Source: an uncultured Cetobacterium sp.
Lineage (GTDB): Bacteria > Fusobacteriota > Fusobacteriia > Fusobacteriales > Fusobacteriaceae
Assembly: GCF_947038635.1 (NCBI RefSeq)
Contig: NZ_CAMQXC010000004.1
Location: 1 to 52,581, forward strand
Length of the DNA: 52,581 bases
Direction of reading: 5' to 3'
Under the pieces are notes generated by a model. It worked only from the letters and a program-made list of their open reading frames with translations. It was not told the DNA's origin and made no database searches. Numbering within the stretch: the first letter of the stretch is position 1; every line of letters starts with the position of its first letter. This document shows, one piece after another, positions 1-52,581 of this stretch. A program made the position numbers and the translations under genes.

Positions 1-804
1 ACCTTGTATACTGTTTTTAAAAAAATTATTTAATGTAATAGTGGAATTACCAATTAAAGCCATTGCTAAAAAGTAAGAAGCTGAAGACATATCCCCCTCA
101 ATTAAATATTCATCTATATTATATTCCTGTGGAGATATACTTATTGAGTTATTATGGTAATTAAAGTTAACTCCAAAATCATTCATCATAGCTAAAGTCA
201 TATTTATATATGGTTTTGATACAACTTTTCCACTTAACTCAATTTCAATAGAATTCTTGAAGTTAGGGGCAGCCATAAGAATTGAAGATATATATTGACT
301 ACTTTTACTTCCATCAATTTTGACATAATTTGCAAAAACTCCTTTAGAAGTTATACGAATTGGGGGATAACCATGATTGTTTAAATATTCGACATTAATT
401 CCCAATTGAATTAAAGAATCAACTAAATCTTTAATTGGCCTTTGGTTCATACGATCATTACCGTATAAAGTAGCAGTTCCTTCTCCTGTAGCTAAATAGG
501 AACTTAAAAATCTCATAGCAGTTCCGGCATTTCCAATATATAAACTTAAATTCTCATATTTTGGATTTTTATTTCCTGTAATTTTAAGTGTTTTATTTAT
601 TTCATCGATTTCAATAGTATTATTTAAAGCTCTTAAAGCATCAATCATATATTTTGTATCGTCACTTAAGAGAATATTTTTCAAAATTATTGTCTTTCCT
701 GAAAGAGCTGAAAGAATAAGAGCTCTATTTGTTATTGATTTCGAACCTGGGATATCAATTGTAGCTTTGAAATTTGTTATTGGGTTTGGTTGGAAATAAT
801 TCAT
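1..804 (-). CDS. aroA: 3-phosphoshikimate 1-carboxyvinyltransferase (EPSP synthase), 3' end cut by window edge
   Basis: Reading the minus strand from an ATG at 804 gives 268 codons open to the window edge. The family makes EPSP from shikimate 3-phosphate and phosphoenolpyruvate in the cytoplasmic shikimate pathway. The translation shows the N-terminal PGSKSITNRALILSALS segment (family Lys and Ser/Arg substrate contacts, about residues 19-35), the NAGTAMRFLSSYLA segment, and GNDRMNQRPI (phosphate-binding Arg region). An AAAGGAG ribosome binding site lies 10 bases before the ATG. About 150 C-terminal residues lie outside the window. No other shikimate gene is visible here, and it is divergent from the UPF0291-asnS unit. 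Confidence 0.95.
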   Translation of the reverse strand, partial: MNYFQPNPITNFKATIDIPGSKSITNRALILSALSGKTIILKNILLSDDTKYMIDALRALNNTIEIDEINKTLKITGNKNPKYENLSLYIGNAGTAMRFLSSYLATGEGTATLYGNDRMNQRPIKDLVDSLIQLGINVEYLNNHGYPPIRITSKGVFANYVKIDGSKSSQYISSILMAAPNFKNSIEIELSGKVVSKPYINMTLAMMNDFGVNFNYHNNSISISPQEYNIDEYLIEGDMSSASYFLAMALIGNSTITLNNFFKNSIQG

Positions 805-902
805 TAAAAATTTCAACTCCTTTAATAAAATGTATTTAGATTATAACAATTTTTATATAAAATTAATACAAGAAAAATATTCTTTTTACCAATACAAGCA
901 AA

Positions 903-931
903 TTGACAAAATATTAAATAAGCGGTATAAT
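903..931 (+). promoter_or_regulatory. Consensus sigma-70 promoter for the UPF0291-asnS operon
   Basis: TTGACA (903-908) and TATAAT (926-931) match consensus exactly with a 17-base spacer. Transcription would start near 938, about 45 bases before the ATG at 983. The promoter sits inside the longer open frame that begins at 830, which argues against that upstream start. Confidence 0.85.
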
Positions 932-982
932 TACTCTAAAAGTTTAATAAGACTATATAGTTATGTAGTTTGGAGGAACAAT

Positions 983-1168
983 ATGGAAATGAAAGATATT
1001 ATAGAGATGGTTAATTATTTTTCTAGTCAAGCGAAAAAAAGAGAGCTAACAGCTGAAGAGAAGCTTGAAAGAGAAAAATATAGAAAGTTATATTTAGAGC
1101 AATTTAAAGCGCAAGTAAAACAAAAATTAGATAGCATCGAAATTGTCGATGAATCAAAGATGATATAG
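983..1168 (+). CDS. UPF0291 / DUF896 family small protein (YnzC-like)
   Basis: This is a 61-residue, charged, probably helical cytoplasmic protein. It shows the family pattern: an N-terminal helix ending in [21 protein letters not shown], then a C-terminal IEIVDES segment. The family is common in low-GC bacteria and has no firmly established role. I chose ATG 983 because TGGAGG ends 6 bases before it and a perfect promoter lies just upstream; the frame can be read back to 830 but that part covers the promoter. It sits about 10 bases before asnS and is probably co-transcribed with it. Confidence 0.85.
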
Positions 1169-1178
1169 GGGGCAAATG

Positions 1179-2567
1179 ATGAAACAATTAGTTAAAACTC
1201 TTTATAGAGAAACAGAAAAATATTTAGACCAAGAAGTTGAGTTATCAGGTTGGGTAAGAAAGATAAGATCACAAAAAAACTTTGGATTTATAGAATTAAA
1301 TGATGGAAGCTTTTTCAAAGGTGTACAAATAGTATTTGATACAAATTTACCAAATTTTGACGAAATTTCAAGACTTTCAATATCATCGTCAATAATTGTA
1401 AAAGGTATAGTAGTTAGATCTCAAGGTGCAGGACAAAATTTTGAAATTCAAGCTAAAGAGATTGAGATTTTTCAAAAAGCTGATTTAGATTATCCACTAC
1501 AAAATAAAAGACACTCTTTTGAATTCTTAAGAACAATTGCACATTTAAGACCTAGAACAAATACATTCTCTGCAGTATTCAGAGTAAGATCAGTTTTAGC
1601 TTATGCAATTCATAAGTTTTTCCAAGAGAATGGATTTGTATATACACATACACCAATTATTACAGGATCAGATTGTGAGGGTGCAGGAGAGATGTTTAGA
1701 GTAACAACTCTTGATTTAAATGATGTACCTAAAACTGAAGAAGGTAAGGTTGATGTAACAAAAGACTTCTTTGGAAAAGAAACAAACTTAACAGTAAGTG
1801 GTCAATTAAACGGAGAGACTTATTGTTCTGCATTTAGAAATATATATACATTTGGACCAACATTTAGAGCAGAACAATCAAATACTTCAAGACATGCTGC
1901 TGAATTTTGGATGATAGAACCAGAAATAGCTTTTGCAGACTTAGAGGGTAACATGGAACTAGCAGAAGCAATGGTAAAATATATAATTAAGTATGTAATG
2001 GATGAATGTCCTGAAGAGATGGAATTTTTCAATCAGTTTATTGAAAAAGGATTATTTGATAAATTAAATAATGTATTAAATAATGATTTTGGAAGAGTAA
2101 CATATACAGAAGCGATAGATATTTTAGTAAACTCAGGAAAGAAGTTTGATTACCCTGTTAAGTGGGGAATTGATTTACAAAGTGAGCACGAAAGATTTTT
2201 ATCAGAAGAACATTTTAAAAGACCAGTGTTTGTAACAGATTATCCAAAAGAAATTAAGGCATTTTACATGAAATTAAATAAAGATGGAAAAACAGTTAGA
2301 GCAATGGATCTTTTAGCTCCAGGAATTGGAGAAATAATAGGTGGATCACAAAGAGAAGATAATATAGAAGTGTTAGAAGAGAGAATGGCAGAAGCTGGAT
2401 TAAGTACCGATGATTATGGATTCTATTTAGACTTAAGAAGATTTGGAAGTTTCCCTCACTCAGGATATGGATTAGGATTTGAAAGAATGATTATGTATGT
2501 AACAGGAATAACGAATATAAGAGACGTAATACCATTCCCTAGAACTCCAAATAATGCTGAGTTTTAA
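1179..2567 (+). CDS. asnS: Asparaginyl-tRNA synthetase
   Basis: Charges tRNA-Asn with asparagine in the cytoplasm (class IIb synthetase). An N-terminal OB-fold anticodon-binding domain (about 1-110, with [24 protein letters not shown]) precedes the catalytic core. Motif 2 lies around [26 protein letters not shown], and motif 3 is [15 protein letters not shown] followed by the typical [11 protein letters not shown] ending. At 462 residues it has normal length. Two tandem ATGs occur at 1176 and 1179; the GGGGG Shine-Dalgarno at 1168-1172 is better spaced for 1179. The AEFWMIEPE and NNAEF signatures fit AsnRS rather than AspRS. Confidence 0.97.
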
Positions 2568-2583
2568 TTATTGAGGAAGAAGA

Positions 2584-3612
2584 ATGATATTAGAAATACT
2601 AGTTTTTCTAGTTTTTATTTCACTACTTTTTTATACTGTAACATATCCATATAATTTTAAATTAAATAGAAAATTAAAAAGAGTTCTTAATTTTCCTCAA
2701 GTTGAAAAAATAATAGATACAAAGTCTAGATGTTTAGAATTTTCGCATAAAGAACTATCAGATGAGTTCACTATAGAAGAAAAATATTTAGAAACTAGGT
2801 ACACAACTGAAAAGATGAGGGTATTAATAGTAAAACCAAAGGGAGTATCAGAGACTCCCTTGTGTCTAGTTCTTCTTCATGGAATAAGAGATAAAGCTGA
2901 AGATTGGATATACAAAGCAAAATTACGTGAAAATTATCTAAGTTTAAAGAAAAGAGGAAAAGTAAAGGATATTATTTTTATTCTTCCTGACTCAGGATAT
3001 AATGGTGAAAGTTGGTATACTAATTTTTATAATGATAAATCTCATCAATATGAAGAGTTTTTTTCAAAAGATTTGACAAGTTTTATCGAAAAAGAATATC
3101 CTAATTCTAAAAAAGGTATTGGTGGATTTTCTATGGGTGGTTATGGTGCATTAAAAATTGGACTTAAAAATTTAGAATCATATGATGTTATAGCTAGTTT
3201 TTCAGGGGCTATAAGTTTGATTAGAATGAGTATAAATCGTAGAGTTATGAGAATTTTTAGATATTTATATGTGCCAAAATTTTTATTTAATGATGTAAAT
3301 AAGGCTCATTTCATGAAAGTATTTAGTCCTTGGGGATATAAAATTTTAAAAAATGATCCATATAGTATAATAAAAAAAACTAATCCTGAGAGATATAAGG
3401 GAAAAAAGTTTTATTTAAGTGTTGGTTCAGAAGATAAAAAACCTTATTTAATGTTTCAACAATGGCTTGATGTTGTAGGTAGAGCTAAAAAATATGGATT
3501 AGATTTTAAAGGGAAAATTTATGAAAATGAATATCATACATGGGAATATATATCAAAAGATATATATAATTTTTTAGTGTTTTTTACAGAAGAAACAAAA
3601 AGAAGGAAGTAG
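2584..3612 (+). CDS. Membrane-anchored alpha/beta-hydrolase, esterase D-like (PF00756)
   Basis: A 342-residue protein with a single N-terminal hydrophobic segment (residues 1-21), so probably anchored in the inner membrane facing the periplasm. The hydrolase fold follows: LVLLHGIRDKAEDW (oxyanion region, about 95-110), nucleophile elbow GGFSMGG with Ser about 183, and a C-terminal YHTWEYI segment supplying the likely catalytic His near 318. This layout is that of the putative esterase family, which includes S-formylglutathione hydrolase, feruloyl esterases and mycolyltransferases. The substrate cannot be told. It follows asnS by 16 bases and precedes a small lipoprotein by 5 bases, so all may share a transcript. 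Confidence 0.8.
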   Translation: MILEILVFLVFISLLFYTVTYPYNFKLNRKLKRVLNFPQVEKIIDTKSRCLEFSHKELSDEFTIEEKYLETRYTTEKMRVLIVKPKGVSETPLCLVLLHGIRDKAEDWIYKAKLRENYLSLKKRGKVKDIIFILPDSGYNGESWYTNFYNDKSHQYEEFFSKDLTSFIEKEYPNSKKGIGGFSMGGYGALKIGLKNLESYDVIASFSGAISLIRMSINRRVMRIFRYLYVPKFLFNDVNKAHFMKVFSPWGYKILKNDPYSIIKKTNPERYKGKKFYLSVGSEDKKPYLMFQQWLDVVGRAKKYGLDFKGKIYENEYHTWEYISKDIYNFLVFFTEETKRRK

Positions 3613-3617
3613 ATATA

Positions 3618-3881
3618 ATGAAATACTTATTAATATTGAGTATGTTATTATTTACAGGATGTTTTTCATTGGGGATAAAAGGCGAGTATAAAAGTTATCA
3701 AAATGAATTTTATGATATGGTAGCAAAACCTTTTAAGGAAAAAGAGAGAGATGAGTTAGAAAGTCAATTTAAAGACTTAAAGACAAAAGTTTCAGCTAGT
3801 GATTACTCAAAAAAGGATAAAGAAAAACTAGAAAGTGGTATAGAATATTATTTGATGGTTTTAGAAGATTTAAAAGATTAA
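3618..3881 (+). CDS. Small predicted lipoprotein, function unknown
   Basis: An 87-residue protein with a type II signal peptide: a short Lys start, a hydrophobic run and lipobox FTGC with the lipidated Cys at about 15. The mature part is about 70 residues, rich in Lys and Glu and probably helical (KEKERDELESQFKDLKTKV). No family recognised. It begins 5 bases after the esterase stop and ends in a strong terminator, so it is the last gene of the asnS-esterase unit. A role with the esterase at the envelope is only suggested by position. Confidence 0.75.
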   Translation: MKYLLILSMLLFTGCFSLGIKGEYKSYQNEFYDMVAKPFKEKERDELESQFKDLKTKVSASDYSKKDKEKLESGIEYYLMVLEDLKD

Positions 3882-3908
3882 GGCTTGAGTTTACTCAAGC
3901 CTTTTTTT
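3881..3908 (+). terminator. Intrinsic terminator after the small lipoprotein
   Basis: AGGCTTGAGT and ACTCAAGCCT form a 10-base-pair stem with a 2-base TT spacer, so the actual loop is slightly larger, followed by seven T. It also faces the 3' end of ribBA on the other strand, but that side lacks a clear T tract. Confidence 0.9.
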
Positions 3909-5106
3909 AATTTATTTTAAACAGATGATTCATTTTTTCTCTTTTTGTTTTTAAATATTTAGAGTTACAACTATTTGAAGGAAATTCAATATGTGTTCTG
4001 TGATTAATTTTAATACCATACTTTTCTAAATCATTTATTTTTTTAGGATTATTAGTCATTAGATTAATGCTTTTTATATTTAAAAGTTTTATCATTTGAG
4101 CAGCTACAGCAAAATCTCTTAAGTCAGGATCAAATCCTAATAGAGTATTAGCTTCAACAGTATCTTTACCTTGAGCTTGAAGATTGTAAGCTTTTATTTT
4201 ATTAAGAAGACCAATACCTCTTCCTTCTTGTCTCATATATAAAAGAACTCCAGAACCATGATTAACAATATTTTCAAGAGACTTATCTAATTGGCTACCA
4301 CAATCACATTTTAATGAACCAAAAGCATCACCTGTTAAGCATTCTGAATGTACACGTAAAAGTACATCCTCTTGATTATCAATATCGCCATAAACTAATG
4401 CAACATGCTCTTTATAATCAATAGTGTTTGAAAAACCGATTAGTCTGAATGTGCCGTGTTTTGTAGGTAAAGGTGCTTCGCAAACTAATTCAGTTTGGAA
4501 TTCTGTTTTTTTTCTATACTCAATTAAATCTTCAATTGTAATCATCTTTAAATCATGAAATTTACAAAACTCAATTAAATCAGGAACACGTGCCATTTCG
4601 CCATCTTCCTTTATAATTTCACAAATAACACCACAACCGCTAAAACCTGCTAATTTAGCAAGATCAACAGAAGCTTCAGTATGTCCAGGACGTTCAATTA
4701 CTCCTCCATTTTTAGCTATTAGAGGGAAAATATGACCTGGTTTTTTAAACTCAACGCCAGATTTAGAATTAAAAGCTAAATCTCTTATGGTATTATATCT
4801 ATCTTCAACAGAGATTCCAGTAGTAGTTCCAGCTAAAGAGTCTACAGAAACCGTAAAAGCAGTTTGATGAGAATCACTATTGTTAAAAACCATGGGAGTT
4901 AAGTCAAGCTCTTTAGCTCTTTTTTCTTCAAGAGGAACACAAACTAGACCTCTTCCATATTTTATCATAAAATTAATATTTTCTTTAGAAATAATATCTC
5001 CGACACCAACAAGGTCTCCCTCATTTTCTCTATTTTCATTATCAACAACAACTATTAACTTTCCATTTTTTAAATCATTAATAGCATCTTCTATTTTATT
5101 AAACAT
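3907..5106 (-). CDS. ribBA: Bifunctional 3,4-dihydroxy-2-butanone 4-phosphate synthase / GTP cyclohydrolase II
   Basis: Supplies both precursors of riboflavin: DHBP from ribulose 5-phosphate (RibB domain, about 1-200) and the pyrimidine from GTP (RibA domain, about 205-399). The RibB half has the acidic DNENRENEGDL motif and PGHTEASVDLAKLAG. The RibA half has zinc-binding Cys residues in SECLTGDAFGSLKCDCGSQL and the RQEGRGIGLLNKIKAY segment. At 399 residues it has normal length for the fusion. It is the last gene of the operon ribH-ribD-ribE-ribBA, 17 bases after ribE, under the FMN riboswitch. Confidence 0.97.
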   Translation of the reverse strand: MFNKIEDAINDLKNGKLIVVVDNENRENEGDLVGVGDIISKENINFMIKYGRGLVCVPLEEKRAKELDLTPMVFNNSDSHQTAFTVSVDSLAGTTTGISVEDRYNTIRDLAFNSKSGVEFKKPGHIFPLIAKNGGVIERPGHTEASVDLAKLAGFSGCGVICEIIKEDGEMARVPDLIEFCKFHDLKMITIEDLIEYRKKTEFQTELVCEAPLPTKHGTFRLIGFSNTIDYKEHVALVYGDIDNQEDVLLRVHSECLTGDAFGSLKCDCGSQLDKSLENIVNHGSGVLLYMRQEGRGIGLLNKIKAYNLQAQGKDTVEANTLLGFDPDLRDFAVAAQMIKLLNIKSINLMTNNPKKINDLEKYGIKINHRTHIEFPSNSCNSKYLKTKREKMNHLFKIN

Positions 5107-5123
5107 ATTAAACCTCCTTAATA

Positions 5124-5780
5124 TTAGAAAAATCCATTTTCAGCTAAAAAACTTTTAGAAAGATTTGAACTAGATTTTTCATTTGTTTTTTCTCTACTTA
5201 GGAGTAGTTTTTCAAGATGTTTTGCAATTAAATCAGTTTCAATATTTATAATATCTCCAACATTTTTAAAACCTAAAGTTATAGATTTTTGTGTATGAGG
5301 GATTAATGAAACTGTTAAAGTTGAATCATTTAATGAAGCAACAGTCAAGCTAGCTCCATCAAGAGTAATACGTCCCTTATAAACAACATATTTCATAAAC
5401 TCTAAAGGAATTTCAATTGTATATTTTTGTGCAAACCCATCATTGGAGATTGAGATTATTTTTCCGCAACAATCAACATCTCCTGTAACAAGATGTCCAC
5501 CTAAATAAGATTGTAAAGTTAAAGATTTTTCTAAATTAACTAAATCTCCAATCTTTAAATTTTTTAAAGATGAAACTTTTAAAGATTCATTCATTATATT
5601 AGCTGTAAAAGTTGTATTAGATAGTTTAACAACAGTTAAACATACACCATTTGTAGCAATACTATCTCCAATAGCTGCCTTTTGTAAAACTTTATTACAT
5701 GAGATAGTTATATTTGCACCTTGTGGAGTTTTATCAATAGAAATAACTTTTCCAAGCTCTTCAATTAAACCGGTAAACAT
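5124..5780 (-). CDS. ribE: Riboflavin synthase alpha chain
   Basis: Dismutates two 6,7-dimethyl-8-ribityllumazine molecules to riboflavin. It starts with the invariant MFTGLIEELGKV and has two lumazine-binding repeats (about 1-95 and 96-195), each with a GDS or LDGASLTV-type motif (IGDSIATNGVCLTVV; RITLDGASLTVASL). At 218 residues it has a slightly long C-terminal tail. Its start overlaps the end of ribD by 16 bases, implying translational coupling. Confidence 0.96.
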   Translation of the reverse strand: MFTGLIEELGKVISIDKTPQGANITISCNKVLQKAAIGDSIATNGVCLTVVKLSNTTFTANIMNESLKVSSLKNLKIGDLVNLEKSLTLQSYLGGHLVTGDVDCCGKIISISNDGFAQKYTIEIPLEFMKYVVYKGRITLDGASLTVASLNDSTLTVSLIPHTQKSITLGFKNVGDIINIETDLIAKHLEKLLLSREKTNEKSSSNLSKSFLAENGFF

Positions 5781-6862
5781 CCGTCCTCCTTATAAAACTC
5801 AAATCCAACATTATCATCGTAAATATTTATTTTAATATTTTTTAAAGTAATTCCCTCATCAATCATAGTAGGAGAAAAGCCAGTTAGAAACGGTATGGCA
5901 AGATTATCTCCTAGTATTTTAGGAGCAATAATAAACTCGCCACCATCGTAAAGATTTTCTTTAAAAAAAGATGAAATCACTCCTGAACCGCCTTCGACTA
6001 ATATAGAATCGATATTATAAGAACCTATTTTTTTTAAAATATCTTCTAAATTTTCATTTTCTGAAAAAGTTATAAATTTTATTGAAAATTTTTCTGAAAA
6101 TAATTGAAATTTTTCTAAATTAATATTTTTTTCAGATGTAATAATAAAAGTTTTTTGATCATCATTATTATTTATTATACTATATTTTTCTGAGATTATT
6201 AAATCTTTATCTAAAATTAATCTAGAAGGATTACGATTACCTAGAACTTTACATCTAAGAGAAGGATTGTCTTGAATAACAGTATTTGCTCCAACTAAAA
6301 TTCCAGAGAAAAAATTTCGATATTTTTCTACTTTATCTCGTGCTAAAGAGTTTGTAATCCATTGTGAAGAAAAAGCTTGAGTAGCTATTTTACCATCAAG
6401 TGTTATCCCTGTTTTTATAAAAATATATGGAATTTTATTTTTTATATACTTAAAGAAAACTTTATTTAAATTTTTAGCTTCATTTTCTAAGACGCCTACG
6501 ATAACTTCAACACCAGCTTCTTCTAATTGTTTTACACCTCGACCGCTAACTAATGGATTAGGGTCTAAAGTTGCAATAACGCATTTTTTTATTTTAGACT
6601 TGATAATAAGATCAGTACATGGTGGTGTTTTTCCATAGTGAGAACAAGGCTCTAAAGTAACATAAAGAGTACATCCTTCAGTATCATTAGATTTATTTAA
6701 AGTATTAACTTCAGCATGTGGGCCACCATAAAATTCATGGTATCCCATTGCTAGAATTTTATTATCTTTAACTAGAACAGCTCCAACAAGCGGATTAGGA
6801 TTAACAGCACCTATGCCTTTTTTAGCTTCGTTAATAGCTATTTCCATAAAGTAATTATGCAT
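5765..6862 (-). CDS. ribD: Bifunctional pyrimidine deaminase / reductase
   Basis: Carries out the second and third steps of the pyrimidine branch of riboflavin synthesis. The N-terminal deaminase (about 1-145) has the zinc motif HAEVNTL and PCSHYGKTPPCTDLI. The C-terminal NADPH-dependent reductase (about 150-365) has GITLDGKIATQAFSSQWITN and the LVEGGSGVISSFF segment. Length of 365 residues is typical. The start ATG is at 6862, two bases after the ribH stop, and its 3' end overlaps ribE. Confidence 0.96.
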   Translation of the reverse strand: MHNYFMEIAINEAKKGIGAVNPNPLVGAVLVKDNKILAMGYHEFYGGPHAEVNTLNKSNDTEGCTLYVTLEPCSHYGKTPPCTDLIIKSKIKKCVIATLDPNPLVSGRGVKQLEEAGVEVIVGVLENEAKNLNKVFFKYIKNKIPYIFIKTGITLDGKIATQAFSSQWITNSLARDKVEKYRNFFSGILVGANTVIQDNPSLRCKVLGNRNPSRLILDKDLIISEKYSIINNNDDQKTFIITSEKNINLEKFQLFSEKFSIKFITFSENENLEDILKKIGSYNIDSILVEGGSGVISSFFKENLYDGGEFIIAPKILGDNLAIPFLTGFSPTMIDEGITLKNIKINIYDDNVGFEFYKEDGCLPV

Positions 6863-6864
6863 AA

Positions 6865-7338
6865 TTATTCCTCTGAAATACTTCTAATAAGATTAACAGT
6901 TTCAATGGCAGAAAGTCCAGCTTCAAACCCTTTATTTCCAGCTTTTGTACCAGCTCTTTCAATAGCTTCTTCAATTGAATTAACAGTTAATACACCAAAG
7001 ATTACTGGAATTCCAGAATCCAAAGATATCGATGCTACGCCTTTAGAAACTTCTGAACAAACATAATCAAAATGTGGAGTAGCTCCTCTAATTACAGCTC
7101 CAAGAGCAATAACAACATCAAACTTTTTAGTTTCAACCATTTTTTTTGCAATAAGAGGAATTTCAAAAGCTCCTGGAACCCAAGAAACATGTATATTCTC
7201 CTCATTAACTGAATGTCTTTTTAAAGCATCAATTGAACCAGATAAAAGCTTAGATACAATAAATTCATTGAATCTAGCACAAACGATACCTACCTTTAAA
7301 TTTTCACCTATAAAATTTCCCTCATAAATTTTTACCAT
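6865..7338 (-). CDS. ribH: 6,7-dimethyl-8-ribityllumazine synthase
   Basis: Condenses DHBP with the ribitylamino-pyrimidine to form lumazine; the family assembles as hollow 60-mers or pentamers. The sequence shows [19 protein letters not shown], the [10 protein letters not shown] segment, and [21 protein letters not shown] (catalytic His region). At 157 residues it has normal length. It is first in the operon, about 95 bases after the FMN aptamer and just after its terminator, with GAGGAGG upstream. In Bacillus subtilis ribH is last, so the order here differs. Confidence 0.96.
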
Positions 7339-7363
7339 TTTTAGTCCTCCTCAAATTTTTTAT

Positions 7364-7390
7364 AAAAAAAAACCGAAGATAGACTTCGGG
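7364..7390 (-). terminator. Riboswitch-controlled terminator upstream of ribH
   Basis: On the minus strand CCGAAG, a 5-base loop and CTTCGG form a hairpin followed by nine T. It lies between the FMN aptamer and ribH, so it is the expression platform by which FMN would stop transcription. Its 5' arm CCCGAAG is exactly complementary to CTTCGGG inside the aptamer (7483-7489), a possible antiterminator pairing. Confidence 0.88.
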
Positions 7391-7432
7391 CTTAAAAATA
7401 AATAAATTAGAAAATTGTGCATAAAAAAAACA

Positions 7433-7550
7433 CTTCTTCCATCCAGACTATACTGTCGGTTTTGGAGTTTCACCAAATCAAACCCGAAGGTTTCGCGGAC
7501 TATCACCGCCGGTCGGGAATTGCTAGTTAAAAGCTCACCCTGCCCTGAAG
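7433..7550 (-). ncRNA. FMN riboswitch (RFN element)
   Basis: The minus strand carries the conserved RFN blocks in order: CTTCAGGGCAGGGTG, then AATTCCCGACCGGCGGTGA, TAGTCCGCGA, a UUCG-capped hairpin, TTGATTTGGTGAAACTCC, AAACCGACAGT and ATAGTCTGGATGGAAGAAG. The element binds FMN. The downstream intrinsic terminator indicates control by premature termination of the rib operon. Confidence 0.97.
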
Positions 7551-7582
7551 TTTATCTATCATATTTTATTATTGTTGACTTG

Positions 7583-7612
7583 ATTATAAAACATCAATAG
7601 TTATTTTGTCAA
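7583..7612 (-). promoter_or_regulatory. Promoter of the riboflavin operon
   Basis: On the minus strand TTGACA (7612-7607) and TATAAT (7588-7583) are separated by 18 bases, about 33 bases before the first aptamer base. It starts only 6 bases after the stop of the upstream amidase gene. Confidence 0.8.
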
Positions 7613-7617
7613 TAAAA

Positions 7618-8448
7618 TTATTTGTATTTTTTATTTAATGCCTTTATAATAGCAAAAGTTTCAAGGTCAAAAACACCATCAACTTTTCTAGGTCTAAAGT
7701 GCATTTGGAATGCAGAAACCACTTTTTTACTTTGTAAATCCCAATTATCAGTTGAATTAATATCATATCCATATTTACGTAATTCATCTTTTAAATCTTT
7801 AATTGAATATGAATTAAAAAGATCTTGTGAATAAAAAGTATTAAAATCTTTTTTCTCAAACCAAGCACCAACACCATAATGATCATAAAGGTGTTTCCAT
7901 GGGAATTTTGGACCAGGATCAAACTTTCTAGTAGGAGCAATATCAGAATGTCCTAAAATATATTTAGGATTAATCTTATATTTAGTAGTAAGTTCTCTTA
8001 ATAACATTCCAATTTTAAAAACTTGGGCATCGTTATAGGGATAAAACATAGCTGTGTCAACAATTCCCTCTTTTAAATTTGCTGTTTTTTGTTTGCTAGC
8101 ACTTGAATAACCTAAATTAGAGATTTCAATTCCAATTGAATTATCGTTTAGATTTTTGTAGCCATCAAAGGAACTAGTTCCAGCATGCCAAGCCCTTTGA
8201 GTATCGGGTACTAAAGAGTAAACAGAATCATACCTTTCTTGGGTAACTAAATAATGAGAACTAACATTATTTTTTGTTAAGGCAGTGATTGAACGTTCAT
8301 CATTTAAAGCAGTGTAGTGTAAAATAACAAACCGAACTCTTTCGTTATAAGATTTTGATTTGTATTTAGACGAATTAACACTGTATTTTAGCGATGTGCA
8401 CGAAGATAAAACAAGGGTTAAAAGCAAAAAAACTATTTTTTTAATCAT
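7618..8448 (-). CDS. N-acetylmuramoyl-L-alanine amidase lipoprotein (Amidase_2 plus PG-binding domain, AmiD-like)
   Basis: Predicted to cleave the MurNAc-L-Ala bond of peptidoglycan or anhydro-muropeptides, anchored at the envelope. It has a type II signal peptide with lipobox LSSC (Cys about 17). The Amidase_2 domain (about 38-190) has the first zinc His in VILHYTALND (about 44), a GIEISN segment with a catalytic-region Glu, and GHSDIAPTRKFDPGPKFPW with the remaining ligands. A C-terminal peptidoglycan-binding domain follows (LRKYGYDIN..AFQMHF, about 215-276). This order matches E. coli AmiD. It is transcribed alone, just upstream of the rib promoter. Confidence 0.92.
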   Translation of the reverse strand: MIKKIVFLLLTLVLSSCTSLKYSVNSSKYKSKSYNERVRFVILHYTALNDERSITALTKNNVSSHYLVTQERYDSVYSLVPDTQRAWHAGTSSFDGYKNLNDNSIGIEISNLGYSSASKQKTANLKEGIVDTAMFYPYNDAQVFKIGMLLRELTTKYKINPKYILGHSDIAPTRKFDPGPKFPWKHLYDHYGVGAWFEKKDFNTFYSQDLFNSYSIKDLKDELRKYGYDINSTDNWDLQSKKVVSAFQMHFRPRKVDGVFDLETFAIIKALNKKYK

Positions 8449-8466
8449 ATTAAGAACATCCTTTCC

Positions 8467-8493
8467 TTTGGTATGATTTGATTATATACCAAA
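8467..8493. promoter_or_regulatory. Palindrome overlapping the amidase promoter
   Basis: TTTGGTAT and ATACCAAA are perfect 8-base inverted arms separated by 11 bases. On the minus strand the region contains a TATAAT -10 box (8486-8481), with a TTGGAT-like -35 box 18 bases upstream. An operator covering the -10 of the amidase gene is the simplest reading; a 5' mRNA hairpin is the alternative. Confidence 0.5.
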
Positions 8494-8527
8494 ATGTCAA
8501 AAAAATCCAAAAAAACCTAAAAAACAT

Positions 8528-8556
8528 TTGAAATTAATTGGTTTATATGATATAAA
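8528..8556 (+). promoter_or_regulatory. Promoter for the HU gene
   Basis: TTGAAA (8528-8533) and TATAAA (8551-8556) have a 17-base spacer and lie about 50 bases before the HU start. Confidence 0.7.
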
Positions 8557-8604
8557 TGACTGTACTTAATTACAATAATAGAAGCATTTTAGGAGGAAAA
8601 TATA

Positions 8605-8880
8605 ATGACAAAAAAAGAATTCGCAAAAGTATTATTTGAAAAAGGTGTATTCTCTTCAAAAGCTGAAGCAGAAAGAAAGTTAGATTCAGTTCTAGTTACA
8701 ATAGAGGAGACTTTACAAGCTGGAGAGGAAATCAACTTCATCGGATGGGGAAAATTTGAGGTAGTTGAAAGACCTGAAAGAACTGGAAGAAACCCTAAAA
8801 CTGGAGAAGAAATTAAAATAGAAGCTAAGAAAACTGTAAAGTTTAAAGCTGGAAAGTCTTTAGTAGACAAAATGAACTAA
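8605..8880 (+). CDS. hup: HU-family DNA-binding protein
   Basis: A nucleoid-associated architectural protein that bends DNA as a dimer. The 91 residues cover the whole fold: MTKKEFAKVLFEKGVFSSKAEAERKLD helices, the GWGKFEVVERPERTGRNPKTGEEI saddle and arm with the conserved RxGRNPxTG, and a C-terminal helix AGKSLVDKMN. It has its own promoter, a strong AGGAGG site and a terminator, fitting a highly expressed single gene. Confidence 0.95.
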   Translation: MTKKEFAKVLFEKGVFSSKAEAERKLDSVLVTIEETLQAGEEINFIGWGKFEVVERPERTGRNPKTGEEIKIEAKKTVKFKAGKSLVDKMN

Positions 8881-8893
8881 TATTTAATTATTT

Positions 8894-8921
8894 AAGCCGA
8901 GATTATTTCTCGGCTTTTTTT
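8894..8921 (+). terminator. Intrinsic terminator after HU
   Basis: GCCGAGA and TCTCGGC form a 7-base-pair stem with a 5-base loop, followed by seven T. Confidence 0.92.
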
Positions 8922-8941
8922 ATATGTTTTAGAAATTGCTA

Positions 8942-8970
8942 TTGACTTATTAAGAAATATTAGCTATATA
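8942..8970 (+). promoter_or_regulatory. Promoter for the EF-G-like gene
   Basis: TTGACT (8942-8947) and TATATA (8965-8970) with a 17-base spacer, about 40 bases before the ATG at 9012. Confidence 0.65.
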
Positions 8971-9011
8971 AGTACTAACGTAAAAAATCTCTTAAAATAG
9001 GAGGAACAATT

Positions 9012-11075
9012 ATGATTAGTTATGAAATGAGTGAGATAAGAAATATAACTCTTTTGGGGCATCGTGGAAGTGGAAAAAGTAGCTTAGTAGAGGCCATGCT
9101 ATACATATCTAATACAACCCCTAAAATGGGGAGTGTTGACTCTCAAACAAGTATATCAGATTTTGATAAAGAGGAAATGAAACAGGGATTTTCAATTAAT
9201 ACGTCAGTTATACCTCTTGAATATTTAGGTCATAAATATAATATATTAGATACACCAGGATATTCAGATTTTTCAGGAGAAGTTTCGTCAGCTTTGGCAG
9301 TTTCAGGAGGAGCAGTTTTAGTTATTAATGGTGCAGCTGGAGTGGAAGTAGGAACAGAGAGAGCATGGAGATTACTTGAAGAAGCAGGTATTCCAAGAGT
9401 TATCTTCATCAATAAAATGAATAAAGGAGTTCATAACTATGAAAAACTTCTTTATGATATGAAAGAGAAATTTGGTAAGAAAGTAGCACCATTTTGTATA
9501 CCAATAGGATTTGAAGAGGAGTTTAAAGGTTTTGTAAATGTTGTGGATTTAAAAGGAAGAATTTTTAATGGTGAATCATGTGAAGATGCCCCAATTCCAG
9601 AAGATATAGATGTAGCAGAAGTAAGAAATCTTTTGTTAGAGGCAATTGCTGAAACTGACGAAAATCTTTTAAATAAGTATTTTTCAGGAGAGGATTTTAC
9701 TGAGGAAGAGATTAAACAAGGATTACATAATGGTGTTGTTAATGGTGAAATTGTTCCTGTTATTATTGGGTCTGCAAGTAATGGAATAGGTGTTCGAACT
9801 CTTTTTGAAATGCTATATAACTATTTACCTACACCTTTAGAGGTAAATGGAGGTATAAAAATAGGTTATACAACAAATAAAAGTGAGATGTTAACAAGAA
9901 AAGTTGCAGTAGATGAACCATTCTCCGCAGTTATATTTAAAACAATAGTAGATCCATATATGGGGAAAATATCTTTGTTTAAAGTTAATTCAGGAGTTAT
10001 TAAAAAAGATGATGAAGTATTAATTTCAAATAAAGGGATAAAAGTTAAAATAGGAAATATTTCATTCTTTAGAGGTGGAAAACAATTACCAGCAGAAGAG
10101 GTTAGAGCAGGAGATATAGGTGCTATGACGAAGATTCAAGAGGCTCAGACGGGAGATACTCTATGTGATAAAGATAATGTTATTTTATATCAAGTAATAG
10201 AGTTTCCAAAGCCATGTTTATATATGTCCATCGTTCCAAAAGAAAAAAGTGATGATGATAAGTTAAGTGGAGCACTTCAAAGATTAATGGATGAAGATCC
10301 ATCTTTTTCAATAGGAAGAAATTATGAAACAAAAGAGTTAATAATTGGTGGACAAGGAGAAAAGCACCTTAATATACTTCTTAATAAACTTGAAAATAAA
10401 TTTGGTGTAAATGCTTTATTGAAAGAGCCAGAAGTTTCTTATAGAGAAACAATTAAAAATAGCGTTGAAGCTCAAGGTAGACATAAAAAGCAATCGGGAG
10501 GAGCAGGACAATTTGGAGAAGTATTTATAAAATTTGAACCAAATAGTGATGAGTTTGGATTTTATGATAATATTCATGGTGGAGTAGTTCCTAAAACTTA
10601 TATTCCAGCAGTAGAAAAAGGATTGTTGGAAGCAAAAAATAAAGGTAAATTAGCGGGGTATCCAGTAATAAATATAAAGGCAACATTGTATGATGGATCG
10701 TATCATCCTGTAGATTCAAATGAAATATCATTTAAGCAAGCAGCCATATTAGCGTTTAGAAAAGGGATGGAGACAGCTAAGTGTGTTATATTAGAGCCAA
10801 TTGTAAAAATGGAGATAGTAGCTCCTGATGAATATATAGGAGATATTATGGGAGATATGAATAAAAGAAGAGGAAGAATTTTAGGAATGGAACCAAAAGC
10901 TTACTCTGAGCAACTTTTAACTGTAGAAGTTCCTGAAAGCGAGATATTAAAATATGCAATAGATTTAAAATCTTTAACTCAGGGCAGAGGAAGATTTGAA
11001 TATAGTTTCTTAAAATATGAGGAACTTCAAGAAAATTTAGCACAAAAAATAATAGAAATAAGAAAAAATAAGTAA
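9012..11075 (+). CDS. Elongation factor G-like translational GTPase (EF-G paralogue)
   Basis: A 687-residue translational GTPase with the EF-G domain order. G1 is GHRGSGKS (about 16-23), G3 DTPGYSDF (about 80-87) and G4 NKMN (about 134-137); domains II-V follow to the C-terminal RGRILGMEP and LTQGRGRFEYSF segments. Canonical EF-G has AHVDAGKTT in G1 and RGITI in switch I. Here these are GHRGSGKSS and KQGFSINTS, so this is the divergent EF-G-like subfamily, not the main factor, and its role is not settled. A good AGGAGG precedes the ATG. It stands alone between its own promoter and terminator. Confidence 0.9.
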   Translation: MISYEMSEIRNITLLGHRGSGKSSLVEAMLYISNTTPKMGSVDSQTSISDFDKEEMKQGFSINTSVIPLEYLGHKYNILDTPGYSDFSGEVSSALAVSGGAVLVINGAAGVEVGTERAWRLLEEAGIPRVIFINKMNKGVHNYEKLLYDMKEKFGKKVAPFCIPIGFEEEFKGFVNVVDLKGRIFNGESCEDAPIPEDIDVAEVRNLLLEAIAETDENLLNKYFSGEDFTEEEIKQGLHNGVVNGEIVPVIIGSASNGIGVRTLFEMLYNYLPTPLEVNGGIKIGYTTNKSEMLTRKVAVDEPFSAVIFKTIVDPYMGKISLFKVNSGVIKKDDEVLISNKGIKVKIGNISFFRGGKQLPAEEVRAGDIGAMTKIQEAQTGDTLCDKDNVILYQVIEFPKPCLYMSIVPKEKSDDDKLSGALQRLMDEDPSFSIGRNYETKELIIGGQGEKHLNILLNKLENKFGVNALLKEPEVSYRETIKNSVEAQGRHKKQSGGAGQFGEVFIKFEPNSDEFGFYDNIHGGVVPKTYIPAVEKGLLEAKNKGKLAGYPVINIKATLYDGSYHPVDSNEISFKQAAILAFRKGMETAKCVILEPIVKMEIVAPDEYIGDIMGDMNKRRGRILGMEPKAYSEQLLTVEVPESEILKYAIDLKSLTQGRGRFEYSFLKYEELQENLAQKIIEIRKNK

Positions 11076-11076
11076 T

Positions 11077-11105
11077 AAAAGAGGCTCTGATAAACAGAGC
11101 CTTTT
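11077..11105. terminator. Bidirectional terminator between the EF-G-like gene and corA
   Basis: GGCTCTG and CAGAGCC form a 7-base-pair stem with loop ATAAA, flanked by an A run (11077-11080) and a T run (11102-11105), so it can serve both converging genes. Confidence 0.8.
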
Positions 11106-11108
11106 CAA

Positions 11109-12074
11109 TTAAAATAGTTCTTTTTTAAATAAAATCCATGTTATTATAATTCCGCAAGCAAATGCTACAAGTAGAACCCAAAGAAAACCATAGGTATCTG
11201 AAGCAAAAGGAACACCACCTACGTTCATTCCCCAAAGTCCAGAAACAACAGTAGGAATGGCAAATACAATTGTAATAGAAGTAAGTTTTTTCATTACTAT
11301 ATTAAGGTTGTTTGACATAACTGTAGAAAAAGCATCTCGAGTACTACCTAAAATACTTGAATAAATATTTGCCATTTCAATAGCCTGTTTAGTTTCTATT
11401 ATAACATCTTCAAGAAGCTCTAAATCATCTGGGTATCTTTTTACAATTTCAGTTCTCATCATTCTTTCAAGAACGGCTTCATTTGATTTTAAAGATGTAG
11501 TAAAATAAACCAAACTTTTTTCCAATTCAAGAAGAAGCATAAGTTCTTGGTTTCTAAGGTTATTTTTTAGCTGCCTTTCAATATTATCACTTATTCTTCC
11601 AATTTGTTTTAGATAAAGTAAGAAATATGTAGAGTTTCTAAAAAGCATTTGTAAAATAAACCTTGTTTTTTTAAATGTAAAAAAACTTTTAATCCTTCCT
11701 TGAACAAACTCCTCAATAAGAGAGAGTTTAACAGTAGATACAGTTAAAATATGATCTTTCAATAAAATTATTCCAAGTGGAACAGTAGTGAAAGAACAAC
11801 GATTATTTTCATCATGAATGGGAACATCAATAATAACTAAGATTATATCATCATCAATTTCTAAACGAGCTTTCTCCTCTTCGTCAAGAGCAGCTCGAAT
11901 ATGTTCTTCAGGAATATCAAAGCTATTAGTAACAACTCTAATTTCCTCTTCTGTAGGATTTGAAAGATGAATCCATGTATTCTTTTCAGTTAATTTTTCA
12001 ACTTCAAGTGTTTCAGAAATTGAGAAAAGTTTTTTTTCTAAAATATCATTATGACTTTTGTAAATTTTTATCAT
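11109..12074 (-). CDS. corA: CorA-family magnesium/divalent metal transporter
   Basis: A 321-residue inner-membrane channel of the CorA superfamily. A long cytoplasmic alpha/beta domain and stalk helix precede two C-terminal membrane helices (about 258-280 and 292-313). The signature GMN motif closes the first helix (SGLWGMNVGGVPFA). The family moves Mg2+ or Co2+ and some members export Zn2+; the motif alone does not separate these. It lies 23 bases after the dnaN stop with no terminator between, so it is probably co-transcribed with the clamp gene. Confidence 0.93.
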   Translation of the reverse strand: MIKIYKSHNDILEKKLFSISETLEVEKLTEKNTWIHLSNPTEEEIRVVTNSFDIPEEHIRAALDEEEKARLEIDDDIILVIIDVPIHDENNRCSFTTVPLGIILLKDHILTVSTVKLSLIEEFVQGRIKSFFTFKKTRFILQMLFRNSTYFLLYLKQIGRISDNIERQLKNNLRNQELMLLLELEKSLVYFTTSLKSNEAVLERMMRTEIVKRYPDDLELLEDVIIETKQAIEMANIYSSILGSTRDAFSTVMSNNLNIVMKKLTSITIVFAIPTVVSGLWGMNVGGVPFASDTYGFLWVLLVAFACGIIITWILFKKELF

Positions 12075-12097
12075 AAAAAACCGCCTAAAATTGAGTG

Positions 12098-13192
12098 TTA
12101 GTCTCTTAGTGCAAGAGGCATTAAAATATATTTATAAGAACTGTTATCTCCTTCAGTGATTTCAAACATAGCTGAAGAGGTATTTCCTTTAATAAAAACA
12201 TTATTATTTAAATTTTCAACAAATTCAAAAAGGAATTTTATATTAAGAGAGCATTTAAAATCATCTCCATTTTTAATCATATCAACTTTTTGATTAATTT
12301 TTGCTTTACCAGAAGAAGCTGAAATAGAAAGTTTTTTACTTTTGAACTCTAAAATAGCACCATTTTTTGATTCATTACTAGTTCTTGCCACTGTTAAAAC
12401 TTTTTTTAAAGCACTTTTGAAATCATTATAATTAAATTCCATCTCTTTACTAAAGCTATTTCCACAAAGAATAGCATCAAAGTTAGGAAACGGAAGAGTA
12501 GTTACTTTTGTAAGGAAGTAAGTATTTTTCCATAAGAAAATAAGGTTCTCACCATTTGAACCAATAGTTATATCTTCATTTAAATCTTTGATTAATTTAC
12601 ATAGAATATTAACAGATTCAAGAGGAATTGAAAAATCCTTTTCCAAAAGAGACTTGTTATCCGTTTTTAAATAAGTTAATCTATACGAATCTGTTGATAC
12701 AAAAGAGATTCTATCTTCTCTAAAAAGAGTTCTAATACAGTTGATTGCTAAATTTTCTGTTGAAGGAGCAACTGAAAATTTTGTTCTTTCAAAACTTTTA
12801 TAAAGTTCTTGAGGTGAAATTTTTGCAATTTCATCAACAAGTGGAAGTTTTAAATTTTCAGGGAAATTATCGTTATATAATAAAGTAAACTCAGCTAAGT
12901 GAATAGAAAGAATATCATTTTTAGATGATAAATTAATAGTTTCATCATCTAAAAGCTTAATATATTCTAAAGCTAAATTTGGTTTAAAAATAACTACGCC
13001 ATCTTCAATTGTTTCGCAATAGACAGTTTTTATATAGTTAATGTCAAGGTTAGTACCTGTAAACGTTACTTTACCACTATTTGATTCTATTTTTAAACCA
13101 GAAATAATCGGTTTAATTGGATTATCTTTTAAAATATTAATAAATTCAGAGAAAATTTCAACTAGTTCATTTCTTCTAATATTAAAATTCAT
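12098..13192 (-). CDS. dnaN: DNA polymerase III beta subunit (sliding clamp)
   Basis: A 364-residue clamp of three similar domains (about 1-120, 125-245, 246-364). It shows IKPIISGLKIES near the start, the SVAPSTENLAINCIRTLFREDRISFVSTDSYRL segment, and the YKYILMPLALRD ending typical of beta clamps (cf. YLIMPMRL). It confers processivity on the polymerase, here presumably the PolC at 35010. AGGAGG precedes the ATG. It is not next to dnaA, recF or gyrB as in many bacteria; its neighbours are corA and potD, with its own promoter upstream. Confidence 0.93.
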   Translation of the reverse strand: MNFNIRRNELVEIFSEFINILKDNPIKPIISGLKIESNSGKVTFTGTNLDINYIKTVYCETIEDGVVIFKPNLALEYIKLLDDETINLSSKNDILSIHLAEFTLLYNDNFPENLKLPLVDEIAKISPQELYKSFERTKFSVAPSTENLAINCIRTLFREDRISFVSTDSYRLTYLKTDNKSLLEKDFSIPLESVNILCKLIKDLNEDITIGSNGENLIFLWKNTYFLTKVTTLPFPNFDAILCGNSFSKEMEFNYNDFKSALKKVLTVARTSNESKNGAILEFKSKKLSISASSGKAKINQKVDMIKNGDDFKCSLNIKFLFEFVENLNNNVFIKGNTSSAMFEITEGDNSSYKYILMPLALRD

Positions 13193-13224
13193 AGGGGGTC
13201 CTCCTAATTGTATTCTTTTCTAAA

Positions 13225-13253
13225 ATTATACACTATAAATAAGAGTGTTACAA
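13225..13253 (-). promoter_or_regulatory. Promoter of the dnaN-corA unit
   Basis: On the minus strand TTGTAA (13253-13248) and TATAAT (13230-13225) with a 17-base spacer, about 33 bases before the dnaN ATG. Confidence 0.7.
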
Positions 13254-13258
13254 GAAAT

Positions 13259-13294
13259 AAAAAAGTCTAACTTAAATTTTTAAGTTAGACTTTT
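13259..13294. terminator. Terminator after potD
   Basis: AAAAGTCTAACTTAAA and TTTAAGTTAGACTTTT form a long stem. On the minus strand it is followed by T residues and ends the potD transcript. Confidence 0.88.
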
Positions 13295-13298
13295 AGGA

Positions 13299-14327
13299 TT
13301 AATCAATAAGAATTTCTTGCCAATATTTACTTTGAAGATCTAGTGTATTTTTAATATCTCGTAAAATTTCAGTGTGTCTTAAATCATCTATTGAATATAG
13401 AGGCTCAACAGTGATAAGTTCTCTAGCAGGAACATTTATAGATGGAACTCTTAAATGTTCAGCAATTAATTTATAATTTTCAGGTCTTTGTACAAAATCT
13501 AAAAATTTATATGCAGCTTCTTTATTTGGTGCAGTTTTAGGTATAACAAATGAATCGATATAAGCTGTTCCACCTTTTTCAGGAATTACAAATTCAGTTG
13601 TTTCTAATTGCTCAGGAGTTAATTCATTTAAAACATTATCAGGATAGCAATGTACAACCCAGAAATCACCATTAGCAAAACCTTTACCAAAAGATTCTGA
13701 ATCAAATTTGGCAATGTTTTTTTTCCATTCCTTTACAAGATTAGCCGCTTTAGATATAGCTGCTTCATCTTCAGTTGTCTGAGGATATCCTAAAGTTCCT
13801 AGAGCGGAAGTCATAACCTCTCTCATATCATCTAATAAAGTCATTTTTCCTTTATATTCAGCATTATTATAGATTGTAAAATCTCTTGGAAAATTTTTAA
13901 CGTATTTAGTATTCACGGCTATAGTTGTAGCTCCCATTGCAAATGGAAAAGCATAATCGTTATTAGAATCAAAATATTGTAACTTTTCAAATACCATAGG
14001 ATCTATATTATTTAATGATGGTAATTTAGATTTATCAAGTTTTTCAAGCATTCCATCATTCATTAAAATTTCAGCATAATCAGTTGAAGGTGTTAAGATA
14101 TCATATCCAGATCCTCCAGCTTTAATTTTAGCAAACATCTCTTCATTTGATGAGTAAATATCTTCAATTACTTTAATACCTGTTTCTTTTTCAAAATCTT
14201 CATAAATTTTTGTGGGAATATAATCAGCCCATCCATAAAGATAAAGAACATTTTCATTTTTTTGTTTTTCGTTACCACATGAAAGCAGTAGAAAAACTAA
14301 AGATAATAAAGTTATTATTTTTTTCAC
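13299..14327 (-). CDS. Spermidine/putrescine-type ABC substrate-binding lipoprotein (PotD/PotF-like)
   Basis: A 342-residue type II periplasmic binding protein with lipobox LLSC (Cys about 17). Mature features match PotD: LYLYGWADYIPTKIYEDFEKETGIKV at the start, the GSGYDILTPSTDYAEIL loop, YAFPFAMGATTIAVN, and a C-terminal RPENYKLIAEH. PotD delivers polyamines to PotABC. No ATPase or permease gene adjoins it, so it must work with a transporter encoded elsewhere. It has its own promoter and terminator. Polyamine specificity is inferred from family resemblance. Confidence 0.88.
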   Translation of the reverse strand: MKKIITLLSLVFLLLSCGNEKQKNENVLYLYGWADYIPTKIYEDFEKETGIKVIEDIYSSNEEMFAKIKAGGSGYDILTPSTDYAEILMNDGMLEKLDKSKLPSLNNIDPMVFEKLQYFDSNNDYAFPFAMGATTIAVNTKYVKNFPRDFTIYNNAEYKGKMTLLDDMREVMTSALGTLGYPQTTEDEAAISKAANLVKEWKKNIAKFDSESFGKGFANGDFWVVHCYPDNVLNELTPEQLETTEFVIPEKGGTAYIDSFVIPKTAPNKEAAYKFLDFVQRPENYKLIAEHLRVPSINVPARELITVEPLYSIDDLRHTEILRDIKNTLDLQSKYWQEILID

Positions 14328-14366
14328 TTAAACCTCCCTAAAATATAAATTATATAACCGTTAAAA

Positions 14367-14395
14367 ATTGTATTATATTTTTTAAAGATAGTCAA
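14367..14395 (-). promoter_or_regulatory. Promoter of potD
   Basis: On the minus strand TTGACT (14395-14390) and TACAAT (14372-14367) with a 17-base spacer, about 40 bases before the potD start. Confidence 0.7.
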
Positions 14396-14489
14396 GAATA
14401 ATTACAGCTAAAGATTATTTAACTAGAAAATAGAACAAAATTAATGTATAATCTTATATAAAATATAATTAGTTTTAGGAGATATAATA

Positions 14490-15254
14490 TTGGATATAAT
14501 AACAAGTAAAGATAATGAACTTTTTAAGAGTTTAAAAAAATTAAAAGCAAAAAAATATAGAGAGTTAGATAAATTATTTTTGGCAGAAGGAAGAAAATTT
14601 TTAGAATTTCAAGAGATTCCTAAAGTAATAATATTTAAAGAGGGAGTTTCTGAAGAAAGTATAAAGTTATCTGAAAAATTTCAATGTAAAAAAATAATTT
14701 TAAGTGAAAAATTATTTAAAGAGTTAAGTTCTCAAGAAAATTCTCAAGGAGTTATCATTTGCTATAATTCTAAAGAACAAAATTTGGATTATTTAGATAA
14801 AAATATTATTATTTTAAATAGAGTAGCAGATCCAGGAAATTTAGGGACAATTATAAGAGTAGCGGATGCAGCTGGATTTAAGGATATAATTTTAACTAAG
14901 GGAAGCGTAGATTGCTATAATGAAAAAACTGTAAGGAGCAGTATGGGATCAATTTTAAGTATGAATATTTACTATTTAGAAGAGACAGATACTATACACT
15001 TATTGAAAGAAAAAGGTTATAAAATAATAGCTACAGCCTTAGAAAAAGATTCTATTCCATATACAAAAATGAAATTAGAAGAGAAGAATGCATTTATATT
15101 TGGAAATGAAGGCGATGGAATTTCTCAAAATATATTGCTAAAAAGTGATGAGAAAGTAATAATTCCAATTTATGGAAGTGCAGAATCATTAAATGTAGCT
15201 ATGGCTACAGGAATTATTTTATATGATGTAAGAAATAGAATAGATAATAAATAA
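14490..15254 (+). CDS. TrmH/SpoU-family RNA 2'-O-methyltransferase
   Basis: A 254-residue SPOUT enzyme of the RlmB/TrmH class, which methylates ribose 2'-OH in rRNA or tRNA using S-adenosylmethionine. An N-terminal substrate-binding domain (KKLKAKKYRELDKLFLAEGRKFLEF, about 10-35) precedes the knot domain. Motif 1 is NRVADPGNLGTIIRVADAAGF, motif 2 FGNEGDGIS and motif 3 SLNVAMATGIILYD. The only well-placed start is TTG 14490, with AGGAG 8 bases before it. The target nucleotide cannot be deduced. A HAD phosphatase follows after 18 bases. Confidence 0.92.
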   Translation: MDIITSKDNELFKSLKKLKAKKYRELDKLFLAEGRKFLEFQEIPKVIIFKEGVSEESIKLSEKFQCKKIILSEKLFKELSSQENSQGVIICYNSKEQNLDYLDKNIIILNRVADPGNLGTIIRVADAAGFKDIILTKGSVDCYNEKTVRSSMGSILSMNIYYLEETDTIHLLKEKGYKIIATALEKDSIPYTKMKLEEKNAFIFGNEGDGISQNILLKSDEKVIIPIYGSAESLNVAMATGIILYDVRNRIDNK

Positions 15255-15272
15255 GTATTAGGGGAGATTTTG

Positions 15273-16052
15273 ATGATAAAACTAGTTGTTACAGATATGG
15301 ATGGAACATTTTTAAATGATAAAAAAGAGTTTTCAAATGAATTTTGGGAGATTCATTCAGAAATGGAAAAAAAGGGTATTAAATTTGTTGTAGCTAGTGG
15401 AAGGCAATATCAAAATTTAAGAAAAAATTTTGATAAGATAAAAAATAAAATAGTTTTCATTGCTGAAAATGGAAGTTATGTTGTAGAAAAAGAAAAAGAA
15501 ATATATTCTAGAATATTATCAAAAGATATAATAAAAAAATATGTTGAAATAGGAAGAAAGATACCTACAACAAATGTGGTATTATGTGGTAAGAAATCTG
15601 CGTATATTGAATCGACTGAAATAGAATTTATTGCAGAAGTAGAAAAATATTATGAGGAAAGAAAAGTTGTTTCAAATCTTTTAGATTTTATAGATGATGA
15701 AATAATAAAAATTACTTATTGTGACTTAAGTGGAACAGAAAGAAATGTTTATCCCCATATAGAAAATGAGAAAGATTGTCAAATTGTTGTTTCAGGTGAA
15801 ATTTGGTTAGATATAAGTCATTTAGAATCCAATAAAGGAATAGCGTTAGAAGCTCTTCAAAAAGAGCTGGGAGTAGATTATGAGGAAACTATGATTTTTG
15901 GAGATTATTTAAATGATTTAGAAATGTTAAAAAAAGGTAAATATAGTTTTGCAATGGAAAACGCACATGAGGAAATAAAGAAAATATCAAATTTTATAGC
16001 AAAAAGTAACAATGAAAATGGAGTTTTAGAGGAGCTGAAAAAAATTATTTAA
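15273..16052 (+). CDS. HAD-superfamily Cof-type sugar phosphatase
   Basis: A haloacid dehalogenase hydrolase of the Cof/YidA class (IIB cap), expected to dephosphorylate small sugar phosphates or cofactors. Motif I is DMDGTFLND near residue 7, motif II VASGR, and motif IV GDYLNDLEML near 210, followed by AMENAHEEIKK as usual. Length of 259-260 residues is normal. TTG 15270 and ATG 15273 are adjacent; the ATG is 6 bases after GGGGAG and is preferred. Probably co-transcribed with the methyltransferase. Confidence 0.9.
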   Translation: MIKLVVTDMDGTFLNDKKEFSNEFWEIHSEMEKKGIKFVVASGRQYQNLRKNFDKIKNKIVFIAENGSYVVEKEKEIYSRILSKDIIKKYVEIGRKIPTTNVVLCGKKSAYIESTEIEFIAEVEKYYEERKVVSNLLDFIDDEIIKITYCDLSGTERNVYPHIENEKDCQIVVSGEIWLDISHLESNKGIALEALQKELGVDYEETMIFGDYLNDLEMLKKGKYSFAMENAHEEIKKISNFIAKSNNENGVLEELKKII

Positions 16053-16081
16053 TCTTATTTTAAGGAGGGGAATTTTTTATA

Positions 16082-17362
16082 ATGAGAAAATGTATGAGAG
16101 TAATATTTATGTTAATTCTGACGGTAAATATTTTTGCTGAGTATAAATTTCCAATGAAAAATCCATATGTGGCTACAATAGTTGGAAGTTCTAAAATTAT
16201 GACAAAAGGGATACCTAATGAGGTGCCTACTAAAGAGTTTAAAATTATGTTAGAAAGAAGTAATAAAGTGCCTGCAAATATGTGGTTTGATAAAGGATTT
16301 AATTTTTCTTTAAGCAAACAAAAAGGAAAAGCTCCTTTAATTTTTGTTTTATCAGGAACAGGTTCAGCATATAACTCTACAAGAACAAAAAACTTTCAAA
16401 AAATATTTTATAATGCAGGATATCACGTATTAACTGTAACATCAGTGTTTAACTCTAATTTTATATTAAATGTATCAAATAGTCAGGTGCCTGGAGTTTT
16501 GATTCAGGACGGTTTAGATTTGTATAATATTATGGGAGATATGTTAGAAAAAGTAAAAAAAGAAGAGAAAGTTGAAATAACAGATACATATTTAATGGGA
16601 TATAGTATGGGAGCAACACACTCAGCAGTTTTATCTTATTTAGATTCTCAAGGAAAAGATTTTAACTTTAAAAGAGTTTACATGGTTAATCCATCTATTA
16701 ATCTGTATTATTCGGCAACTACTTTAGATAATATGTTGTCAAAAAATATAGAAAATAAAGGACAAATAGTGGAAATTATTGATGAAGTAATGGAAGTAGT
16801 AAAAAAGAATATTTCACCTAGTGACTTACAAATAACAGAAGAGGGAATATATTCAATTTTTGAAAAACAAGAATTATCTAATAAAGAGATGGAAAGATTA
16901 ATAGGGCTTGCTTTTAATTTAACATCAATTGATTTAAATTATATTGTAGATCAAATAAATGGTACCCATGTATATTCAAATACAACTCCAGGAAAATTTT
17001 CAAAAATGTATCCTTATTTTGAAAGTATTAACTTTGCAAACTTTAGTGATTATTTAAATAAATTAGCTTATCCATATTATTTAAAAATATTAGGTGGAGA
17101 TTTAACTTTTAACGATGTTTTAAAATATGGCGATTTAAGAATAATTAAAAGTTATTTAGAGAAAGAAGATAAAATAGTAGCAGTAACTAATGAAGATGAT
17201 TTTATTTTATCTGATAAGGATAGAGGTTTTATAAAAAATGTATTTAAAGAAAGAAGTTTGATATATCCTTATGGTGGGCACTGTGGAAATATGTTTTATC
17301 AAACTAATGTGGATAAAATGTTAGAGTTTTTAGAGAAGGGGGTGTTCAACAATGAATTATAA
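16082..17362 (+). CDS. Exported alpha/beta-hydrolase paired with MlaA
   Basis: A 426-residue protein with a signal peptide (about 1-20, ending IFA) and therefore probably periplasmic. Fold markers are PLIFVLSGTGSAYNSTRTK (oxyanion region), nucleophile elbow GYSMGA with Ser about 175, and YGGHCGN supplying the likely His about 400. This gives a serine-hydrolase layout, perhaps a lipase or phospholipase. AAGGAGGGG lies about 12 bases before the ATG. The 3' end overlaps the MlaA gene by 11 bases, so the two are translationally coupled. The pairing suggests work on outer-membrane phospholipids, but this is inference. Confidence 0.75.
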   Translation: MRKCMRVIFMLILTVNIFAEYKFPMKNPYVATIVGSSKIMTKGIPNEVPTKEFKIMLERSNKVPANMWFDKGFNFSLSKQKGKAPLIFVLSGTGSAYNSTRTKNFQKIFYNAGYHVLTVTSVFNSNFILNVSNSQVPGVLIQDGLDLYNIMGDMLEKVKKEEKVEITDTYLMGYSMGATHSAVLSYLDSQGKDFNFKRVYMVNPSINLYYSATTLDNMLSKNIENKGQIVEIIDEVMEVVKKNISPSDLQITEEGIYSIFEKQELSNKEMERLIGLAFNLTSIDLNYIVDQINGTHVYSNTTPGKFSKMYPYFESINFANFSDYLNKLAYPYYLKILGGDLTFNDVLKYGDLRIIKSYLEKEDKIVAVTNEDDFILSDKDRGFIKNVFKERSLIYPYGGHCGNMFYQTNVDKMLEFLEKGVFNNEL

Positions 17363-18236
17363 AAAGTTATGCTTAATGATAAGTTGTATATTTTTTATTA
17401 GCTGTTCTCCCTTAAAAACTAAAAATGATACTTCTGAAAAAAAACTTGAAAAAAAAGAAAGTTTAAATCAACACACTCATTTAAAGAGTAATGAGTACTT
17501 AAAATTAGGAAATGGAAAAGAGATTATATATGAACCAGAAGGAATAAGAAGTGAAGTTGTAGAAAAAAAGGAGATAAATGGAACTAAATTTATAGAAGTT
17601 TATGATCCGTTAGAACCTTTAAATAGGAGAATATACTATTTTAATTACTATTTAGATAAGTATGTTTTAATTCCAGCTGTTAATACTTATGAATTTATAG
17701 CACCAAAATTTGTTCAAAAAGGTGTGTCTAATTTCTTTTCAAATTTACAAGAGATAAATACGTTCATAAACTCAATATTACAATTTGAAGGAAGAAAAGC
17801 TACAATAACTTTTGTTAGATTTGGAATAAATTCAACAATTGGTATTTTAGGATTATTTGATGTAGCATCTGCTTTGGAATTACCAAAAACATATGAAGAT
17901 TTTGGATTAACTTTAGCAAAATATGGAGTTGGAAATGGACCGTATTTAGTATTACCTGGTTTTGGACCATCTAATCTTAGAGATACAGCAGGTAAAGCAG
18001 TTGGAATAGCAAGTGTGTCAGAAATAAATCCATACGAACAACCTGTTGGTTTTGATGTTAATAACCCTGGAGTTACTGCAATGGGAGGAATTAATGCAAG
18101 AAAAGAAAATCAGAACTTTAGATACTATGGGACTGGAAGTCCTTTTGAATATGAGTATGTAAGATATTTCTATACTAAATATAGAGATACATTAATAGAT
18201 GTAAATGATGTAAAAGTAAAGGGGAGAGGTGAATAG
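17352..18236 (+). CDS. mlaA: MlaA/VacJ-family outer-membrane lipoprotein
   Basis: MlaA removes mislocalised phospholipids from the outer leaflet of the outer membrane and passes them to periplasmic carriers. The 294-residue sequence has a lipobox (FISC, Cys about 18), a Lys/Glu-rich linker to about 85, then the VacJ domain: YDPLEPLNRRIYYFNYYLDKYVL, VSNFFSNLQEINTFINSILQ, TFVRFGINSTIGILGLFDVA and GPYLVLPGFGPSNLRDTAG. It is strong evidence for an outer membrane. No mlaBCDEF genes are visible in the window. It overlaps the hydrolase upstream by 11 bases. Confidence 0.95.
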   Translation: MNYKKLCLMISCIFFISCSPLKTKNDTSEKKLEKKESLNQHTHLKSNEYLKLGNGKEIIYEPEGIRSEVVEKKEINGTKFIEVYDPLEPLNRRIYYFNYYLDKYVLIPAVNTYEFIAPKFVQKGVSNFFSNLQEINTFINSILQFEGRKATITFVRFGINSTIGILGLFDVASALELPKTYEDFGLTLAKYGVGNGPYLVLPGFGPSNLRDTAGKAVGIASVSEINPYEQPVGFDVNNPGVTAMGGINARKENQNFRYYGTGSPFEYEYVRYFYTKYRDTLIDVNDVKVKGRGE

Positions 18237-18238
18237 TT

Positions 18239-19630
18239 TTGAATTTACAAGAGTTTGTACTAAATTACAAAGATGATGTTGTTAAATCAATTCAGGAGTC
18301 AGTTAGAATTAAAAGTGTGCAAGAGGCGCCATTAGAAGGAATGCCTTTTGGAGAAGGACCTGCAAAAGCTCTAGAGCACATGTTAGATTTAGGAAAAAAA
18401 TTAGGTTTTGAAGTTGAAAATTTTGATAATTATGCAGGTCATATTGATTTTGGTGTAGGTTCAGATGACGAGATGATAGGTATTCTTGGACATGTGGATG
18501 TTGTACCTGAGGGAAAAGGATGGGATCATCCACCATATGAAGCAAAAATAGTAGATGGTAAAATGTATGGAAGAGGAGTTTTAGATGATAAAGGTCCTAC
18601 AATTGCGGCTTTATATGCATTGAAAGCTATTAAAGATTCAGGAGTTAAATTAAGTAGAAAAGTTAGAGTAATAGTAGGAGCTAATGAAGAAACTGGATGG
18701 GGATGTATGAACCATTATTTTGGAAAATTAAATATGCCACAGCCAGCAATGGCATTTACTCCAGACTCGTCATTTCCTGTAACTTATGCTGAAAAAGGAA
18801 TATTACATTTAATGCTAAGTCAAGAGTACCAGGAAGAGTTAAATTTTTCAATAAAAGGTGGAGTAGCATTTAATTCAGTTCCAGATTCTGCTATAGGCTT
18901 ATTTCCATTATCAATGAAAGATGAAATATTTTCAAATTTAGAAAAATATAATGAAGGAAAAGAGTTTAAGATAGTAGCAACTGAAAAAGATGGAAAAATA
19001 GAAATAATTTCTTTAGGAAAAGCTTCTCATGGAGCTAGACCAGCAAATGGATATAATGCAATATCAGCTTTATTTACTTTCTTATCAACTTTAAAAATTG
19101 AAGATGAAAAATTAAAAAATTTAGTAGAGTTCTTTAATGAGTATATAAAGATGGAGTATTCAGGAGAGAGATTAGGAATTAATTTTGAAGATGAACCATC
19201 TGGAGTATTAACATTAACTATTGGTAAAATTGAGTGTGAAGGTAAAAATGTAATGTTTGGATTTGATATTAGATATCCAGTTACATTTACAAAAGAACAA
19301 GTAATTGATCAAGTAGAAAAAAGAGCAAAAACTAAAAATTTAAATGTTTCAATAAGATCAGCTAAGAATCCGCTATATGTTCCTAAAGATAGTTTCTTGG
19401 TAACAACATTAATGGATATATATAAAGATATAACTGGTGATATAGATGCAGAGCCAGTTTCTATTGGTGGAGGAACTTATGCTAGAGCTGTAACAAATGG
19501 AGTTGCATTTGGAGCTTTATTAAAAGATCAAGAGGATAATATGCATCAAAAAAATGAATATTTAGAATTAGATAAATTAGACACTTGGTTAAAAATATAT
19601 GTTCAAGCAATATATGATTTAGCAAAATAA
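18239..19630 (+). CDS. pepV: M20-family dipeptidase (PepV-like)
   Basis: A cytoplasmic zinc dipeptidase of 463 residues. Metal-site segments are ILGHVDVVPEGKGWDHPPYEA (His and Asp), GRGVLDDKGPTIAAL (bridging Asp), NEETGWGCMNHYFGK (catalytic Glu pair) and the C-terminal NMHQKNEY His. The PepV signature GHVDVVPEGxGW and length fit PepV better than DapE or ArgE. The start is TTG 18239, two bases after mlaA, with GGGGAGAGG upstream. A terminator follows. Confidence 0.9.
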   Translation: MNLQEFVLNYKDDVVKSIQESVRIKSVQEAPLEGMPFGEGPAKALEHMLDLGKKLGFEVENFDNYAGHIDFGVGSDDEMIGILGHVDVVPEGKGWDHPPYEAKIVDGKMYGRGVLDDKGPTIAALYALKAIKDSGVKLSRKVRVIVGANEETGWGCMNHYFGKLNMPQPAMAFTPDSSFPVTYAEKGILHLMLSQEYQEELNFSIKGGVAFNSVPDSAIGLFPLSMKDEIFSNLEKYNEGKEFKIVATEKDGKIEIISLGKASHGARPANGYNAISALFTFLSTLKIEDEKLKNLVEFFNEYIKMEYSGERLGINFEDEPSGVLTLTIGKIECEGKNVMFGFDIRYPVTFTKEQVIDQVEKRAKTKNLNVSIRSAKNPLYVPKDSFLVTTLMDIYKDITGDIDAEPVSIGGGTYARAVTNGVAFGALLKDQEDNMHQKNEYLELDKLDTWLKIYVQAIYDLAK

Positions 19631-19640
19631 AAGTGTAAGA

Positions 19641-19666
19641 AAAAACTGCAGTATTGCAGTTTTTTT
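19641..19666 (+). terminator. Intrinsic terminator after pepV
   Basis: AAAAACTGCA and TGCAGTTTTT pair around a 4-base GTAT spacer region, with T continuing to 19666. Confidence 0.85.
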
Positions 19667-19729
19667 ATTTTTTGCAAAAATAAAAAATAGACAAAAATAC
19701 TAAAAAAATAGTACATGAGAAAAATTAGA

Positions 19730-19769
19730 ATCTATATTAATAATAATTATATATTTTATTAATATAGAT
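19730..19769. repeat. 14-base inverted repeat upstream of the DUF3798 operon
   Basis: ATCTATATTAATAA (19730-19743) and TTATTAATATAGAT (19756-19769) are exact inverted copies separated by 12 bases. The site lies 95-134 bases before the binding-protein ATG in a very AT-rich gap (19,667-19,863) with no gene and no convincing -35 box. It could be an operator or a 5' mRNA hairpin. Confidence 0.6.
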
Positions 19770-19863
19770 ATAATAAAAATATATTTTTAAAAAACTATAA
19801 TATAAAATATATTAATTCAAATAATAAAAATTAAAATAAAGTTGTAGGGAGGGATAAGGATTT

Positions 19864-21042
19864 ATGAAAAAATTTTTTTTAATTTTAATGAGTTTTTTAT
19901 TATCAATAGTTAGTATGGGACAAGCACCATATCACATTGGAGTAATAACAGGAACAGTTTCTCAATCAGAAGATGGACTGAGAGGAGCTGAAGAAGCCAT
20001 AAAATTATATGGAGCAGCAGATAAGGGTGGAGAGATAGTTCATGTAACTTATCCAGATAATTTTATGCAAGAGATGGAGACAACAATCTCTCAAATGGTA
20101 AGTTTAGCAGATGATCCTAAAATGAAAGCTATTGTTGTAGGAGAAGCAATTCCAGGAACAGTAGAAGCATTTAGAAGAATTAGAGAAAAAAGACCTGATA
20201 TTTTACTTTTAGCAAATTCTCCACATGAAGATCCAGAAATGATTGGAGAGGTTTCAGATTTAGTTGTTAATCCAGATAGTATAGCAAGAGGTTACTTAAT
20301 AGTAAAAGCAGCAAAAGAGATGGGAGCAGACAAGTTTATGCATATATCATTTCCGAGACATATGAGTTATGAGCTTCTATCAAAAAGAAGAAATGTAATG
20401 AAAGTTGCTGCAAATGATTTAGGAATGGAGTTTATTGAAATGACAGCCCCGGATCCCGTAAGTGATGTAGGAGTCGCAGGAGCACAACAATTTATTTTAG
20501 AGCAAGTTCCAAATTGGATAACTAAATATGGAGATAAAACAGCTTTTTTTGCAACAAATGATGCTCATACAGAGCCGTTATTAAAAAGAGTTGCAGAGAA
20601 AGGTGGATACTTTGTTGAAGCAGATTTACCATCGCCTACAATGGGATATCCAGGAGCTTTAGGAATACAATTTACAGAAGATGAAAAAGGAAATTGGCCA
20701 AAGATTTTAGAAAAAGTTGAAAAAACTGTAGAAGAAAAAGGTGGAGCAAAAAGAATGGGAACATGGGCTTATTCGTATAATTTCTCTGTTACAGTTTCTT
20801 TAGTTGATTTAGCAAAAGAAGTACTAGATGGTAAAGCTCAAATAGATGATTTTGATGCTTTAAAAGAAGTTCTGGCAAAAAATACTCCAGGAGCTCAATG
20901 GAATGGAAGTAATTATGTAGATGTTAGAGGAGTAGAAAAAGAGAATTTCTATTTATTATATCAAGATACATATGTTTTAGGAAAAGGTTATTTAAAAATG
21001 ACAGAACTAGAAGTGCCAGAAAAATATTTTTCAATAAAATAA
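19864..21042 (+). CDS. DUF3798 family periplasmic binding protein of an ABC importer
   Basis: A 392-residue exported protein with a type I signal peptide (about 1-20, ending SMGQA). The mature protein starts YHIGVITGTVSQSEDGLRGAEEA, which I recognise as DUF3798 (PF12683). This resembles type I sugar/nucleoside binding proteins in layout: IVVGEAIPGTVEAFRRIRE, KTAFFATNDAHTEPLLKRV and MGYPGALGIQF. A following ATPase and two permeases make an importer component very likely. The ligand is unknown. GGGAGGG precedes the ATG. A stable hairpin separates it from the ATPase gene. Confidence 0.85.
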   Translation: MKKFFLILMSFLLSIVSMGQAPYHIGVITGTVSQSEDGLRGAEEAIKLYGAADKGGEIVHVTYPDNFMQEMETTISQMVSLADDPKMKAIVVGEAIPGTVEAFRRIREKRPDILLLANSPHEDPEMIGEVSDLVVNPDSIARGYLIVKAAKEMGADKFMHISFPRHMSYELLSKRRNVMKVAANDLGMEFIEMTAPDPVSDVGVAGAQQFILEQVPNWITKYGDKTAFFATNDAHTEPLLKRVAEKGGYFVEADLPSPTMGYPGALGIQFTEDEKGNWPKILEKVEKTVEEKGGAKRMGTWAYSYNFSVTVSLVDLAKEVLDGKAQIDDFDALKEVLAKNTPGAQWNGSNYVDVRGVEKENFYLLYQDTYVLGKGYLKMTELEVPEKYFSIK

Positions 21043-21051
21043 TTGAAATTA

Positions 21052-21084
21052 TTGACCACTAGACTTTACCTGACTAGTGGTCAA
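21052..21084 (+). terminator. Intercistronic hairpin between binding protein and ATPase genes
   Basis: TTGACCACTAG and CTAGTGGTCAA form a perfect 11-base-pair stem with an 11-base loop, followed by AATTTTTG, a weak T tract. It starts 9 bases after the binding-protein stop. It is likely a partial terminator or a 3' mRNA stabiliser that raises the binding protein over the membrane components. Confidence 0.75.
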
Positions 21085-21118
21085 AATTTTTGATAGAGGT
21101 ATAGGAGGAAGTGATATA

Positions 21119-22711
21119 ATGCAAAAAGAACTTTTAAGGATGTCAGGAGTATCTAAGAGTTTTGGAGAAAACACAGTATTAAAAGATATAAATTTTACGA
21201 TAAAAGAGGGAGAGATAGTAGGTCTTGTTGGAGAAAATGGTGCAGGGAAATCTACTTTAATGAAGATAATATTTGGAATGTCTCTAATAGAAGAAACTGG
21301 TGGATATAATGGAGAAATGATTTTTCAAGGTAAAAAAGTACATTTTAAAAGTTCTTTTGATGCTTTAAATGCGGGAATAGGAATGGTTCATCAAGAATTT
21401 TCTTTAATTCCAGGATTTAAGGCTTCAGAGAATATAGTTTTAAATAGAGAGAGTTTAAAAAGGTCTTTTGTGAAAGAAATATTTGGAGAAAGAATAAGTA
21501 AAATAGATTTTGAAAAAGATAGAGAACGAGCAAAGATTGCGATGTCACATTTAGGAGTTGATTTGAATGTAGATACCAAAGTTGATGAGATGCCTGTAGC
21601 GCATATGCAATTTACAGAGATTGCAAGAGAAATAGAGAGAGAAAATGTAAAGTTATTAGTTTTAGATGAGCCAACTGCAGTTTTAACAGAAAAAGAAGCT
21701 GAAATTTTATTAAAAACAATGAAAAGATTAGCTAGTGAAGGAATAGCAATTATATTTATAACTCATAGATTAAATGAAATTATGGATGTCTCAGATAGGA
21801 TTATAGTTTTAAGAGATGGTATTATGATGAGTGAATTAGAAACATCAGAAACTAATGTAGATGAAATTACAAAATTAATGATAGGTAGAGAGATAGGAGG
21901 GAAAGCTAAAAAAGAAGAGAAAAAAGAGAATAACCCAGAAATTATTTTAGAAATGAAAAAGTTATGGGTAGATATGCCAGGAGAAAAAGCTAAGAATATA
22001 AATTTAAAAGTTCGAAAAGGTGAAATAATAGGATTAGGAGGAATGGCTGGTCAAGGGAAAGTAGGAATAGCTAATGGAGTAATGGGACTTTATCCAGCAG
22101 GGGGAGAGGTTATATATAAAAATGAAAAAATAAATTTAAACAATCCTAAAATTCCTTTAGAGAAAGGTATGTATTTTGTATCTGAAGATAGAAAAGAAGT
22201 TGGACTCATACTTGATGAAAAGATAAGTATGAATATAGCTTATCCATCAATATATATAAAAAGTAAATTTTTAAAAGAAAAATATTTTGGACTATTAAAA
22301 AGTATAGATGAAAAAGAAATAGACAAAAATAGTGAACATTACATTGAGAAATTAGAGATTAAATGTATGGGTGGGAACCAAAGGGTAGGAGAACTAAGTG
22401 GTGGAAACCAACAAAAAGTATGCTTAGCAAAAGCATTTACAATAAACCCAGATATACTTTTTATATCAGAACCTACAAGAGGAATCGATATTGGAGCAAA
22501 AAAAATTGTTCTTGAAACATTGAAAGAATATAATAAAAATAGTGGGATGACAATAATTTTAACTTCGTCAGAATTAGAAGAGTTAAGATCAGTTTGCGAT
22601 AGAATCGCAATTGTAACGGAGGGTGAAATTGCAGGTATTTTATCTCCAGAGGATGACCTGTTAGAGTTTGGAAAATTAATGACAGGAGTTAAGGGGGATA
22701 AAAATGAATGA
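21119..22711 (+). CDS. ABC transporter ATPase with two nucleotide-binding domains (RbsA/MglA-like)
   Basis: A 530-residue tandem ATPase energising the importer. Domain 1 (about 1-245) has Walker A GENGAGKST and Walker B LLVLDEPTA, but its signature position reads MPVAHMQFTEIARE instead of LSxGQ. Domain 2 has a degenerate Walker A (GGMAGQGKVGI) but intact ELSGGNQQKVCLAKA and LFISEPTRGIDIGAKK. One composite ATP site therefore looks complete, as is usual in RbsA-type ATPases. A GTG frame start at 21077 lies inside the upstream hairpin; ATG 21119, 10 bases after AGGAGG, is clearly better. Confidence 0.93.
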   Translation: MQKELLRMSGVSKSFGENTVLKDINFTIKEGEIVGLVGENGAGKSTLMKIIFGMSLIEETGGYNGEMIFQGKKVHFKSSFDALNAGIGMVHQEFSLIPGFKASENIVLNRESLKRSFVKEIFGERISKIDFEKDRERAKIAMSHLGVDLNVDTKVDEMPVAHMQFTEIAREIERENVKLLVLDEPTAVLTEKEAEILLKTMKRLASEGIAIIFITHRLNEIMDVSDRIIVLRDGIMMSELETSETNVDEITKLMIGREIGGKAKKEEKKENNPEIILEMKKLWVDMPGEKAKNINLKVRKGEIIGLGGMAGQGKVGIANGVMGLYPAGGEVIYKNEKINLNNPKIPLEKGMYFVSEDRKEVGLILDEKISMNIAYPSIYIKSKFLKEKYFGLLKSIDEKEIDKNSEHYIEKLEIKCMGGNQRVGELSGGNQQKVCLAKAFTINPDILFISEPTRGIDIGAKKIVLETLKEYNKNSGMTIILTSSELEELRSVCDRIAIVTEGEIAGILSPEDDLLEFGKLMTGVKGDKNE

Positions 22712-23738
22712 GAATATAGTAAAAAAAATAAAAGAGATAGGATTACCAAGAATAATAATAGCCTTGTTTTTACTTTCGCTATATATACTAGCACCTTTTG
22801 TAGGAGTTAATTTAAAAGTAGCTTTTCAGGATACTTTAATTAGAGTAGGAATGAATATAATATTAGTATTATCTCTTATTCCAATGATTCAAGGAGGAAC
22901 AGGATTAAACTTTGGTATGCCTTTAGGTGTAGAGGCAGGATTACTTGGAGCAGTTTTAAGTATAGAACTAGGATTAACTGGATTACTTGGATTTTTAGGT
23001 GCAATATTAATATCATTACCAATATCAATATTATTTGGTTATGGATATGGCTCTATATTAAATAGAGTTAAAGGTGGAGAGATGATGATAGCAACGTATG
23101 TTGGGTTTTCATCAGTTGCATTTATGTGTATTATGTGGCTCGTATTACCTTTTAAAAAGCCGGATATGATTTGGGCATATGGTGGAGAGGGATTAAGAAC
23201 AACAATAAGTGTTGAAGGGTATTGGAATAAAATTTTAGGTGCAATATTTTCTTCCTCAGGAAATTTTAGTTATATTGGAGAGATAGTATTCTTTTTATTA
23301 TTGGCATTTTTAATAAAAGAATATTTTAAAAGTAGGAATGGATTAGCTATGAAAGCTGTTGGAGCTAATGAAAAATTTGCTAGATCAATAGGTGTTGATA
23401 TTAACAAAGCGAGAATAAATTCAGTTATAATGTCAACTATGATAGCAGGTATCGGAATAATTGTTTACCAACAAAGTTTTGGATTTATACAGTTATATTT
23501 AGCGCCTTTTTATATGGCATTTCCTGCTATAGCAGCAATTTTAATTGGAGGAGCTTCAGTGAGAAAAGCTTCTATATTTAATGTTATCATTGGAACTGTT
23601 TTGTTTCAAGGAGTTATAACAATGACTCCAATAGTAATAAGCGGATTGATAAAAACAGATATGTCAGAAACTATAAGAGTTATAATATCAAATGGAATGA
23701 TAATTTATGCATTAACTAGAAAAGGAGGAGAAAGATAA
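22704..23738 (+). CDS. ABC transporter permease (BPD_transp_2 family), first subunit
   Basis: A 344-residue polytopic membrane protein with about 8-10 hydrophobic segments. It has the family's GGTGLNFGMPLGVEAGLLGA segment and the cytoplasmic coupling region AMKAVGANEKFARSIGVDINKARINSVIMSTMIAGIGGI-like stretch (EAA-loop equivalent). Family members transport sugars, nucleosides or branched-chain amino acids. The start overlaps the ATPase gene by 8 bases. It pairs with the next gene as a heterodimer. Confidence 0.9.
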   Translation: MNENIVKKIKEIGLPRIIIALFLLSLYILAPFVGVNLKVAFQDTLIRVGMNIILVLSLIPMIQGGTGLNFGMPLGVEAGLLGAVLSIELGLTGLLGFLGAILISLPISILFGYGYGSILNRVKGGEMMIATYVGFSSVAFMCIMWLVLPFKKPDMIWAYGGEGLRTTISVEGYWNKILGAIFSSSGNFSYIGEIVFFLLLAFLIKEYFKSRNGLAMKAVGANEKFARSIGVDINKARINSVIMSTMIAGIGIIVYQQSFGFIQLYLAPFYMAFPAIAAILIGGASVRKASIFNVIIGTVLFQGVITMTPIVISGLIKTDMSETIRVIISNGMIIYALTRKGGER

Positions 23739-24835
23739 TGGAGAAAATAAAAAGTTTTTTACAAAAGAATATAGTTCCAATTTTTATTTTAATCTTTATT
23801 TCTTCAATAATTCCAATATCTAAATTAACTCCTCAATACTTAATTCAAGAGATGATATTAAGATTAGATAGAAATTTATTTTTAGTTTTATCACTATTAA
23901 TCCCAATAATAGCTGGAATGGGATTAAACTTTGGTATCGTTTTAGGAGCAATGGCTGGACAAATAGCCCTTATTTTTATAACAGAATATAGAATAATAGG
24001 ATGGCAGGGTGTATTTTTAGCTATGATTTTATCAACTCCCATAGCAATGGCTTTGGGGTACTTTAGTGGAAATATATTAAATAAATCTAAAGGAAAAGAG
24101 ATGATAACTTCTATGATCTTAGGGTTATTTATGAATGGAATTTATCAATTAGTTGTTCTGTATGGAATGGGAAGTATAATAAAGATATCAAACCCAAAAT
24201 TGATACTTTCAAGAGGGAGTGGAATAAGAAATGCAATAGATTTGCAAGGTGTTAGAAGAGGATTAGATAACCTATTAGAGATAGATGTTTTGGGACAAAA
24301 AATACCAGCAGCAACATTTTTGTTAGTAGGGCTTTTATGCATATTTATAGTTTGGTTTAGAAAAACTAAATTAGGACAAGATATGAGAGCCGTAGGACAA
24401 AATATTGAAATAGCTAGAGCTGCAGGAATAAATGTAGATAGAACAAGAGTTTTAGCTATTGTAATATCAACGGTACTTGCAGGGTTTGGGCAGATTATAT
24501 ATTTACAAAATATAGGAACTATGAATACTTATAATAGTCATGAACAAATAGGGATGTTTTCTATTGCTGCTTTATTAATAGGAGGAGCATCAGCTGTTAA
24601 AGCAAGTATTCCAAACGCAATAACAGGAATTATTTTATTTCATATGATGTTTATTATTTCCCCAGTGGCAGGAAAAGAACTGATGGGGTCAGCTCAAATA
24701 GGAGAGTATTTTAGAGTGTTTGTATCATATGGAATAATAGCTTTAGTTTTAGTGATGCATGAATGGAGAAGAGAACGAGAGAAACGGGCAGAAAGAGCAA
24801 ATGAGATCTCTAATAGTAAGGGGGAAACTATATGA
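23738..24835 (+). CDS. ABC transporter permease (BPD_transp_2 family), second subunit
   Basis: A 365-residue paralogue of the preceding permease. It has the matching GMGLNFGIVLGAMAGQIALIF segment and the coupling region DMRAVGQNIEIARAAGINVDRTRVLAIVIST. The last 25 residues are a charged cytoplasmic tail (HEWRREREKRAERANE). The ATG shares one base with the upstream stop, and its own stop overlaps the next start (ATGA), so the operon is tightly coupled. Confidence 0.9.
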   Translation: MEKIKSFLQKNIVPIFILIFISSIIPISKLTPQYLIQEMILRLDRNLFLVLSLLIPIIAGMGLNFGIVLGAMAGQIALIFITEYRIIGWQGVFLAMILSTPIAMALGYFSGNILNKSKGKEMITSMILGLFMNGIYQLVVLYGMGSIIKISNPKLILSRGSGIRNAIDLQGVRRGLDNLLEIDVLGQKIPAATFLLVGLLCIFIVWFRKTKLGQDMRAVGQNIEIARAAGINVDRTRVLAIVISTVLAGFGQIIYLQNIGTMNTYNSHEQIGMFSIAALLIGGASAVKASIPNAITGIILFHMMFIISPVAGKELMGSAQIGEYFRVFVSYGIIALVLVMHEWRREREKRAERANEISNSKGETI

Positions 24836-25182
24836 GAAAAAAGTTAAGCATATTGATATTTTTGTTGATTGTATGTTTAATTGGTTGGGTTTTATATTCA
24901 ACAGGTCAAGAACATACTCTAATTGTAAATAACAGTTATAAAAATAAAGATATGAGTACAAATATAGTGATAAAAATTTCTGGAGAAAAAGATAAAAAAA
25001 TAGGAAAGAATAAAAAAGCTGTATTTGATTTGAAAGGAATAACTCATAAATTTTCTATTGTGGTAAATGAAAAAGAAATTGATGGAGTTATAAATTTTAA
25101 GATGAATAAAAGTGGAGAACTAGAAGTGGAGAAGTTTTTAAATAATGAAGAAAATTGGTTAAAAACAATTAATCAATATTAA
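24832..25182 (+). CDS. Small membrane-anchored protein of the DUF3798 transporter operon (possibly DUF6672)
   Basis: A 116-residue protein with one N-terminal membrane helix (about 4-22, LSILIFLLIVCLIGWVLY) and a lysine-rich domain predicted to be periplasmic (about 25-116), beta-like, with HTLIVNNSYKNKD and AVFDLKGITHKFSIVVN. No catalytic motif seen. It overlaps the second permease by 4 bases and ends the operon, so it is probably a transporter accessory. I have an uncertain recollection of a DUF6672 family linked to this operon; that name needs checking. Confidence 0.7.
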   Translation: MRKKLSILIFLLIVCLIGWVLYSTGQEHTLIVNNSYKNKDMSTNIVIKISGEKDKKIGKNKKAVFDLKGITHKFSIVVNEKEIDGVINFKMNKSGELEVEKFLNNEENWLKTINQY

Positions 25183-25211
25183 AAGGAGAGAATATAGTAT
25201 TCTCTCCTTTT
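25181..25211. terminator. Bidirectional terminator between the DUF3798 operon and the L,D-transpeptidase gene
   Basis: AAAAGGAGAGAA (25181-25192) and TTCTCTCCTTTT (25200-25211) are perfect inverted arms with a 7-base loop, giving U tracts on both strands. Confidence 0.88.
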
Positions 25212-25842
25212 AATTTATAAATGTACTCTCTTTTAAATATTTAGTATCGTCACCAGCTATAAAAATTATTGAGTTGTTAGATAAAAGATCAATGACCTCT
25301 TTAGAAAGTTCAGTTGGAATAGCAGGGCATCCAAGAGTTCTTCCTAAAAATCCCATTTGATCGATATATTTTTTAGATGCGTAATCAGCACCATGTATAA
25401 CAATTGCTCTGTCGTAAGCATTAGAGTTAAAACGATTTTCTAGACCTTTTAATCTTAAAGAATAACCATAGTTTCCAAAATATGGCTTTGTATCAGTAAT
25501 AAAAAATCCAAGAGAACTTTGGAAAGAGTTAGGTGCGTTAGAGAATTTTGTAGCAAGAACTTTTCCACTGTTTTTTCCATGAGAAACATAAGTATAATAA
25601 AGTAACTTTTTTTTCTTTAAATCAATAACTGAGAATCTTGGTTCAGTAGATGGTTTAGTAAAATCAATAACTGTTAAAAATTGAAAAGTTTTTCCTTTAA
25701 TTTTAGAAGCTCCTTTTACGGCATTTTTAAATACACTATAATTCATTTTATCTTTTAGTTCCAATGATTTATAGAGAGATGAAGTAGAGCTAAAAACAGT
25801 CATATAAAGAATCAAGAATAAAAATAATAATTTTTGTTTCAT
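25210..25842 (-). CDS. Murein L,D-transpeptidase catalytic domain protein (YkuD_2)
   Basis: A 210-residue exported protein with an N-terminal signal sequence (about 1-20). The catalytic region has VIHGADYASKKYIDQMGFLGRTLGCPAIP, with His about 149 and Cys about 172, matching the YkuD_2 variant (SxGCPAxP) rather than classic YkuD (SHGCxR). Family members are thought to act on peptidoglycan cross-links, with less direct evidence than for YkuD. It stands alone on the minus strand between two terminators. Confidence 0.87.
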   Translation of the reverse strand: MKQKLLFLFLILYMTVFSSTSSLYKSLELKDKMNYSVFKNAVKGASKIKGKTFQFLTVIDFTKPSTEPRFSVIDLKKKKLLYYTYVSHGKNSGKVLATKFSNAPNSFQSSLGFFITDTKPYFGNYGYSLRLKGLENRFNSNAYDRAIVIHGADYASKKYIDQMGFLGRTLGCPAIPTELSKEVIDLLSNNSIIFIAGDDTKYLKESTFIN

Positions 25843-25913
25843 AAACCACTCCTGAAAAATAAAATTTTGTTTTTTTTATTATAACAAAAAATAGGTCAAA
25901 AAGTAGAGAAAAA

Positions 25914-25949
25914 AATAAAAAAATGAGAAAATTCTTATTAAGAATTTTC
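25914..25949 (-). terminator. Intrinsic terminator after rqcH
   Basis: On the minus strand GAAAATTCTT and AAGAATTTTC form a 10-base-pair stem with a 3-base spacer, followed by TCA and a T-rich run. It lies 11 bases after the rqcH stop. Confidence 0.78.
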
Positions 25950-25959
25950 CCATTATATT

Positions 25960-27588
25960 TTATAAAGTAACAACAATTGATTTAAAAATTTTATAAGTAA
26001 CAAATCCAGGTTTAGCTCCCTTAGGTTTATTTAAATATTTAATTTGTGTGTAATCAACAGTAAGTTTAGTTCCTTTAGGTAACTTTGATTGTTGACCACA
26101 AAACACAGCGATATCATAAATAGATTTCTCGGATAATGATTCATTGGCGTTTACGACAGCATGAGTTCCAGGCATATCTTTACAGTGAAACCACATGTCT
26201 TCTCTATGAGAATATTTAGTTGTTAAAGCATCATTTTCTAAATTATTTCGACCATATCGAACTAAAATACCATCAATAGTAATTTCTCCAAAATTAAAAG
26301 TTTTAATAGCTTGTTTTTTAATACTTTTTTTATGTTTTGTTTTAGAAGGAACTTTTAAATAACCTTGACTAGAAAGCTCTTCTTCAATTAACTTTAGATT
26401 TTCTTTAGAATCACTATTATTAATAAAAGATTCAACACCTAAAAAATATTTTAAATTATCAGATATTTCAATTAATCTTTTTTGATTATATTCCATACCT
26501 TTTTTTAACTTATTATATTTTTTATATATTTTTTCTAAATTTATTTGAGGTGTAACCAATGGATCTAAAGGAATTGTACACATGCAATCATTATAGAAAT
26601 CATAAAGTTCTACTTCATTCATGCCTTTTTTTAAAGAATATAAAGAGGCAGCTAATATATCTCCGAGCTCTCTATATCTATCAAAGTTTTTTTTCTCTTC
26701 AAGATCTTTTTTTATAGAAATAATTACTTTTTCAGATTTTTTAATCTCTTTTTTTATACAAGACATAAGTTTATCTTTTAAAATTTTAAAAGTATTAGAT
26801 AAATTTTGATTATTTAAATAAAAATTTATCAACTCTTGGAATGAAGAGTATGTAATTACCGTGGCATACTCTTTGGGCTCTATATTTAAAACAGTAGCTA
26901 AGATAATTTCATTATGTTCATTAAAAAATATTTTAGGAGCTATTTCATCTTTTAAAATATCTTTTAAGTTTTCAAATGATGTAAGTGAATTAGCAAGAGT
27001 TTTTCCAAGTCCTTCTATGTTTTTAAGAAGTGATTTTTCATTTTTCTCTTTAAGAAACTCCTCTTCGTTTAAGTTTAAGGGAGAAAGTTTTTTTTCAAGA
27101 GACGGTGTTGAATAATCAATTCCAGGGAATAATACTCTACTTGGATTCTCCTCAATAGAAAAACGTTTTATAGAATCTAGGACTTTATTTTCTTTTGTAG
27201 TAAGAATAAGATTAGAGTGCTTTCCCATCATCTCAAAATATAAGTTATAAATTTTTACTTCTCCAAGTTCATTCAGTTTAGAAAAAGTAAAAATAAGAAT
27301 TCTGTCATATCCTAATTGATTAATAGATATTAAAGTTGAGCCGACAATATATTTTTTTAAGTTTAAGGCAAAAGAACTATTTTCTTCTAATAAATTATCC
27401 TCTTTTGTATCTGATAGGTAGCATAATGAAAGAGAAGGGAAACAAGAGAGTATAAATCTCTGTTTCCCAAAATTAATACTTACAGCAAGCGAACTAGTTT
27501 GAACTACTTTATTGACACCTTTTCCTTTTAAAGAAGTTTCTAGCTCGGTTTTAATTTTATTTAAAGATATACCATCAAGGTACAGCAT
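25960..27588 (-). CDS. rqcH: Rqc2/RqcH-type NFACT protein (ribosome quality control)
   Basis: RqcH binds obstructed 50S subunits with peptidyl-tRNA and directs alanine tailing of stalled nascent chains; older annotations call it fibronectin-binding protein. The 542-residue sequence has an NFACT-N domain with the essential Asp-Arg pair (D95-R96 in LGYDRILIF), a coiled-coil middle (about 270-410, LKDKLMSCIKKEIKKSEKVIISIKKDL), and the NFACT-R domain GILVRYGRNNLENDALTTK..DMWFHCKDMPGTHAVV. The DR pair suggests tailing competence. It begins at the last base of the MarR-FeoA gene. Confidence 0.93.
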   Translation of the reverse strand: MLYLDGISLNKIKTELETSLKGKGVNKVVQTSSLAVSINFGKQRFILSCFPSLSLCYLSDTKEDNLLEENSSFALNLKKYIVGSTLISINQLGYDRILIFTFSKLNELGEVKIYNLYFEMMGKHSNLILTTKENKVLDSIKRFSIEENPSRVLFPGIDYSTPSLEKKLSPLNLNEEEFLKEKNEKSLLKNIEGLGKTLANSLTSFENLKDILKDEIAPKIFFNEHNEIILATVLNIEPKEYATVITYSSFQELINFYLNNQNLSNTFKILKDKLMSCIKKEIKKSEKVIISIKKDLEEKKNFDRYRELGDILAASLYSLKKGMNEVELYDFYNDCMCTIPLDPLVTPQINLEKIYKKYNKLKKGMEYNQKRLIEISDNLKYFLGVESFINNSDSKENLKLIEEELSSQGYLKVPSKTKHKKSIKKQAIKTFNFGEITIDGILVRYGRNNLENDALTTKYSHREDMWFHCKDMPGTHAVVNANESLSEKSIYDIAVFCGQQSKLPKGTKLTVDYTQIKYLNKPKGAKPGFVTYKIFKSIVVTL

Positions 27589-28262
27589 TATTCTTCAACC
27601 TTTATAGCAATAAGATTTTTTGCATCTAAAAGATTAACTTTTAAAATAGAACCGTCCTCTTTTTCAAGTGCTACCTTATCTTTTTCTTCAGATTCTATGA
27701 TTTTAACTGTTGAGTAATGTTCTATTCCGTTATTAGCAAAATAATCCTGTATAATAGGAGTTCCTTTAACTTCGTTAATAGATACTACAGCTCCTACAGG
27801 AAACTCTGTAACAGAGTGAGGTTTAAAAAATTCTGTTTTGTCTTTTAAATTTTTTAAAATTAATTCAAAAGTTTCAGTAAAATGATTTAAATCCTTTTCT
27901 GGAATATTTTCTGTAATAGTTGAAATTATATTTTTATGATAAGTGTTATGATAGTTTAATGCTTCAATTCCTTTTTTAGATAGAGAAACATAAACTTTTC
28001 TTCTATCAGCATCAGAACGAACTCTATCGATAAACCCTTTTTCTCTTAGTTTTGTAATTGCAACTGTAGCAGTTCCCATAGTAATTCCAAGTCTATCAGA
28101 TAACTCATTCATACTAAGTGACTCTTTTCCAATAGCTTCAATTATGTGTAGCTCAGTATGAGTTATACATTTTATTCCTCTTTTTAATGCTAAATCTTCT
28201 GTTTCATAGAAAAGCTTGTAAAAGTTTTCTAAGACATCATTTACTTTATTTATATTATTCAT
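27588..28262 (-). CDS. MarR-type regulator fused to a FeoA-like domain
   Basis: A 224-residue cytoplasmic protein. Residues about 25-140 form a MarR winged helix (LSMNELSDRLGITMGTATVAITKLREKGFIDRVRSDADRRKVYVSLSKKG). Residues about 150-222 look like a FeoA/SH3-like domain (FPVGAVVSINEVKG..ILKVNLLDAKNLIAIK). In DtxR-type repressors a similar domain accompanies metal sensing, so metal or partner sensing is possible but no metal ligands are clear. It sits 2 bases after rpe and abuts rqcH, in an operon with rsgA and the PASTA gene. Confidence 0.82.
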   Translation of the reverse strand: MNNINKVNDVLENFYKLFYETEDLALKRGIKCITHTELHIIEAIGKESLSMNELSDRLGITMGTATVAITKLREKGFIDRVRSDADRRKVYVSLSKKGIEALNYHNTYHKNIISTITENIPEKDLNHFTETFELILKNLKDKTEFFKPHSVTEFPVGAVVSINEVKGTPIIQDYFANNGIEHYSTVKIIESEEKDKVALEKEDGSILKVNLLDAKNLIAIKVEE

Positions 28263-28264
28263 AA

Positions 28265-28909
28265 TTATCTCTCCTTTAAAGATTTAATTCTCTCCTCATA
28301 ATTACCAGAGAAAACATAAGAACCAGCAACAAAAATATTAGCTCCGGCATCAATACATTTTCCGATTGTTTCATTTGTTATTCCACCATCAACCTGGATA
28401 TCAATAGTATTATTTAAATTACGAACTTCTTGAATTTTTTGGATTGAGTTTTCAATAAACTTTTGTCCTCCAAATCCAGGATTAACAGACATAATTAAAA
28501 CCATGTCTAAATCATCAATAACATATTTTATCGCTTCAACAGGAGTAGCAGGATTTAAAGACACACCAGCTTTAACTCCAAAAGATTTAATCAATTGAAT
28601 AGTTCTGTGAAGATGTTTTGTAGCTTCAGCATGAACAACAATTATGTCAGCACCGGCCTTAACAAAATCTTCAATATATCTTTCAGGTGCTTCAATCATA
28701 AGATGAACATCAAAAACTAAACTAGTTTTATTTCTAATGGCTTTTATAACAGGTGCTCCAAAAGTTATGTTAGGTACAAACATTCCATCCATAACATCAA
28801 TATGTATATAATCGGCTCCAGCGTGGTCAATTGCTATAACTTCATTACCTAATTGACTAAAATCTGCTGAAAGAATTGATGGTGCTATCTTGATATCTTT
28901 TTTTATCAT
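28265..28909 (-). CDS. rpe: Ribulose-phosphate 3-epimerase
   Basis: Interconverts ribulose 5-phosphate and xylulose 5-phosphate in the pentose phosphate pathway. The 214-residue TIM barrel shows [16 protein letters not shown], the metal-site [16 protein letters not shown] and [24 protein letters not shown], and [10 protein letters not shown] with the phosphate-binding ending. AAAGGAG precedes the ATG. It lies downstream of rsgA, an association also seen in Firmicutes PrkC operons, and its substrate also feeds RibBA. Confidence 0.97.
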
Positions 28910-28956
28910 TTAAAATTTCACTCCTTTGTGTAATAGTTTAAGTAATAATATTTGTT

Positions 28957-29841
28957 CTAATATTTATTCCAAATTTCATTTTTAGATTTATCATAACAAC
29001 GTTTGTAAAATTCATATCTTTCTTTTGTAATTTTTCCTGAATCAACAGCAGATTTTATACCACATTGAGGTTCATTTACGTGAACGCAGTTATTAAATTT
29101 ACACCCATCTCCGAATTGATGAAATTCAGGAAAAAGTGATATTAGATCTTGAGCATCACTAGTAGGAGGTAGATCAACTGATGAAAATCCAGGAGTGTCA
29201 ATAACAAAACCTCCACTCGGAAGAGTAAGCAGTTTACTATCTCTAGTTGTGTGTTTTCCAGCTCTTAATCTTTTACTTGTTTCACCTGTTTTTAATTCTT
29301 TGGAATCTTGTAACAGATTTAAAATACTTGACTTACCAACTCCAGAAGGTCCACCAAAAGCAGTAACTTTATCTTTTAAAAATGTTTTTAATTCATCCAT
29401 ACCAAGGTTTTTATAAGTTGATATATAAAAAACTGGAATATCTATCTTAGATAGGTATTCTAAATTAGATTTAATTTCCTCTAATTCCTCTTGTGATAAA
29501 AGATCTATTTTATTGATTATTAATACAGGACTGATTTTATTATATAAGCTATTTAATATTAAAATGTTTATTTTTTCATAGTCAATAGCAGGATCTTTAG
29601 CAGCAAATTGAATAACACCATAATCAATATTTGCAACTAAAGGTCTTCTCAAAAGATTTTTTCTGGGTTTAACTTCAGTTATAAAGCCATCTGCATCAAA
29701 AACAACGTAATCACCCACTGTACAATTTTCTCTTTTGTCTGATCTTTTTAAAATTCCTCTTAATTTACAAAGATATTCTTTTCCTTCACTTTCAATATTA
29801 TAAAATCCTTGAATTTTATTGATAACAATTCCTTCGATAAT
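28957..29841 (-). CDS. rsgA: Ribosome small-subunit-dependent GTPase A, apparently started at AUU
   Basis: A circularly permuted GTPase that helps late 30S maturation. In order it has an N-terminal OB fold (LCKLRGILKRSDKRENCTVGDYVVFD), G4 NKID, G1 GGPSGVGKSS, G3 DTPGF and the zinc motif CKFNNCVHVNEPQC. Starting at the first usable canonical codon (GTG 29718) loses about 40 OB-fold residues. The same frame continues upstream to ATT at 29841, with no ATG, GTG or TTG in between, and AAGGAGA sits about 8 bases before that ATT. Starting there gives 294 residues, normal for RsgA, beginning M-I-E-G-I-V. The start codon is the uncertain part; the gene identity is not. Confidence 0.88.
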   Translation of the reverse strand: MIEGIVINKIQGFYNIESEGKEYLCKLRGILKRSDKRENCTVGDYVVFDADGFITEVKPRKNLLRRPLVANIDYGVIQFAAKDPAIDYEKINILILNSLYNKISPVLIINKIDLLSQEELEEIKSNLEYLSKIDIPVFYISTYKNLGMDELKTFLKDKVTAFGGPSGVGKSSILNLLQDSKELKTGETSKRLRAGKHTTRDSKLLTLPSGGFVIDTPGFSSVDLPPTSDAQDLISLFPEFHQFGDGCKFNNCVHVNEPQCGIKSAVDSGKITKERYEFYKRCYDKSKNEIWNKY

Positions 29842-29858
29842 AATTCACTCTCCTTAAA

Positions 29859-30560
29859 TTAATAACTAACAACAATATCAATGATAGTTCCAGCAGGAAC
29901 AGTTTCACCAATATGAGTAGTTTCAACAACAATTCCTTTTTCTAAATTAGGAATTACTTTTTCTTTAACAACACCAACAATAAGACCTTTTGAAATTAAT
30001 TCATTAGTAGCCTCTTCGTATGTAAATCCTATTGTATCAGGAACTTCAACAGAAGCAACTGAGTTAGAATTACTTAATAAAAGTGATACTCCTTTATTCT
30101 TTTGAGTGTTTTGGCCTAAAGATGGAGTTGTGGCTAAAACAGTATTGTATGGCAAGTTTGAAGATGTATAAGAAACTTTTTTTATTTTAACTCCCTCTTC
30201 TTGGAGTTTAGCTGAAACTTCGATAAGGTTTTTATTTGTAAAATCAGGCATAGTGTAGTCATCTTTACCTTTGCTTAACCAAACTCTAACAGTTCTTCCC
30301 TCTTTTACAACTTTTTCAGGAGCTGGATTTTGTTTAAAGATAGTTCCAATGGGTAAATCAGAAAAATCATTTCCTGCAATAATTACATTTACTTTATCAA
30401 TAGATGGTATTTTTTCTATCTGTTTTAGATTCATTCCAACAAGATTTGGTAGTGAATAAAAACTTTTGTTAAAATATGTTTTTAAGAATATATTAAAACT
30501 AAAAAAACAGATAAAAACAATAAGTATACATGATAGCAAATATGCTAAATATTTTTTCAT
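29859..30560 (-). CDS. PASTA-domain membrane protein without a kinase domain
   Basis: A 233-residue protein with a short cytoplasmic start, one membrane helix (about 5-28) and three extracytoplasmic PASTA repeats: SLPNLVGMNLKQIEKI..VWLSKG (about 36-102), YTMPDFTNKNLIEVSAKL..LLSN (about 103-168) and VEVPDTIGFTYEEATNELI..DIVVSY (about 172-233). PASTA domains bind muropeptides or beta-lactam-like ligands in PrkC/PknB kinases and some PBPs. The N terminus is far too short for a kinase. The genes rsgA and rpe follow, as they follow prkC in Firmicutes. Confidence 0.9.
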   Translation of the reverse strand: MKKYLAYLLSCILIVFICFFSFNIFLKTYFNKSFYSLPNLVGMNLKQIEKIPSIDKVNVIIAGNDFSDLPIGTIFKQNPAPEKVVKEGRTVRVWLSKGKDDYTMPDFTNKNLIEVSAKLQEEGVKIKKVSYTSSNLPYNTVLATTPSLGQNTQKNKGVSLLLSNSNSVASVEVPDTIGFTYEEATNELISKGLIVGVVKEKVIPNLEKGIVVETTHIGETVPAGTIIDIVVSY

Positions 30561-30619
30561 TTTTCCTCCTAAAGTGGTGCTATGAAATTAAATAATAAAA
30601 TACTCTAAATACTTATAAA

Positions 30620-30648
30620 ATAATATCATAGTGGCACTAAAATATCAA
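30620..30648 (-). promoter_or_regulatory. Promoter of the PASTA-rsgA-rpe-marR-rqcH operon
   Basis: On the minus strand TTGATA (30648-30643) and TATTAT (30625-30620) with a 17-base spacer, about 60 bases before the PASTA ATG. The spacer coincides with one arm (30626-30638) of an imperfect palindrome whose other arm is at 30573-30585. Confidence 0.62.
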
Positions 30649-30655
30649 TAATTAC

Positions 30656-30684
30656 TTGATAAATAGTAGCTTAAATGATAGAAT
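30656..30684 (+). promoter_or_regulatory. Promoter of the hpt-led housekeeping operon
   Basis: TTGATA (30656-30661) and TAGAAT (30679-30684) with a 17-base spacer, about 38 bases before the hpt ATG; divergent from the PASTA promoter with 7 bases between the two -35 boxes. Confidence 0.62.
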
Positions 30685-30721
30685 ATTTTGTAAACTATTA
30701 TTTGAAAATTAGGAGGGTAAA

Positions 30722-31246
30722 ATGGATTACACAATAGAGAAAATGATTTCTGAAGGTGATTTACAAGCTAGAATAAGAGAGGTTGCAAAAGAGATTGAAA
30801 AGGATTATGAAGGAAAAGATCTTATTTGTGTAGGTCTACTTAAGGGATCAATCATGTTCATGGCAGATTTACTAAAGAATGTAGAATTAGATTTAGCTAT
30901 GGATTTCATGAAAGTCTCTAGTTACCATGGAGGAACTGATAGTACAGGTGTAGTAAAGATTTTAAAAGATGTTGATGAAGATTTAACAGGAAAAGATGTT
31001 TTAATTATAGAGGATATAATCGATACAGGTTTAACTTTAGAATCAGTTAAAAAATTCTTAATGTCAAAACAGCCAAAATCTTTAAAAGTTTGTTCTTTAT
31101 TAGATAAGCCAAGTAGAAGAAAAGTAGAGATGGTTGGAGAGTATATTGGATTTGAAATTCCAGATGAGTTTGTAGTTGGATATGGTTTAGACTATGATGA
31201 ACTATATAGAAACCTTCCTTATATTGGAAAAGTAGTTAGAAAGTAA
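30722..31246 (+). CDS. hpt: Hypoxanthine phosphoribosyltransferase
   Basis: Salvages hypoxanthine (and guanine) to IMP (and GMP) using PRPP. The 174-residue type I PRTase shows GLLKGSIMFMADLLK, the catalytic-loop SSYHGGTDSTGVV, the PRPP motif VLIIEDIIDTGLTL, and FVVGYGLDYDELYRNLPYIGKV near the end. GGAGGG precedes the ATG. It is first of a long plus-strand block that runs into rsmA after 21 bases. Confidence 0.96.
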   Translation: MDYTIEKMISEGDLQARIREVAKEIEKDYEGKDLICVGLLKGSIMFMADLLKNVELDLAMDFMKVSSYHGGTDSTGVVKILKDVDEDLTGKDVLIIEDIIDTGLTLESVKKFLMSKQPKSLKVCSLLDKPSRRKVEMVGEYIGFEIPDEFVVGYGLDYDELYRNLPYIGKVVRK

Positions 31247-31267
31247 AAAAAAGTAAAAGGAGGAAAG

Positions 31268-32059
31268 ATGTCCTTTAAACATAAGAAAAAATTTGGACAA
31301 AACTTCTTAACAGATCAAAATGATGTTTTGAACAAAATTATGGAAGTTTCAAACGTTAAAGACGATGAACATATAGTTGAAATTGGTCCAGGAGAAGGTG
31401 CATTAACGGCTTTATTATTAGAAAGAGCTAAAAATGTAACGTGCATTGAAATTGATACTGATTTAGAAAAGATACTTACAAAAAAATATTCATCAAACCC
31501 TAAATTTAATTTAATAATGCAGGATGTTTTAACAGTAGATTTAAAAAGTGTATTAAGTAAAGGAAGAGTAGTTGCTAACATTCCTTACTATATAACATCA
31601 CCAATTATAAATAAAATCATTGAAAATAGAGATATAATAAGTGAAATGTTTATAATGGTTCAAAAAGAAGTTGCAGAAAGAGTGTGCTCAAAATCTGGAA
31701 AAGAGAGAAGCGTATTGACACTAGCTGTAGAGTATTATGGAGAAGCAGAGTATTTATTTACAATACCAAAAGCATTTTTTACGCCACCACCAAAGGTAGA
31801 TTCAGCTTTTATGTCAATAAAGTTTTACAATGATAGAAGATATGAGGATCGAATTTCAGAGAGCCTATTTTTTAAATATGTAAAAGCAGCTTTTTCAAAC
31901 AAAAGAAAAAATATCATAAATAATCTAACAACTTTAGGGTATTCTAAAGATTTTATAAGAGAAAAATTAGAAAAATTAGGAATATCAGAAACAGAAAGAG
32001 CTGAAAATTTAACAATTGAACAGTTTATAGATTTAGCTGAGATATTTGAAGAAGAATAA
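31268..32059 (+). CDS. rsmA: 16S rRNA (adenine1518-N6/adenine1519-N6)-dimethyltransferase
   Basis: KsgA dimethylates two adjacent adenines in helix 45 of 16S rRNA during 30S maturation. The 263-residue Rossmann methyltransferase has KKKFGQNFLTD at the start, SAM motif IVEIGPGEGALTALL, the catalytic NIPYYITSPII and a small helical C-terminal domain (KAAFSNKRKNIINNL). AGGAGG precedes the ATG by 4 bases or so. The location beside other RNA-maturation genes is consistent. Confidence 0.96.
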   Translation: MSFKHKKKFGQNFLTDQNDVLNKIMEVSNVKDDEHIVEIGPGEGALTALLLERAKNVTCIEIDTDLEKILTKKYSSNPKFNLIMQDVLTVDLKSVLSKGRVVANIPYYITSPIINKIIENRDIISEMFIMVQKEVAERVCSKSGKERSVLTLAVEYYGEAEYLFTIPKAFFTPPPKVDSAFMSIKFYNDRRYEDRISESLFFKYVKAAFSNKRKNIINNLTTLGYSKDFIREKLEKLGISETERAENLTIEQFIDLAEIFEEE

Positions 32060-32073
32060 AACTTTTAATAAGT

Positions 32074-32137
32074 GAGGCATGGATAAAAGAGGGGATTTCC
32101 TAATTTTTGAAAGCCTCCTTTTAGCTTAAATAAGGAG
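32074..32137 (+). promoter_or_regulatory. Possible RBS-sequestering leader with a 16-codon ORF before DUF4911
   Basis: CTCCTT (32115-32120) can pair exactly with AAGGAG (32132-32137), the ribosome binding site of the next gene, across an 11-base loop. An upstream GAGGC (32074-32078) can instead pair with GCCTC (32113-32117), which overlaps CTCCTT and would free the site. A 16-codon ORF (ATG 32079, stop 32127-32129) spans the region but has no well-spaced ribosome binding site. Structure only, no direct evidence of function. Confidence 0.35.
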
Positions 32138-32142
32138 TAAAA

Positions 32143-32382
32143 ATGGACAGTTATGAATTTAAAATAAAAACAAAACGTGAGGATATAGATTTTATTAATA
32201 AAATAATGGAAGCATATGAGGGCGTTGGAATTGTAAGAACAAAAAATGCAGATGAGGGAGATTTAACAATAGTTTCTACAACTGATTTTAAAGAGGATGT
32301 TAGAATGATTGTTGAAGATTTAAATAGAAAGTGGGTAAAAGCTGAAATAGTTTGGGAAGGACCTTGGTCTGGAGAGTTATAA
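32143..32382 (+). CDS. DUF4911 family small protein
   Basis: A 79-residue cytoplasmic protein (MDSYEFKIKTKREDIDFINKIMEAYEG...VWEGPWSGEL) with an alternating beta-helix pattern suggestive of a small ferredoxin-like fold. I recognise it as DUF4911-like; its function is unknown. TAAGGAG lies 5 bases before the ATG. It is 25 bases upstream of the KH-domain gene and within an rRNA-processing block, so an RNA-related role is plausible but not shown. Confidence 0.75.
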   Translation: MDSYEFKIKTKREDIDFINKIMEAYEGVGIVRTKNADEGDLTIVSTTDFKEDVRMIVEDLNRKWVKAEIVWEGPWSGEL

Positions 32383-32407
32383 AATAAAAATTTAGGAGGA
32401 TAAATTT

Positions 32408-32647
32408 ATGGAAAAATTAGAGTTATTAATTAATTATATTATAGGTGAATTAGTAGAAACAAAAGAGGGAATCAGAATAAGTTATGACTTAATAGATGAT
32501 ACTGTAACTTTCAAAGTAAGTGTTGCTCAAGGTGAAATGGGAAGAGTTATTGGAAAAAATGGTTTAACAGCAAATGCAATAAGAGGAGTTATGCAAGCAG
32601 CAGGGGTTAAAGATAGATTAAATGTAAATGTTGAATTTGTAGACTAA
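32408..32647 (+). CDS. khpA: KH-domain RNA-binding protein KhpA
   Basis: A 79-residue single type II KH domain with the RNA-binding GxxG loop in GRVIGKNGLTANAIR (about 49-63). In streptococci and clostridia KhpA pairs with KhpB/Jag and binds many RNAs, affecting cell division and elongation. Position before rimM and trmD is the classical one (rpsP-khpA-rimM-trmD). rpsP and rplS, often in this block, are not present here. Confidence 0.93.
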   Translation: MEKLELLINYIIGELVETKEGIRISYDLIDDTVTFKVSVAQGEMGRVIGKNGLTANAIRGVMQAAGVKDRLNVNVEFVD

Positions 32648-32675
32648 AATTTAAAAGAATTAAAGGAGAATATTA

Positions 32676-33191
32676 ATGGAGTTATTAGCAGTTGGAAGAG
32701 TTTCAGGAACTCATCACTTAAAGGGAGCAATAAAAGTTACTTCAAATATAGATAATTTAGAGATTTTAAGTGGAAATAAAGTTATGATTGAGCTACCATC
32801 AGGAGAGGTAAAAATTTTAACTATAAAAAAAGTATCAAGCATGATAGATAAAAAATGGATTGTAGAATTTGAAGAGTTAACAAATAAAACAGATGCTGGT
32901 TTAATTCAAAATGGAGTTATAAAAGTAAGAAGAGATCTTTTAGGAATTGAAGAAGATGAGTTTTTAGCTAATGATGTAATGGGAATGAAAGTTATAACAG
33001 AGGATGGCGAAAATATAGGTGAAGTTGTAGATATATATGAAACTGCAGCACATGATATCTATGTTATAGAAGATGAAGAGTTTGAAACAATGATTCCAGA
33101 TGTAGAAGTTTTTATAAAAAATATAGATTTTAATAAAAGAGAGATATTAGTTTCTTTAATTGAAGGAATGAGAGAAAGAAAGAAAGATTAA
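32676..33191 (+). CDS. rimM: 16S rRNA processing protein RimM
   Basis: A 30S assembly factor acting on the head domain with ribosomal protein S19. Of its 171 residues, the N-terminal RimM barrel (about 1-90) has VGRVSGTHHLKGAIKV and the C-terminal PRC barrel (about 95-168) has DDVMGMKV-type and IPDVEVFIKNIDFNKREI segments. AAGGAG precedes the ATG. The trmD start follows 10 bases after its stop, as usual. Confidence 0.95.
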   Translation: MELLAVGRVSGTHHLKGAIKVTSNIDNLEILSGNKVMIELPSGEVKILTIKKVSSMIDKKWIVEFEELTNKTDAGLIQNGVIKVRRDLLGIEEDEFLANDVMGMKVITEDGENIGEVVDIYETAAHDIYVIEDEEFETMIPDVEVFIKNIDFNKREILVSLIEGMRERKKD

Positions 33192-33201
33192 GGAGAACGT
33201 T

Positions 33202-33921
33202 GTGAAAATAAATATATTAACACTATTTCCAGAGTTTTTTAATTCTTTTAAAGAGCATAGTATTATAAAAAGAGCTGTGGAAAGAGAGCAGGTAGAAATT
33301 AACATAGTTAATATAAGGGATTTCGCTGAAGGGAAACATAAGCAGTGTGATGATATACCTTTTGGAGGAGGAGCTGGAATGGTTATGAAACCAGAACCAT
33401 TATTAAGAGCTCTAGAGGGGAATAAAGGAAAAGTTATTTATACATCTCCCCAAGGTGTAAAATTAAATCAAGTATTAGCATGTGAGTTATCTACTGAAAA
33501 AGAGATAACTATAATAGCAGGTCATTATGAAGGAATAGATGAGAGAGTAATTGATAGCAAAGTAGATTTAGAGATATCTTTAGGTGACTTTGTTTTAACA
33601 GGTGGAGAGTTACCAGCTATGGTAATATCAGATGCGATAGTTCGTCTTATTCCTGGAGTTATAAAAAAAGAATCTTATGAAAATGATTCTTTTTATAATG
33701 GATTATTAGATTACCCTCATTATACTAGACCAGCTGAATTTGAGGGATTAAAAGTTCCAGAAGTTTTGATGTCCGGTCATCATAAAAATATAGATGAATG
33801 GAGATTAAAACAGAGTTTAGAAAGAACTTTAAAAAGACGACCAGAGCTTTTAAAAGATAGAGAGTTTAGTAAACTAGAAAAAAAACTTTTAAAAGAGATA
33901 AAAGAGGAGCAAGAGATATGA
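33202..33921 (+). CDS. trmD: tRNA (guanine37-N1)-methyltransferase
   Basis: Methylates G37 next to the anticodon, preventing +1 frameshifting. The 239-residue SPOUT enzyme has NILTLFPEFFNSFKEHSIIKRA, DIPFGGGAGMVMKPEPLLRAL, the knot segments AGHYEGIDERV and SLGDFVLTGGELPAMVISDAIVRLIPGV, and LDYPHYTRPAEF. It starts at GTG 33202 with AAGGAG 6 bases upstream; no ATG is available near the N terminus. Its stop overlaps the next start (ATGA). Confidence 0.97.
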   Translation: MKINILTLFPEFFNSFKEHSIIKRAVEREQVEINIVNIRDFAEGKHKQCDDIPFGGGAGMVMKPEPLLRALEGNKGKVIYTSPQGVKLNQVLACELSTEKEITIIAGHYEGIDERVIDSKVDLEISLGDFVLTGGELPAMVISDAIVRLIPGVIKKESYENDSFYNGLLDYPHYTRPAEFEGLKVPEVLMSGHHKNIDEWRLKQSLERTLKRRPELLKDREFSKLEKKLLKEIKEEQEI

Positions 33922-34436
33922 TATATAAATTAGGAGAGCTAGTTCCAAAAATTGGAAAGAATAATCTTATTATTGATAATGCGACTATAATTGGAGATGT
34001 AGAGACTGGAGAAAATGTAAGTATCTGGTTTTCAGCAGTTTTAAGAGCTGATATGAGTAAAATTAAAGTTGGAAATAATTCAAATATTCAAGATAATACA
34101 ACAGTTCATGGAGATACACCATATCCTGTAACAATAGGTGAAAATGTAACAATAGGACATAATTGTATTATACATGGATGTGAAATAGGAGATAATGTCA
34201 TAATAGGAATGGGATCAATTTTATTAAATGGAGCTAAAATTCCTAAAAACTGTATCGTAGGAGCGGGAAGTTTAGTTACTGATAAGTTAGAAGCTCAAGA
34301 AGGAGATTTGATAATAGGTTCTCCTGCAAAGGTAGTAAAAAAACTTTCTGATAAAAATATAGATTATTTAAAATATGCTAATAAAGTGTATTTAGAAAAA
34401 ATAGAAATGTACAAAAAATTAGAGAGAATAGGGTAG
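33918..34436 (+). CDS. Gamma-carbonic-anhydrase-like hexapeptide protein (YrdA/PaaY type)
   Basis: A 172-residue left-handed beta-helix protein built of hexapeptide repeats (IIGDVETGENVSIWFSAVLRADMSKIKVGNNSNIQDNTTVHGD). The three putative zinc His lie in TTVHGD and IGHNCIIHGC, as in gamma-class carbonic anhydrases. Family members range from active carbonic anhydrases to thioesterases, so the reaction is open. It overlaps trmD by 4 bases, which is an unexpected position for such a gene. Confidence 0.88.
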   Translation: MIYKLGELVPKIGKNNLIIDNATIIGDVETGENVSIWFSAVLRADMSKIKVGNNSNIQDNTTVHGDTPYPVTIGENVTIGHNCIIHGCEIGDNVIIGMGSILLNGAKIPKNCIVGAGSLVTDKLEAQEGDLIIGSPAKVVKKLSDKNIDYLKYANKVYLEKIEMYKKLERIG

Positions 34437-34445
34437 GTAAGATTA

Positions 34446-35009
34446 ATGAGAAAAGCAATATATTTAGGACTAGTTCACTCACCAGTTTACAATAAAAGAG
34501 GAGATGTGGTTTGTACATCAGTAACAAACTTTGATATTCATGATATTTCAAGAACATGTAGAACATATGATGTAAATCAATACCATATTATAGTATCTGT
34601 AGATGCACAAAAAAAACTTACAGAAAGAATTATTGGATATTGGCAAGAAGGATTTGGAACAGGATATAATAGGGATAGAGAGGAAGCTTTTGGTAGAACA
34701 AGAGTTTATGAATCAATAGAAAAAAGTATTTCTGAAATAGAAGAAAGAGAGGGAAAAAGACCTCTAATAATAACAACATCAGCAAAAATATTTCCAAACT
34801 CAATAAGTTATAAAAATTTATCTGAAAAAATGATTAATGATGATCAGCCATATTTAATATTATTTGGAACAGGTTGGGGATTAATAGATGAAGTAATGAA
34901 TATGTCAGATTATATATTAGAACCAATTAGAGGAAATGCAGAATATAATCATTTATCTGTTAGATCAGCAGTTTCAATAATTTTAGATAGATTATTAGGA
35001 GAAAATTAA
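34446..35009 (+). CDS. SPOUT-like RNA methyltransferase domain protein (PF09936)
   Basis: A 187-residue protein matching the RNA_Me_trans family (MRKAIYLGLVHSPVYNKRGDVVCTSVTNFDIHDISRTCRTYDV ... LFGTGWGLIDEVM). In some thermophiles and deltaproteobacteria, as I recall, this domain is found near or fused to TrmD. The GTGWGL glycine-rich segment and LEPIRGNAEYNHLSVRSAVSIIL fit the knot that binds SAM. The substrate RNA is not established to my knowledge. It sits just before polC, whose TTG start follows its TAA immediately. Confidence 0.87.
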   Translation: MRKAIYLGLVHSPVYNKRGDVVCTSVTNFDIHDISRTCRTYDVNQYHIIVSVDAQKKLTERIIGYWQEGFGTGYNRDREEAFGRTRVYESIEKSISEIEEREGKRPLIITTSAKIFPNSISYKNLSEKMINDDQPYLILFGTGWGLIDEVMNMSDYILEPIRGNAEYNHLSVRSAVSIILDRLLGEN

Positions 35010-38000
35010 TTGAGAAGAGAAATTAGAATAAGACCTCAAAGAAATATTTTTAAAGATATGGGGATTGAAAATATAGAAATAACAGAGATTGTTTTTAGTG
35101 AAAGAAATAAAAAAATGGATCTTATCTGTGTGGTTTCTACTCCTCAGGATTTAAAAGGATTAGATAAGGCTTATGAAAATTTAAAAAAGAAGTTTGGAAA
35201 TGAATTAGATATTAATTTCAAAATAGATTATTTAACGAAAGAGATTACAAAAGAAAATTTTTTAGAAATTATTGAAAGAGTTATTGAAAAATTAAAAAGA
35301 ACTAATGCCATTTCAAAATCATTTTTATATCTATATAGAATATCTATAAAAAATGAAGTAATTGATATTGAATTGAAAAATGAGATGGCAGTAGAAACAC
35401 TGTATAGTTCAAATTTAGATATAAAAATACAAACTCTTTTAGAAAACTATGGAATTAGAGGGTTTAAAGTAAATTTCATATCAGGAGATTTTAATAGTGA
35501 GATAAAATCTATAGAAACTGAAATAGAAAATAAAATAATAACTTTAAATTCTAAAGTTGCTGAGAAAGTACCAACAGAAAAAGCACTAGCTCCACCAGTA
35601 GAAATAAAGTCAGCAGTACCTATGGGAAGAGGTGGATTTAGTAAAAAGAAAGATATAAAAAGTCCAAGTATGCCAATATCAGAGTTTAAAGAGTTAATAG
35701 AGAATGAGATAGCAGTTGTAGAAGGGGAATTATTTGCTACAGAAGGAAGAGAGTTAAGAACTGGAAAAATTCTTCAGGTTTTAAGAATAACTGATGGAGA
35801 GGACTCAATAACTGCTAAAATATTTTTAAATAGTCCAGAAGATTTTGATGTTAAAGTTGGAGATTTTGTAAAAATTAGTGGAAAGAAACAAATTGATAGC
35901 TTTGAAAATAACGAAGAGATAATTTTAGTAAATATATTAAATAAGTTGGATAAAGTAAAGTCTAAAAAAATAGATTCAGCTGATGAAAAAATGATTGAAC
36001 TTCATACTCATACAAAAATGAGTGAAATGTGTGGGGTAGAAGATGTAAAAGGGATAGTTGGAAGAGCTTTAGAATATGGGCACAAAGCTGTCGCAATAAC
36101 AGATTATGGTGTTGTTCATGCTTTTCCTTTTGCATATAAAGCAGCTAAAGGAAAAGATATAAAGATAATCTTTGGATGTGAAATGTATATGGTAGATGAT
36201 ACACAGCCAATGGTTCAGAATGCTAAAGATGTTTTAATAGATGAAGAAACGTATGTTGTATTTGACTTAGAAACTTTAGGTTTAAATTCTCATAAAAATG
36301 AGATTATAGAGATTGGAGCTGTAAAGTTACAAGGAAGAAGAATAGTAGATAGATATTCACAACTTATTAATCCAGGGAAAAAAATACCAAAGAAAATTCA
36401 AGATATAACAGGAATTGATGATTCTTTAGTTGAGAATATGCCAACTATAGATAAAATATTACCAGAATTTATGGCGTTTATAGGAGATGCTACTTTAGTA
36501 GCTCATAATGCACCATTTGATATGGGATTTTTAAAAAGAGATATAAAAAAATATTTAGAAATAGATTATAATCCAGCTGTTATAGATACATTACAAATGG
36601 CTAGAGATTTATATCCTAATCAAAAAGGATATGGATTAAAGCCGATGACAAAATTTTTAAAAGTAGCTTTAGAAAATCACCATAGAGCTGTTGATGACTC
36701 TCAAGCTACAGCAGCTATGTTTGCTATATTCTTAGAAAAATATTTAGAAAATGGAGTTACAAATCAGTTAGATATGACTGGAGCATTTCCATTGAATTAT
36801 AGAAAGCAGGATATAAGAAACGTAATGGTTTTGGTTAAGGATTTGGTAGGACTAAAAAATCTATATAAATTAGTTTCACAAGCACATATTGATTACTTTG
36901 GAAGTAAAAAACCAAGAATTTTGAAAACTGTTTTAAATGAAAATAGAGAAGGGTTGATTATTGGAGCTCCAACTTCAATTCATTTTTCAAATAGTGGAGA
37001 GTTATCAGAAGCATACTTTAGGAATGATTTATCAAAAGTTGAAAGATTAATTGATTTTTATGATTATATTGAACTTCAACCTAGGATTGGATTTTCAGAA
37101 TTTTTAGATAGTGATGAAACTGGAGCTATAGCTTCTTTCAAAGATGTTGAAAAAATGAATAGATATCTTTATAATTTAGGAAAAGAAAGAGGAAAGTTAA
37201 TTACGGGGTCATCAAATGTACATTATTTAGAAAAAGAGGATCATAAAATAAGATCGATACTTCTTTATGGAAGTGGAAGTGTATTTAGAGAAAATCAATA
37301 TAGAGTAGATAATGGTTTTTATTTTAGAACTACTGATGAATTGTTAGAAGAGTTTAACTATTTAGGAGAAGATGTATCTAAAGAGATTGTTGTTGAAGCA
37401 ACAAATCAATTAAATGAGATGATTGAAAAAGTTCAACCTATTCCAAGTGGATTTTATCCGCCAAAAATAGATAATGCAGAAAATATAGTTAGGGAGATGA
37501 CTTACACAAAAGCTTATGAGTTGTATGGAAATCCTTTGCCTGAAAATGTTGAGGCAAGAATAGAAAGAGAGTTAAAAGCAATTATAGGAAATGGTTTCTC
37601 CGTATTATATTTATCAGCTCAAAAACTAGTTAAAAAATCTTTAGATAATGGATATTTAGTTGGATCAAGAGGATCAGTTGGTTCATCAATTGTAGCTTAT
37701 ATGATGGGAATAACAGAAGTTAATGCTCTTTATCCACATTATTTATGCACTAATTCAGAGTGTAAACATTCAGAGTTTATTGAAAGAGAAGGAGCTGGAG
37801 TTGACTTACCAGATAAAATTTGTCCAAAATGTGGTATACAAATGAAAAAAGATGGACATTCAATTCCGTTTGAAGTATTTATGGGATTCAATGGAGACAA
37901 GGTTCCGGATATAGATTTAAACTTTTCAGGAGAGTATCAATCAGAAATCCATAGATATTGTGAAGATTTATTTGGAAAATCAAATGTATTTAAAGCTGGA

Positions 38001-39338
38001 ACAATTTCTACTCTAGCAGAAAAAAATGCTGAAGGTTATGTAAGAAAATTCTTTGAAGATCATAGTATATTCTCAGGAAGAGCTGAAGTTATGAGAATGG
38101 CTCAAAAATGTGAAGGAGCTAAAAAAACAACAGGACAGCACCCAGGGGGAATGATTGTTGTTCCTCAAGGTAATTCAATATATGAGTTTTGTCCAGTTCA
38201 AAGACCTGCAAATGATCAAAATAGTGATTCAACAACAACTCACTATGATTATCACGTAATGGATGAACAATTAGTAAAATTAGATATATTAGGACATGAT
38301 GATCCAACTACAATAAAGATGTTACAAGAGTATACAGGAGTAGACGTTTATGATATACCTTTAGGAGATCCAGAAACATTGAAAATCTTTTCAGGAACAG
38401 AGGCATTAGGTGTCACTCAAGAAGAGATAGGGTCAGTTGTAGGAACGTATGGAGTTCCAGAATTCGGAACAGGATTTGTTAGACAAATGCTAGTTGATAC
38501 AATGCCCACAACTTTTGCGGAGTTAGTTAGAATATCAGGACTATCACACGGAACAGATGTATGGCTAAATAATGCGCAGGAGTTTGTAAGAGAAGGAAAA
38601 GCGACTCTATCTCAAGTAATATCTGTTAGAGATGACATTATGAACTTCTTGATAGATCAAGGTATTGAAAAAGGAACAGCTTTTAAAATTATGGAGTTTG
38701 TAAGAAAAGGACAACCAAGTAAAAATGTTGCTCAATGGAAAGAATACTCTGATTTGATGAAAAACCATGGAGTTCCAGAGTGGTATATAGAATCATGTAG
38801 AAGAATAAAGTATATGTTCCCTAAAGGACATGCAGTAGCATATGTTATGATGGCAATGAGAATAGCTTATTTTAAAGTTCACTATCCATTGGCTTTCTAT
38901 GCAGCATACTTAAGTAGAAAAGTTGAAGATTTTGATTTTGAATTAATGAATGATTTGGTAAAAGTTAAAGAAAAAATTCAAGAATTAAATAGAGAACCAA
39001 AACTTGATGTTAAGAAAAAAGCTCAATTAGCAGTATGCGAAATAATAGTAGAGATGCATGCAAGAGGATTCGAATTTCTAAATTTAGATGTTTATAAATC
39101 TCACGGTTCTAAATTTACAATAGAAGATGGAAAGATAAGAGTTCCATTAATGGCATTAAATGGTTTAGGAGCATCAGTAATGGAAAATATAGTTAGAGAA
39201 AGAGATTTAGGAAGATTTATATCCTATGAAGATTTTAAAAGAAGAACAAAAACATCTCAAACAACTGTGGACAAGTTAAAGGAATTTAATTGTATAGAGT
39301 CTTTAAGTGAAACAAATCAGACGACTTTATTTTTCTAG
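35010..39338 (+). CDS. polC: DNA polymerase III PolC-type alpha subunit
   Basis: The replicative polymerase of the low-GC type, with built-in proofreading, 1442 residues. Domains in order: N-terminal and OB regions (about 1-320), PHP part 1 (ELHTHTKMSEM, about 329), an inserted DnaQ-like exonuclease (FDLETLGL about 416, LVAHNAPFDMGFL, HRAVDDSQA), the PHP remainder, a four-Cys zinc element near 912-940 (CTNSEC..CPKCG), and the palm with PDIDLNFSGEYQ near 964. TTG 35010 directly follows the previous stop, with AGGAG 7 bases upstream. The PHP motif reads TDYG where TDH is usual. Confidence 0.96.
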   Translation: MRREIRIRPQRNIFKDMGIENIEITEIVFSERNKKMDLICVVSTPQDLKGLDKAYENLKKKFGNELDINFKIDYLTKEITKENFLEIIERVIEKLKRTNAISKSFLYLYRISIKNEVIDIELKNEMAVETLYSSNLDIKIQTLLENYGIRGFKVNFISGDFNSEIKSIETEIENKIITLNSKVAEKVPTEKALAPPVEIKSAVPMGRGGFSKKKDIKSPSMPISEFKELIENEIAVVEGELFATEGRELRTGKILQVLRITDGEDSITAKIFLNSPEDFDVKVGDFVKISGKKQIDSFENNEEIILVNILNKLDKVKSKKIDSADEKMIELHTHTKMSEMCGVEDVKGIVGRALEYGHKAVAITDYGVVHAFPFAYKAAKGKDIKIIFGCEMYMVDDTQPMVQNAKDVLIDEETYVVFDLETLGLNSHKNEIIEIGAVKLQGRRIVDRYSQLINPGKKIPKKIQDITGIDDSLVENMPTIDKILPEFMAFIGDATLVAHNAPFDMGFLKRDIKKYLEIDYNPAVIDTLQMARDLYPNQKGYGLKPMTKFLKVALENHHRAVDDSQATAAMFAIFLEKYLENGVTNQLDMTGAFPLNYRKQDIRNVMVLVKDLVGLKNLYKLVSQAHIDYFGSKKPRILKTVLNENREGLIIGAPTSIHFSNSGELSEAYFRNDLSKVERLIDFYDYIELQPRIGFSEFLDSDETGAIASFKDVEKMNRYLYNLGKERGKLITGSSNVHYLEKEDHKIRSILLYGSGSVFRENQYRVDNGFYFRTTDELLEEFNYLGEDVSKEIVVEATNQLNEMIEKVQPIPSGFYPPKIDNAENIVREMTYTKAYELYGNPLPENVEARIERELKAIIGNGFSVLYLSAQKLVKKSLDNGYLVGSRGSVGSSIVAYMMGITEVNALYPHYLCTNSECKHSEFIEREGAGVDLPDKICPKCGIQMKKDGHSIPFEVFMGFNGDKVPDIDLNFSGEYQSEIHRYCEDLFGKSNVFKAGTISTLAEKNAEGYVRKFFEDHSIFSGRAEVMRMAQKCEGAKKTTGQHPGGMIVVPQGNSIYEFCPVQRPANDQNSDSTTTHYDYHVMDEQLVKLDILGHDDPTTIKMLQEYTGVDVYDIPLGDPETLKIFSGTEALGVTQEEIGSVVGTYGVPEFGTGFVRQMLVDTMPTTFAELVRISGLSHGTDVWLNNAQEFVREGKATLSQVISVRDDIMNFLIDQGIEKGTAFKIMEFVRKGQPSKNVAQWKEYSDLMKNHGVPEWYIESCRRIKYMFPKGHAVAYVMMAMRIAYFKVHYPLAFYAAYLSRKVEDFDFELMNDLVKVKEKIQELNREPKLDVKKKAQLAVCEIIVEMHARGFEFLNLDVYKSHGSKFTIEDGKIRVPLMALNGLGASVMENIVRERDLGRFISYEDFKRRTKTSQTTVDKLKEFNCIESLSETNQTTLFF

Positions 39339-39346
39339 GAGGAAAA

Positions 39347-40261
39347 GTGTTTAATATAAAAAAGCAATATTTAGGAGCAGGATTAGTTTGTTTAGCTGCA
39401 ACAATGTGGGGATTTGACGGTATAGTGTTAACTCCTAGATTATATCAATTAAATGTAGCATATGTGGTATTTGTATTGCATCTTCTACCTTTAGTAGGTA
39501 TGAGTATTTTATTTGGAAAATCGGAAATTACAAATATAAAAAAATTAAGTAAAGAAGATTTATTTTTCTATTTTTTAATAGCTTTATTTGGAGGAACTTT
39601 AGGAACACTATCTATTGTAAAAGCTTTATTTTTAGTAAACTTTAATCATCTGACAGTAGTTACTCTTTTACAAAAGTTACAACCAGTTTTTGCAATATTT
39701 CTTGCTAGAATTTTATTAGGAGAAAGAGTAGGAAAAAACTTTGTATTTTGGACGATAGCTGCATTAATGAGTGGATATTTATTAACATTCCAATTCTCTT
39801 TACCTCATTTTGAAGTTGGAGATAATATAGGTTTAGCAAGTATTTACGCTATTTTAGCTGCATTTTCTTTTGGTAGTTCAACAGTATTTGGTAAAAAAAT
39901 ACTGGCCCATTCTACTTTCAGAACAGCCCTATACACAAGATATTTATTCACATCAATTATAACTGGTTTAATAGTTATAGCTAATGGGAACTTAGGATGG
40001 TTTTTAAAAACAACTCCCCATCAGTGGATGATTTTTGTTATTATAGGTTTAACAACAGGAAGTGGAGCGGTATTACTTTATTATATAGGACTTAGATATA
40101 TAAAAGCAAATATTGCAACTATGTGTGAATTGTGTTTTCCAGTTTCTTCAATAGTATTTGATTATATTTTCAATGGAAGATTATTATCTCCAGTTCAATT
40201 TATGAGTGCTGGTGTATTATTATTTACAATATATAAAATTACAAGAAATCAAAAAAATTAA
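39347..40261 (+). CDS. EamA/DMT-family transporter
   Basis: A 304-residue membrane protein with about ten helices arranged as two EamA repeats (about 8-146 and 160-298). It has the helix-4 VTLLQKLQPVFAIFLARILLGERV and the matching second-half ANIATMCELCFPVSSIVFDYIFNGRLL. The superfamily exports or takes up metabolites such as amino acids; the substrate here is unknown. GTG 39347 is preceded by AGGAGG overlapping the polC stop, so it is coupled to polC. The threonine deaminase gene downstream has its own promoter. Confidence 0.88.
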   Translation: MFNIKKQYLGAGLVCLAATMWGFDGIVLTPRLYQLNVAYVVFVLHLLPLVGMSILFGKSEITNIKKLSKEDLFFYFLIALFGGTLGTLSIVKALFLVNFNHLTVVTLLQKLQPVFAIFLARILLGERVGKNFVFWTIAALMSGYLLTFQFSLPHFEVGDNIGLASIYAILAAFSFGSSTVFGKKILAHSTFRTALYTRYLFTSIITGLIVIANGNLGWFLKTTPHQWMIFVIIGLTTGSGAVLLYYIGLRYIKANIATMCELCFPVSSIVFDYIFNGRLLSPVQFMSAGVLLFTIYKITRNQKN

Positions 40262-40268
40262 AAAAATC

Positions 40269-40297
40269 TTGAAAAAAATGTTCTAAAAATATATAAT
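40269..40297 (+). promoter_or_regulatory. Promoter of the threonine deaminase gene
   Basis: TTGAAA (40269-40274) and TATAAT (40292-40297) with a 17-base spacer, about 47 bases before the GTG start. Confidence 0.7.
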
Positions 40298-40344
40298 AAA
40301 GTTGTAAAAAGTTATATAATAATGAAATTTGGAGGGGTTAAACC

Positions 40345-41553
40345 GTGGATTGTAATTTTACCTTAGAAGATATATTAAAAGCTAATGAAACTATAAAGGA
40401 TTCATTAAAGAGAACACCTGTAGTAGAGTGTCCAACTCTTAGAGAGATGACTGGAAATGCAGTGTATTTTAAGTTAGAAAATCTTCAGAAAACAGGTTCG
40501 TTTAAATTAAGAGGAGCTTTAAATAAAATAGCAAGTCTTTCATCAGAGGAAAGAGCAGCGGGTGTTATTGCTTCTTCAGCAGGAAATCATGCTCAAGGAG
40601 TAGCGTTAGGAGCGGCAGCTCAAGGAATAAAAGCTACAATAGTTATGCCTGCAACAGCTCCATTAGCAAAAATTGCAGCTACAAAATCGTATGGTGCAGA
40701 GGTAATTTTAGAAGGTGAAGTTTACGATGATGCTTACAGAAAAGCTTGTGAAATTCAAAAAGAAACTGGAGCCACTTTTTTACACCCTTTTGATGATAAA
40801 TTTGTAATGGCAGGACAAGGAACAATAGGATTAGAGATATTAGAAGACATACCGGATGTAGATGTTGTTTTAGTTCCTATTGGAGGAGGAGGAATTATTG
40901 GTGGTATAGCAAAAGCTATAAAATCATTAAGACCGGAAGCTAAAGTAATAGGGATTGAAGCCGCTCATGCAGCTTCAATGGCAGAAGCTGTTGCTATGAA
41001 AGAAATCTGTGAAATCTCAACAAAACCAACAATTGCAGATGGAATAGCTGTAAGAAAAGCAGGATGTGAGCCATTTAAAATAGTTCAGGAATGTGTTGAT
41101 GAAATTGTAACTGTAACAGAAGATGAAATAGCAAAAGCAATACTATTTCTTATGGAAAAAAGTAAAGTTGTAGCTGAAGGAGCAGGAGCAACTACAGTTG
41201 CAGCAATTTTAGCTGGAAAAATAAAAGCTGAAAATAAAAAAGTTTGTGCTGTGATATCAGGTGGTAATATTGATATAAATCTTGTTGAAAGAGTTTTGAA
41301 TAAGGCTCTTATACTTGAGGGAAGAAGGTTTGCATTTTCAATAGAACTTTCAGATAAAGTTGGAGAGATGGCAAAAGTAGTAGCTACTATTTGTGAAATG
41401 AATGCAAATATTTTAAGTATAAATCAAACTATGTATAGTCAAAATTTAGGAATAACTTCTCAAGAAGCAACTTTTGTATTAGAATGTTTTGATAAACAGC
41501 ATCAAGAAAAAGTAAGAGAAAAATTAACAAATATGGGTTATAGAATGTATTAA
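40345..41553 (+). CDS. ilvA: Threonine ammonia-lyase with ACT domain
   Basis: A PLP enzyme deaminating threonine to 2-oxobutyrate, 402 residues. The PLP lysine lies in KTGSFKLRGALNKI (about 53-66), a SSAGNHAQGVALGA phosphate loop follows, and the glycine-rich PIGGGGIIGGIA binds cofactor phosphate. A C-terminal ACT-like domain (about 325-402, FSIELSDKVGEMAKVVATICEMNANILSI) implies allosteric control. The short form with one ACT domain is often the catabolic or fermentative type (tdcB-like), which suits an amino-acid fermenter. No ilv or leu genes adjoin it. GTG start after GGAGGGG. Confidence 0.92.
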   Translation: MDCNFTLEDILKANETIKDSLKRTPVVECPTLREMTGNAVYFKLENLQKTGSFKLRGALNKIASLSSEERAAGVIASSAGNHAQGVALGAAAQGIKATIVMPATAPLAKIAATKSYGAEVILEGEVYDDAYRKACEIQKETGATFLHPFDDKFVMAGQGTIGLEILEDIPDVDVVLVPIGGGGIIGGIAKAIKSLRPEAKVIGIEAAHAASMAEAVAMKEICEISTKPTIADGIAVRKAGCEPFKIVQECVDEIVTVTEDEIAKAILFLMEKSKVVAEGAGATTVAAILAGKIKAENKKVCAVISGGNIDINLVERVLNKALILEGRRFAFSIELSDKVGEMAKVVATICEMNANILSINQTMYSQNLGITSQEATFVLECFDKQHQEKVREKLTNMGYRMY

Positions 41554-41585
41554 AAAAATGGCTATCTAAAAAGATAGCCATTTTT
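41554..41585. terminator. Bidirectional terminator between ilvA and the DsbA-family gene
   Basis: AAAATGGCTATCT and AGATAGCCATTTT are inverted arms with a 4-base loop region, giving T tracts on both strands. Confidence 0.9.
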
Positions 41586-41586
41586 A

Positions 41587-42165
41587 CTATTTTAACAATT
41601 CTAACCATTTTTCAGTTGTTCTAGGAAAAGTATCAAGCTGAGTATCATCAATATAGAAAGTAGGAACAACATCAAAATCAAATTCAGAAACTTCAGAATT
41701 TAATTTTCGGTGAGCTTCTCTGAATTTACCAGATAATAAAGCATCAGCAAATTCAAATTTTGGTATTAATAAATTATCAGCAATTTCAATTAATATTTCA
41801 ACATTTCCGATATCTTTATTATGTAGCCAATATGCTTCAAGAATGGCTCTAACATATTCGATTCCTTTGTCATATTTTTCAGCGATATATATTCCTTCAA
41901 AAGCTAGTGCTGTTCTAGGTTTTGGACTAATTGTTGGAAAATTAATTTCAATATTTTCCTCTTTTGCCCAATTAACTATATTTTTTGTAAAATACTCTTT
42001 ACTGGCTTCATTAACTATTGGTTGAGGCATTGGTTCAGGTGAAAGCTCATAAGGAAAAAATCTAAATTCTGGTTTTAAATTTTTTTCTTTTAAAGCTTTT
42101 TCTAAAATTTTTTCTCCAACATAACAATAAGGGCATACAAAATCTAAAATTATTGATATTTTCAT
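41587..42165 (-). CDS. DsbA-family (FrnE-like) thioredoxin-fold oxidoreductase
   Basis: A 192-residue protein without a signal peptide, so cytoplasmic. The redox motif CPYC lies at residues 11-14 (LDFVCPYCYVGEKIL). The helical insertion and C-terminal VPTFYIDDTQL cis-Pro segment are typical of the DSBA/FrnE family (2-hydroxychromene isomerase-like fold). It probably handles disulfide exchange or a thiol-linked isomerisation; the partner is unknown. It has its own promoter and shares a terminator with ilvA. Confidence 0.88.
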   Translation of the reverse strand: MKISIILDFVCPYCYVGEKILEKALKEKNLKPEFRFFPYELSPEPMPQPIVNEASKEYFTKNIVNWAKEENIEINFPTISPKPRTALAFEGIYIAEKYDKGIEYVRAILEAYWLHNKDIGNVEILIEIADNLLIPKFEFADALLSGKFREAHRKLNSEVSEFDFDVVPTFYIDDTQLDTFPRTTEKWLELLK

Positions 42166-42188
42166 AAGTTCCTCCTTAAGTAATTACA

Positions 42189-42217
42189 ATTATATTATTA
42201 CTATTACAAGATATCAA
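42189..42217 (-). promoter_or_regulatory. Promoter of the DsbA-family gene
   Basis: On the minus strand TTGATA (42217-42212) and TATAAT (42194-42189) with a 17-base spacer, about 24 bases before the ATG. Confidence 0.7.
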
Positions 42218-42246
42218 TATAAATCCTTTTAAAAAATAAAAAATAG

Positions 42247-42275
42247 TTGCATAAATTTTTTATTTATAGTATACT
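42247..42275 (+). promoter_or_regulatory. Promoter of the leader RNA and M14-type enzyme gene
   Basis: TTGCAT (42247-42252) and TATACT (42270-42275) with a 17-base spacer. Transcription would begin near 42282, 200 bases before the coding start, leaving a long structured leader. Confidence 0.7.
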
Positions 42276-42281
42276 CCTTCT

Positions 42282-42448
42282 AACAATAGAAGAGAGGTTA
42301 GTTCACTTCCATAAAAGGAGCCTAAGGCCGACGGCGATGATCTTTATGACCCTGTGAATTAAGTATTGTGACGCTGCCATAACAATACGCTTATTAGTTT
42401 ATAATTAAGTTCTCGAAGGCATACCAATTTAGGTATGTCTTTTTCTTT
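42282..42448 (+). ncRNA. Structured leader RNA ending in a terminator, candidate riboswitch of unassigned class
   Basis: TTAGTTCAC (42298-42306) pairs with GTGAATTAA (42354-42362), with one G-U. Inside it CATAAA (42310-42315) pairs with TTTATG (42343-42348), closing a GC-rich core AGGAGCCTAAGGCCGACGG and GCGATGATC. Next, GTATTGT (42363-42369) and ACAATAC (42382-42388) form a perfect stem around loop GACGCTGCCATA. GGCATACC (42418-42425) and GGTATGTC (42432-42439) then form a terminator hairpin followed by T-rich sequence. The compact GC-rich core in AT-rich surroundings suggests selection. I compared it from memory with FMN, lysine, M-box, Mn, SAM-I, fluoride, guanidine and c-di-GMP types and found no match. 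Confidence 0.6.
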
Positions 42449-42480
42449 TGGGGTAGACATTAAAATTTGGGAGGATATAA

Positions 42481-43566
42481 ATGTCAAAAACTTTTTTATT
42501 AACTTTTTTATCATTGAGTGCATTAGTATTTGCTAAAACTGAGTACAATGGAGAAAAATATCTAGGGAAAGGTGTAATAACAAATCTAGATGTAGAGGAT
42601 TTGGAGAATGGAAAAATATATGAATTTTTCTTTGAAGGAACAGAGAATAGCTTAGGAAATCCATGGTATATTCCTGTTACAGTAATTAAAGGAGAAAAAC
42701 CTGGTAAGAAATTTTTAATTAATTCAGGTGTTCATGGAAATGAATTGAATCCTATTTTAACTACTTATAAGATAAAAGAGAAATTAAAACCACAAGATTT
42801 AAAGGGAACAATAACAATAGTTCATGGAATGAATATACCTGGATTGTTAAATAATAATAGAGGCTATACATTTGGAGGAGGATCTGAAAGTACGTCAGAT
42901 TTAAATAGACAAATGGACTCAGGAAAAACAGCAACTTCAGATCAAAAATATTCAACATTACTTTGGAATAATTTACTATCAAAAAATGCAGATAAAGTAA
43001 TTGATTTACATACAAGTGGAAAAGGAAGCAAATTTCCATTATTTGTTTATGCTGATTTTAGAAATTCTGATATTAAAAAGATGGCAGAATTAACAAGAGC
43101 AGATATTGTAAAAATGGACAATGGAGAAAAGGGTTCTGTAGAAACATCATTTGTGGAATTGGGAATTCCGAGCATTACTTTTGAATTAGGATCTTCAGAA
43201 ACACAAGAAGCTTTGATAGTAGAAAGAGCAACAAATGGAGTTATAAATAATCTTATTTATTGGGATAATTTAAGTGGAAAAAAAATAACACCAGAGATAG
43301 AGACATTTTATGGAAATTCATGGAGTCGTATTCGAGCGGAAAAAGGTGGTTTTGTAGAGACGAAAGTTAATGTGATGGATAAGGTAAAAAAAGGGGATAT
43401 TTTATTTATTCAATACGATGCTTTTGGAAAAGTTTTAAAAAATTATGAAGCACCAAATGATGGAGTAGTAGCAAGTATAAAAGATTATCCTTTTAGTGAA
43501 CCAGGAGATTCTTTAGGAAGAGTTATAGAATATGATTCAAAAGATAAAGATCAAATTTTAAAATAA
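42481..43566 (+). CDS. Exported succinylglutamate desuccinylase/aspartoacylase-like zinc enzyme (M14 fold)
   Basis: A 361-residue protein with a type I signal peptide (about 1-18, ending VFA), so periplasmic. The zinc-carboxypeptidase-like site is visible: His85 and Glu88 in NSGVHGNELNP, His177 in VIDLHTSGKGS, and the likely catalytic Glu235 in ITFELGSSE. The C-terminal part (about 275-361) is a barrel-like domain with VKKGDILFIQYD. The AstE/AspA family hydrolyses N-acyl amino acids or small amides, but most are cytoplasmic; export suggests action on an envelope or imported amide. GGGAGG precedes the ATG, downstream of the structured leader. Confidence 0.85.
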   Translation: MSKTFLLTFLSLSALVFAKTEYNGEKYLGKGVITNLDVEDLENGKIYEFFFEGTENSLGNPWYIPVTVIKGEKPGKKFLINSGVHGNELNPILTTYKIKEKLKPQDLKGTITIVHGMNIPGLLNNNRGYTFGGGSESTSDLNRQMDSGKTATSDQKYSTLLWNNLLSKNADKVIDLHTSGKGSKFPLFVYADFRNSDIKKMAELTRADIVKMDNGEKGSVETSFVELGIPSITFELGSSETQEALIVERATNGVINNLIYWDNLSGKKITPEIETFYGNSWSRIRAEKGGFVETKVNVMDKVKKGDILFIQYDAFGKVLKNYEAPNDGVVASIKDYPFSEPGDSLGRVIEYDSKDKDQILK

Positions 43567-43568
43567 AT

Positions 43569-43596
43569 AAAAATGGGCTGATTAGCCCATTTTTTA
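43569..43596. terminator. Bidirectional terminator between the M14-type gene and the MFS gene
   Basis: AAATGGGCT and AGCCCATTT are inverted arms with a 4-base GATT loop; T tract on the plus strand and an A run giving T on the minus strand. Confidence 0.9.
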
Positions 43597-44967
43597 TTCC
43601 CAATCACCTTTTGTTTTCCAATAATCTGCAATTTCTTCTAATGTTTTATCTTTTGTTTCAGGAAGAAATAATATCATAATAAAAAATACCAACATAGAGC
43701 CAGAAAAAATCATAAATGAAATTGAACCATGAAATTTCTCTGTTAAATATATATTAGCATTTAATAGAGGAAAAGAGTAAATTATAGCCGCATCAGCAAT
43801 CCAATTTATCATACCAGTAAGAGAGCTTCCTTTTGATCTTATAACAGTTGGAAGAACTTCAGATATGTAAACAGTAAGCATAGCACCAGCAGATATGGTA
43901 AAGAAAAAGTTATAGATATATATGAAATAAGATAAATCTAATCCAACTTGTTTTTCATATAAAGAGTATGCAATAAAAGCTTCTGAAAAAAACATCCCAG
44001 CAGCACCAATAAGTAAAAGAACTTTTCTTCCCATTTTATCGGCAAATGTAACTACAAAAATAGCACCTAATAATTCTGAAACACCGATAAATATGCTTTG
44101 AAAATAAGCTAAGCTAGGAGTATCACTAGAAATAGTTGCAAATATTTTTTGAGCATAATATGTGATAGCGTTTACTCCAGAAAGTTGCCTAAATATAGGG
44201 AAGATAATACAAAGAATTAAAGCATAAACAAGACCACCACGAATTTTTATTTTTTTTCCAGATATTTCTGGAGAGTTATTGGTAAGCATTTCTGAAAAAA
44301 CTATATTTACCCGTTCTTTTGAATCAATAAAAGCTTCTAAACTTTTTTTAGCTTCTTCAACTCGCCCTTTAATTATAAGCCAACGAGGACTTTCAACAAG
44401 AGTAAGCATACTAAATAACATAATAATTAATAATGCAATTTCAACAAAAATTAAAACTCTCCATCCAAATTGAATATTCCATTTTAAAGAAAAGTAATAG
44501 TTAAATATAAATCCAATTGTATATCCCAAAATTAATCCAAAAGCTAAAAGTAGTTGTCGAATGGATCCAGCTCGCCCCCTTTTAGAAGCAGGAGCAACTT
44601 CCGTAATATACATCGGAGCTGCAACAAAAATTAACCCAATAGAAAAACCAAAAATAATTCGTCCAATATAAAAGATACTAATAAATGGAGCGAGTGAAGC
44701 AAATAGAAGACCAACTATTCCAACGATAACTCCGTAAATCATTGTTAACTTTCGTCCAATTTTATCACTAAAATATCCTGCAAGTAAACTTCCAAAAAAG
44801 TTTCCAATAAGAGATATAGCAACAAGAATTCCAACTTGACTAGGACCTAACTTAAAATAAGGTTGTATATATTTAACAGATCCTCCTAAATTGGCAGAAT
44901 CATATACAAATATAAAACCAGCCATACCAACAATAGAGGCTACGGTATATATATTTTTACTCTTCAT
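43594..44967 (-). CDS. MFS sugar porter family transporter
   Basis: A 457-residue, 12-helix major facilitator of the sugar porter (SP) family. Signatures are GYFSDKIGRKLTMIYG (loop 2-3), RIIFGFSIGLIFVAAPMYITEVAP (helix 4), VESPRWLIIKGRVEEAKKSLE (loop 6-7), FRQLSGVNAITYYAQKIF (helix 7), FADKMGRKVLLLIG (loop 8-9) and FLPETKDKTLEEI (end). SP proteins usually carry hexoses or pentoses by proton symport. It lies 95 bases downstream of the GntR gene on the same strand, next to the Aga-type operon, so an amino-sugar or galactose-type substrate is plausible but not shown. Confidence 0.92.
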   Translation of the reverse strand: MKSKNIYTVASIVGMAGFIFVYDSANLGGSVKYIQPYFKLGPSQVGILVAISLIGNFFGSLLAGYFSDKIGRKLTMIYGVIVGIVGLLFASLAPFISIFYIGRIIFGFSIGLIFVAAPMYITEVAPASKRGRAGSIRQLLLAFGLILGYTIGFIFNYYFSLKWNIQFGWRVLIFVEIALLIIMLFSMLTLVESPRWLIIKGRVEEAKKSLEAFIDSKERVNIVFSEMLTNNSPEISGKKIKIRGGLVYALILCIIFPIFRQLSGVNAITYYAQKIFATISSDTPSLAYFQSIFIGVSELLGAIFVVTFADKMGRKVLLLIGAAGMFFSEAFIAYSLYEKQVGLDLSYFIYIYNFFFTISAGAMLTVYISEVLPTVIRSKGSSLTGMINWIADAAIIYSFPLLNANIYLTEKFHGSISFMIFSGSMLVFFIMILFLPETKDKTLEEIADYWKTKGDWE

Positions 44968-45062
44968 TTAATTTCCTCCTTAAAAAACTATAGAATTAAG
45001 ATTAAAATATAAAGATTTTACAAGTAAAAACATATAAATCCTTGAAGAACTAAAAATATATT

Positions 45063-45791
45063 TTAAATAAAATTATTTAAACGAACTTTATATTTAAAAC
45101 TATTTCCTTTGACTATTGATTTTGTATATTCAATAATACTATTTTTTTCAAATGTATATCTTTCAAGAATCATACCGCAATCACCAGGAACTGCATTTAA
45201 AAATAAACTATCATTTTCACTTAAAATACATGGAGAAAAAGATTCTTCAGCATATGAAATTGAAACATTGTATTTATTTTTCATGAGATTATACAGTCCA
45301 TTTAATTCAATATCACTTTCTGAAATTTCTTCAAATCTCCACTGAGGTAAATATGTAGTCTCATACATAAGAGCCTCGTTGTCAGCTAAACGAACTCTAT
45401 TTAAAATAAAAATTTTATCGTTAGGATGTATATTTAGTTTTGGAGCTATAACATTTCCAGCTTCTTTTAAAATCAAATTTAGAATTTTATTTCCAGGAAT
45501 TTTACCTAATTTAATCATTTCATCACTGAATGAATAGAAACCATTCAAATCTTGATTTATTTTATGAGTTGATACAAAATTTCCTTTTCCATGTATTTTA
45601 TAAATGTCTTTTTGTTTTTCAAGTTCAGATAAAGCTTGTCGAACAGTAGCTCTACTAATATTAAAAGTTTCTGATAACTCTCTTTCAGATGGGATTTTTT
45701 CACCTTCATTGTACGTACCAGATTTTATTTGTTCTAAAATGATTTCAATCAATTGTAAATATAGTGGTGTTGTAGAAGATTTATCAATCAC
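45063..45791 (-). CDS. GntR/HutC-family transcriptional regulator (UTRA domain)
   Basis: A 242-residue regulator: N-terminal winged helix (about 5-72, EKIPSERELSETFNISRATVRQALSELEKQKDIYKIHGKGNFV) and C-terminal UTRA effector domain (about 95-238), which in NagR, DasR and AgaR2-like members binds phosphorylated amino sugars. It starts at GTG 45791 after GGGAGG. It diverges from the PTS operon and probably controls it; TGGTAYGTAC sites lie in front of both operons. A 12-base copy of the site lies inside this gene and a GTACC half-site overlaps its own ribosome binding region. Confidence 0.93.
   Translation of the reverse strand: MIDKSSTTPLYLQLIEIILEQIKSGTYNEGEKIPSERELSETFNISRATVRQALSELEKQKDIYKIHGKGNFVSTHKINQDLNGFYSFSDEMIKLGKIPGNKILNLILKEAGNVIAPKLNIHPNDKIFILNRVRLADNEALMYETTYLPQWRFEEISESDIELNGLYNLMKNKYNVSISYAEESFSPCILSENDSLFLNAVPGDCGMILERYTFEKNSIIEYTKSIVKGNSFKYKVRLNNFI
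45709..45720 (-). promoter_or_regulatory. Intragenic copy of the GntR operator-like 12-mer
   Basis: The minus strand reads TGGTACGTACAA, identical over 12 bases to the site at 45985-45996 downstream of the PTS promoter. It lies within codons for Gly-Thr-Tyr-Asn of the regulator. Either a true second site allowing looping and autoregulation, or coincidence. Confidence 0.4.
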
Positions 45792-45942
45792 TATAGTACC
45801 TCCCTAATAAAGTTTAATTTTTTCAAATTATATCAAAGTTATGAGAATTTGTCTTGAAAAAAATATTTTTGAAACTATTTTGTATAAAATGTTGGTTAGA
45901 GAGGGAGATGAAAAAGTAAAGAAATAAAAATAAAATACATTA

Positions 45943-45970
45943 TTGACAATGAAAAAAAATGAGGTATACT
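45943..45970 (+). promoter_or_regulatory. Promoter of the PTS operon
   Basis: TTGACA (45943-45948) and TATACT (45965-45970) with a 16-base spacer, about 50 bases before the ATG at 46021. Confidence 0.78.
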
Positions 45971-45984
45971 CGTATCAATAAAAG

Positions 45985-45996
45985 TGGTACGTACAA
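45985..45996 (+). promoter_or_regulatory. Probable GntR operator before the PTS operon
   Basis: TGGTACGTACAA contains the palindrome GTACGTAC and lies 14 bases after the -10 box, where a bound regulator would block transcription. It resembles the site before the kinase operon. Confidence 0.65.
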
Positions 45997-46020
45997 AAAA
46001 TAAAAAGAGGGGTGTTTTTT

Positions 46021-46503
46021 ATGCCGGAACCAAATATTGTTTTAGTAAGAATTGATAACAGATTGATTCATGGTCAAGTTGCGACAGCGTGGGCACAACA
46101 TTCAGGAGCTAATCTATTATTAGTTCCAAATGATGATGTAGCTCAAAATCCTACAAGACAAGGTTTAATGAATTTAGCTGCGCCGAAGGGGGCTCAAACA
46201 AGGTATTTTTCTATTCAAAAAACTATAGATGTTATTCATAAAGCTGCACCAAGACAGCTTATAGCAATAATAGCTGAAACGCCTCAAGATGTATTAAAGT
46301 TAGTTGAAGGGGGAGTGCCAATAAAAAAAGTAAATATTGGAAATATGCATATGGCAGAAGGAAAGAAACAAATATCTAAAGCTGTTTGTGTAGATGAAAA
46401 TGATATATCAACATTCAAAAAATTATCAGAATTAGGTATTGAATTGGAAATCCAAAGAGTTCCAACAGAGGGGAAAGAGAATATTCTAGAATTGATAAAA
46501 TAG
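46021..46503 (+). CDS. agaV: PTS mannose-family IIB component (AgaV-like)
   Basis: Accepts phosphate from IIA and passes it to the incoming sugar. The 160 residues begin MPEPNIVLVRIDNRLIHGQV, with the phospho-His about 17, and follow the AgaV pattern throughout (ANLLLVPNDDVAQNP, VEGGVPIKKVNIGNMHMAEGKKQISK, QRVPTE). This suggests N-acetylgalactosamine or galactosamine as the substrate. The frame extends to GTG 46012, but ATG 46021 is better placed after AGAGGGG. First gene of the PTS operon. Confidence 0.92.
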   Translation: MPEPNIVLVRIDNRLIHGQVATAWAQHSGANLLLVPNDDVAQNPTRQGLMNLAAPKGAQTRYFSIQKTIDVIHKAAPRQLIAIIAETPQDVLKLVEGGVPIKKVNIGNMHMAEGKKQISKAVCVDENDISTFKKLSELGIELEIQRVPTEGKENILELIK

Positions 46504-46514
46504 GAGGGGTGTAG

Positions 46515-47300
46515 ATGTTGTTAAAAGCTTTTTTAGTTGCTATTTATGCGGGATTAGCAGGAATAGACTTATTTGATGGATTATCACATATTCATAGACC
46601 ATTAGTAAGTGGATTAATAGTGGGATTAATTTTAGGTGACATGAAAATGGGATTAATTGCAGGAGCAACACTAGAGTTAGTTTGGATGGGAGCTGTTCCT
46701 GTTGGTGGAGCTCAGCCCCCAAATGTAGTTGTAGGAGGAATAATTGGATCAGCATTTGCAATTATGGCAAAACAAGATCCAACAGTAGCTGTAGGAATTG
46801 CCATTCCTTTTGCAGTAGCAGTTCAAGCATGTATAACACTATTATTTACATTTTTTTCTCCAGTTATGCATAAGGCAGATAAGTATGCAGAAAGTTGTGA
46901 TACAAAAGGAATTGAGAGAATAAACTATTTGGGGATGGGAATTTTATTTATTTTTTACTTTACAGTAGTATTTTTACCAATATCAATAGGTGCAGAGGCA
47001 GCTCAAGGGATAGTTTCTCTATTACCACCATGGTTAATTAAAGGATTTGGAGTAGCTGGTGGGATGATGCCAGCAATAGGATTTGCGCTTTTATTAAATA
47101 TAATGTTTAAAAAAGAATATATAATATTCTTTGTATTAGGATTTATACTAGCAACATATTTAAATCTGCCAGTAATAGCCATTGCAGCAATAGGATTCAT
47201 AATAGCTATATATGATTATCAGAAGAGTAAAAGTGTAGATAAAATTAAGGGATTATCTTTAACATCTTCTACAGAGGAGGACTATAGCGATGGAATATAA
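46515..47300 (+). CDS. agaW: PTS mannose-family IIC component (AgaW-like)
   Basis: A membrane channel subunit with about seven or more helices, 261 residues. The family signature region DLFDGLSHIHRPLVSGLIVGLILGDMKMGLIAGATLELVWMGAVPVGGAQPPN is clear. It forms the sugar path with IID. AGGAGGGG precedes the ATG, 11 bases after agaV. Its 3' end overlaps agaE by 11 bases. Confidence 0.92.
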   Translation: MLLKAFLVAIYAGLAGIDLFDGLSHIHRPLVSGLIVGLILGDMKMGLIAGATLELVWMGAVPVGGAQPPNVVVGGIIGSAFAIMAKQDPTVAVGIAIPFAVAVQACITLLFTFFSPVMHKADKYAESCDTKGIERINYLGMGILFIFYFTVVFLPISIGAEAAQGIVSLLPPWLIKGFGVAGGMMPAIGFALLLNIMFKKEYIIFFVLGFILATYLNLPVIAIAAIGFIIAIYDYQKSKSVDKIKGLSLTSSTEEDYSDGI

Positions 47301-48111
47301 TAATAACGGATATGTAGATAGTAGTCAGGAAAAAGTTATAACAAAAAAAGATTTAAATCATATGGTTTGGAGATCATTTTTATTACAAGCATCATTTAAC
47401 TATGAAAGAATGCAGGCTTGTGGATGGTTATACAGTATGATACCAGCATTGAAAAAAATTCATAAAAATAAAGAGGATCTATCTAGATCAATGAAATTAC
47501 ATATGGAATTTTTCAACGTTCATCCATTTTTAGTAACTTTCGTACAGGGAATTGTAACAGCAATGGAAGAAAATAAAGAGAGCCAAGAGGCTATACGGGG
47601 AATTAAAATTGCATTAATGGGACCTTTAGGTGGAATAGGAGATGCTTTATTTTGGTTTACATTATTACCGATAGCTGCAAGTATAGGAGTTTCATTGTCT
47701 TTAGAAGGAAGTATAGCAGGACCGATTATTTTTTTATTAATATTTAACTCAGTTCATATTTTCTTAAGATTTTTCTTAATGCATTATTCTTATAAAATGG
47801 GAGTAGAAGCTATAGAAAAATTACAAGGAGATACAGAATATGTAACAAAAGGTTCGTTAATATTGGGTTTAACAGTTGTAGGTGGATTAATAGCTTCTTT
47901 TGTTAGACTGAACATACCATATGTTATAGAAATGGGTAGTACAACAGTAAATATTCAAACAGATGTAATTGATAAGATAATGCCGAATATGTTGCCTTTA
48001 TTATATACTCTTCTTATGTTTTATTTACTAAAGAAAAAGAAAACACCAATAACATTAATTATGTTAACATTAGCTATTGGGATAATAGGAAGTTTAATAG
48101 GAATACTTTAA
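47290..48111 (+). CDS. agaE: PTS mannose-family IID component (AgaE-like)
   Basis: The second membrane subunit of the mannose-class permease, 273 residues. It shows LNHMVWRSFLLQASFNYERMQACGWLYSMIPALKKI and MGPLGGIGDALFWFTLLPIAASIG, the IID hallmarks, with C-terminal helices. The ATG lies within the end of agaW, implying coupled translation and fixed stoichiometry. Confidence 0.92.
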   Translation: MEYNNNGYVDSSQEKVITKKDLNHMVWRSFLLQASFNYERMQACGWLYSMIPALKKIHKNKEDLSRSMKLHMEFFNVHPFLVTFVQGIVTAMEENKESQEAIRGIKIALMGPLGGIGDALFWFTLLPIAASIGVSLSLEGSIAGPIIFLLIFNSVHIFLRFFLMHYSYKMGVEAIEKLQGDTEYVTKGSLILGLTVVGGLIASFVRLNIPYVIEMGSTTVNIQTDVIDKIMPNMLPLLYTLLMFYLLKKKKTPITLIMLTLAIGIIGSLIGIL

Positions 48112-48131
48112 AAAATTACAAGGAGATGAGA

Positions 48132-48557
48132 ATGTTTAAAATCATTGTAAGTGGTCATGGAGAGTTTGCTTCAGCTATTGAAAAAACTTTAGAATATATT
48201 ATTGGTAAACAAGAAAATATAGAGTATATAAATTTTAATAATGGAATGGGAACTAGAGAGTTAGAGGAAAAATATACTGAATCTATTTTAAAGAGTGAAG
48301 ATAGAGAAACTCTTTTTTTAACAGACTTAGCAGGTGGAACTCCATTTTCAACAGCGGTAACTTTGTCTCAAAATTTAAAGAATATATATGTATTAGGTGG
48401 CATAAATATTCCTACAATTTTAGCAGCAATAGAATATAGAGATGAGGGAAATCTAGAAAAGGTAGTAGTTGACATAATAAATCATGGAAAAGAATCTTTA
48501 GTTACATTTCAAAAAAGAGAGCTAAATGATAATTTTCAAAGTGATGATGGAATATAG
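48132..48557 (+). CDS. agaF: PTS mannose-family IIA component (AgaF-like)
   Basis: Receives phosphate from HPr and gives it to IIB. With ATG 48132 the protein has 141 residues and starts MFKIIVSGHGEFA, with the active His at 9. Other family segments are LFLTDLAGGTPFSTA and VLGGINIPTILAA. An ATG at 48126 also fits the frame, but it directly abuts the AAGGAG site; 48132 has the proper 6-base gap. Last gene before a terminator. Confidence 0.92.
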   Translation: MFKIIVSGHGEFASAIEKTLEYIIGKQENIEYINFNNGMGTRELEEKYTESILKSEDRETLFLTDLAGGTPFSTAVTLSQNLKNIYVLGGINIPTILAAIEYRDEGNLEKVVVDIINHGKESLVTFQKRELNDNFQSDDGI

Positions 48558-48561
48558 TATT

Positions 48562-48593
48562 AAAAAGTCTTAGAAATTTTCTAAGACTTTTTT
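48562..48593 (+). terminator. Terminator after the PTS genes
   Basis: AAAAGTCTTAGAAA and TTTCTAAGACTTTT form a long stem ending in six T, separating the PTS genes from the catabolic operon. Confidence 0.9.
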
Positions 48594-48604
48594 CATAAAA
48601 ATAA

Positions 48605-48633
48605 TTGACAAAATAAAAAAAATTAACTATAAT
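48605..48633 (+). promoter_or_regulatory. Consensus promoter of the kinase-agaS-gatY-pfkB operon
   Basis: TTGACA (48605-48610) and TATAAT (48628-48633) match consensus with a 17-base spacer. A strong promoter like this fits repression by a downstream operator. Confidence 0.85.
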
Positions 48634-48640
48634 CATCTTA

Positions 48641-48656
48641 ACTGGTATGTACCAGT
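48641..48656. promoter_or_regulatory. Palindromic GntR-type operator before the catabolic operon
   Basis: ACTGGTATGTACCAGT has perfect 7-base arms (ACTGGTA and TACCAGT) around TG, starting 8 bases after the -10 box. Its length and ends (ACTGGT...ACCAGT) resemble DasR/NagR-type HutC operators. A further TGGTAC half-site lies at 48672-48677. Confidence 0.78.
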
Positions 48657-48680
48657 AAAAAAATATTGGGGTGGTACATA

Positions 48681-49616
48681 ATGAAATTTTTTATAGGAAT
48701 AGATAGCGGTGGAACAAAAACAGCTATTTCAGTTATAGATGAAAATAAAAATGAAGTTTTGAGTTTTCAAAAAGGAACTGGTCATTATTTACAAATTGGT
48801 TTCAATGGATTAGAAGAGTTACTGATATCTATATTAGAAGAAGTTTTAGAAAAATTAAATACAAGTAGAAAAGATATTGGTTATATATTTGCAGGTATTC
48901 CAGGGTATGGAGAAATAAAAGAAGATCAAAAAATAATTGAAGATGTTGCTAAAAAAGCTTGGAGAGAGATAAAGTTTCAATTAGGTAACGATATGAAGGC
49001 TGGATGGGCTGGGTCGTTAGGTTGTAATCCTGGGATTAATATCATAGCTGGAACAGGAGCTATTGGATATGGAATAAATGAACTAGGAGAGGAAGCAAGA
49101 ACAAGTGGTTGGGGACATGCGTGTGGTGATGAAGGATCAGCTTACTGGATTGCTAAAAAAGGAATTGAAATATTTACGAAACAAGCAGATGGAAGATATC
49201 CGAAAACAGTTTTATATAGTACTATGAGAGAAGAATTAAATTTAAAAGAAGATTTTGATTTAATAGATTTAATCTATAATCAATATTCTCTTGATAGAGG
49301 AAAAATAGCTCAACTCTCAATGGTGGTTTATAAAGCAGCAGAAAAAAATGATCCATGTAGTGTAGAAATATTTAAAGAGGCATCAATAGAGATTGGACTT
49401 ATGATAAAAGCTATATCTGAAAAAATAGATTTTATTGAGAAACCTATAAAGGTTTCCTATGTAGGTGGTGTGTTTAAAGCATCAAAATATATTTTTGATA
49501 ATTTAAAAAAATATTTGAAAGACAATAAAGTTGATACAGTAATACTTGAGCCAAAGTATACACCAGTTTATGGGTCAGCACTTTACGCATTGAAATTATG
49601 GGAGGAGAATAAATAA
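48681..49616 (+). CDS. BadF/BadG/BcrA/BcrD-type ATPase, N-acetylhexosamine kinase-like
   Basis: An ASKHA-fold sugar kinase resembling N-acetylglucosamine kinase, 311 residues. ATP-site segments are FFIGIDSGGTKTAISVID (phosphate 1, about 2-19), the Asp region FQLGNDMKAGWAG, NIIAGTGAIGYGIN (phosphate 2), and GGWGHACGDEGSAYWIAKKG-like SGWGHACGDEGSAYWIA; the adenosine segment is VSYVGGVFKAS. It probably phosphorylates free amino sugar released in the cytoplasm. ATG 48681 follows GGGGTGG; a TTG at 48666 in frame is less likely. Confidence 0.87.
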   Translation: MKFFIGIDSGGTKTAISVIDENKNEVLSFQKGTGHYLQIGFNGLEELLISILEEVLEKLNTSRKDIGYIFAGIPGYGEIKEDQKIIEDVAKKAWREIKFQLGNDMKAGWAGSLGCNPGINIIAGTGAIGYGINELGEEARTSGWGHACGDEGSAYWIAKKGIEIFTKQADGRYPKTVLYSTMREELNLKEDFDLIDLIYNQYSLDRGKIAQLSMVVYKAAEKNDPCSVEIFKEASIEIGLMIKAISEKIDFIEKPIKVSYVGGVFKASKYIFDNLKKYLKDNKVDTVILEPKYTPVYGSALYALKLWEENK

Positions 49617-51589
<1,973 letters not shown>

Positions 51590-51591
51590 TT

Positions 51592-52509
51592 ATGATATTA
51601 ACAATAACTTTAAATCCTGCAATTGACATAAGATATGAAATAGATAATTTTGAAATAAATAGTATTTTTAGAGGAAAAGGATCTAAAACAGCTGGTGGAA
51701 AAGGACTAAATGTTTCAAGAGTTTTAAGATTACTTGGAGAAAATGTTGAAGCAAGTGGTTTTTTAGGTGGGAGCAGTGGTGATTGGATAAGTAGTAAAAT
51801 AGAAAGTATAGGAATTAAAGATAATTTTATAAAAACAGATACAGAAACAAGAAGTTGTATTGCTATATTAGGAAAAGGAACACAGACTGAAATATTAGAA
51901 CCAGGGGAAAAAGTTTCATCAAACTCTATTGATAAATTTTTAGAATTTTTTAAAAATAATTTTGAGAGATTTGAAATAATATGCATTAGTGGAAGTGCAC
52001 CTCAAGGGGTACAAAACGATATCTATAAAGTTTTATGTGAGATAGCTAGTAGTAAAAAAGTGATACTTGATACAAGTGGTAAATTTTTATTAAAGGGTAT
52101 CGAAGGTAATCCATATCTTATAAAACCAAATAAAGAAGAGTTAGAAGGGATGTTAGGAAGAGAACTATTAACTTTTTCAGATCTTTTAGAGGGTGCTAAA
52201 GAAATAAAAAATAAAGGATGTAAAAATCTATTAGTTTCTTTGGGAAAGGATGGAGCTATTTTTATTAATGAGAAAAATGATATCTATAGAGTAAATATAC
52301 CAAAGGTAGAGATAAAAAATCCTGTGGGAAGTGGTGATTCAACAATTGCTGGATTTGCGTATGGTTTAAATAAAAAGAAACCTATAGAAGAAACTTTAAA
52401 ATTAGCAATGGCATGTGGAATATCAAATGCAATGATGGATGAAACAGGAAAAATTGATTTAGAAATTGTTAAAGAATTATTTGATAAAGTAAAGATAGAA
52501 AAAGTATAA
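51592..52509 (+). CDS. PfkB-family sugar-phosphate kinase, probable tagatose-6-phosphate kinase
   Basis: A 305-residue ribokinase-fold enzyme of the LacC/FruK subgroup. It shows ITLNPAIDIRYEID at the start, GKGSKTAGGKGLNVSRVLRLLG (sugar site, PfkB motif 1) and KNPVGSGDSTIAGFAYGL (anion hole and catalytic Asp, motif 2). It starts 2 bases after the aldolase stop. LacC (tagatose 6-phosphate) and FruK (fructose 1-phosphate) are hard to separate by eye; neighbours AgaS and a GatY-type aldolase favour tagatose 6-phosphate. Confidence 0.9.
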   Translation: MILTITLNPAIDIRYEIDNFEINSIFRGKGSKTAGGKGLNVSRVLRLLGENVEASGFLGGSSGDWISSKIESIGIKDNFIKTDTETRSCIAILGKGTQTEILEPGEKVSSNSIDKFLEFFKNNFERFEIICISGSAPQGVQNDIYKVLCEIASSKKVILDTSGKFLLKGIEGNPYLIKPNKEELEGMLGRELLTFSDLLEGAKEIKNKGCKNLLVSLGKDGAIFINEKNDIYRVNIPKVEIKNPVGSGDSTIAGFAYGLNKKKPIEETLKLAMACGISNAMMDETGKIDLEIVKELFDKVKIEKV

Positions 52510-52581
52510 AAAATATCCCTTAGATTGGGTCTAATTAAATATTTGTGTAAACCTTCAAGTTGGGGTAATATTAAATTATCT
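52510..52581. other. Non-coding tail after the sugar operon
   Basis: 72 bases without a supported gene. A short TTAGA/TCTAA inverted repeat lies near 52522-52535 but has no T tract, so I do not call a terminator. The operon may continue beyond the window. Confidence 0.4.

Follow-up and report, generated by a model that had tools for sequence, protein, structure and literature searches.

Lysine riboswitches (L box, RF00168) sense an amino acid, contain a multi-helix junction and lie before genes of amino-acid transport and synthesis. The leader RNA described here shares with them the multi-helix junction and a place before transport and synthesis genes of apparent amino-acid metabolism but is not matched by the RF00168 covariance model, and lysine riboswitches occur separately from it in all 12 Cetobacterium genomes. 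T-box leaders (RF00230) are likewise terminator leaders on amino-acid genes, including arginine genes in C. difficile (excerpts of PMC11477304). The RF00230 model, however, leaves the new leader unmatched and detected no T-box in the 12 Cetobacterium genomes (control 5/14). According to the portion of PMC11109978 that describes it, the trpB motif is an orphan candidate of Firmicutes and Fusobacteria that is linked to trpB, comprises at least two hairpins and numbers over 900 members; it precedes amino-acid ABC transporters and carries a terminator. The new RNA also has a terminator, occurs in Fusobacteriota and lies near putative amino-acid transport genes; compared with that text description, it differs in its four-way junction, its association with argH, YfcC and YjiH and its confinement to Fusobacteriaceae. 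Finally, the mRNA of fungal arginase resembles it as a proposed case of arginine sensing by mRNA but is eukaryotic, and the support for its arginine response is called insufficient in the relevant passage of a 2022 review (PMC10043782).

Glycine, lysine and glutamine are the proteinogenic amino acids with riboswitches named in the abstract of PMC5584792; arginine would join them if the reading given below is correct. The term 'arginine riboswitch' was met in one paper, on magnesium chelation, and the titles on riboswitches or arginine in Fusobacteria or Cetobacterium included none reporting this RNA, subscription journals and preprints lying outside this scope. Such a motif is unmentioned in the main-text passages covered of the two genome-wide surveys likeliest to have met it, PMC11109978 and PMC8632094, the latter of which took in Fusobacteria.

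We analysed a window of 52,581 nucleotides from an uncultured Cetobacterium sp. (contig NZ_CAMQXC010000004.1) together with related leaders from other genomes. The best reading of these sequence comparisons is a new riboswitch class of Fusobacteriaceae that would sense arginine or a near relative and terminate transcription at high ligand. To the narrower statement of a new class that binds L-arginine and is switched OFF by termination, for which we infer the ligand, the sign and the antiterminator, we give slightly less than an even chance.

A covarying leader RNA ahead of an intrinsic terminator

A sequence-only reading of the window had described an unassigned terminator-type leader with a 9-pair and a 6-pair helix, a 7-pair stem with a 12-base loop and a terminator, all of which are present where it had placed them (Table 1). 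RNAalifold, applied to an alignment of 25 leaders made by sequence only (A1), arranged the RNA into P1, P2, P2a, P2b, P3 and P4, a tight four-way junction with zero unpaired bases between its four helices; P1 and P4 had been missed in the earlier inventory of helices.

Table 1. Coordinates of features in the window
Feature	Position	Strand	Basis
Promoter TTGCAT, 17 bp, TATACT	42247..42275	+	Sequence; stronger counterparts before 33/45 copies
-10 TATACT	42270-42275	+	Sequence
P1 5' strand GAGG	42294..42297	+	RNAalifold on A1; partner TCTC 42411-42414
P1 3' strand TCTC	42411..42414	+	RNAalifold on A1; sequence
P2, 9 bp, TTAGTTCAC with GTGAATTAA	42298-42306 with 42354-42362	+	4/9 pairs with double changes, A1
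P2a, 6 bp	42310-42315 with 42343-42348	+	5/6 pairs with double changes, A1
Conserved core GAGCCTAAGGCCGACGGCG, including P2b (42320-42322 with 42333-42335)	42318..42336	+	CCTAAGGC in 36/36 distinct copies; one compensated pair in P2b, A1
P3 hairpin; stem of 7 bp (42363-42369/42382-42388), 12-nt loop GACGCTGCCATA (42370-42381)	42363..42388	+	4/7 stem pairs with double changes, A1; GCTGCCATA in 36/36 distinct copies
P4, variable loop	42389..42410 (42389-42392 with 42407-42410)	+	1/4 pairs with double changes, 98.0% paired, A1
Intrinsic terminator, 5' arm GAAGGCATACC; stem 42415-42442, then T-tract	42415..42448	+	Terminator in 37/38 leaders
Shine-Dalgarno-like GGGAGG	42469..42474	+	Sequence
AstE/AspA-like enzyme, 361 aa, start codon at 42481	42481..43566	+	Pfam AstE_AspA_cat, 97.4 bits
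FMN riboswitch, Rfam RF00050	7427-7556	-	99.5 bits

In A1, 98.5% of the 824 cells belonging to the 33 pairs were paired, compared to 35-45% when the partners were slid. Double changes occurred in 15 of the 33 pairs (shuffle mean 6.7), and the covariation score reached 0.262, versus 0.140 for shuffles and 0.033-0.060 for slides. The count of further pair types did not exceed that of shuffles, 96 of 500 of which reached the A1 value. P1 was paired in 99.0% of its cells with three of its four pairs invariant, which is too little variation for a test on A1. When 47 matches (36 distinct rows) were aligned to the covariance model built from A1 (R1), 96.5% of the cells were paired and 21 pairs showed double changes; this alignment is biased towards structure, and a few of the loci overlap. 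When the 36 distinct sequences were aligned by sequence alone, RNAalifold recovered P2b and P3 only; the eight second-type yjiH copies on their own folded into P2, P2a, P2b and P3, with P1 and P4 missing. Both CCUAAGGC and GCUGCCAUA were present in 36/36 distinct copies, and 31 columns were invariant.

Single-sequence folding of 42282-42460 was not clearly beyond chance (z = -1.64, 13 of 200 shuffles being equal or better) and the aptamer part alone gave z = -0.26 for fold stability. Stability of one sequence was therefore rejected as proof, both values being non-significant, and the leader is judged real because of the comparison across copies and not of folding energy. At the level of aligned sequences, this comparison shows a conserved, covarying RNA structure that is followed in the 5' leaders by an intrinsic terminator and precedes five gene families, several of which are linked to arginine. 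Two hallmarks of a riboswitch were thus found: a covarying structure in the 5' leaders of functionally related genes, and a terminator placed as expression platform downstream of the aptamer (37/38 leaders). The covariation looked for upstream of related genes has accordingly materialized, and the suspicion that this might be a mere untranslated leader fails.

As to known families, the scan with Rfam 15 returned zero families at gathering score in the window leader and six other loci bearing copies, in keeping with the earlier statement that the leader is unassigned. A relaxed threshold yielded weak matches only, the best of them scoring 28.1 bits where gathering requires 80, and a known Rfam family was rejected. 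A further rival explanation takes the leader for a T-box, an attenuator working through a leader peptide or an inert untranslated stretch, and argG in the same family seems, by eye, to be attenuated by a leader peptide. The longest complete open reading frame of the window leader, however, encodes MIFMTL (frames were computed for the window leader and the other copies judged by eye), no T-box was found in the 12 genomes, the leader is unmatched by the T-box model, and the double changes in A1 speak against an inert leader. A leader peptide in this RNA and T-box identity were both rejected, and we consider this explanation highly improbable and largely refuted. That the RNA does not sense a metabolite directly but serves as the target of a protein or another trans factor is quite improbable in our view: comparison alone cannot separate the two, but the size, the junction, the invariant loop and core and the multi-family amino-acid regulon would be typical of metabolite aptamers.

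The promoter claimed for the window stands in its -10 element and 17-bp spacer, less so in its -35 element, as TTGCAT agrees with the consensus at three of six positions and a consensus promoter scan omits the site. It is probably genuine but weak, since 33 of the 45 copies have their best promoter match, of 10-12/12, at the equivalent place upstream (end of the -10 element 41-52 bases before CCTAAGGC). The window copy and 11 others are without such a match there. In the yfcC type the promoter, read by eye as TTGACA, 18 bp, TATACT, would start the transcript near P2a, so that this type may do without P1 and the base of P2.

Distribution and downstream genes

The R1 search, which used strict filters and may miss weak copies, located 45 copies, up to five per genome, among 98 Fusobacteriota genomes, 17 of which carry the RNA. 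All were confined to Fusobacteriaceae and to 4 of 29 genera, namely Cetobacterium (12/12 genomes) and three others (2/2, 2/7 and 1/3). A DNA search of the 61 genomes of the family likewise gave related leaders in 17. A pattern scan of genome contigs, requiring the exact core letters so that diverged relatives elsewhere could escape, returned 18 loci: 12 in Cetobacterium, one in an uncultured member of Fusobacteriaceae and five unrelated (Mesorhizobium, two Flavobacterium, a Bdellovibrionia bacterium and Ruminococcus). The last five were not recovered by R1, and a spread outside the family was rejected. Viral contigs contained one pattern locus, without an R1 match at the place of the pattern. 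One copy lies before a YjiH-annotated gene on a Cetobacterium somerae plasmid (NZ_CP092520, 704,842 bases). Diverged forms of the RNA before yjiH in relatives lacking it, or before argG, were rejected as no credible match was obtained. In one genus, five of seven genomes lack the RNA, and their yjiH seemingly follows right behind another gene (L157-L161, from G035, G030, G032, G031 and G029), while G033 and G034 carry the RNA before yjiH; the switch may have been gained or lost within this genus.

Assigned by downstream open reading frames and sequence, the copies precede first-type yjiH (14/45), an AstE-like gene (9), an NhaC-type transporter gene (8), second-type yjiH (8), yfcC (4, two of which show the gene start only, then the contig end) and, directly, argH (1); one is at a contig end. 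Five gene families are thus found downstream, the AstE-like enzyme, the NhaC-type transporter, YfcC and two YjiH types, and the earlier description of the leader as controlling the AstE-like enzyme proved too narrow.

In eight genomes the coordinates place argH downstream of the RNA, either as the next gene or with the NhaC-type gene in between. It lies elsewhere, without the RNA, in G001, G033 and G034 (3 of the 17 RNA-bearing genomes and 3 of the 11 with argH over cut-off). G007, 67% complete, has no argH over cut-off, and five further RNA-bearing genomes (G002, G008, G011, G012 and G013) have neither argH nor argG over cut-off; in all five the RNA still precedes yjiH, and in two it precedes the AstE-like gene as well. 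The window's own genome, at 94% completeness, has argH and no argG over cut-off, which may be a gap. In G009, yfcC, the NhaC-type gene and argH follow one another in a row (L124 10768-12617, - strand) that carries two RNA copies, the first upstream of yfcC and the second upstream of the NhaC-type gene and argH.

The argH product scored 603.6 bits with its family model, over cut-off, and YfcC 742.6 bits with the model 'putative basic amino acid antiporter' (cut-off 500). The NhaC-type protein had below-cut-off matches to Tet(35), NhaC and ArcD, and YjiH a match to the Pfam Gate domain plus one below-cut-off match only. Behind some yjiH copies lies an ABC binding protein, nearest to a lysine/arginine/ornithine model below cut-off; some yjiH copies have methionine-type or 2-oxoacid-related genes nearby. 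The specificities of the three transporter types, YjiH, YfcC and NhaC-type, are putative. The AstE-like enzyme gave weak DoeB-like matches in NCBIfam and PDB, and its N-terminus resembles a signal peptide by eye. A tenth close relative of it, in G002, is in two pieces with stops inside one and has no RNA match nearby.

Terminator and antiterminator partners

A script found the terminator in 37 of 38 leaders, the stem of L039 having a mismatch. RGCRUAC is the sequence of its 5' arm in all of the 37 but L035, L038 and L061, hence in 34. When transcripts were folded up to the terminator loop, the arm paired with the P3 loop in all eight second-type yjiH leaders (ACGCU with AGCGU, most pairs at p about 0.9-1.0) and an antiterminator with the core GCCU formed in the three yfcC leaders (p 0.99-1.0). 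In the other 26 leaders it was weak, local or different: two NhaC leaders (L043, L044) paired the arm with the 3' side of P2a (p 0.6-0.9), and in most first-type leaders and the window it was weak or absent. For the window, an antiterminator can be drawn by eye (42417-42419/42351-42353 and 42420-42423/42345-42348), which is absent from the computed fold. A single conserved partner was not found; the partner differs between copy types.

The contact suggested earlier, between the loop sequence GCUGCC and either the GGC of the core or the GGCA of the terminator arm, remains plausible but is only weakly favored statistically. The median loop-arm duplex energy was -6.5 for 22 distinct combinations, versus -4.6 for 102 control arms (chosen with similar arms left out) and a mean of -3.3 for shuffled arms; 20% of the control arms attain -6.5. 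Judged by these folding models, the antiterminator appears to be the weakest step of the proposal.

A second, AT-rich hairpin, CAGAAATTT...AAATTTCTG, lies between terminator and start codon in first-type yjiH leaders (L052, L049, L051 and others), where it abuts a GGAGG Shine-Dalgarno by eye and is possibly a translational layer.

Arginine context, candidate ligand and proposed switch

The guess of an amino-acid ligand made from the window fits the regulon and could be narrowed, from genes outside the view of that reading, to arginine metabolism. Three genomes without the RNA (G052, G053 and G058) have yjiH in one operon with argG, argH and ABC transport genes for amino acids, joined in G053 by argF. 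The repressor ArgR was found in none of the 61 genomes (control 9/14). SAM riboswitches, like those for lysine, occur in 12/12 Cetobacterium genomes separately from the new RNA, and lysine and SAM were therefore rejected as ligands. Against the arginine reading count the methionine- and 2-oxoacid-type genes near some yjiH copies, the argH genes without RNA and the close AstE relative of G002 without RNA.

That the five genomes with neither argG nor argH over cut-off retain the RNA before yjiH, and in two cases before the AstE-like gene, suggests that it senses a nutrient and not a made intermediate. The same RNA and logic with citrulline, ornithine, argininosuccinate, an acyl-arginine or a polyamine as ligand is an unlikely alternative, to which the context of argH, argG and argF, the AstE/DoeB-like deacylase downstream and the ornithine-type matches among the transporters would all lend themselves, while those five genomes disfavor argininosuccinate, taken as an intermediate made by the cell, and leave citrulline and ornithine as candidates.

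The substrates of NhaC-type proteins are diverse. This leaves room for another ligand (another amino acid, a methionine-related metabolite or Na+) or for an arginine ON switch, as do the methionine-type genes near some yjiH copies and an antiterminator that is weak, local or different in 26 leaders; passages of a T-box paper list NhaC with Tyr (PMC2494555). We hold this, too, to be unlikely. Another ligand or an ON switch is opposed by argH and the arginine operon context, and another ligand by the separate SAM and lysine riboswitches. An ON switch would have no deiminase catabolism to switch on, as arcA was over cut-off in 0/61 genomes with four weak matches, by a search whose control was positive in 3/14 only and over cut-off in one. 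On the same count we rejected the idea that argH is there to serve catabolism by arginine deiminase.

With L-arginine as the preferred ligand, the genes of import and synthesis downstream are most simply explained by an OFF switch, and the ligand should favor termination because the candidate partners of the arm lie inside the aptamer. With ligand bound, P2b and the P3 loop would stay in their aptamer conformation, leaving the terminator free to form, and plentiful arginine would turn off the genes of import, salvage and synthesis. Without ligand, the 5' arm of the terminator would pair with aptamer sequence, which according to the copy would be the P3 loop, the core GCCU or the 3' side of P2a, and the polymerase would continue into the gene. 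In the window, the RNA would control the exported AstE-like enzyme, which perhaps releases arginine or a related compound from its acylated forms. That this is the first natural bacterial L-arginine riboswitch class, a termination switch coordinating arginine import and salvage with the final step of its synthesis in a lineage where ArgR was not found, has in our estimate an even chance of being right. An RNA class with an arginine-linked regulon and no ArgR found reduces natural RNA arginine sensing to a binding test. A positive outcome would suggest functions for the poorly characterised YjiH, YfcC and NhaC-type transporters and for the exported AstE-like enzyme.

In relatives, the operon of a binding protein and argG is preceded by a short open reading frame with its own Shine-Dalgarno, then a terminator (seen in L175-L177). 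These frames lie at about 8200-8303 (- strand) in L175, from 5673 in L176, from 1841 in L177 and at about 6690 (- strand) in L178, and three of the four have several Arg codons at their start by eye; Arg makes up 5 of 33 residues in L175, and L176 has one. The argG leaders look like classical Arg-codon attenuation, which would be a second RNA-level control by arginine.
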